DNA from: an archaeon 13_1_40CM_2_52_13 | GTDB taxonomy: Archaea > Thermoproteota > Bathyarchaeia > 40CM-2-53-6 | DNA: 32,121 nt | Direction of reading: 5' to 3' | NCBI GenBank assembly: GCA_001919285.1 | Contig: MNHO01000015.1 | Coordinates: forward strand, 1-32,121 | Part shown: positions 1 to 32,121 of the stretch, piece by piece | How positions within the stretch are numbered: the first letter of the stretch is position 1 | How the letters are laid out: each line of letters opens with the position of its first letter | The notes under the pieces: model-generated | Seen by the model: the letters and a program-made list of their open reading frames with translations, nothing else | What the model was told of the DNA's origin: nothing | Database searches by the model: none | Made by a program: the position numbers and the translations under genes

Positions 1-14
1 TTCTGGCACCCCAG

Positions 15-1040
15 TTGACACTGGACGTCTCCGATCCAACCGAGGTCGTAGACGGCTTCCGAAACAAGTCAATTCTTGTCATTGGGGACCTTATTGTCGA
101 CCGATACGTTCACTCTCAAGGTCGAAAGCTCTCTCGTGAAGCCCCTGTTCCGGTGGCTGACTTCATCTCAGAGGAGCTTCTTCTGGGAGGAGCTGCCAAC
201 CTTACCAACAATCTCGCCGCCCTAGGCGCGAAGGTTAAGGTGCTCGGGGTCGTTGGAAAGGACGAGGCGGGGCGCTGGATTGAAGAGGAGCTTCGCCGAA
301 AGGGAGTAGACGTCTCGGGTGTTGTGGTTAACGATAGGCCTACCAGCCTAAAAACGAGGTTTATCCTAAACCATCGACAATACCTTCGAATCGACAAAGA
401 ATACCGGTCCGACGTGGAGTCTCACATTACGAGGCAGTTTCTCGAACCCCTGAAAGAGCTCGTGAGCGGGGCTGACAGTGTCGTATTCTCTGACTATGAC
501 AAGGGCGTGATAACGCCCGACTTGATAAGCAACGTCGTAGAGGAATGCCGAGTACAGAACAAGAAGGTTCTCGCTCAGCCAAAAGTACGCCATTATCTGG
601 ACTACATTGGCGTCAGCATGGTCAAGTCCAATGCACGCGAGGGTAGCATTGCCACAGGCGTCTCAATGGTGAATGATACTTCGCTCCGGAATATGGGGCA
701 CAATCTGATGACCCGGCTCGAATGCGAGAGTCTGCTCCTGACCCGGAGTGAGCATGGGATGATTCTCTTCGAGAAGAAGAACATCACCAGCTTCCCAGCA
801 TTCAAAGGCCCGAAGCCAGGATTCAACGCCGTGGGTGTACGAGACTGCCAGACCGCGGTTCTCGCAATGTCCATGGCTGCTGGAGCTTCTGTCAGGGAAG
901 CTGTTCTCCTCGCTGGTCTGGCCGCGGCCCAGCAGGCAGACAAGATCGGTACGGTTGTAGTGGATCTGAACGATCTTCGATCTCAAGCTAGCACAACCCT
1001 AGAGCTTGCAGAGCATGTAGTTCAGGTCCCGGTCTACTAG
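15..1040 (+). CDS. HldE/RfaE-like PfkB-family sugar kinase, possibly inactive
   Basis: This is a ribokinase-fold protein closest to the kinase half of HldE (heptose-7-phosphate kinase). Family signatures are GGAANLTNNLAALGA in the N-terminal third, LKTRFI...QYLRID near residues 111-127, and SDYDKGVITP around 159-168. The second PfkB signature is degraded. The usual GAGD anion hole reads GVRD, with the base D277 kept but Arg in place of the key Gly. The normal DPKG segment reads AQPKV. The protein may therefore bind rather than phosphorylate a sugar, or act on something else. I used TTG at 15, but the frame is open to the window edge, so the true start may lie further upstream. It ends 2 bp before the transketolase gene and is probably cotranscribed with it. 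The family is clear; the function is not. Confidence 0.75.
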   Translation: MTLDVSDPTEVVDGFRNKSILVIGDLIVDRYVHSQGRKLSREAPVPVADFISEELLLGGAANLTNNLAALGAKVKVLGVVGKDEAGRWIEEELRRKGVDVSGVVVNDRPTSLKTRFILNHRQYLRIDKEYRSDVESHITRQFLEPLKELVSGADSVVFSDYDKGVITPDLISNVVEECRVQNKKVLAQPKVRHYLDYIGVSMVKSNAREGSIATGVSMVNDTSLRNMGHNLMTRLECESLLLTRSEHGMILFEKKNITSFPAFKGPKPGFNAVGVRDCQTAVLAMSMAAGASVREAVLLAGLAAAQQADKIGTVVVDLNDLRSQASTTLELAEHVVQVPVY

Positions 1041-1042
1041 TA

Positions 1043-1870
1043 ATGGAACAGACGCAGATCCCTTTCGGTATGCTCCTGCAGAAAGCAGTCAAGATCAGAA
1101 CACACATTTTAGAAATGCTTGCGGAGGCCAAATCGGGCCATCCCGGAGGAAGCCTCTCAGCCGTCGAGATCCTAGTCTCACTCTACTTCTATAAAATGCG
1201 CCACGATCCCAAGCGGCCAGCGTGGCCTGACCGAGACAGGTTTGTCCTCTCCAAAGGCCACGCTGCTCCTGTCCTGTTCGCTACGCTCGCAGAGGCAGGC
1301 TACATTCCAGTAAGCGAGCTGAAGACATTGCGGAAGCTGAATAGCAGATTACAGGGGCATCCGGACCACCGGGTACCCGGAGTCGAGTTCCCAGGAGGCT
1401 CTCTAGGAATAGGATTGTCAGCTGCGATAGGCATGGCACTCGCAGGGAAGATCGACAAGAAAGACTATCGGGTCTACGCCTTGTTGGGAGATGGGGAGCT
1501 GGACGAGGGCGAGACGTGGGAGGCGGCCATGGCAGCCCCGAAATTCAAACTGGGTAATCTTACGGCCATCATCGATCGAAATGGGATACAACAGGATGGT
1601 CTAACCGAACAGATCATGCCGATGGAGCCTCTGGCCTACAAGTGGAAAGCCTTCAACTGGCACGTTCTAGAGGTTGATGGGTTCGATCTTCGTCAGGTAA
1701 TCGAAGCCCTGGAAAAAGCTGAGAACATGCGGAACAGGCCTACCGTCATCATAGCACACACGGTAAAGGGCAAGGGAGTCTCTTTCATGGAGTGGGATCC
1801 CGCCTATCATGGTAAAGCACCAGACAAGGACACAGTGAAGAAGCTCGTCGAGTCAATGAGGCAACAATGA
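1043..1870 (+). CDS. Transketolase, N-terminal (TPP-binding) subunit
   Basis: This 275-residue protein covers the TPP pyrophosphate-binding half of transketolase. Archaea commonly split the enzyme into two chains. Visible motifs are SGHPGGSLSAVEIL near the N terminus, DRFVLSKGHAAPVLFA, and the TPP/Mg motif beginning GDGELDEGETWEA and closing with the Asn of IIDRNGIQQDG. With the next gene it should transfer two-carbon ketol units between pentose, tetrose and hexose phosphates in the cytoplasm. The ATG lies 2 bp after the stop of the PfkB gene, and the C-terminal subunit follows after 37 bp, so one operon is likely. A DXS-like or acetoin-type TPP enzyme is the alternative, but the transaldolase neighbour favours transketolase. 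Confidence 0.93.
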   Translation: MEQTQIPFGMLLQKAVKIRTHILEMLAEAKSGHPGGSLSAVEILVSLYFYKMRHDPKRPAWPDRDRFVLSKGHAAPVLFATLAEAGYIPVSELKTLRKLNSRLQGHPDHRVPGVEFPGGSLGIGLSAAIGMALAGKIDKKDYRVYALLGDGELDEGETWEAAMAAPKFKLGNLTAIIDRNGIQQDGLTEQIMPMEPLAYKWKAFNWHVLEVDGFDLRQVIEALEKAENMRNRPTVIIAHTVKGKGVSFMEWDPAYHGKAPDKDTVKKLVESMRQQ

Positions 1871-1907
1871 CGACGGAGAAATTCTCCCATGGTTCAATAG
1901 TCAAGGG

Positions 1908-2861
1908 ATGTTTGGGCTGATGCTGGTCCAGATGAGTTCGATGCGGGATGCACTAGCTGAGGCCCTCCTCGAGCTCGGATCAAAAGACCCGAAGTTAGTC
2001 GTACTAGGCGCCGACACTTCGGTCTCCATAAAGACCAGCCTCTTTGCCGATCGATTCCCTGACAGATTCTTCAACGTCGGAATCGCCGAGGCCAATATGA
2101 TCGGAATCGCTGCAGGGCTCGCGCTGGCGGGAAAGATACCATACGTCAGCACGTACTCCGCCTTCGTCCCGGGGAAATGTCTGGACCAGATCCGGAACGC
2201 AGTCGCCTATCCCAACCTTGACGTCAAGATAGTCTCCTCCCATGGAGGCGTTAGCGTGGGGCCTGACGGTGCCTCCCACCAGACCGTCGAGGATGTTGCC
2301 GCGATGAGGGCGATCCCACACTTGCGAGTCGTCATACCCGCTGACGCTCCCGCGACAAGGGTCTTGATAGAGGAATCCTGGAAGACTCCTGGGCCCTTCT
2401 ACATTCGTCTTAGTCGACCCAGCGTGCCTGAAGTCTACTCCTCGCGCCCCGACCTGAAGGTGGGGCAAGTCAAGGTCTTGAGGGAGGGGACTGACTTGGC
2501 GATCATCGCCTGCGGCGTAATGGTCAGCGAGGCGTTGGAGGCTGGCGAGTCCCTGGCCAAGGAAAAAATCTCAGCGGAGATCATAGACTCACACACTCTC
2601 AAGCCTCTAGACGCGGACACCATTGTCAGTGTCGCTAGAAAGACTGGAGGAATCGTCACTGCTGAAGAGCAGAACATTATTGGCGGACTCGGGAGCGCTG
2701 TTGCAGAAGTCGTCTCCAGCTCATATCCAGTCCCGATCTCGATGGTCGGCGTTAGAGACACTTTCGGAGAGTCCGGCGAATACAAGGAACTGATGGCAAA
2801 GTACGGTCTTACTTCGAAAGATATTGTTAGAGCCGCAAAGAAACTGGTCGCGTCTAGGTGA
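1908..2861 (+). CDS. Transketolase, C-terminal (pyrimidine-binding) subunit
   Basis: This is the partner chain of the preceding gene, about 317 residues. It carries the transketolase pyrimidine-binding domain, with the catalytic-Glu segment FNVGIAEANMIGIAAGLALAG and the SHGGVSVGPDGASHQ loop. The C-terminal transketolase domain contains GGIVTAEEQNIIGGLGSAVAEV. The E1-alpha/beta-like heterodimer with the N-terminal subunit should form the active site at the interface. ATG 1908 gives the longest form. Family alignment from memory makes ATG 1932 or 1941 (the MSSMRDAL region) more likely. The transaldolase begins 8 bp after the stop, which supports a transketolase-transaldolase operon for ribose-5-phosphate supply without an oxidative pentose-phosphate branch. 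Confidence 0.92.
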   Translation: MFGLMLVQMSSMRDALAEALLELGSKDPKLVVLGADTSVSIKTSLFADRFPDRFFNVGIAEANMIGIAAGLALAGKIPYVSTYSAFVPGKCLDQIRNAVAYPNLDVKIVSSHGGVSVGPDGASHQTVEDVAAMRAIPHLRVVIPADAPATRVLIEESWKTPGPFYIRLSRPSVPEVYSSRPDLKVGQVKVLREGTDLAIIACGVMVSEALEAGESLAKEKISAEIIDSHTLKPLDADTIVSVARKTGGIVTAEEQNIIGGLGSAVAEVVSSSYPVPISMVGVRDTFGESGEYKELMAKYGLTSKDIVRAAKKLVASR

Positions 2862-2868
2862 TTTTTGA

Positions 2869-3570
2869 TTGAAGATCTTCCTCGACACAGCCAACATACC
2901 GTCCATCAAGACCTTCGTCGACATGGGGGTCCTGGATGGGATAACCACCAACCCGACCCTCATCGCAAAGGAGAACAGGGAATTCGTCGAGCTTGTAACA
3001 GATATTCTGAGACTCGTTCAAGGACCCGTGAACCTCGAAGTTGTGAGTCAGGAGTCTGAGGGAATGGTCATGGAAGGGCATGATCTTGCTGCGCTGGGAC
3101 CTAGCGTCGTTGTCAAGTGTCCGATGACCGGGGAAGGGCTCAAGGCCGTCAGGAGGCTTCACAAGGATGGCATCAAGACGAACGTAACTCTAGTCTTCTC
3201 TCCCAACCAGGCTCTTCTGGCAGCGAAGGCTGGCGCGGACTATGTCAGTCCCTTCATAGGTCGGCTTGACGACGCCGGTCATGAGGGTATGAAGATTATC
3301 GATGAGATCTTGCAGATCTACCGGAACTACAATATTGATACTCAGGTCCTAGTGGCGAGCATTCGTCACCCGGTACACGTTGTAGAGGCAGCGAAGCTGG
3401 GCGCTCATGTGGCTACCATGCCGCCCGACGTCTTGGACAAGATGGTAAAACATCCCTTAACCGATATTGGGCTGAAACGGTTCCTGGACGATTGGCAGAA
3501 GGCCGGTCTCAAGCTCCCGGAAGGAAGATCGACTGCTCCAAAAGCGAAGCCCATGGTGCAACGTGCCTAA
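2869..3570 (+). CDS. TalC/MipB-type transaldolase (fructose-6-phosphate aldolase family)
   Basis: This small, 233-residue class I aldolase moves a dihydroxyacetone unit between sugar phosphates. MKIFLDTANI, GITTNPTL and the Schiff-base lysine K83 in VVKCP mark the FSA/TalC family. At the position where E. coli fructose-6-phosphate aldolase has Tyr131 (APY), this protein has F129 (SPF), as transaldolases do, so transaldolase activity is the better guess. About 15-20 residues after the catalytic domain form a Lys/Pro-rich tail absent from minimal family members. The TTG start is fixed by the conserved N terminus. It follows the transketolase C subunit by 8 bp. A non-coding gap of about 120 bp separates it from pyrG, and I see no clear element in that gap. 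Confidence 0.9.
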   Translation: MKIFLDTANIPSIKTFVDMGVLDGITTNPTLIAKENREFVELVTDILRLVQGPVNLEVVSQESEGMVMEGHDLAALGPSVVVKCPMTGEGLKAVRRLHKDGIKTNVTLVFSPNQALLAAKAGADYVSPFIGRLDDAGHEGMKIIDEILQIYRNYNIDTQVLVASIRHPVHVVEAAKLGAHVATMPPDVLDKMVKHPLTDIGLKRFLDDWQKAGLKLPEGRSTAPKAKPMVQRA

Positions 3571-3691
3571 GGATTCTGTCCAAGCCCTGGGCCTATCATC
3601 CTCATCTCGGCTCAAAAGTCGTTTCATGGTCGGCGGTGCTCTTTCGCCGTCAGTCTTTTGAACAGGTGATTATTCCTCTCTCTGTTACCCT

Positions 3692-5332
3692 TTGGCGAAG
3701 TACATATTCGTCACCGGCGGAGTAATGTCCGGAATAGGAAAGGGAGTCATCGCAGCTTCTATCGGCGAGATTCTACAAGTCCGAGGACTAAAGGTCACAG
3801 CCGCAAAAGTTGACCCCTACCTCAACTATGATGCTGGAACGATGAACCCGTACATCCACGGAGAAGTCTTCGTAACGGAAGATGGCGGGGAGACTGACAT
3901 GGACATCGGAACATATGAAAGATTTCTAGACATCAACGTTCCGAAGAGCCATAACATTACCACCGGACAGATCTATTCTTCAGTCATCGAAAGAGAGAGA
4001 AGGGGAGACTTCCTAGGAAAATGTGTCCAGATAATCCCACACATTACTGACGAGATCAAGGATCGTCTTCGGAGCATCGCGGGTGAGGGTGCTGAGGTTG
4101 TGATCGTAGAGATAGGCGGTACTGTTGGCGACATTGAATCTCTCCCGTATCTTGAGGCGGCGCGGCAGTTCCGGTTCGACGAGGGAATCGGGAACGTTAT
4201 GAATGTTCACGTCACCCTTGTCCCGATGCTGGATGTTGTGGGTGAACAGAAGACTAAGCCGACACAGCACAGCGTTCAAGAGCTTAGGCGCATAGGCGTC
4301 CAGCCTGATGTTATTGTGGCGCGTAGCAAGGTGCCTCTGAGGCCCGAGCCCCGAAAGAAGATCGCGCTCTTCTGCAACGTCGAAGAATCCGCGGTCTTCA
4401 CCTCCCAGGACATCGCGAGCATATACGAATCACCGCTTCTCTTGGACGAGCAGGGGCTGGGCGGCTGCTTGGTCAGTAGGCTCCAGTTGTCAAGCAGGGA
4501 GCCTGAATGGAGCTCTTGGAAGAAGATGATCAAGACCCATCTTGGACCCGAAAACCAGGTCACGATCGCGGTCTGTGGAAAATACGCTGAATTAGCCGAC
4601 TGCTACGTGAGCGTCAACGAAGCGCTTCGTGACGCAGGTGCGACTCTAAATGCGAAAGTCGATTTGGAATTTATCGAGACTGACGATTTCGAGAAGGACC
4701 CGTCAAGGGTCCGAGTATTGTCCGGGTTCGACGGACTCTTGGTGCCAGGAGGGTTTGGGTCGAGAGGCTCGGAGGGAAAGATCAAAGCAATAGAATACGC
4801 GCGAACTCACAACATCCCATTCCTAGGAATCTGCTTCGGATTCCAACTAGCAGTCGTCGAATATGCCCGGAGCTTGGGAATGATGGATGCGGCTAGCTCA
4901 GAGCTAAGCACGAACTCGAAAAATTACGTTATTGACCTGATGCCGGAGCAGAATACTGTATTGGAGAAGGGCGGGACCATGAGGCTGGGAGCACATGAAA
5001 TCTTCATTGACGCGGGAAGTATCGCATACTCGCTGTATCAGAAGTCGAGAGCTTGGGAGAGGCATAGGCACCGTTACGAGGTCAACCCTAAGTACATTCC
5101 ACAACTCACTTCGAAAGGATTAAGATTCTCAGGAAAGAGCGACTCCAACCGGAGAATGGAGATACTAGAACTGCCCAGCAACATGTTCCATTTCGCTACC
5201 CAGTTCCACGCAGAATTCAAGTCACGACCGGGACGACCGTCGCCACCCTACACAGGGTTAGTGCAGGCTGGACTCAATTCGAAAAGTCGACAATTGAAGA
5301 CCCACGCAGTTCTCGCGAACGCCAGGAAATAG
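3692..5332 (+). CDS. pyrG: CTP synthase (glutamine-hydrolysing)
   Basis: PyrG converts UTP, ATP and glutamine to CTP in the last step of pyrimidine nucleotide synthesis. The synthetase domain opens with MAKYIFVTGGVMSGIGKG (P-loop) and continues through the GEVFVTEDGGETDMDIGTYERF segment to about residue 265. The class I glutaminase domain follows. Its nucleophile is C381 in GICFG, and its His/Glu pair is H506/E508 in QFHAEF, where most homologues have HPE. The 546-residue length is normal. The start is TTG, fixed by the conserved N terminus. The ECF-type membrane gene begins 7 bp after the stop. pyrC lies about 8 kb away, so pyrimidine genes are not clustered here. Confidence 0.97.
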   Translation: MAKYIFVTGGVMSGIGKGVIAASIGEILQVRGLKVTAAKVDPYLNYDAGTMNPYIHGEVFVTEDGGETDMDIGTYERFLDINVPKSHNITTGQIYSSVIERERRGDFLGKCVQIIPHITDEIKDRLRSIAGEGAEVVIVEIGGTVGDIESLPYLEAARQFRFDEGIGNVMNVHVTLVPMLDVVGEQKTKPTQHSVQELRRIGVQPDVIVARSKVPLRPEPRKKIALFCNVEESAVFTSQDIASIYESPLLLDEQGLGGCLVSRLQLSSREPEWSSWKKMIKTHLGPENQVTIAVCGKYAELADCYVSVNEALRDAGATLNAKVDLEFIETDDFEKDPSRVRVLSGFDGLLVPGGFGSRGSEGKIKAIEYARTHNIPFLGICFGFQLAVVEYARSLGMMDAASSELSTNSKNYVIDLMPEQNTVLEKGGTMRLGAHEIFIDAGSIAYSLYQKSRAWERHRHRYEVNPKYIPQLTSKGLRFSGKSDSNRRMEILELPSNMFHFATQFHAEFKSRPGRPSPPYTGLVQAGLNSKSRQLKTHAVLANARK

Positions 5333-5338
5333 GCAGCG

Positions 5339-5917
5339 TTGTCAACGTCCAATCTAGATAGTGGTACGAGGGCTCCGAAAGGAAGGCATACACCGGTCCT
5401 AACCATTTCTATGATGGCAATGTTTACCGCCCTTGTCTTCGTGATCACACAATTTGCTTGGGTTCCCATCTCGGTCGTTCCAGGTCAAAGATTTGATGCT
5501 GGTGACATAATCATCTTCATCGCGGCTTGGACTTTTGGCCCTTTGGTGGGGGGTTTTGCAGGTGGAGTAGGCTCTTCGCTTTCAGACGCATTGGTTGGAG
5601 GTGCTCCCTATTGGCCTTTCACTCTAGTGATCAAAGGTCTTGAAGGGACAATAGCGGGGTTGGTCTATCAGCGCACTTCTGGGTCGCGTCTGAAGCTTTC
5701 ATGGCTACTGGCAAGTTTGATCATGGTCGGCGGATATTTCATCACAAACGCCGAATTCATCGGTCTGATCGTCGGCGCGAATTCCACACTGAACCCAGGG
5801 TTGATTGGCGGCCTTGTGGAAGTTCCCTTCGATATTGTTCAGGTTGCAGCGGGTGGTATTATTGCCCGACCCGTGTCTCTGTATCTGAAAAGGGCGCTTT
5901 CCTCAACCCTGTTTTGA
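5339..5917 (+). CDS. ECF-transporter substrate-binding (S) component-like membrane protein
   Basis: This is a 192-residue integral membrane protein with about five or six hydrophobic segments after a polar N-terminal stretch of about 20 residues. The segment FDAGDIIIFIAAWTFGPLVG, followed by GGVGSSLSDALVGGAPYWPFTLVIKGLEG, matches the ECF S-component family that includes riboflavin-type transporters (Pfam ECF-ribofla_trS, from memory). It should bind a vitamin or similar micronutrient and work with an EcfA/EcfT energising module, none of which is in this window. The substrate cannot be read from sequence. The TTG start is 7 bp after the pyrG stop, so cotranscription is likely. Confidence 0.75.
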   Translation: MSTSNLDSGTRAPKGRHTPVLTISMMAMFTALVFVITQFAWVPISVVPGQRFDAGDIIIFIAAWTFGPLVGGFAGGVGSSLSDALVGGAPYWPFTLVIKGLEGTIAGLVYQRTSGSRLKLSWLLASLIMVGGYFITNAEFIGLIVGANSTLNPGLIGGLVEVPFDIVQVAAGGIIARPVSLYLKRALSSTLF

Positions 5918-5948
5918 CCTGACGGCTCGCAGGGCAGCTGAGACTCGG

Positions 5949-6188
5949 CTAGGTTGTTGGCTGGCTCACGCAGATGTAGAGTACGTTGCTGCCTCTAACT
6001 ATCAGGCTTCCATAGTTCGTGGCCGGGTCTCCGCCACGATACTCTCTCGCTCCATCGAGGATGATGTTCATGTGGCTGTCGCAGTCGATCATCTTGCCCC
6101 GGTATTCCGTATCGTTCTTCAGCTTCACTGCAACGTCGCCGTTCATCTTGCGGATGAGAAGGTTCAGTGGCTTTCTCGATGGTTCCAA
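5949..6188 (-). CDS. Archaeal LSm (Sm-like) RNA-binding protein
   Basis: This 79-residue protein is a complete Sm fold. The Sm1 motif spans NGDVAVKLKNDTEYRGKMIDCDSHMNIIL, and Sm2 is GSLIVRGSNVLYI. Archaeal Sm proteins form heptameric rings that bind U-rich RNA. The start is TTG, which leaves only seven residues before the Sm core, as expected for the family. A TATA-like element (gtttttatgg, minus strand) sits about 37 nt upstream, so a short leader and an independent promoter are likely. A 44-residue putative zinc protein is encoded just upstream on the same strand. Archaeal lsm genes are often followed by the L37e gene; here the end faces the ECF gene instead. Confidence 0.95.
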   Translation of the reverse strand: MEPSRKPLNLLIRKMNGDVAVKLKNDTEYRGKMIDCDSHMNIILDGAREYRGGDPATNYGSLIVRGSNVLYICVSQPTT

Positions 6189-6220
6189 GTAGCAGCCTTA
6201 TCGCGGCTGTTCGGCTGAGA

Positions 6221-6230
6221 CCATAAAAAC
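6221..6230 (-). promoter_or_regulatory. TATA box for the LSm gene
   Basis: On the minus strand this reads gtttttatgg, with its centre about 27 nt before a predicted transcription start near 6199. That gives a leader of about 11 nt before the TTG start at 6188. Placement and sequence fit archaeal core promoters. There was no experimental or motif-score check. Confidence 0.5.
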
Positions 6231-6274
6231 TCTTTGTCAGACCACGGGGTTCGGATCTTGGACTCTCAGTCTCG

Positions 6275-6409
6275 TTAGCTCTCTGAGTCTTCTCTCGCCA
6301 GCATCTTCTGGTTGTGCTGTTCCTTCCTGAAATCGGTTTTCAGCTTTCCGCATCTTATGCATCGAGCCATCTGTCCTCTTCCGCGCCATTGGTGAGAGCA
6401 TCCTGGCAT
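6275..6409 (-). CDS. Putative 44-residue zinc-binding protein
   Basis: Reading from ATG at 6409 gives a basic 44-residue protein with C4, H6, C17 and C20 arranged as CxH...CxxC, a plausible single zinc site. It starts MPGCSHQWRGRGQMARCIRC and ends with a charged helix-like tail. I do not recognise the family. A TATA-like sequence (ctttaag) centred about 35 nt upstream would give a near-leaderless transcript, which supports a real gene. It lies 86 bp upstream of the LSm gene on the same strand. A competing frame starting 6 nt away within the region (MARKRTDG..., about 50 codons) lacks any recognisable pattern. The call is tentative because of its size. Confidence 0.5.
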   Translation of the reverse strand: MPGCSHQWRGRGQMARCIRCGKLKTDFRKEQHNQKMLAREDSES

Positions 6410-6440
6410 TCTTGTCAAAGCTAGAGGGGCGGGTCTAGTT

Positions 6441-6447
6441 CTTAAAG
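6441..6447 (-). promoter_or_regulatory. TATA-like element for the small zinc protein
   Basis: The minus strand reads ctttaag here within ggactttaagaac, 32-38 nt before the ATG at 6409. This would put transcription initiation within about 10 nt of the start codon. It is a weak match judged by eye. Confidence 0.35.
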
Positions 6448-6475
6448 TCCACGAAGCCAGACCCGGTTTCAGCAG

Positions 6476-7012
6476 TCATTCTAGACAGCTGGCTAGACGG
6501 AGAAAATAGAGGGTCTCCCGGTCAGAAATGGTCGTTGATCGCGCGGGTTTCGGCAGAGATTCAGGATTTGGCAGTCCGGGCTGCTGGAAGAGAGTAAACG
6601 CTAGTAGCGAGTCTTCGCGGCTAATTCTCTTAAGATCAGCGATGAAACCTGAAAGATTCGACCCTGCCTTCGCAGTGGAGATAGAGACTATGCAGTCTGA
6701 TGAAGAGTTCTTCAGCGGCAGCGAGGATGAGCTTGCTAACACGTAGTCGGTATTAGCGGTCTTTCTCTTCCTCGCGATTCGCAGCATCTTTGCAGACAAG
6801 TCGATGCCTATCGCATAATCGTACATCTCGCTCGCCTTTTCGAGGAAGGTGCCGGTTCCGCACCCAAGGTCGATGAGAACTCGGAAGTGTCTATTTCCAA
6901 GGAATCCTAGGACTGTTTCGTATTTGCGGGATTGTTCTTCGCCGTAGAGTTCCTCGTATGAGCCGGAGAGTGTGTTGTACCATTCTGCGACTTGTCTGTC
7001 GTCCTTTTCCAA
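6476..7012 (-). CDS. Class I SAM-dependent methyltransferase
   Basis: This 178-residue Rossmann-fold methyltransferase resembles the UbiE/Methyltransf_11 group. Motif I is LIDLGCGTGTFLEKA, the acidic ribose-binding position is in YAIGIDLSAKML, and a post-I motif lies at TDYVLASSSSLPL before the strand DCIVSISTA. The N terminus, WYNTLSGSYEELYGEEQSRKY, is typical of this group. The C terminus is short: it lacks the long final beta hairpin of many relatives, so substrate recognition is minimal or altered. The start is TTG. It is divergent from nucS with about 50 bp between starts. The substrate is unknown. Confidence 0.8.
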   Translation of the reverse strand: MEKDDRQVAEWYNTLSGSYEELYGEEQSRKYETVLGFLGNRHFRVLIDLGCGTGTFLEKASEMYDYAIGIDLSAKMLRIARKRKTANTDYVLASSSSLPLKNSSSDCIVSISTAKAGSNLSGFIADLKRISREDSLLAFTLFQQPGLPNPESLPKPARSTTISDRETLYFLRLASCLE

Positions 7013-7020
7013 ATCATGCT

Positions 7021-7029
7021 GATATATTG
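7021..7029 (+). promoter_or_regulatory. TATA box, probably for nucS
   Basis: The sequence gatatattg lies about 40 nt before the GTG of nucS, predicting initiation near 7050 and a 15-nt leader. It also reads as a TATA on the minus strand, but there it would place initiation inside the methyltransferase frame, so I assign it to the plus strand. Confidence 0.45.
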
Positions 7030-7064
7030 CGGATGGAGAGTTGAATCTTTCTGGCGTGACCTGA

Positions 7065-7862
7065 GTGCCGGTCTTGGTCTCTCCTAAGCTAGATGAGGCT
7101 CGTTCGGAGCTAGTGAAGGCTCTCGAAGCTAGGATGATGGTGGCAATGGTTGCGAACTGTACTGTCAGCTATTCTGGCCGGACAGGCAGCGACATGGGGG
7201 AGGGTGAGCGGCTCGTTATTTTGAAGGGTGATGGTTGCGTGCTGGTCCACAGAGGCAGGGACTACCAGCCCGTTAACTGGCAGCCATCCGGGTGCGTGTT
7301 TCAGACCCGAATCGAGAGGGGGCGTCTGGTCGTAAAGGCTGTTCGTCCGAGTCCCTTGGAGACACTGACTATCGAAATGGACAGGATTGAGTTTCTGAGC
7401 GCGTTCCGTTTGAGGGACGATGCCCAGTTTATCCTCCACTCAAGCGAGGAGGAAATGCAGAAGGCCATACTCGCCGAACCAGATCTGATCGAGCAAGGGC
7501 TTCGAGTGATAGATTTCGAGAAGAAAGTTGCGCCCGGATTCGTCGACGTTTACGGAATCGACTCTCAGGGAAATACAGTGGTTATTGAGATCAAGAAGGG
7601 TCCGGCTGGAGCGGCTGCAGTTAAGCAACTTGTCGAATATCTGAAGTACCTTTCACCGACAGAGGGCAAGAAGCTTCGACCCATCATAGTCGCACCGTCT
7701 CTTGCCAAGGGCGTTCTACCGACGGTAGAGAAGATGAAGATCGAGTTCAAACCGCTGACCCTACAGAAGAGCCTGGAAACGTTGCAGAAACGCGTGAAGT
7801 CCGACCAGAAGGCATTGAAGGGATGGCTCGGAGAAATACCCGAAACGTCTAATCCTCAATAG
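7065..7862 (+). CDS. nucS: NucS/EndoMS mismatch-specific endonuclease
   Basis: NucS (DUF91) cuts DNA at mismatches and branched structures, replacing MutS/MutL repair in many archaea. The N-terminal beta domain shows GEGERLVILKGDGCVLVHRG and VNWQPSG. The RecB-like nuclease core has D161 in GFVDVYG, then E175-x-K177 in VVIEIKKG, followed by the AAVKQLVEYLKYL helix. The family C-terminal tail binds PCNA; here QKALKGWL at residues 248-255 fits a PIP box (Qxx[L]xx[aromatic][hydrophobic]). Start GTG gives 265 residues, a normal length. It is monocistronic, divergent from a methyltransferase and convergent with the membrane operon after 29 bp. Confidence 0.95.
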   Translation: MPVLVSPKLDEARSELVKALEARMMVAMVANCTVSYSGRTGSDMGEGERLVILKGDGCVLVHRGRDYQPVNWQPSGCVFQTRIERGRLVVKAVRPSPLETLTIEMDRIEFLSAFRLRDDAQFILHSSEEEMQKAILAEPDLIEQGLRVIDFEKKVAPGFVDVYGIDSQGNTVVIEIKKGPAGAAAVKQLVEYLKYLSPTEGKKLRPIIVAPSLAKGVLPTVEKMKIEFKPLTLQKSLETLQKRVKSDQKALKGWLGEIPETSNPQ

Positions 7863-7891
7863 ATGCCTTTTCACACTGGGCGCAGATCTCT

Positions 7892-9034
7892 TCAGTTTTC
7901 TTCGTACGGAAACTTCTTCTTCGCGGCATCAGTAGGCTTTGCATTGTCCCTGCTGCCTGTTGTGTCTGTGTTCTTGTCGTCCGCCTTGGACTCAAGCTTC
8001 TCGGGTCTCTCCTGAGTCGTCGCCGTATCCTCGGAGGCTGATGGTTTGACCGGACTTGCAACTATCGGAGAAGTGTCTACCCGGGGTTTGGTGACTTCAG
8101 AGCTGGGTCGGGAGACGGTGCTTGGGGCTGAGCTCCTAGGCGAGGTTGTTGGGCGAAGGGGTCGGGGAAGAATCTTGGGTTGTGCAGAAGTGGTCATTGG
8201 TCCAACTATGACACTAGGCGGGACGATTTTCGGCGCCGGTGCTGGGATGTAGGGCTGTTTCAGTCCGCCAGAATCAGAGACTGCTGGCGCCCTCCTTGGG
8301 GGAGATGATGGCGTAAGTATTCCCTTAAATTCCCCTATGAACTTGGGACTATCTTCCCAGCTCGAAGCGCTCTGGCCTGGTGGTGGAGTCTGCGTTGGTC
8401 TATCGAAGGTTCTCTGGGAAATGATCGTCGGGGGAGATGACTTTTCGACGCTTTTCTCAGTGATCATGATTGTTGGTTTCGCGAAAGCGGGTGAGCTTGT
8501 CGATGGTACAGGTTCAATTCTCGGTGGTGGGACTCCAGTCTCACGCCCGAAGGGGGTGTCCTCGCGGCTCATCGCAGTTGATCTCGCGCTCATTGGCGGG
8601 CCTGCTTCTAGCGGTGTTCGAAACGCTTTCTCCCATGATCCCGGCCTAGGTTCGCTAGGACTAGGAGTGACGGGCGTAGTGCTCGTGATGACGGGGCTTG
8701 GGTGAACCTTTTCTATTTTGAGTTCGGCCACCTGTGCCTCTAATACCAGGTTGCGTTTCATCAGATTCTCCAACATCTGTAATGCTCTTTCCAGGCGAAT
8801 GCCTGGTCGTAGGCCTCTCTGGAACTTGAAGGCGAGTGTTATGGCGAGCGTTGCGATTATCACCATAACTGCGATGTCGATGGTGCTGAAGGATAGCTGT
8901 GGGAATCTCTGGAGACTATTAGATAATTGTTCGGCGACAGAGGGGTTGTTGGCGTAGACTAAGAACAGCCAGTATGAGAGCCAGCCTACTAGCGCGGTCT
9001 CTATGGCTACGAGTTTGATAAGGAGTCTCCTCAA
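7892..9034 (-). CDS. Two-helix membrane protein with coiled coil and long Pro/Ser/Thr-rich tail
   Basis: I do not recognise this family. Two hydrophobic segments lie near residues 6-27 and 51-70, separated by a loop with NNPSVAEQL. Next come a basic stretch and a probable short coiled coil around 78-110 (ERALQMLENLMKRNLVLEAQVAELK). About 260 residues of Pro/Ser/Thr-rich low-complexity sequence follow, probably disordered, ending in a Lys/Glu/Asp-rich segment. The TTG start is preceded by a purine-rich ggagag about 10 nt upstream. It is the last gene of a three-gene minus-strand operon whose other members have the same layout. The antisense strand also shows long open frames, a by-product of the biased composition. 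Possible roles are a membrane scaffold or envelope organiser. Confidence 0.75.
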   Translation of the reverse strand: MRRLLIKLVAIETALVGWLSYWLFLVYANNPSVAEQLSNSLQRFPQLSFSTIDIAVMVIIATLAITLAFKFQRGLRPGIRLERALQMLENLMKRNLVLEAQVAELKIEKVHPSPVITSTTPVTPSPSEPRPGSWEKAFRTPLEAGPPMSARSTAMSREDTPFGRETGVPPPRIEPVPSTSSPAFAKPTIMITEKSVEKSSPPTIISQRTFDRPTQTPPPGQSASSWEDSPKFIGEFKGILTPSSPPRRAPAVSDSGGLKQPYIPAPAPKIVPPSVIVGPMTTSAQPKILPRPLRPTTSPRSSAPSTVSRPSSEVTKPRVDTSPIVASPVKPSASEDTATTQERPEKLESKADDKNTDTTGSRDNAKPTDAAKKKFPYEEN

Positions 9035-9127
9035 CCTATTCTTCTCTCCTTGTTCGGAGTAACAAGTAGCGCTCTGCTTCCCAAGAGCCTAAGACTTGGT
9101 GTAACTGGCTCGGATGGGTCAAAGTCC

Positions 9128-10495
9128 CTACTTTGCCTCTCCAACTCCTCGGTCTTTCCGCAGAGTCTTCAATATCGTGTCCAAGGCTGTGTCCCAGTCC
9201 ATCTCTCCACCGCCGCCAGCCGCTGGAGGGTTCTTCGATTCCGTCCCGGGCCTTGTCGAGGACAGATCACCGAATGATTCGGATTTCGCTGACGAGTCTG
9301 GTGACTCCTTGTCCGGAGTTTGCGTAGGGGGCTTCCAAGGCTGGGGCATTGGCATCGGTCCGCCCAGAGGACCCTGTGGTCGGGGTCCAGATTGGCCGGG
9401 TCCAGGTTGGGGTCCCATCCCGGGTGGGGGTCGAGGTGGACCGGCGCCGAACGGTCTTGGCGGTGCCATGGGTCGTTGCTCTCCTGGTCTTCCGGGTCCT
9501 TGTATGACGAATGAGCGGGGTCCTCCCTGTGTCGGTGGCATCGGGGGTCTCATGGGCATGGGGCCCGGTCGAGGAATTCCTTGCGGTGGGGGTGAGCCCG
9601 GTGTATTAGTGGATCCCGATTGTGGGGTCCATTTGGTCGGGAGCGGCGGGATAGCTCTTACTCCAGAAGTTTCGGAAGACGGCGGGATTCCTGGCCGGTC
9701 TGGAGGGGCCCATTTTGACGGGACTGCCGAGGACTGTGAACTTTGAGGTTGACTTGGGGCAGACGGGAACGGAGTGCCTTGTCTCGCTGATGTATCAAGA
9801 CCCGGCTTCTGAAAGACTGGACCAGGCTCTGACCTCCGGTCGTCCATCGTCGATGGAGAAGGATTCCAAGGTGGTGTTGGCCCGGGTCTAGGCGGCTGGT
9901 CGATTGGTGGGCGCATAGTCGAGCTGGGCTGATTCTGGGGCACAGGTTGGAACGGTGAGGAAGTTGGTTTAGCTGCTTCAGCTCTCAACGTCTGTAATAC
10001 CGCGGAGGCGCTCTTGCCCACCGCGTCCTGTTTCTGGGCCGGGAACACATCGGTAGAGGACTTGGCACTTGTTGACCAGGTCATGCTCGGGCTGGCTCTT
10101 GGACTGCTCGGGGTTGAGCTCTTTGGTAATGGTGGTACTGCGTAGACTGTGTGCTTTGACCCTGCGGAAGGCGGAGCGCCTGTGGGGAGGATCTGTCTGG
10201 AGGGCGAGGCTGTCGGCGTGCCTGTTGAGAGTAGTGATCCCGGTTTGAAGGATTTCGATTTCTGTATCTTTCCGACGAGGCCTTGGTCACCATGCCTTCT
10301 CTTGAGCAGCACGTACCCGAAACCGGATCCTCCGCCGAGCCCTATTGTGAGAACTATGAAGGGTGAATAGGGTCCGATGGACGTGTTGACGTAGTTCTGG
10401 AAGTAGACGTCGTTCAGATACTGGTTAACCAGCCAGAAGGTGAGGAATAGGTTGACGAGGAGAGAGATGGTGGTTCCGATTCGTATTCTGACCAC
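9128..10495 (-). CDS. Two-helix membrane protein with about 370-residue Pro/Gly/Ser-rich tail
   Basis: This is a second member of the membrane operon, family unknown. Transmembrane helices lie near residues 8-24 and 45-64, joined by a loop carrying WLVNQYLNDVYFQNY. After a basic stop-transfer (KRRHGDQ) comes a disordered tail rich in Pro, Gly, Ser and Gln, including PMPMRPPMPP-like runs. The last 25 residues (MDWDTALDTILKTLRKD region) form an amphipathic helix that could be a docking peptide. The loop matches that of the upstream gene almost position for position, so the two are paralogues. The GTG start shares one base with the upstream stop (TAGTG), suggesting translational coupling. The nearest plausible functional analogues are scaffold proteins, but this is only inference. 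Confidence 0.75.
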   Translation of the reverse strand: MVRIRIGTTISLLVNLFLTFWLVNQYLNDVYFQNYVNTSIGPYSPFIVLTIGLGGGSGFGYVLLKRRHGDQGLVGKIQKSKSFKPGSLLSTGTPTASPSRQILPTGAPPSAGSKHTVYAVPPLPKSSTPSSPRASPSMTWSTSAKSSTDVFPAQKQDAVGKSASAVLQTLRAEAAKPTSSPFQPVPQNQPSSTMRPPIDQPPRPGPTPPWNPSPSTMDDRRSEPGPVFQKPGLDTSARQGTPFPSAPSQPQSSQSSAVPSKWAPPDRPGIPPSSETSGVRAIPPLPTKWTPQSGSTNTPGSPPPQGIPRPGPMPMRPPMPPTQGGPRSFVIQGPGRPGEQRPMAPPRPFGAGPPRPPPGMGPQPGPGQSGPRPQGPLGGPMPMPQPWKPPTQTPDKESPDSSAKSESFGDLSSTRPGTESKNPPAAGGGGEMDWDTALDTILKTLRKDRGVGEAK

Positions 10496-10839
10496 TAGTA
10501 ATCATCCTCGGGTTTGCTGGTTTTCTTTGGAGGTTTCAGTACGGTCCGGATGGTTGAGATGAGCCGGGTGAAACCGTAGGCTGATGCGATCATTAGGACG
10601 ACCACTAGGAATACTGGGTTGAAGGATCCGAAGTATTGTTGTTCGTAGATGTTGTAGAAGTATTCCGTGACTAGCCAGAGGCCGAAGAATAGGATGATTC
10701 CGTATTCGAGGATGGACGTGAGGAGTGTTGTCTGGTATAGGTTGCTCCCCGCGGAGTCTTCTCCATGCCAGCCCAACAAAGTTTCGATGTTCCTTCTACT
10801 TCCACTCTTCTTGGGTTGGGCCTCCTCCTCAACCCCCAA
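10495..10839 (-). CDS. Short two-helix membrane protein, founder of the hairpin family
   Basis: This is a 114-residue protein with a polar N terminus (about 35 residues, containing NIETLLGWHGED), helices near 39-57 and 75-92, and a short charged tail (KPPKKTSKPEDD). The loop WLVTEYFYNIYEQQY (55-69) aligns with WLVNQYLNDVYFQNY in the next gene as WLVx[EQ]Yxxx[IV]YxQxY. Unlike its relatives it lacks the long Pro-rich tail. The TTG start lies about 14 nt downstream of a predicted transcription start. It is the first gene of the operon and is divergent from radA across a 195-bp region. No known domain was recognised. Confidence 0.8.
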   Translation of the reverse strand: MGVEEEAQPKKSGSRRNIETLLGWHGEDSAGSNLYQTTLLTSILEYGIILFFGLWLVTEYFYNIYEQQYFGSFNPVFLVVVLMIASAYGFTRLISTIRTVLKPPKKTSKPEDDY

Positions 10840-10854
10840 TAATCCTCAACGCAA

Positions 10855-10873
10855 GATTGCCGTCTCCGCAATC
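10855..10873. promoter_or_regulatory. Inverted repeat in the membrane-operon promoter
   Basis: GATTGC and GCAATC form a perfect 6-bp inverted repeat with a 7-bp centre. It lies between the TATA-like element at 10876-10882 and the predicted start of the three-gene operon, which is where an archaeal repressor site would block initiation. No cognate regulator is identifiable. Confidence 0.4.
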
Positions 10874-10875
10874 AC

Positions 10876-10882
10876 CATAAGC
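10876..10882 (-). promoter_or_regulatory. TATA-like element for the membrane operon
   Basis: On the minus strand this reads gcttatg in the context cgcttatggtg. It predicts initiation near 10853 and a leader of about 14 nt to the TTG at 10839. It is a modest match. Confidence 0.35.
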
Positions 10883-10987
10883 GTGCTGTAACCAGTGAAA
10901 CCTGAAACGCGGTACATTGACCAGTGACAGGGATTATCTTCGCATCAATCTATGGGCTAAATCAGAGACGACTCATCTTTTCGCACA

Positions 10988-10998
10988 TTAAAATATGG
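10988..10998 (+). promoter_or_regulatory. radA: TATA box for radA
   Basis: ttaaaatatgg is a strong archaeal TATA match and predicts initiation near 11019, about 16 nt before the radA ATG. It is the best core promoter by eye in the 195-bp divergent region. Confidence 0.6.
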
Positions 10999-11034
10999 CA
11001 CAGAGAGAAAACAGTCTAGCTCTCCAAGTGAGCC

Positions 11035-12027
11035 ATGGTGACTCAAGAAACCGCCCGGAAATACGAAGTTGTAGAAGACCTCCCGGGCGTAGGTCCATCA
11101 ACTGCTGACAAGCTGAAAGAGCTCGGCTTCCACACAGTCGAGAGCTTAGCTACCGCCACCGTCCGAGAACTCGTCCCTGCTGGGATCGGCGAGAAACAGG
11201 CCGCCAAGATCATCGGTGTGGCCCGAGACAGCATCTCATTATCGTTCATCAGAGCTGACGAGCTGATGAGGATGAAGGCCAACGTTCTACGGCTCACAAC
11301 CGGCAGCAAATCCTTCGACGAACTGATCGGCGGCGGACTAGAGACCCAGACGATCACGGAAGTATACGGCGAGTATGGAGTCGGCAAATCTATCCTCTGC
11401 CATCAACTAGCGGTCAACGTTCAGCTTCCAGTAGACAAGGGCGGTCTAGATGGTGGCGCCTTGTATCTGGACACGGAACAGACTTTTCGTCCAGAGTGGA
11501 TCGTCCGGATGGCAAAGTCCGCAGGTCTGGAGGCAACAGATGTTGCACAGCGAATAATCTACTCAGAGGCCTACAATTCGGATCACCAGGTCCTTCTCTT
11601 GGAGAAGGCGGATCAGATAATCAAAAACAATAACATACGAGTGATAATCATCGACTCGCTAACGTCTCATTTCAGAAGCGAGTACTTGGGAAGAGAGATG
11701 CTGGCAGAACGACAGCAACGGTTGAACAATCATATGCACAGACTGATACGGCTCGCGAGGGGATTCAACGCCGTGGCGGTTGTGACTAACCAGGTTATGT
11801 CGAAGCCTGACCAGTTTTTCGCCAATTCGGTTGACGCTGTTGGCGGTCACATAGTGGCCCACACAAGCCACACTCGGGTCTTTCTACGCCGCGCTGCCAG
11901 TGGTCCAATTAGGATTGCGCGTCTCGTCTCCAGCCCCTACCTTCCCGAGGGTGAAAGAATATTCAAGGTCACCGAGACAGGCATACTCGACGTGTCGGAG
12001 GAGGACGAGGTCAAGCGTCGTCGGTAA
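11035..12027 (+). CDS. radA: DNA repair and recombination protein RadA
   Basis: RadA is the archaeal RecA/Rad51 recombinase that forms ATP-dependent filaments on single-stranded DNA. The N-terminal helix-hairpin-helix domain holds DLPGVGPSTADKLKELGF. The ATPase core has Walker A GEYGVGKS at residues 112-119, YLDTEQTFRPEWI, Walker B RVIIIDSLTSHFRSEYLGR, and the DNA-binding L2 region from VVTNQVMSKPDQFF. The C terminus shows LPEGERIFKVTETGILD and then about 12 extra charged residues. The 330-residue length is typical and the ATG start sits on a good promoter. The following gene begins immediately after the stop, in a different frame. Confidence 0.97.
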   Translation: MVTQETARKYEVVEDLPGVGPSTADKLKELGFHTVESLATATVRELVPAGIGEKQAAKIIGVARDSISLSFIRADELMRMKANVLRLTTGSKSFDELIGGGLETQTITEVYGEYGVGKSILCHQLAVNVQLPVDKGGLDGGALYLDTEQTFRPEWIVRMAKSAGLEATDVAQRIIYSEAYNSDHQVLLLEKADQIIKNNNIRVIIIDSLTSHFRSEYLGREMLAERQQRLNNHMHRLIRLARGFNAVAVVTNQVMSKPDQFFANSVDAVGGHIVAHTSHTRVFLRRAASGPIRIARLVSSPYLPEGERIFKVTETGILDVSEEDEVKRRR

Positions 12028-12029
12028 AA

Positions 12030-12482
12030 TCAGACAACACAATTCCCGCAGAATCAGTCAACCGGTTCTTCCAGAATGTAGAAGCGCGAGCATGGACGGA
12101 TGCGGAGAAGGAGCTTGATAGTATCCGACAGAAAGCGGAGAACGCTGCTTGGTACAAGGGATACGTCAAAGCTCTAGAGGGCTTGCTATTGACGTACCGG
12201 ACCAACGATGACAAGTACATCTACCTGCCCAAAGTGCTGGGAAACCGCGGCGAGGAATCGATCAACCAGATTCGGAAAGAGTTCGGAGAGTTTGCAGCTA
12301 ACGAGATTCACGGAGAATACGACCGAGGATATTTCAAAGCGTTAGAAGATTACGTCACGCTTCTGTCCTCGATGAAGAGCCCACAACAGGCTAGCGACGC
12401 GATTCCCCCAGCGACCGTGGAGAAGAAGGAACCTGCTAAGAAGGATGCGGGTCTAGAACAGTATACAGTAGAATCGTCGTAA
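12030..12482 (+). CDS. Conserved-looking helical protein with internal repeat; start codon unclear
   Basis: This acidic helical protein, family not recognised, contains two similar units: AAWYKGYVKALEGLLLTYRT and, about 75 residues later, GEYDRGYFKALEDYVTLLSS. The first unit lies upstream of TTG 12183, the first ATG/GTG/TTG in this frame, so the gene must begin earlier. The frame is open back to the stop at 11952-11954, inside radA. Between there and 12183 it contains only non-canonical candidates, such as ATT at 12042. I place the beginning just after the radA stop. Explanations are an unusual start, a minus-one shift from radA, or a sequence error. The 3' end overlaps the convergent membrane gene by 47 bp. 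The tail after about residue 110 is Lys/Pro/Ala-rich. Confidence 0.6.
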   Translation, partial: SDNTIPAESVNRFFQNVEARAWTDAEKELDSIRQKAENAAWYKGYVKALEGLLLTYRTNDDKYIYLPKVLGNRGEESINQIRKEFGEFAANEIHGEYDRGYFKALEDYVTLLSSMKSPQQASDAIPPATVEKKEPAKKDAGLEQYTVESS

Positions 12483-12861
12483 AGATCATCCAGATAATGT
12501 AGGATCCCATTCCAATAGTCAGGTGCTTATTTGGACCCTTCAATACCTCAGGTCCGTATCCGAGAAGGTTCTTCACTAGAAAGACTGAGACGGAATAGAC
12601 TCCTATTCCCACGGTAATCATGCTCAGCGTGCCGAGTCCTACTCCCAACGAGCCGAATCCCGCAAGGTTGTAGATGACACCGGCTAAGACACCAAAGCCG
12701 AGCCGCAGCCAGTAGACGAGCGAGGCTGGGGGCAGACGGCCGATGTGGACTTCCTTGGCAGTCTGAACAGCTAGGTTCGACCCCGCGCTCGACAAGGCTC
12801 GAAAGAGGCCGGCTTCAATCGTGCTGATAACGTTTTGCCGGAAAAAACGTGCGAAGTTCAC
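12436..12861 (-). CDS. Three-helix membrane protein, possibly EMC6-like
   Basis: This 141-residue protein has an amphipathic N terminus of about 45 residues and then three hydrophobic helices (about 47-70, 74-97 and 117-136). The pattern RLGFGVLAGVIYNLAG, a second helix ending in a polar loop, and a final helix GSYIIWMIFTTILLYTVL resembles the three-helix EMC6/TMEM93 layout. Sequence identity by eye is too weak to name it. The GTG start lies 42 bp from the divergent CBS gene. The last 47 bp overlap the end of the convergent radA-downstream gene. Confidence 0.7.
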   Translation of the reverse strand: MNFARFFRQNVISTIEAGLFRALSSAGSNLAVQTAKEVHIGRLPPASLVYWLRLGFGVLAGVIYNLAGFGSLGVGLGTLSMITVGIGVYSVSVFLVKNLLGYGPEVLKGPNKHLTIGMGSYIIWMIFTTILLYTVLDPHPS

Positions 12862-12867
12862 ATGAAG

Positions 12868-12876
12868 ATTTTATAG
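12868..12876 (+). promoter_or_regulatory. TATA box for the CBS-domain gene
   Basis: attttatag predicts initiation near 12898, only about 6 nt before the TTG start at 12904, giving an almost leaderless transcript. It lies in the 42-bp divergent gap next to the membrane gene. Confidence 0.5.
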
Positions 12877-12903
12877 AAGCCGAGTCTCCCTGGCCGTTCT
12901 GCC

Positions 12904-13491
12904 TTGTCGGTGCATGAGACCGAGCCTGAATCTGTTATCGTACGAGACATCATGACAAGGTCTGTCATTACCGCGAAAGAGTCAGACACCGCGGCCGATG
13001 CGGCGAAGCTGATGGCCAAACACAATATCGGGTGCGTGCTTGTCTCAGGCAAGAAGGGAGAGACTATTGGGATAATTACGGAAAGGGACATTGTCCAGAG
13101 AATCGCGGCCAAGAATCTCTTGCCTTCGAAGGTTACTGTTGGTGAGGCTATGTCGAAACCAGTTGTCACGGTCAAGGCGGGAGCCAGTATTACGGATGCT
13201 GCGAAACTGATGAATCAGCGGAAGATCCGAAGGCTGGCCGTGATAGAGAATGGAAAACTTATGGGAATTTTGACGATGAAAGACATTCTAGAAGTCACTC
13301 CCGCAATAATCGATCTCGCCTCTGAGAAGAGTCAAGCTGGGCTGGGAAGGATCCCACGAACCAGCTCTTCCCGTCTGCAAGGATATTGTGACGAGTGTGA
13401 GACTTGGTCGGAAGCGTTGGTGCAGAAGGATGGAGTTTTCCTGTGTCAGGATTGCGCAAAGGAACTTGGCCCGGTCGAAGAAGAGATCTGA
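12904..13491 (+). CDS. Tandem CBS-domain protein with C-terminal zinc ribbon
   Basis: This 195-residue protein has two CBS motifs. The first runs through VRDIMTRSVITAKESDTAADAAKLMAKHNIGCVLV...GIITERDIVQ, and the second through VGEAMSKPVVTVKAGASITDAAKLMNQRKIRRLAVI...GILTMKDILE. A CBS pair usually binds adenosine nucleotides and regulates a partner. After about residue 160 comes a zinc ribbon, CDEC...CQDC, spaced by 15 residues, a combination common in archaea that suggests a nucleic-acid or protein contact. The TTG start follows a good TATA with a leader of about 6 nt. The 3' end overlaps pyrC by 26 nt, so they are cotranscribed. Its target is unknown. Confidence 0.88.
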   Translation: MSVHETEPESVIVRDIMTRSVITAKESDTAADAAKLMAKHNIGCVLVSGKKGETIGIITERDIVQRIAAKNLLPSKVTVGEAMSKPVVTVKAGASITDAAKLMNQRKIRRLAVIENGKLMGILTMKDILEVTPAIIDLASEKSQAGLGRIPRTSSSRLQGYCDECETWSEALVQKDGVFLCQDCAKELGPVEEEI

Positions 13492-14821
13492 TCCCGCAGT
13501 AGACCTGGAAGACCGGAATATTCTGGTCAAAGACGCCGACATCTGGAATGGAAAAGGCTTCGCCAGAGGCTCTATCTTCATCCAAGAAGGGCGGATCAAC
13601 CGAATAGCTCGCAGTATTATCGACACTGGCGTAGAGACGATTGATGCCGCAGGATTCAAGGCTCTGCCCGGATTCATAGACGTTCACGTCCATCTCAGGG
13701 ACATGGAACTCGCATACAAGGAGGATTTTGCAACTGGAACAGCTGCAGCCGCGGCCGGAGGATTCACGACGGTGCTTGACATGCCTAACACTGTTCCCCC
13801 AACCGATTCAGCTAGACGTGTGATTGAGAAACAGAAAGTGGCAGCTCAGAAGACGCACGTCAATGTTGGTTTTCATGCGGCCGCAGTATCTGATTCTCAC
13901 GACGTAGAATCCTTAGCAGGTGCGGGAGCATTCTCGCTCAAGCTCTACATGCCGAAACCTATCGTGCCCTTCGATGTCGAGAATGATCAGGCGATACAGA
14001 AAATGATGCGCGCCGCGGGGGACGCTGGGATGCCGGTAACAGTTCATGCAGAAGATGTTGACGCTCCAAAAAACACTAGCCAGGGAGAAGGCTTCGAAGA
14101 AGCAGCAGAGGCTCGGCCGCCAATCTTCGAAACTCGCGCTGTCGACAGACTATTGAGAATTCAGAAGAAGGCTGGTTGCAACGTCCACTACTGCCATCTA
14201 ACTCTCCGCTCTAGCCTCATGAAGATTAATGCGTCTACGAAATCGACTAGTGAGGTCACGCCTCACCATCTCCTCCTCTCCAAGCAGCTCTTGTCCAGTC
14301 TTGGCTGGAGAGCATGGATGGTTCCCCCGTTGAGATCTGAAGAAACAAGACGGAGCTTGCTGAAATCCACACTTGCTGGTCTCTCTAGCGTCATCGCGAG
14401 TGATCACGCCCCACACACCATCAAGGAGAAGAATCAATCCGCCAGCAGAAGCCCGCCTGGGGTCCCAGGATTGGAAACGACGTTGCCATTGATGCTGACA
14501 CTTGTCAACAGACAACAGATGAGTATCTCGCTTCTGGTGAAACTTCTCAGTGAGAATCCAGCAAGGATTTTCGGTTTCAAGTCCAAGGCCAAGCTTCAGA
14601 AGGGAGCCGATGGCGATGTTGTCTTGGTTGACCTGAAGAAGAAATCTAAGATAGATTCGAGTAGGTTCTTTTCGAAGGCGAAGTTTTCGCCCTTTGACGA
14701 GTTCAAGACGCAGGGCGCAGTTCATTCTACGATCGTTGGCGGTAAGGTCGTCTACCGGGAGGGAGAGATCGTCACCAGAGAAGGCTCTGGCTCTGTGTTG
14801 CATAGTGGGTTTTCGGGTTGA
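13466..14821 (+). CDS. pyrC: Dihydroorotase
   Basis: PyrC cyclises carbamoyl-aspartate to dihydroorotate in de novo pyrimidine synthesis. Metal ligands H74 and H76 lie in DVHVHLRD, the presumed carboxylated Lys is in FSLKLYMPK, further ligands are in TVHAEDVD and YCHLTLRS, and the catalytic Asp D313 is in SDHAPH. This is the long amidohydrolase form (about 451 residues), so allantoinase is the only serious alternative; there are no purine-degradation genes here. I chose TTG 13466, which leaves about 20 residues before the beta-sandwich domain; a longer frame from 13388 would overlap the CBS gene by 100 bp. It overlaps the next gene by 4 nt (TTGA). Confidence 0.92.
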   Translation: MARSKKRSDPAVDLEDRNILVKDADIWNGKGFARGSIFIQEGRINRIARSIIDTGVETIDAAGFKALPGFIDVHVHLRDMELAYKEDFATGTAAAAAGGFTTVLDMPNTVPPTDSARRVIEKQKVAAQKTHVNVGFHAAAVSDSHDVESLAGAGAFSLKLYMPKPIVPFDVENDQAIQKMMRAAGDAGMPVTVHAEDVDAPKNTSQGEGFEEAAEARPPIFETRAVDRLLRIQKKAGCNVHYCHLTLRSSLMKINASTKSTSEVTPHHLLLSKQLLSSLGWRAWMVPPLRSEETRRSLLKSTLAGLSSVIASDHAPHTIKEKNQSASRSPPGVPGLETTLPLMLTLVNRQQMSISLLVKLLSENPARIFGFKSKAKLQKGADGDVVLVDLKKKSKIDSSRFFSKAKFSPFDEFKTQGAVHSTIVGGKVVYREGEIVTREGSGSVLHSGFSG

Positions 14822-15318
14822 GGTTTGTAGTTGACGGAATGCTTGGAGGCCTAGCGCGTTGGCTCAGAATGCTAGGATATGTGACAGAATATGATTCGAA
14901 AGCTGAGGACAGCATTCTCTTGCGAAACTCCCAGACACCGGACACTGTCCTGTTGACGCGTGATGAAGAGCTCTACAATCGAGCTCTCGCAAAGCGTATT
15001 CATTCAGTGCTGGTTCTTGGCGATACCGAGGAAGCCCGGCTGGGACAGTTAGCGAGAACTCTGGGCATCTCCCTTGATATCGACATGGCCGCTACAAGAT
15101 GCCCTGAATGCGGCGGGGAGCTTCACGAGATTTCTAAGAAAGAAGCTTCAAGTGTCGTTCCGGCCAAAAGCATCGAACTCTACGATCGATTCTGGAGGTG
15201 TAGCAATGCTGAGTGTGGGAAGACGTACTGGGTGGGAAGCCACTGGAAACAGATACGTCATACACTAGAAGAGGCCCGAAAGAGAACGTCTCTAGAAGAG
15301 AAGGAACTGAAATGCTAA
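14818..15318 (+). CDS. Mut7-C PIN-like RNase domain protein with zinc ribbon
   Basis: This 166-residue protein of the Mut7-C/DUF82 family has a PIN-like fold predicted to cleave RNA. The N terminus RFVVDGMLGGLARWLRMLGY contains the first conserved Asp, and LLTRDEELYNRA contains a second acidic site. A zinc ribbon follows with CPECGG and, about 35 residues later, CSNAECGKTYWVGSHW. The TTG start shares four bases with the pyrC stop, and the end overlaps the AMMECR1 ATG by 7 nt, so translation is probably coupled. RNA target unknown. Confidence 0.93.
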   Translation: MRFVVDGMLGGLARWLRMLGYVTEYDSKAEDSILLRNSQTPDTVLLTRDEELYNRALAKRIHSVLVLGDTEEARLGQLARTLGISLDIDMAATRCPECGGELHEISKKEASSVVPAKSIELYDRFWRCSNAECGKTYWVGSHWKQIRHTLEEARKRTSLEEKELKC

Positions 15319-15938
15319 CGGCAGAAGAAGGTGCAGTATTGGTGAAGACCGCAAGAGCCGCTGTTGAAACTCATCTGTCAGGAAAAGAACTCCAGTCGAT
15401 GGCTCATTCTAGTCCTATCTTGCAAGAAGAAAGAGGAGTATTCGTAACGCTCCTCGACCACCTCAGTGGTGGTAATCTGCGGGGATGTATTGGGATTCCC
15501 TTTCCAACTCAATCTTTACTAGAACAAGTTAGGATTGCTGCAGTAGAGGCAGCGACGACCGACTTCCGCTTTGAACCTGTGAGTCTAGAAGAGCTGCAGA
15601 AAAGGATCGTGTTGGAGGCGACCGTGCTCTCCATCATGGAGCCCATCTGGGTGAAGAACCCTCTTGATTTGAGAGAGAATATTCTGGTGGGGAGAGACGG
15701 TTTGATGGTTGAAGGTAAGGGTAGCCACGGGTTGCTATTGCCTCAGGTGGCTGTTGACGAAGGTTTTGATAGTGAAGAGTTCCTTTCTCAGTGTTGTTTG
15801 AAGGCCAATCTTCCTCCAGATGCTTGGCTTACCGCGGATGTACGAGTTTCGCGGTTTCAGGGCCAGATTTTTACGGAGGAGAAGCCGAATGGCCGGGTGT
15901 TTGAGAGGCGTCTGAAACCGCAGCTCACCTCGCGTTGA
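15312..15938 (+). CDS. AMMECR1-family protein
   Basis: This 208-residue AMMECR1 (COG2078) protein has the invariant LRGCIG motif within a GGNLRGCIGIPFP segment. It continues with AAVEAATTDFRFEPVSLEEL, VLSIMEPIW, LVGRDGLMVEGKGSHGLLLPQVA, and the C-terminal LPPDAWL. In archaea it is often linked to MEMO-family genes, and the biochemical role is unresolved; a redox or radical-chemistry role has been suggested from context. The ATG at 15312 overlaps the previous stop by 7 nt. An in-frame upstream GTG (15213) would add Trp/Gly-rich residues that do not look like the family. Confidence 0.93.
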   Translation: MLTAEEGAVLVKTARAAVETHLSGKELQSMAHSSPILQEERGVFVTLLDHLSGGNLRGCIGIPFPTQSLLEQVRIAAVEAATTDFRFEPVSLEELQKRIVLEATVLSIMEPIWVKNPLDLRENILVGRDGLMVEGKGSHGLLLPQVAVDEGFDSEEFLSQCCLKANLPPDAWLTADVRVSRFQGQIFTEEKPNGRVFERRLKPQLTSR

Positions 15939-16018
15939 CTCTCACATCTAGACAGCATATGTGTCAGATCTTTCAGAATTCTGGACTTGTCGCATAGGTT
16001 CGAGGCTCGGGTTACAGC

Positions 16019-16513
16019 ATGGTAAAACGGAAAATTGTCGATTCTTCTCCGGAAGACTTGTCCAACCTTCAACGCTTGGTTGGCCCAGAGAACGTTCTCG
16101 CACACTGCGCGGGGGTCAACTATCAGGTATACGTCACGGATACTCGTCTTCTAGTTGGCAAGAGGTTTGCGACGGGAGAGAAGTTCATGAACGTGCCGAC
16201 CGCAAGCATCAACACTCTAGAATTGATTACAAAGAGTCTCCTCCCACCGTTGACTTTCGCAGTTCTCGGCGCGATCGCTAGCTTTCTCATCTGGTGGTTT
16301 CCAGGGACGAGAATGCTACCTCTGCCGGTGTTTCCCTACGATGTTGCGATGTTGGCGGGACTCGTTGTCTTTGCCGGGTCACTGGTTGTGGCTTGGTGGA
16401 GAGTGGGTATTGCGGTGCTTCGAATCCGAATAAATGATTCGCAGAACCCTATCACAGTGAAGCTGGTCAGCACCTCGAAGGCTGAAGCAGTCTTCAAAGC
16501 CCTCAAAGGATAG
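16019..16513 (+). CDS. PH-like (bPH) domain protein interrupted by a transmembrane hairpin
   Basis: This 164-residue protein begins with a soluble stretch containing NYQVYVTDTRLLVGKRF and SINTLELI, the beta-strand pattern of bacterial-type PH domains. Two strong transmembrane helices follow (about 77-98 and 106-126), and then more beta-like segments (VLRIRINDSQNPITVKLV) with a final helix, KAEAVFKAL. The PH fold therefore seems split by the membrane hairpin. Its function is unknown; a membrane-associated adaptor is plausible. It stands between AMMECR1 and trmI with 80-100 bp on each side, so it is probably a separate transcript. Confidence 0.75.
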   Translation: MVKRKIVDSSPEDLSNLQRLVGPENVLAHCAGVNYQVYVTDTRLLVGKRFATGEKFMNVPTASINTLELITKSLLPPLTFAVLGAIASFLIWWFPGTRMLPLPVFPYDVAMLAGLVVFAGSLVVAWWRVGIAVLRIRINDSQNPITVKLVSTSKAEAVFKALKG

Positions 16514-16580
16514 ACAAACAACAACAGTCTTCGGAATCAGTTGCGCGGGACTGTATCGAAGAGCTAGTTTGGGTGGAACG

Positions 16581-16588
16581 CTTAAACT
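16581..16588 (+). promoter_or_regulatory. TATA-like element for trmI
   Basis: cttaaact sits about 30 nt before the TTG start at 16616, predicting a leader of only a few nucleotides. Confidence 0.45.
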
Positions 16589-16615
16589 TCACGAGCCCCT
16601 CTGGGGAATCTTAAT

Positions 16616-17392
16616 TTGACAAGTTCAATTCAGGAAGGTGATCTAGTTTTCCTCTACCAGGATGCTCGCCGTAGCTGGGTTGCTCGGGCGGGAGAGGGAC
16701 GATTCCATACGCATCGTGGGTATCTTGATCTCAAGGATCTTGTCGGGCTGGAGTATGGGGTCTTCGTCAGGACTAGCTTGGGACAGTCGCTTGCCGTGTT
16801 CAAGCCCCGGCTCTTGGAGCTCGTGAACTCGTTCGACCGGCCGACCCAGATAATGTATCCCAAGGACATCGGGTATGCGATCTACCAGCTTGGGTTGAAG
16901 GATCGTGACACCGTCGTTGAGGTAGGCACAGGTAGTGGTGCTCTAACCGGGGCCTTGGCTCAGGCTGTCGCACCGAATGGCCGCGTGTACACTTACGAGA
17001 ATCGGGAAGAGTTCTTGAGATCGGCGAAGAAGAACGTGGAAAAGACTGGTCTGTCAAGTCTGGTCACTTTTCGAAACATCGATCCATCGCAGGGATTCTT
17101 GGAACTGAACGCGGATGCCGCTGTAATCGATCTAGGTGATCCTTGGAAGATGGTGGCCCCTGCATGGGATGCTTTAGCGGGCGGGGGAATGCTTGCGGGC
17201 TTTACGCCTACCGTTAACCAGCTCGAGAAACTCGCTGAAGCGTTGAGGGAATGTGGATTCCTTGTTCTTGAGGCAGTTGAGTTGTTGATGCGGGAGTTCA
17301 AGACCGAGACGGGCAAGGTGCGACCCGAATCACGGATGATTGGGCACACGGCTTACGTTACGATCGCTCGAAAGGTCACGGTGAAAGAATAA
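16616..17392 (+). CDS. trmI: tRNA (adenine-N1)-methyltransferase, TrmI family
   Basis: Archaeal TrmI methylates A57 and A58 in the T-loop of tRNA with SAM. The N-terminal beta domain (GDLVFLYQDARRSWVARAGEGRFHTHRGYLDLKDLVG) precedes the hinge QIMYPKDIGYAIYQLGL. The methyltransferase core has VVEVGTGSGALTGALA, RVYTYENREEFL and DAAVIDLGDPW, which holds the acidic catalytic position. The C-terminal VRPESRMIGHTAYVTIARK is a family hallmark. At 258 residues the length is normal. The TTG start is set by the N-terminal domain and a nearby TATA. Confidence 0.95.
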   Translation: MTSSIQEGDLVFLYQDARRSWVARAGEGRFHTHRGYLDLKDLVGLEYGVFVRTSLGQSLAVFKPRLLELVNSFDRPTQIMYPKDIGYAIYQLGLKDRDTVVEVGTGSGALTGALAQAVAPNGRVYTYENREEFLRSAKKNVEKTGLSSLVTFRNIDPSQGFLELNADAAVIDLGDPWKMVAPAWDALAGGGMLAGFTPTVNQLEKLAEALRECGFLVLEAVELLMREFKTETGKVRPESRMIGHTAYVTIARKVTVKE

Positions 17393-17402
17393 GCGTTCAT
17401 AT

Positions 17403-17681
17403 ATGGGAAAGATGCCTGAACGCTTAGTCACGGGCATCGTCGTAATGAGCGCTATTCGCGTTGGAGACTCGGATCTCGTCAAGATACTCCGTGGAGTCGC
17501 AGTCATAGTGGCCGCAGCTCTGATGATTCTTCCAGCATATCTCAACTATGAGATCTGGAAGGCCGGATTCAATCCGGTCGTGTCAATGGCGATCAGCCTA
17601 CAACTGTTCGCTATTGGAATCGTTCTCTTCATTCTCGCAGTAGGCAAAGAGAGACTAGCGCCAAAGTCTCAACCCCAGTAG
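17403..17681 (+). CDS. Small two-helix membrane protein
   Basis: This is a short protein with helices around residues 28-48 and 57-80 and a basic C-terminal tail (KERLAPKSQPQ). The family is unrecognised. The annotated ATG at 17403 gives 92 residues, but the sequence catatatgg at 17398 looks like a TATA box, which would put transcription near 17425. In that case ATG 17445 (78 residues, MSAIRVGDSD) would be the real start. It follows trmI by 10 bp and could also be read through from it. Confidence 0.6.
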   Translation: MGKMPERLVTGIVVMSAIRVGDSDLVKILRGVAVIVAAALMILPAYLNYEIWKAGFNPVVSMAISLQLFAIGIVLFILAVGKERLAPKSQPQ

Positions 17682-17740
17682 TCGTATCAATACCCACCAG
17701 GCAATTGGGCAACGCGATAATTTCGATAGCCGAGTCTCTG

Positions 17741-19216
17741 CTAGATGGTGGTTAGCGGCGGGTCAACCTGTTTCTGAGGGTCCGATGGAGATTCATGGGA
17801 TGAGACTCTATCCGCCCATTCTTTAACAGCCTCGACTAGTTGAAGCCTCAGATCCTCTCCCATGAGCTGGGATCTTCTAACCGTCCTAATGTTGTCTGCA
17901 AGCTGGATCGAACCCAGCACATCCTTGGTCCACTTTTCAAGATCTCTGCGTCCAATATGATATTCCAAAGACTCTAGAGGAACTATCTTGAGAGCGTCAA
18001 GAAATTCTTCGATCGAGGTTGCGAGTATGCCCGAGTATTGCCCAAGACCCGTGTCAAAGTAGAATGACTTGTCGCGTGGGACTGCAAGGATGCCATCGAC
18101 TGTTTCGCCCTCTTCGACTCTCGTATTGGGCCAGAGCTTGCTCCCGGGAAGGATCTTGGCTCCGTCTCCAATGTTGCAGCCTTGGCCGATAATTGCCCTG
18201 TCTATGGAGACATCATTGCCAATAACAGCTCTCTCACCGATTATTGTTGATCTTATGGAGCAGTTTCGACCGAAGATGGTGTTTTCGAAAGCGACTCCAG
18301 TCTCGAAGCTAGTCCCTGACATTAGACGGGAGTTTTCTTTCAAGACTGTTCCGGGCCTAATGTGCACATTCTCCCCTAGCGACGTCTCGTTATCGATCCA
18401 TGCGGGACCCAGCATGTGGGAGCCTCGGCCAATCTTGACGGCTCCTCTGGCAAACACTGGCTCGCTCGGGCTTCCAATCAGCTTTGCATCTCTAGGTGGG
18501 TCAGTGACGAGATTTCGAAGGACCCAGTTTATTCCCTTCAGGTAGCCCTTCAGTTCGCCAACATCTACCCAGAAAGAGTCTGACGTGTATCCGAAGAGAT
18601 GGTGGCCGAGCCTCATTAGGTAGGGAAACAGGTCTTTCGCGAAATCCCACTTTTCATTCTCGACATAGTCGAGGACTTCCGGCTCGAGGATGTAGAAGCC
18701 TGTGCTGACCAGATTGCTTGGAACGGTACCTGGCGCCGGTTTCTCTACAAACCTTGTGATCTCATTCTCCTCGTTTACAATCGCGACTCCATAGGCAGAT
18801 GGATCCTCCACGTTGGTGAGTGCAATACACACTTCGCCATGCCTATCAGAATGGAACCTTGCCATATCCATCAGGGATATTTCGCTGACAACATCAGCTT
18901 GGACGACGAGAAAAGTCTCGTCTAGTAGATGAGCGGCCAGCTTCAGGCTTCCAGCTGTTCCAAACGTGACTCCCTCAGGCTCGACAACGTATGTCACTCG
19001 GACACCGAAATGGGAGCCATCGCCGACATACCCCATTATCTGATCTTTCAGGTATCCTGGGATTATGATGAGATCCTTGAAACCATTCTGGGACAGATGT
19101 GATAGCACATAATGGATTATCGGGTTTGGACCCAAAGGAAGCATCGGCTTGGGTCGTGTGAATGTTAGAGGACGTAGACGTGTTCCTTCTCCTCCGGCGA
19201 GGACTACAGCCTTCAA
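17741..19216 (-). CDS. Sugar-phosphate nucleotidyltransferase with left-handed beta-helix and extra C-terminal domain
   Basis: The N-terminal nucleotidyltransferase domain (residues 1-235) carries MKAVVLAGGEGTRLRPLTFTRPKPMLPL, GTAGSLKLA, VVQADV and GVAIV...EKP, as in NDP-sugar pyrophosphorylases (GDP-mannose or glucose-1-phosphate types). Hexapeptide repeats (about 260-380) form a left-handed beta helix. Residues about 395-480 form a helical domain, EEFLDALKIVPLESLEYHIGRRDLEKW, resembling a domain I recall as DUF5752 in archaeal carbohydrate enzymes. The TTG start is fixed by the conserved MKAVVLAGG. The product should activate a sugar for glycan or glycolipid synthesis; which sugar cannot be told. 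It stands alone, with a possible TATA about 65 nt upstream. Confidence 0.9.
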   Translation of the reverse strand: MKAVVLAGGEGTRLRPLTFTRPKPMLPLGPNPIIHYVLSHLSQNGFKDLIIIPGYLKDQIMGYVGDGSHFGVRVTYVVEPEGVTFGTAGSLKLAAHLLDETFLVVQADVVSEISLMDMARFHSDRHGEVCIALTNVEDPSAYGVAIVNEENEITRFVEKPAPGTVPSNLVSTGFYILEPEVLDYVENEKWDFAKDLFPYLMRLGHHLFGYTSDSFWVDVGELKGYLKGINWVLRNLVTDPPRDAKLIGSPSEPVFARGAVKIGRGSHMLGPAWIDNETSLGENVHIRPGTVLKENSRLMSGTSFETGVAFENTIFGRNCSIRSTIIGERAVIGNDVSIDRAIIGQGCNIGDGAKILPGSKLWPNTRVEEGETVDGILAVPRDKSFYFDTGLGQYSGILATSIEEFLDALKIVPLESLEYHIGRRDLEKWTKDVLGSIQLADNIRTVRRSQLMGEDLRLQLVEAVKEWADRVSSHESPSDPQKQVDPPLTTI

Positions 19217-19404
19217 AGTTCAGGCGAGATCTATGAATACTCGCGTTCTTCCTCCATCAGCAAATCAGGTCGGCCACGGATAATATGCATAGCGGCCGGT
19301 CTTGGATCGTCCAGCATGGGGACCCAGTAAGTGTGTCTATAGAATAGTTACACGAAAAATGGAGAAGTTATCGACAAAAGAACTCTAACGCGGCTAGTAC
19401 GAGA

Positions 19405-19839
19405 CTAGTTCTCTTCGAAGAGACGCGTCAACCTTTCCGCAACGTCTTTCAGCTTGTCTCTGTATTCGGCAATTTTTGAAGCGTTAGATTTTGCCAGATC
19501 TTCGAAGTATGAGACGAAATCCTTCATCTCGCTAACCATGGAGTCCACGGAGTTTGGTCGCTGGGAGAATGGGAAGCCGAAGGGAAACGTTCCCTCATCT
19601 TTACCCTTGTCTGTAAGCTCGTAGCGACCGTCCTCTCTCTGTCGAATTGCGCCTTCATCGACCATGTCTTTTAGGAGCGGGTAGATTGAGCCTGGTGATG
19701 GACGCCAGCCTCCCCAGCTCATCTTCTCGATCTCGTCGATAATTTCCGCGCCGTTCTTTGGTGATCGTCCTATCATAGATATGACCCAGGGTCTGAGCCA
19801 TCCACGCCTCATTCCGCCCCAGTGTCTATGGCCCCACAT
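19405..19839 (-). CDS. PadR-family transcriptional regulator
   Basis: This 144-residue winged-helix protein has the PadR core: WVISMIGRSPKNGAEIIDEIEKMSWGGWRPSPGSIYPLLKDMVDEGAIRQREDGRYELTDKG. A C-terminal helical segment (about 100-144) serves for dimerisation. The N-terminal His/Trp/Arg-rich stretch MWGHRHWGGMRRGW may bind a ligand or metal. A perfect inverted repeat begins 5 nt upstream of the ATG, consistent with autoregulation. No drug efflux or stress gene is adjacent; the neighbours are the sugar nucleotidyltransferase downstream and the response regulator upstream, all on the minus strand. Confidence 0.92.
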   Translation of the reverse strand: MWGHRHWGGMRRGWLRPWVISMIGRSPKNGAEIIDEIEKMSWGGWRPSPGSIYPLLKDMVDEGAIRQREDGRYELTDKGKDEGTFPFGFPFSQRPNSVDSMVSEMKDFVSYFEDLAKSNASKIAEYRDKLKDVAERLTRLFEEN

Positions 19840-19844
19840 TGCGT

Positions 19845-19868
19845 CCGATATCGTTTATTCGATATCGG
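19845..19868. promoter_or_regulatory. Perfect 9-bp inverted repeat, probable PadR operator
   Basis: CCGATATCG and CGATATCGG are separated by TTTATT. Each arm contains the self-palindrome CGATATCG, and the two copies are offset by 14 bp. The element lies 5 nt upstream of the PadR start and covers the AT-rich position where TBP would bind, so repressor occupancy would block initiation. PadR proteins typically bind such repeats at their own promoters. Confidence 0.65.
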
Positions 19869-20033
19869 CTAATAAGCCCTTCGATCCTCTGCTCTTGATC
19901 GAGAAAACGGTAGAAACGCCTCCGATTGGGGCAAGTAGGGCTACGGTGCCGGATACCACTTCTAAACCCAAGAATTGAGAGACGTATACACTAGCGAGCC
20001 CTAGAATCGACGCACGGCCAGCGACGTATGATT

Positions 20034-20528
20034 CTATTCTTCGATCCCCGGCACGTGCGCAGAGGCCGGAACCTTGCGTGGACTCCGGTTTCGTTTCGTT
20101 TCTTCGTAGCGAGATTCTATCCAACCGATAACCTTGTCTTCAGTTATTACGTCAGCTTCTGTCTGTTTGTTCATGTTCTCCGCAATCACCTTCAGGAAAT
20201 CTTTAGGGTTGACAGGTTTGATGATGTAGGCATCTGCTTGTTGATTTACGGATTCGACGGCGTTGTCCAAAGTAGGGTATCCTGTGAGGATGATCTTCCT
20301 CGCTTTAGGAAGCATCTCGTGGATCTTCGGGAGTAGTTCTGTCCCCTCGGTGTCTGGTAGGTTGATATCGATGATTGCCATGTTGTAGAGTTGAGCCTTG
20401 CATTTTTCGAGGGCTTCGGAGCTGGTCTGGGCCGTGTCGACATCATAGCCCTCTGGCTCCAGGATCTCCTTGAAGCTGTTCAGGATTCCCGGGTCGTCGT
20501 CGACGATGAGGATACTTTTTCTTTCCAT
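20034..20528 (-). CDS. Receiver-only response regulator
   Basis: This is a CheY-like receiver domain of about 125 residues. The acidic pocket is D10/D11/D12 in LIVDDDPG, the phospho-acceptor is D54 in AIIDINLP, Thr lies in ILTGYP, and Lys in YIIKPVNP. About 40 residues of charged, probably unstructured tail follow, with no recognisable DNA-binding or enzymatic output domain. I chose ATG 20528; a longer frame from 20588 would overlap the kinase and add an unrelated N terminus. It begins 7 bp after the kinase stop, so it is the likely phosphorylation partner. Confidence 0.93.
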   Translation of the reverse strand: MERKSILIVDDDPGILNSFKEILEPEGYDVDTAQTSSEALEKCKAQLYNMAIIDINLPDTEGTELLPKIHEMLPKARKIILTGYPTLDNAVESVNQQADAYIIKPVNPKDFLKVIAENMNKQTEADVITEDKVIGWIESRYEETKRNRSPRKVPASAHVPGIEE

Positions 20529-20535
20529 TATCGGA

Positions 20536-23500
20536 TCATATCTTTCGGTCGAGTGGTATCTCAACTGTGAAGGTTGTTCCCTCCCCAACTTTGCTTGAGA
20601 CTTTGATGTCGCCGTGGTGAGATTCGATCAACAGCTTGGCCACGGCCAGTCCCAGTCCCACGCCTTTCTCTCTGGTAGTGAAGAGCGGGTTGAAGATCTT
20701 GGCTTTGATGTCCTCCGGGATTCCCTTCCCAGTGTCTTGGAAGCTGATCGCGGCTAACTCTTTATTCTTCCACGCGTTTATTCTTAGCTGACCCCCATCT
20801 GGCATTGCTTGTAGGGCATTCGCGATTATGTTGGTGAAGGCTCTGCGGAGCAAGTTTGGATCGACGGTCAGTTTGGGAAAGCCCGGCTCAAAGGAGGTGA
20901 AGACTTCTACAGTTTTGGGTATTGAGATCGAGGATCGTGCGTCGTCGATGAGGCCCTGAAGGTCGTATTCGACAAAAGAAGGCTTCGGTTGTCTGGCGTA
21001 GTCTTGGAGGTCGGATACGATCTTGTTCATGAAGTCGGCTTGCTCTCGAATAGTTTCCAGAGTTTTCTCGATACGCAAGTTCTGCGAGGCTCCTCCAGAT
21101 TTCATGCTCTCCATCGCTAGATGGACAGTGTTGATTATCGTCTGGAGTGGATTGCGGAGGTCGTGGCCGACCATTCCTGCCGTCTCACCAATGGCCGCCA
21201 TGCGAGTTGAGTTCCTCAGCATTCTGGTTCTCTCCTCAACCACCTCTTCCAATTGTTCCGTGTGAGCCTTGAGCCTCTCCTCGGCTTGCTTTATCCGGTC
21301 GATGTCAACGAAGGCTACCACAGCTCCGTCGATCTTGTTGTCTGCCGTCCTGTAAGGCCGTATCCAGATAGAATACCAGCGACCGTTGCTGTCTTTGACC
21401 TCTATTTCCTTGGGGGCAACGCTGTCTATTACATCGGTAATCAGAGAGCCCACATCCGGAGTCTTCGGGTTCAGATTGATGTCGGTAATGGAACGTCCGA
21501 CGTCGGACGCGAGCAAATTGAACATCTTCTCTGCATGGGGGGTGAAACGACGTATCCGAAGATCGTTGCCCAGCATGATGATCGGCAGGTTCGCGCTAAC
21601 CAGGAGGTTTGTTATGTCATCATTAACCTGGGTGAGTTCGACGTTCCGGTTTTGTAATTCTTCGTTAACTGTGGTCAGTTCTTCGTTTGTGGACTGAAGC
21701 TCTTCTTTGGCCGTCTCCAACTCCTCATTGGTGCTTTGAAGTTCCTCATTGCTCGACTGTATTTCCTCATTGGCGGCCCTCAATTCTTCTATGGCCGATT
21801 CGTTATCCTGTATGATCGACTGCAGATACTCCTTGTTTGCAGAAAGCTCCTGTTCGAGATGTAGGAACTTGCGATTCTCAGCCATCTGATCCCTAGCATG
21901 CTTCGCGCCCCGGGTTCCGCCCGTTGTCGGACCAGGGATTGGCCTTGGCAATGCTTCTTCGAACGATATCAGAAAGCATGGCAGGTTTGCCGAAGTCTTC
22001 AGCGGGGTTACCTCTAGGTTGACGTCGACATATTTGCCATCAGATTTGATGGAAATCTCTTTCTTCCTAACAGTGTCGCCACTAGTCTTGGCCCTATCGA
22101 TTGCTGCCCGCAGGTTCGTCATCAGGCCTTCCCGGGCCATTTTCAGAACGTTGAGGCTGGCTTTCCCAGGCGCGGGCTCGAGGAAGAGACCCGTGCGTCC
22201 GCGAAACTGGATAATCTCCAACTCACTGTTCACGATGACGGTGGCAGGCGAGTATTTGGTTAACATGATCCGGTCTGCTTCCTTGAAGATGGCCTGTTCT
22301 GGGACTAGACCTTCAATGCGCCGGGCCTCTGATCTGTCAACATGCCCAAGCTCAATCCCGTATTTCATCGAGAAGTCGAGTTGAGTACGCGGAACCATAG
22401 GTTTCTTGGAATAGATCTTGAGCCGTTTGTTCGCTACATTGAAGATGTTGTCGAATTCCCCTATGGTCTCAAAGTCTCCGAGGACAAGGAAGCCGGTAGG
22501 TTTGAGTGCGTAGTGGAATATTGGAAGCAGTTTCTTCTGCAGAGGCGGCCCGAGGTAGATTAGCAGGTTTCTACAGACGATGAGATCAAGCTTCGAGAAT
22601 GGGGGGTCAGCAGTCACGTTTTGCTTGGCAAAGATGCACATCTTCCGGATTGTCTTGTTTATCTGGTAGGAGCCGTTTGTCTTGACGAAGAAGCGTCGTA
22701 GTCGTTCTCCAGAGACGTAGGGGGATGCGCTGTACACGCCTTGCCGTGCTTTTTCTAACACGTTCTCGTTCACGTCGGTGGCGAAGATCTGGATTGGCGG
22801 CTTAACGCGGGCATGGTCGAGGTACTCGAGTAGACTTATGGCTACTGAATAGACCTCTTCACCAGTCGAGCAGCCGGGGATCCATATCCTGATGGGGTCT
22901 TCAGCGGGCCTGTTTTTCAAAATGTTGGGAAATATCTCGGTTTTCAAAGCCTCGAGGGTAGCAGGCTCACGAAAGAAAGCGGTAACGCTGATCAGAATAT
23001 CTTGGAAGAGAGAGTTCAGCTCGCCAGAGCCTGTCTGCAAATACTTCAGATAATTCTCCATACTACTGATCTTCAGAATGAGCATCCGTCTCATGATTCG
23101 TCTCTTGATTGTGGCGTGTTTGTAGTCGGTGAAATCAACCCCCTTGCCCTTTCGCAAGAGGCTGAAGATCTTTTCCAGGTCGCTGTGAGGCAACAGCTCT
23201 TCGGCTTTTTCCGTCTCCAAGTACGGAACGTAGGGATGCTCACTAATCTTGGTGAGTTCCTGGGCTATCTCCTTGGGGGCGAGTATTAAGTCGACGAAGC
23301 CCGCGGCGACGGCACTACGAGGTAAATCGTAATACTTAGCTGATTTCTCGTCTTGAGCAATCGTGATTCCACCTTCCGCCTTTATGGCCTTCAGTCCCTG
23401 AACACCATCCATTGAGGTCCCGGAGAGGATCACCGCGACCGCTCGGCCCTTCTGGTCTAGGGAGAGGGATTGTAAGAAGTGGTCAATGGGCATGTGCTTG

Positions 23501-23937
23501 CGGTCAACGTCCACGCGCGGGGTAAGATAGAGCGCTCCCTTGGAAATGGTCATGCTCGTGTTCGGCGGGATCACGTAGACATTTCTCGGCTTCACCTGCA
23601 TGCCATCAGTGACCTCGGCTACCGGTAGTTTGGTTGTCTTGGAGAGAAGTTCAGCCAACAGACTCTTGTAAGTGGGGTCTAAGTGTTGTATCAGGACCAG
23701 CGCCATATTGATGTCTGGCGGGAGCTCCCGAAGGAGTTGAGTGAAGGCTTCGAGCCCACCCGCAGAGGCACCAATGCCCACGACTGGGAAGGACTCATCC
23801 ACAGACGCGTCGCAGTCAATAGCCTTCGCCCTCCGAGGATGTGCCGACTGTATTGGCCTGAACCGGCGTCTCTGCCCACTGGCAGCACTCTTCGTCTTGC
23901 TAATTGATCCTTTACGGTTGACGAGTTCTTGAGCCAT
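20536..23937 (-). CDS. CheB-CheR-PAS-histidine kinase fusion
   Basis: This is a single 1133-residue signalling protein. A CheB methylesterase domain (about 50-235) has GIGASAGG, LIQHLDP and LSGTSMDG, which supply the Ser-His-Asp triad. CheR N-terminal and SAM-binding domains (about 255-505) have IKRRIMRRM and IWIPGCSTGEEVYSVA. A PAS-like region (about 560-660) comes next. An exceptionally regular coiled coil (about 690-765), built from ELQSTNEELxxxxEELQ units, precedes a second PAS (about 770-880). HisKA has the phosphorylatable H925 in GHDLRNPLQ, and HATPase has DTGKGIPED and GLGLAVAKLL. There is no transmembrane segment, so it is cytoplasmic. Chemotaxis genes are otherwise absent in the window. 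Such fusions are common in bacteria, so lateral acquisition is possible. Confidence 0.95.
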   Translation of the reverse strand: MAQELVNRKGSISKTKSAASGQRRRFRPIQSAHPRRAKAIDCDASVDESFPVVGIGASAGGLEAFTQLLRELPPDINMALVLIQHLDPTYKSLLAELLSKTTKLPVAEVTDGMQVKPRNVYVIPPNTSMTISKGALYLTPRVDVDRKHMPIDHFLQSLSLDQKGRAVAVILSGTSMDGVQGLKAIKAEGGITIAQDEKSAKYYDLPRSAVAAGFVDLILAPKEIAQELTKISEHPYVPYLETEKAEELLPHSDLEKIFSLLRKGKGVDFTDYKHATIKRRIMRRMLILKISSMENYLKYLQTGSGELNSLFQDILISVTAFFREPATLEALKTEIFPNILKNRPAEDPIRIWIPGCSTGEEVYSVAISLLEYLDHARVKPPIQIFATDVNENVLEKARQGVYSASPYVSGERLRRFFVKTNGSYQINKTIRKMCIFAKQNVTADPPFSKLDLIVCRNLLIYLGPPLQKKLLPIFHYALKPTGFLVLGDFETIGEFDNIFNVANKRLKIYSKKPMVPRTQLDFSMKYGIELGHVDRSEARRIEGLVPEQAIFKEADRIMLTKYSPATVIVNSELEIIQFRGRTGLFLEPAPGKASLNVLKMAREGLMTNLRAAIDRAKTSGDTVRKKEISIKSDGKYVDVNLEVTPLKTSANLPCFLISFEEALPRPIPGPTTGGTRGAKHARDQMAENRKFLHLEQELSANKEYLQSIIQDNESAIEELRAANEEIQSSNEELQSTNEELETAKEELQSTNEELTTVNEELQNRNVELTQVNDDITNLLVSANLPIIMLGNDLRIRRFTPHAEKMFNLLASDVGRSITDINLNPKTPDVGSLITDVIDSVAPKEIEVKDSNGRWYSIWIRPYRTADNKIDGAVVAFVDIDRIKQAEERLKAHTEQLEEVVEERTRMLRNSTRMAAIGETAGMVGHDLRNPLQTIINTVHLAMESMKSGGASQNLRIEKTLETIREQADFMNKIVSDLQDYARQPKPSFVEYDLQGLIDDARSSISIPKTVEVFTSFEPGFPKLTVDPNLLRRAFTNIIANALQAMPDGGQLRINAWKNKELAAISFQDTGKGIPEDIKAKIFNPLFTTREKGVGLGLAVAKLLIESHHGDIKVSSKVGEGTTFTVEIPLDRKI

Positions 23938-24064
23938 ACAGGGAGCGCTTGAGGATACTTCTCGCTGTCAGAGTAGGTCTAGCAGAATATAAAAGAACAA
24001 CCTACGCCCATATCTTGCATCAATTGGATGAGCAATGCAACTTCGCCTTCCGCCCCACTTCTAG

Positions 24065-24886
24065 TTGGTACAGTTGGTTACCCAAGCAGAAGCAAAGATT
24101 CACAGAGTCGGCCCCCGCCACACCATCTACCTAGCTAAGGATCTAGTGGAAGATAGCACCTTTCCATTCAGTGCCAACGAGGATCTCACGGTAAGGATTG
24201 AAGGAGACGCTCTGATAATAGACAAGACGGGAAAGAGTGGCTACCGGCTTCCTGACATGGAAGCACTGCCAAGTCGTAACCAACATGTGATGGACACTCT
24301 AAATAATCTCAACTTTTCTCCTATCGCTTCAAAGGCGGAGAAGATTCGCCAGATGTTGAGCGAAATTCATGAGGCAGAAATGTTAGAGTCACGTATTCGA
24401 CATATGCCGAAAAGTGAACACGCGATCCTCCTCTGGGAGGAAAAAGCCTTCCTCGACCTTGTGCTGTCGGAATTCTTTGACCCTGGCGTCAATGGAAAGG
24501 CTGCCAAAGGGCTCCTCTCTGCGAAACCGGCGAACACCGAATCCATAAGCAATTTGTTGCTTGAGGAAGTGTCGGGTCTAGACAGGCAGACGGCTGCGAG
24601 GAAGATAAGAGACTGGATGCTCCAGGTACACTCGACGAACAAGTCTAGCCTTCCGACCAGAATAGCGGTGGAGGATTATTCCTGGCTTCTTCAGGATGGC
24701 TCGCCCAAAGGACTCTTGGAGGTGGAGCAAAACATCGGGCTCAGAGTTAGCGAGAATATGACCATACTCTGTGGGTATGACGTCTCGAATGTGATTGACC
24801 TCAAGCTGTTAGACAAGGTAATGGGGTTCCATGGTTATGCGATCGTGGACCATCCGTTCAGAGTGTACAGAAGGGCAGGCGACTGA
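24065..24886 (+). CDS. AbrB-like plus MEDS-like sensor domain fusion
   Basis: The N terminus (about residues 8-60, AKIHRVGPRHTIYLAKDLV...LTVRIEGDALIIDKTG) has the strand pattern of SpoVT/AbrB DNA-binding swapped hairpins. A helical linker follows. Residues about 118-270 match the MEDS sensory domain (DcmR type): EHAILLWEEKAFLDLVLSEFF, RIAVEDYSWLL...GLLEVEQNI and TILCGYDVSNV...DKVMGFHGYAIVDHP. I infer a ligand-responsive regulator. The TTG at 24065 (or TTG 24074) is used. It is divergent from the kinase gene across about 127 bp that contains an AT-rich element (gaatataaaag, about 23984) usable by either strand. Confidence is high for a real gene and moderate for the domain names. Confidence 0.7.
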   Translation: MVQLVTQAEAKIHRVGPRHTIYLAKDLVEDSTFPFSANEDLTVRIEGDALIIDKTGKSGYRLPDMEALPSRNQHVMDTLNNLNFSPIASKAEKIRQMLSEIHEAEMLESRIRHMPKSEHAILLWEEKAFLDLVLSEFFDPGVNGKAAKGLLSAKPANTESISNLLLEEVSGLDRQTAARKIRDWMLQVHSTNKSSLPTRIAVEDYSWLLQDGSPKGLLEVEQNIGLRVSENMTILCGYDVSNVIDLKLLDKVMGFHGYAIVDHPFRVYRRAGD

Positions 24887-24945
24887 TCTTGCCCGGCGAG
24901 GCCCGTACCGGCTCAGACGCAGGCTGGCACGCGTAAACTCTCGCG

Positions 24946-24962
24946 ACTTCTGAAGTTTTTTT
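24946..24962 (+). terminator. Short hairpin followed by seven T residues
   Basis: acttc-t-gaagt forms a 5-bp stem immediately followed by TTTTTTT, about 60 nt after the AbrB-MEDS gene. Archaeal termination relies mainly on T-runs, so this fits that gene's 3' end. Confidence 0.4.
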
Positions 24963-25059
24963 ATTGACACGAGAAGGTTTTGGTTATCTTTGGATGGTGT
25001 ATAAAATGTTATATACGCATCGTACGGAATTAGACCGAGCTGACCCATCGGGAAGTGCC

Positions 25060-25317
25060 TTGACGGTGCCCAAGTTCATGATTAGCATGAGGGAGAAGGC
25101 GTTCGCAGTGATATCTTCTGAAGCGAAGGATAGAGGCGTGACTGTCCAAGAACTGTTGAGGGCCGTAATTGTGCCAGAATGGGCTAAGGAAAATCTGCAG
25201 CCTTCCACTAACCCGCAGACTACGATGCAAATTACGCCCGACCAGACCAAATCCTCGATGTCCGCCAAACAGCGAGACTCGAAGCTCGCAATCACCGTGG
25301 GCCAGCTAAGGACCTAG
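25060..25317 (+). CDS. Small ribbon-helix-helix-like protein
   Basis: The core TVPKFMISMREKAFAVISSEAKDRGVTVQELLRAVIVPEWAK has a strand-helix-helix pattern reminiscent of RHH DNA-binding domains of archaeal chromosomes. A Gln/Thr/Ser-rich tail of about 40 residues follows. A longer frame begins at TTG 24964, but its first 32 codons include tataaaatgttatata (about 24999), which looks like the promoter. I therefore prefer TTG 25060, with GTG 25066 or ATG 25078 also possible. The family name is uncertain and the regulon is unknown. Confidence 0.6.
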   Translation: MTVPKFMISMREKAFAVISSEAKDRGVTVQELLRAVIVPEWAKENLQPSTNPQTTMQITPDQTKSSMSAKQRDSKLAITVGQLRT

Positions 25318-25400
25318 TCAGGAGATCTTCCGCCGGAAACATGAGATTTGCGTGGAATTCTGTGCGAGCGAATGCAGCCTGCTCTGAGGGAGGTGAATAG

Positions 25401-25601
25401 ATGAAGAAAGTCAAACCTGGTGATAGAGTGTGGGTCAAGATCCCTCGGGCAGTCGTAGAACGTAAGGTTGGAACAATAGTCGCCACTAAGAGAACGCCCA
25501 AGGGCGTTCGGTACGTCGTAGAATGGGAAGTTGACTTGTTAGAGCGCCCTAATGGACACCACCCCGGATACCTCGCCCACGAGATCGTTCCCATAAGCTG
25601 A
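25401..25601 (+). CDS. Small basic SH3-like barrel protein
   Basis: This is a 66-residue protein whose sequence GDRVWVKIPRAVVERKVGTIVATKRTPKGVRYVVEWEVD looks like a small beta barrel of SH3/KOW-like type. The final YLAHEIVPIS segment is a likely last strand. A strong ribosome-binding sequence, gggaggtgaa, sits just before the ATG. That is unusual in this window, where most genes appear nearly leaderless, and it suggests translation within a longer mRNA with the RHH-like gene 83 bp upstream. Function unknown. Confidence 0.7.
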   Translation: MKKVKPGDRVWVKIPRAVVERKVGTIVATKRTPKGVRYVVEWEVDLLERPNGHHPGYLAHEIVPIS

Positions 25602-25802
25602 AGCCTTCGCTTGATGAGGATCGTTGACGAAGTATCGCAATACTCTTTCGTCGAGTTGCGAAAGCCGCGGTGCTTCGTTGTCTCCGGGAGTCTACTCACA
25701 GCGTCGTCTCTAAATAAGAAGTAATTTGTAGATTCAAGAAGTTCAGCAGGCTATCTTTGACCGCTTTTCCCGTGTTGTCGGAGTGTTTAGCTGTGCAATT
25801 CC

Positions 25803-25824
25803 AGTGACACTTTCTGCTGTCACT
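25803..25824. repeat. Perfect 7-bp stem-loop beyond the SRP RNA 3' end
   Basis: AGTGACA and TGTCACT flank an 8-nt loop, about 22 nt past the predicted SRP RNA 3' end on the minus strand. It could be a processing or termination structure; there is no T-run beside it. Confidence 0.5.
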
Positions 25825-25845
25825 TCGGAGACATGACTATCAAGC

Positions 25846-26173
25846 AAAGGCGATGGTGGCGTCCGTTGGTGATGGGCATCTCTTCCAGGCAGGGTGTCTC
25901 GGTCGTCGTCTCGACCCTGGGATCCCAACTGCGTCGAACGTCGACCTTACGACTGCTCCCTTCCGGGCCTCGCCGGATTCGACCGTGAGAAGGTAGCAAC
26001 CCTCTCTTCAGAGAGCGCTCCTCCGCCGCCGACCTGTTAGGGCAGAGCTTCATAGTTGACAGCCGGGTCTTCTGCATGGTCGAGGCTACCGCTCACCAGC
26101 GTTAGCGGACTCCCGCATAGGTCGATTTCGGGTAACAGGAAACGACCAGCTTCCCAGTCCCCCACCACCGCCC
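25846..26173 (-). ncRNA. Signal recognition particle RNA (archaeal 7S)
   Basis: Read on the minus strand, this roughly 328-nt region has the hallmarks of archaeal SRP RNA. Near the middle is the helix 8 SRP54-binding motif ggcccggaagggagcagtcg, followed by taagg. Near the 5' end is the helix 3/4 element ggtcgtttcctgttacccg, closing with aaatcgacc and containing the UGU motif. The ends GGCGGTGGTGG and CCACCATCGCC pair over 11 bp with a single G-U, forming the closing helix. A TATA at 26197-26204 sits about 27 nt before the 5' end. Boundaries are good to about 5 nt. The RNA scaffolds SRP19 and SRP54 for cotranslational targeting to the membrane. Confidence 0.93.
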
Positions 26174-26196
26174 AAACAGAGCGAGCCGAAACAGTC

Positions 26197-26204
26197 GATA
26201 TAAG
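26197..26204 (-). promoter_or_regulatory. TATA box of the SRP RNA gene
   Basis: The minus strand reads cttatatc, centred about 27 nt upstream of the predicted first nucleotide of the SRP RNA, which is the standard archaeal spacing. Confidence 0.6.
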
Positions 26205-26299
26205 AATATCAGGCAAGAACCGATCGAACTACTCGTCCATGTCCTAGTGCTAAGCGAAAGGGAGTGCTTTTACATGGATGCTTTTCCGAACCAAGAGCC

Positions 26300-26842
26300 A
26301 TGGACGATGAAGAAACAGAGCTCGAAGCAGATGAGTCAGAGATTGGGGAGACAGCGGCCGAGACCCCTGAACGAGTAGCGTCAAGCAGGACCCTCGTAGA
26401 CATACCTGTCATTCCTTTCGAGCCACCAACTACAGGAAGCGGCCACGACATTGGAGAAAAACAAGGCAAACTTCGAACGGCGATCCTCGAACGAGTCTCA
26501 CAGGGTGAGCTTTCGAAGTTTAAGGAAGCTTTGAAGGGGCATCTCGTAACAATCACGTTAGGATTCTTTCTCTGGAAAGGCTCTACAAAGACAACGAACA
26601 CTCGGGCTGTGAAAGACTTGGACAATCTGATGAAGATAATTTTCGATGTCCTCGGCAAAGGACAACAGGGACTGGGTCTGCTGGAAGAGGACAGCTACAT
26701 CTGCGAAGTCTATGCGAAGAAAGAGTTGGTTGAGGATCAGGCCGAGGAGGGACTCCGGATAATAATAGAAGAATATGAAGACGAAGTAATGGAAGAGGTG
26801 CTAAAAGAGTTCTATTCGAAGAAGAGCAAGGTATCCGCCTAG
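26300..26842 (+). CDS. RusA-like Holliday-junction resolvase/endonuclease family protein
   Basis: After an acidic disordered N terminus of about 50 residues, the protein has the RusA-fold signature: a beta strand (LVTITLGFFL), then TRAVKDLDNLMKIIFDVLG and, a little later, LLEEDSYICEVYAKKEL. In RusA the two Asp of DxDN and a later Asp pair bind Mg. Here the first acidic pair is D-L-D in KDLDN and the later pair is E-D in EEDS. I chose ATG 26300, preceded by cttttaca at a near-leaderless distance; GTG 26264 would add 12 residues. The stop shares CTAG with the convergent UPF0282 gene. RusA homologues are rare in archaeal chromosomes outside phage, so transfer is possible. Confidence 0.7.
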   Translation: MDDEETELEADESEIGETAAETPERVASSRTLVDIPVIPFEPPTTGSGHDIGEKQGKLRTAILERVSQGELSKFKEALKGHLVTITLGFFLWKGSTKTTNTRAVKDLDNLMKIIFDVLGKGQQGLGLLEEDSYICEVYAKKELVEDQAEEGLRIIIEEYEDEVMEEVLKEFYSKKSKVSA

Positions 26843-27789
26843 AGCGGCGGAGCGGTCTCGCTCAATTTCTCTTTGGGAAGCTTGGCCCATTTGAGAAACT
26901 CCGCGCTGGGCTTCTCCTTCTCGTAGAGTTCTTTTCGACGACACTCCAAAGGATTCGGCTCCTGTCGCCCGAGTTCTGCAGCCGTGATGACTCGATGTCC
27001 TATCTTTTCAGCGGACTTTCTCACTGGTTCAAGGAACTTGTACCAGCCCTCGTCCCGTAGCAGATGATGATCTATGACCAGAGTTTCGACCTCTTTTGCG
27101 ATCATTTCCATATGAATCAATGCTGTCCGGAAGAATTCTTCCCCTATTCGAAATCCTTGCAGATACGTCGGTGGTCCTCCCAAGATCAACAAGCTGGGTT
27201 TTTCGTCGAGTATGACTTTGACGGTTTCTTTCGAGACTGGCCCTTGAACGTCTGGCGCGAATACGATTTTTTCGCCTGACTTCTCGATCATGCAAGGCAA
27301 GACCCATCCAAGGCCTGACTCATCCTCACCGTGTGGCTGTGGGGGAGGGAAACGGATGATTGTTTTTCCAAACTCGAATGTTCGGTTATCTGCAGTCTCG
27401 AATTTCTCAGCCCACTTTTCCGCGGCCTGCTTGAACATCCAACCCCGACGCCGCTGTGCAGTGTTGATCTTGCTTCGAAAGTCCTTGGCTAGGACAATCT
27501 TGCCGGTGTATGTTTTCTCTGACAGTTCAGGTGTGCTTCCAAGCCAGACAGGGTCGAGGTAGTTGGGGGTATGATGGTCGTTGTGATAATGAGAAATCGT
27601 AACGACTTTGGCCTTTGCCGCGGCCTCGTTGATTCTCTCACGAGCCTCGTCTCTCGCTCTGAACTCTCGCGGATGCGGCATCAACCGGAACCTGGGACCC
27701 AAGGCTACCCCAGCATCTAACAGAACAGTCACGTCCCGAGTTCGAACCAGAGTACACATTGAACGGACGCCGAGGCTTTCGAACGCCAA
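26839..27789 (-). CDS. UPF0282 metallo-beta-lactamase-fold protein
   Basis: This 316-residue protein of the archaeal UPF0282 family has the metal-binding HYHNDHHTP motif, PQPHGEDESGLGWVLP, KIVFAPDVQGP and VIDHHLLRDEGW, which together supply the binuclear metal ligands. Family members typically start with a short strand, then LASESLGVRS. Here the LAFESLGVRS segment starts directly at the only canonical start, TTG 27789, and the expected preceding strand is encoded upstream as ITVTP beginning at ATA 27804. The frame is open back to about 27840. The biochemical role is unknown; a hydrolase is expected. Confidence 0.88.
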   Translation of the reverse strand: MAFESLGVRSMCTLVRTRDVTVLLDAGVALGPRFRLMPHPREFRARDEARERINEAAAKAKVVTISHYHNDHHTPNYLDPVWLGSTPELSEKTYTGKIVLAKDFRSKINTAQRRRGWMFKQAAEKWAEKFETADNRTFEFGKTIIRFPPPQPHGEDESGLGWVLPCMIEKSGEKIVFAPDVQGPVSKETVKVILDEKPSLLILGGPPTYLQGFRIGEEFFRTALIHMEMIAKEVETLVIDHHLLRDEGWYKFLEPVRKSAEKIGHRVITAAELGRQEPNPLECRRKELYEKEKPSAEFLKWAKLPKEKLSETAPPL

Positions 27790-27974
27790 GGGCGTGACTG
27801 TTATTGGAGCCGAGGGTGAGTTCTCCCAGTATCGTCGACTTCAACGGTCTGTAGATTAATCGCACTATGCACGATTTCCATAGATGTGTAATTGTCACCG
27901 AGTTTGTCGCGGCTCGGTTGGACTCAGCTATTATCCCCCTATCTCCAAAGGTTCGATGAGAGTTAGCCTTCGAA

Positions 27975-28247
27975 TTGTCGCAACGAGTGTCGGACCCGAA
28001 TCACCCTTACTGTCACTATTGTGAGGAGTCGACTTACCATGAGTACGACCCATACTTCCACGCCTGGGTGTGCCAGACTTGTTTCGGAGGAATGATTCGG
28101 GTGGACAAGAAGGACCCGCTCTCAGTAATACGGGCCGAGCTAAACAGTCTGGCACTACACGTCGCCAAGGCCGGCTATAATACAGAAGTAAAGGGAAAAC
28201 TAAGAGAAGCTGCCGCGCGACTTCAAAAGCTCGCGGAACAGCCGTAA
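27975..28247 (+). CDS. Small zinc-finger protein
   Basis: This 90-residue protein has two CxxC knuckles 20 residues apart (PYCHYCEES...WVCQTCFGG), which should bind one zinc. A C-terminal helical region follows (SVIRAELNSLALHVAKAGYN...LREAAARLQKL), possibly for dimerisation. The TTG at 27975 (or GTG 27987) is used as start. It is divergent from the UPF0282 gene. Not assigned to a family; nucleic-acid or protein binding is plausible. Confidence 0.7.
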   Translation: MSQRVSDPNHPYCHYCEESTYHEYDPYFHAWVCQTCFGGMIRVDKKDPLSVIRAELNSLALHVAKAGYNTEVKGKLREAAARLQKLAEQP

Positions 28248-28529
28248 ACAGCCCTTCTGTTTACCAACAATTATTGTTGAGTTCTAGACCCACAAAGCTA
28301 GACTCTCATTCTGAAATGAGATGTCAAACATCGAGCTAACAGAACGGTTTTATTCATTCACTGCCACTCCCGAAATTGGGTCCGATGACTTCTCTGGCCC
28401 AGCGGACATGTCCTTTGGGACTGGATGAAGTGGATCTTGAGACCCGTCGCCACGGGCAAGAATGAGTGAGGACCCATCCAAGATCAGAGACCACTAGGAA
28501 CACACTAGTTTAATCGTGAGACCAGCACG
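28248..28529. other. Intergenic region of 282 bp without a recognised gene
   Basis: No long frame is present. A TATA-like ttttatt at 28348-28354 lies about 34 nt before ATG 28385, which opens a 26-codon frame. gtttaatc near 28508 probably serves the MFS gene. No tRNA, box C/D pair with clear D box, or repeat array was found. Confidence 0.4.
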
Positions 28530-29753
28530 ATGAAGCGGCAAACAGAGACTTCAGAGGCAGCCTCTAGCAAACGATGGCTAGTTCTCGGCTCCGTTCTGAC
28601 CTCGCGCGTGATCTACACTCTCAACTGGTTCAACATTGCCCCGCTGCTCGGTGCCACAGGTCTAATCGCTCTCGGACTGAGCATTGATCTACCATCCCAA
28701 GGGCTTCTCACGTCTTCATTTCTACTGGGTGCGGGAATATTTCAGATTCCCGCAGGAATCGTCTCGGCAAGATGGGGGCCCAAGAACACCTCTCAACTCG
28801 GGATGTTGATTCTTTCACTCTCCGGAATAGGCGAAGGAATCTCCCCAAACTTCCCGGTACTCCTAGTGTCAAGATTTCTGCTTGGACTCGGAGCGGCCCT
28901 ATTCTTCGCACCAGCAATCGGCATCCTGACACCGCTGTTCCGTGCAGAAGAGGAAGGACTGGTCTTGGGTCTTTACAATAGTTGTTTTAACATCGGGGGT
29001 GCAATCGGACTGTTCGGCTGGGTCCTAGTCACAGACTTCCTCGGATGGAGAGGCGGCCTCGTGCTAGGCGGGCTAATTGGTGTTGTCTCGGTCCTGATAG
29101 GACAGGTTGTCATTCCGCGGGACAAGGTGATCCCACGCACTCAACGAAGATCGATAAGACCCGTTTTCAGGAATCGAAACATCTGGCTCATTGCTTTCGG
29201 GGTCCTAGGTTTTTGGGGAGCGATCTTCTCATCGTCCACGTTTCTCGAAGCCTACACGAAAGATGTCTACGGAATCTCTCCGTACATTTCCGGGTTGATG
29301 GCTTCAACGATCATGTTCGCAAGCATATTCGGCGGACCATCTGGCGGCTATTTGTCAGATCGTCTTAGAAAGCGAAAGATCTTCATCTTAATTCCAGGGT
29401 TGCTTGCGTCGCTGGGAATAATCCTGTTTGGAGTCTCCCAACCAATCGAGCTCTGGTTCCTGATACCGCTTGTCGGGTTCCTGGATGCTATCGTCTTTTC
29501 GACAATGTATGCCAGCGCTAGTCAGTATCCAGACGTGGGCCACGAGTATGCGCCTCTCGGAATAAGCATCATCAACTCTGTGCAGATACTTGGCAGCTTT
29601 CCAATCCCGATAATCTTCACATTTCTCGTAAACACTTACGGGCAAAACTACACCCCTGGTTGGTTTTTCATGGGAGGCTTGGCCTTGGCGTTAATGCTCT
29701 TGACTCTAGGAATAAGGGAGCCGTTCAAAGCAAACTCGAACGCATCAAGCTAG
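28530..29753 (+). CDS. Major facilitator superfamily transporter
   Basis: This 407-residue protein has twelve predicted membrane helices in two halves. The MFS loop between helices 2 and 3 reads GIVSARWGPKN, a variant of the G-x-x-x-D/R signature, and its counterpart in the second half is GGYLSDRLRKRK. The central cytoplasmic loop is basic (PRTQRRSIRP). Substrate cannot be inferred. The ATG is about 20 nt past a TATA-like gtttaatc, so the transcript is probably leaderless. The last 9 bp overlap the convergent HypE-like gene. Confidence 0.9.
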   Translation: MKRQTETSEAASSKRWLVLGSVLTSRVIYTLNWFNIAPLLGATGLIALGLSIDLPSQGLLTSSFLLGAGIFQIPAGIVSARWGPKNTSQLGMLILSLSGIGEGISPNFPVLLVSRFLLGLGAALFFAPAIGILTPLFRAEEEGLVLGLYNSCFNIGGAIGLFGWVLVTDFLGWRGGLVLGGLIGVVSVLIGQVVIPRDKVIPRTQRRSIRPVFRNRNIWLIAFGVLGFWGAIFSSSTFLEAYTKDVYGISPYISGLMASTIMFASIFGGPSGGYLSDRLRKRKIFILIPGLLASLGIILFGVSQPIELWFLIPLVGFLDAIVFSTMYASASQYPDVGHEYAPLGISIINSVQILGSFPIPIIFTFLVNTYGQNYTPGWFFMGGLALALMLLTLGIREPFKANSNASS

Positions 29754-30800
29754 CTTGTACAACTCGTCTTGCGGTACCGCGACGAGATCCATTTTCTTGC
29801 CGTCCCTTAGGATAAAGCGTCCCTTTGTGCGGGCGGTCGCTTGGCCAACCTCTGAGACTCTAACTCCCCGATTTCTCAGAGCCTTCATCACGGTCCCAAC
29901 ACTGTTCGGCGCGATAGCTGCAAGTAGGCACCCAGAACTCATCAGCTTCAACGGATCCAAACCTAGCTTCGAGCAAATCTTCAGGGTTTCCGTCGCCACA
30001 GGAATTCTATCGGCCCATACTTCGATGCCCAGACCCGAAGCTTCAGCCAATTCCCACAAACCGTTCAAGACTCCGCCCTCAGTCGGGTCGTGCAAGGCGT
30101 GGACCCCTGATATCATCGAGATGCTCGTTGCTTCTTCGACTATGCTGATCTGTTTCACGAAACCCTGAGCCTTCCGAATCGTTTCGTCTTTGACCCTCTT
30201 TAGCTGTCCCGAATATTCGGACGCGAGGATCGCGGTCCCCTCAATCCCTGCAGTCTTTGTCATGAGTATCCAGTCACCGACGCGCATGTTGGCTGAGCTG
30301 AGGACTCTACCTCGAATCTCGCCTATCATGAATCCAGCAATGAGCGGTCGGTCCAGATCGTGTGTCACCTCAGTGTGTCCGCCAGCGACCGTGATTCCTA
30401 GACTTCGTGACGCTCGATCGATTCCGCTCATTATTCGAGTTAGTTCTTTCTCACTGGTGCCAAGTGGGAGAAGCAGCGTGCACACGTACCATACTGGCTT
30501 GGCTCCAGTCACAGCGATATCGTTGGCGTTAATGTGAACGGAGTGTTCACCAATGTGCTTTGTCGTCCCAGTGACCGGATCAGCCGTCAAGACAACGAGT
30601 TTCTTTGCAAGCTTCACAACGGCGGTGTCTCGGCCAATTCCGGGTCCAAGAACGAGCCTTGGATTCCGTTTGCCACCGTGAGAATAAACGGCCCTAACCA
30701 TAGAGTCTGGCGGAATCTTCCCGACCCGAAACGAACGAGAACCGCTGGTTCTTCGCATCGATCTCTTATCGAGCACACTCACTTTAGAGGTATTGCTCAC
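29745..30800 (-). CDS. HypE/PurM-like AIR synthase-related protein
   Basis: The PurM fold is indicated by GPGIGRDTAVV, TADPVTGTTKHIGEHSVHINANDIAVTGAKP (ATP and Mg region), ITVAGGHTEV, MTKTAGIEGTAILA and DPTEGGVLNGLWELAEASGLGIEV. It resembles HypE and selenophosphate or thiamine-phosphate kinases. It lacks the C-terminal Cys of HypE (it ends in ELYKLA), and no hydrogenase maturation genes are nearby, so it is probably an archaeal PurM-family kinase or ligase of unknown substrate. The first 25 residues are a basic extension. The GTG start lies 52 bp from the divergent cupin gene. Confidence 0.85.
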   Translation of the reverse strand: MSNTSKVSVLDKRSMRRTSGSRSFRVGKIPPDSMVRAVYSHGGKRNPRLVLGPGIGRDTAVVKLAKKLVVLTADPVTGTTKHIGEHSVHINANDIAVTGAKPVWYVCTLLLPLGTSEKELTRIMSGIDRASRSLGITVAGGHTEVTHDLDRPLIAGFMIGEIRGRVLSSANMRVGDWILMTKTAGIEGTAILASEYSGQLKRVKDETIRKAQGFVKQISIVEEATSISMISGVHALHDPTEGGVLNGLWELAEASGLGIEVWADRIPVATETLKICSKLGLDPLKLMSSGCLLAAIAPNSVGTVMKALRNRGVRVSEVGQATARTKGRFILRDGKKMDLVAVPQDELYKLA

Positions 30801-30852
30801 GCAGGAATCAAACCCATCAATCTATTAGTGCGAGACGCAAAGTATGTAGACC

Positions 30853-31440
30853 GTGCAGCAAGAACGCTACGCTCTTCTAGAGTTCATCAAAGATGTCGAT
30901 GTTGCTGTAAGGGGAAATTCTTTTGAGTCGGAGATTCTTCTGCATCTCAAACCGGTCCTAGAGAGGTTGGTAAGTTCGCCCGCCTCCGTCCCAGCTAAAG
31001 CCTTCACTCCGCGCAAAGACAGGTTTGCGATGAATCTCATCCAAATGCCAGAGGACGAAGCATACTCGATCATCGGCGGAGTCTGGCACCCTGGCCAAAC
31101 TACCCCGATTCACGACCATCTCACGTGGGCCATGATAGGAGTCTACGAAGGTGAAGAACGAGAAGCGCTCTTCCGTAGAGTAGACGACGGCTCCAACCCG
31201 AAACTAGCGAGGATTCAGCAGGTGAGCGAACGAGTCAACAAGAAAGGACACGTGACAGTCCTAGGTCACAGTGGTGTACACCGCGTTGACAATATCTCCC
31301 TCAAACCCACTACGAGCGTGCACATCTATGGTCGGGATATCGGAAATGCCGAGCGCCATAGCTACGACCCAGTTACGGGCGAAATTAGCCGGTTCGTCTC
31401 GGGATACTGCAACGTCTTGCGTGATAATGAGAGATTCTAG
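30853..31440 (+). CDS. Cysteine-dioxygenase-like cupin (thiol dioxygenase)
   Basis: This 195-residue single-domain cupin of the cysteine dioxygenase family should oxidise cysteine (or 3-mercaptopropionate) to the sulfinate with Fe(II) and O2. Iron ligands H87 and H89 lie in PIHDHLTWAMIGVYEG and H143 lies in SGVHRVDN, almost the same spacing as in mammalian CDO. SVHIYGRDIG contains the family Tyr. The protein implies access to oxygen. The GTG start is used. It is divergent from the HypE-like gene and followed by the thermosome gene after about 120 bp. Confidence 0.88.
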   Translation: MQQERYALLEFIKDVDVAVRGNSFESEILLHLKPVLERLVSSPASVPAKAFTPRKDRFAMNLIQMPEDEAYSIIGGVWHPGQTTPIHDHLTWAMIGVYEGEEREALFRRVDDGSNPKLARIQQVSERVNKKGHVTVLGHSGVHRVDNISLKPTTSVHIYGRDIGNAERHSYDPVTGEISRFVSGYCNVLRDNERF

Positions 31441-31510
31441 CCCTCGAAGGTCACCTGGGTCACCAATACGCCCGCGCCTGAGGTCCCATCATTAAACTAG
31501 GCTGGCGTAT

Positions 31511-31520
31511 GGTTTATCTC
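31511..31520 (+). promoter_or_regulatory. TATA-like element for the thermosome gene
   Basis: ggtttatctc lies about 45 nt before the ATG at 31562, predicting a leader of about 20 nt. Confidence 0.4.
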
Positions 31521-31561
31521 GGAATGAATTACACCTCTTCCCACTCGGAATTTGATCTGAA

Positions 31562-32121
31562 ATGTCGCAAGAGATACCTGTCATAATCCTGAGAGAAGGA
31601 ACCCAGAGATCTAGAGGAAGAGACGCTCAAAGAAGCAACATTATGGCCGCCAAAGTCCTGGCGGAAACCGTCCGTTCGACAATAGGCCCACGCGGGATGG
31701 ACAAGATGATGGTCGGCAGCATAGGAGACATCGTCATAACGAATGACGGTGCAACCATCATGAAGGAAATGGACGTTCAGAATCCTGCAGCCAAGATGCT
31801 CGTTGAGGTCGCTAAGACCCAGGACAGCGAAGTAGGAGACGGAACCACAACCGCTGTCGTTCTAGCTGGCGAGCTACTTTCCGGCGCTGAAGGACTCTTG
31901 GATCGAGATGTTCACCCTAACGTAATCATAGACGGCTACAGAGCGGCCGCAGAGAAGGCTCAAGAAATTCTTGATGATCTAGGCGTCAGCATCAAGCCTG
32001 ACGATGATGAGGAACTGAAACGGATCGCCCTCACCTCACTTAACACGAAAGGAATTTTTGGCTCACAGGAGCATTTCGCGGACTTGGCCGTCGAGGCTGT
32101 GAAAGATGTGATGGAAAAGAG
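31562..32121 (+). CDS. Thermosome (group II chaperonin) subunit, 3' end outside window
   Basis: This is the N-terminal part of an archaeal chaperonin, open to the window edge (186 codons). [37 protein letters not shown] and [17 protein letters not shown] are the nucleotide-binding hallmarks, including the catalytic Asp of GDGTT. The start ATG gives [23 protein letters not shown], typical for the family. The protein forms the double-ring ATP-driven folding complex of the cytoplasm. Confidence 0.97.

Follow-up and report, generated by a model that had tools for sequence, protein, structure and literature searches.

What are the three adjacent minus-strand genes that lie between nucS and radA in the 32,121-nt stretch of bathyarchaeal DNA analysed here (the window), and do they form a system? 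A first-pass annotation of this DNA had described them as hairpin membrane proteins, two of which carry long disordered tails, and all three open reading frames are indeed present (HP1, HP2 and HP3; Table 1). The loop signature that it had reported for the first two is exact, as WLVTEYFYNIYEQQY (residues 55–69 of HP1) aligns without gaps to WLVNQYLNDVYFQNY (residues 21–35 of HP2). The TAGTG overlap of HP1 and HP2 is likewise present in the window, and all 18 genomes read showed an overlap of the two genes, of either 1 or 4 nt. Searches with the HP1 sequence returned orthologues from 18 other genomes, all belonging to the same family of soil Bathyarchaeia, and the HP1-HP2-HP3 operon is kept in 18 genomes of this family in addition to the window, with HP3 next in line in every genome whose contig extends far enough. 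A conserved cluster across TACK archaea had been named as support for a system; the three-gene cluster is kept, but it is limited to this one bathyarchaeal family. In a codon comparison with the nearest relative (L033), dN/dS was 0–0.07 for HP1, for the hairpins of HP2 and HP3 and for the C-terminal helix of HP2, all of which are thus under strong purifying selection. Because HP1 alone retrieves HP2 orthologues from other genomes (E down to 3e-7) and the three-gene cluster is conserved, the likeness between HP1 and HP2 is not due to chance.

The window genome is a draft (52% complete), and those of its near relatives that bear names are MAGs of soil Bathyarchaeota (BA_2, BA_7 and others). We take the BA_ MAGs to be tied to the grassland soil site of the two studies cited next. 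Bathyarchaeota have been described in grassland soils (PMC5103831, PMC6784897), and the soil habitat of the family rests on these two reports together with the MAG names.

Table 1. Features of the hairpin operon and its flanking genes, in positions of the window
Feature	Position	Strand	Remarks
HP1	10495..10839	-	114-aa hairpin protein; short acidic C-terminus, EDDY invariant
HP1 hairpin module	10540..10731	-	E45, W55, Y60, N63, Y69; profiles A2/A3
HP2	9128..10495	-	455 aa; hairpin and ~370-residue disordered Pro/Gly/Ser tail; 1-nt overlap with HP1
HP2 hairpin module	10289..10489	-	Profile A3, E=1.7e-22
HP2 tail motif KHTVYAVPPLPK	10121..10156	-	KHxxYAVPP core; conserved across three genera
HP2 C-terminal helix EMDWDTALDTILKTLRKDR	9149..9205	-	Nearly invariant; zero amino-acid changes versus L033
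HP3	7892..9034	-	380 aa; likely divergent hairpin, predicted coiled coil, disordered tail
HP3 likely hairpin module	8816..9031	-	E12, W22, Y27, N29 N30; outer end divergent
HP3 amphipathic long helix, predicted coiled coil GIRLERALQMLENLMKRNLVLEAQVAEL	8708..8800	-	Nearly invariant; AF2 helix 79-109, low confidence
HP3 tail motif GSWEKAFRTPLEAGPP	8594..8641	-	Conserved island
HP3 second tail motif WEDSPKFIGEFKG	8321..8359	-	WEDSP invariant in 11 genomes
radA	11035..12027	+	Divergent neighbour, landmark outside the module
nucS	7065..7862	+	Convergent neighbour; Pfam NucS_N/NucS_C

The surroundings of the operon suggest how it came to lie where it does. In the sister families f2 and f5, NucS immediately precedes RadA in the same orientation, and the two genes that come next are those also seen in the window. 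In the window, the three hairpin genes are encoded on the opposite strand and separate NucS from RadA. Since NucS and RadA are adjacent in the sister families and the module was not found outside its own family (see below), the best reading of the operon is an insertion between these two genes that is specific to this lineage. The synteny with radA singled out by the first-pass annotation is borne out as far as position goes, with radA divergent to the operon in 17 of 18 genomes, but the operon lies between two genes that adjoin in the sister families and is not next to radA in one genome (L035), and a functional link to radA was rejected on these grounds. Further along the window, a small ‘YDRGYF’ protein (12183–12482, +) and a membrane protein (12436–12861, −) are encoded by overlapping convergent genes without a Pfam or NCBIfam match, and their homologues occur in the same order after radA in the sister families. 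The window also encodes a 1,133-aa fusion of CheB methylesterase, CheR methyltransferase, PAS, HisKA and HATPase domains (20536–23937, −), here in an archaeal genome. In another member of the family (G019), the radA match falls into two pieces ~1.2 kb apart within one 779-aa open frame (C57:606–2816), suggesting an intein.

The hairpin motif of HP1 and HP2 can be written as [EQ]-x9-W[LIV]xxEYxNNxYxQx[YW][VL], spanning two membrane helices, and both proteins contain all the elements by which the new family was delimited (a helix 1 with E or Q, W[LIV]xxEYxNNxYxQxY and a helix 2). Counting from the central Tyr, which is conserved in 94% of 131 sequences, the consensus has E/Q at −15, W at −5, E at −1, N at +2 and +3, Y/F at +5, Q at +7 and Y/W at +9. 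Conservation amounts to 78% for N, 73% for the E/Q of helix 1, 68% for W and 58–80% along YxQx[YW]; helix 2 and its position are free to vary. Net charge averages +1.4 ahead of helix 1 and +2.1 past helix 2, against −0.4 for the loop between them. From this positive-inside pattern we infer that both ends of the hairpin are cytoplasmic and that the conserved EYxNNxYxQxY stretch makes up the outward-facing end of helix 1. AF2 models of HP1 and of HP3 residues 1–145 were weak (mean pLDDT 60 and 58) and were used for helix boundaries only; the HP1 model, of low overall confidence, places helices at residues 31–65 and 75–101.

HP3 is likely, at moderate strength, a divergent member of the same family. 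Its membership is likely rather than certain because it stayed below threshold with profile A3, which contains no HP3 (E 0.03–1.9), and because a direct profile comparison of HP3 with HP1 gave no link; the tie appears only against the family profile (profile–profile comparison, E 7e-6, probability 84%). When the HP3 profile was run against 398 genomes, the only match apart from HP3 was a free hairpin (G014:C7, E=1.1e-4). Of 4,894 ORFs, 51 contain the helix-1 motif, every one of these 51 within the hairpin set; 37 belong to the family as defined by A3, and the other 14 only to the set defined with HP3 included. Matches of profile A5 to HP3 were not taken as evidence, since A5 was built with HP3 in it.

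Globally, the three genes belong to a much larger set. The weak secondary matches of the HP1 search were further hairpin proteins, and the hairpin-core profiles A2 and A3 detected many copies per genome in 20 of the family's 21 genomes. In a full census, there were 22 hairpins in G014, 18 in G005, 14 in G018 and 10 in G020, and the window genome, though incomplete, had 11. The duplicated hairpin of the first-pass annotation was thus correct in that HP1 and HP2 are homologous but incomplete, as HP3 is likely a copy too and about 10–22 hairpins per genome, transporter fusions included, occur in these 20 genomes. As a separate observation, five genomes each have both FtsZ/tubulin-family and Snf7-domain (ESCRT-III-like) genes (L263 and L264, at G014:C72:40566–41024 and C41:85415–85870, and equivalents). 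Hairpins were missing from a single family member, G019; with a genome 67% complete and a radA only 74–75% identical, it may have branched off early. Against 236 other genomes of the class, A3 gave one weak match (E 1.4e-4) with in-frame stops, and against a 398-genome sample of the phylum, which overlaps the class sample, there was no further match outside the family. Across the ~600 other genomes of class and phylum in these overlapping samples, the hairpin does not credibly occur outside one bathyarchaeal family. That it is an undescribed module of this soil family, with many duplicates per genome, is well supported.

HP1 and HP2 are paralogues of one two-helix hairpin that also occurs joined to permeases of the RND/MMPL, MFS and FtsX types, to zinc ribbons and to disordered tails. 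Free hairpin proteins measure about 85–280 aa. In this lineage, the same hairpin stands at one end of proteins from three known transporter families: RND/MMPL (PF03176), where it is C-terminal on one family and N-terminal on another, MFS exporters of the 14-helix drug-exporter type (PF07690), where it is C-terminal, and FtsX/MacB-type permeases (PF02687), where it is N-terminal. These attachments were recovered with profiles that had not been trained on them, A2 (no transporter inside) retrieving the MMPL proteins at E of about 2e-8 to 1e-7 and A3 (no MFS or FtsX inside) the MFS proteins at 1e-10 to 2e-12 and the FtsX permeases at 1e-8 to 3e-9. Whereas the transporter domains are familiar, the hairpin is an addition missing from homologues outside the lineage: out-of-family homologues align up to the hairpin boundary, at residue 993 of 1154 for MMPL and at residue 480 or 591 of 666 for MFS. 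In hairpin trees, which are coarse (60 columns), the N-terminal hairpins of MMPL and FtsX proteins group together in a single clade (support 0.99), and those of MFS proteins fall within the free hairpins; such mixing of transporter and free hairpins is expected for a shuffled module.

Other copies are joined to a C-terminal zinc ribbon and reside in a conserved acyl-CoA dehydrogenase-FixCX-ETF-TatAC neighbourhood. This cluster with its zinc-ribbon hairpin was observed at L131, L132, L133 and L127 (for example, L131:7936–8310, +), and in G005 and G014 it lies ~21 kb from the HP1-3 operon. We also noted membrane proteins of ~710 aa with an N-terminal hairpin and no Pfam match (L211:2238–4370, −; L212:3698–5812, +; L213:3553–5694, +) and, in three genomes, a ParA/MinD-type ATPase gene followed by a gene for a four-helix protein with a C-terminal hairpin (L220, L222 and L225; for example, L222:4255–5758, −). 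The paralogues lie in varied genomic surroundings (surface-sugar genes, ETF/FixCX, DnaKJ and ParA), which therefore indicate no single pathway.

The disordered tails of HP2 and HP3 noted at first pass do contain conserved motifs, namely KHxxYAVPP, the C-terminal helix and WEDSP. With a dN/dS of 0.15–0.20 versus the nearest relative, the tails are under weaker purifying selection than the hairpins; since it acts on them too, they are genuine coding sequence. An alignment of HP2 orthologues, 13 in number and drawn from three genera, shows conserved islands at the hairpin, at KHxxYAVPP and at the final helix (MDWDTALDTILKTLRKDR); both HP2 motifs, KHxxYAVPP and the C-terminal helix, were found in HP2 orthologues only among 4,894 ORFs. 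The islands shared by 11 HP3 orthologues are the coiled coil (GLRPGIRLERALQMLENLMKRNLVLEAQVAEL), SWEKAFRTPLEAG and WEDSP. Furthermore, a C-terminal MPxLKR motif recurs in several groups of free hairpins. We considered the VPPLPK of HP2 as a candidate ESCRT-type (MIM2-like) binding motif and rejected it, as its LPK part is lost in L049.

The first-pass annotation had recognised no known family, and comparison with Pfam, NCBIfam, PHROGs and PDB sequences agrees: the hairpin core gave no shared significant match, only scattered single-member matches (best E 0.001) and chance GPCR-fusion matches (E 0.1 or weaker). The two-helix magnetosome membrane protein MamI (NF040963) resembles the hairpin proteins in size and layout, but HP1 scored at chance level against it (13.3 bits versus a cut-off of 80). 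Similarly, the second helix and coiled coil of HP3 weakly matched the TadB/TadC N-terminal domain (PF19360; E 0.01–0.2), at 11.9 bits versus a gathering score of 27 and with no T2SSF-type or TadB/C domain following. A viral origin was set aside, the HP1 profile having no relative in viral contigs, and the long tails and transporter fusions rule against a toxin or holin. A literature search returned no description of the module. Lineage-specific expansion of paralogues is ordinary, but the hairpin module and its distribution are not, and we know of no described case of one hairpin common to RND, MFS and FtsX transporters and to free scaffold-like proteins.

What could such a module do? The reading we lean towards, tentatively, is that the hairpin is a lineage-specific docking module and that HP1-3 are a conserved core which would recruit cytosolic partners through the motifs of its tails. 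The scaffold proposed at first pass is thus still plausible. The buried polar residue of helix 1 and the aromatic outer stretch would provide a packing surface for other hairpins or for a common membrane partner. Coming from one operon, HP1, HP2 and HP3 would be the constant part of the assembly, holding long cytoplasmic tails from which the C-terminal helix and KHxxYAVPP of HP2 and the WE motifs of HP3 might recruit partners; transporters and small proteins with the same hairpin could then dock into the same membrane patch. Bacterial polar and membrane scaffolds such as PopZ and DivIVA have disordered Pro-rich regions. The proposed working of HP1-3 is alike, with a membrane platform and disordered recruiting segments, but we saw no sequence relation between these scaffolds and HP1-3, and none of them has this hairpin.

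The conservation pattern also bears on an outer-face tether, in which the aromatic stretch would bind an S-layer protein, a surface glycan or a particular lipid headgroup and so fix transporters and tail proteins to the envelope with no need for hairpin–hairpin contact. Conservation is strongest at the outer end of helix 1, and several free hairpins are encoded among glycosyltransferase and nucleotide-sugar dehydrogenase genes, as such a tether would predict; we nevertheless consider it unlikely, because the polar E/Q of helix 1 equals much of the loop in its conservation, which points to contacts within the membrane, and because other copies are encoded at a distance from envelope genes, by ETF/FixCX or DnaKJ. 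The diversity of attached partners and the freedom of helix 2 would fit a convenient two-helix anchor that was spread by duplication and fusion and has no specific binding role. Yet transporters with 12–14 helices gained the hairpin though they need no extra anchor, the constraint on the motif far exceeds hydrophobicity, and ~600 other genomes, rich in hydrophobic hairpins, yielded one weak match in a frame with stops, all of which makes a generic anchor fairly improbable.

Fusion to three unrelated transporter superfamilies, at either end, raises the question of whether the hairpin packs on transporter domains as an accessory subunit that stabilises or regulates them, with free hairpins including HP1-3 acting in trans. 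This would require three folds with different surfaces to use the same accessory; moreover, the fused hairpin is missing from at least one close f1 MMPL paralogue, whose alignment stops at residue 990, and the HP operon has no transporter alongside, so we regard this possibility as quite improbable. A division or chromosome-positioning scaffold at the membrane is very improbable, for although HP1-3 adjoin radA and a 4-TM hairpin gene stands in tandem with a ParA/MinD-type ATPase gene in three genomes, the radA position is that of an operon between NucS and RadA, with radA elsewhere in one genome, FtsZ and a Snf7-domain protein are present anyway, and the hairpins are not consistently near FtsZ, a link to division genes being rejected for this reason.

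A wider version of the docking reading, which we regard as rather doubtful, is a general membrane docking code, in which the hairpin would have been copied onto transporters and adaptors that the HP1-3 core, its disordered tails recruiting from the cytosol, would gather into one common membrane assembly. If true, this code would be an archaeal counterpart, in principle though not by descent, of tags that sort or scaffold proteins elsewhere. Annotation usually misses small membrane modules, and this one, which belongs to no recognised family, reaches at least 10–20 copies per genome in soil archaea that are themselves abundant. Its profile is ready to annotate hundreds of hypothetical proteins, and the tail motifs, such as the HP2 C-terminal helix and MPxLKR, are concrete baits for partners. 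Finally, its grafting onto three unrelated transporter superfamilies offers a testable case of membrane proteins gaining common docking parts.
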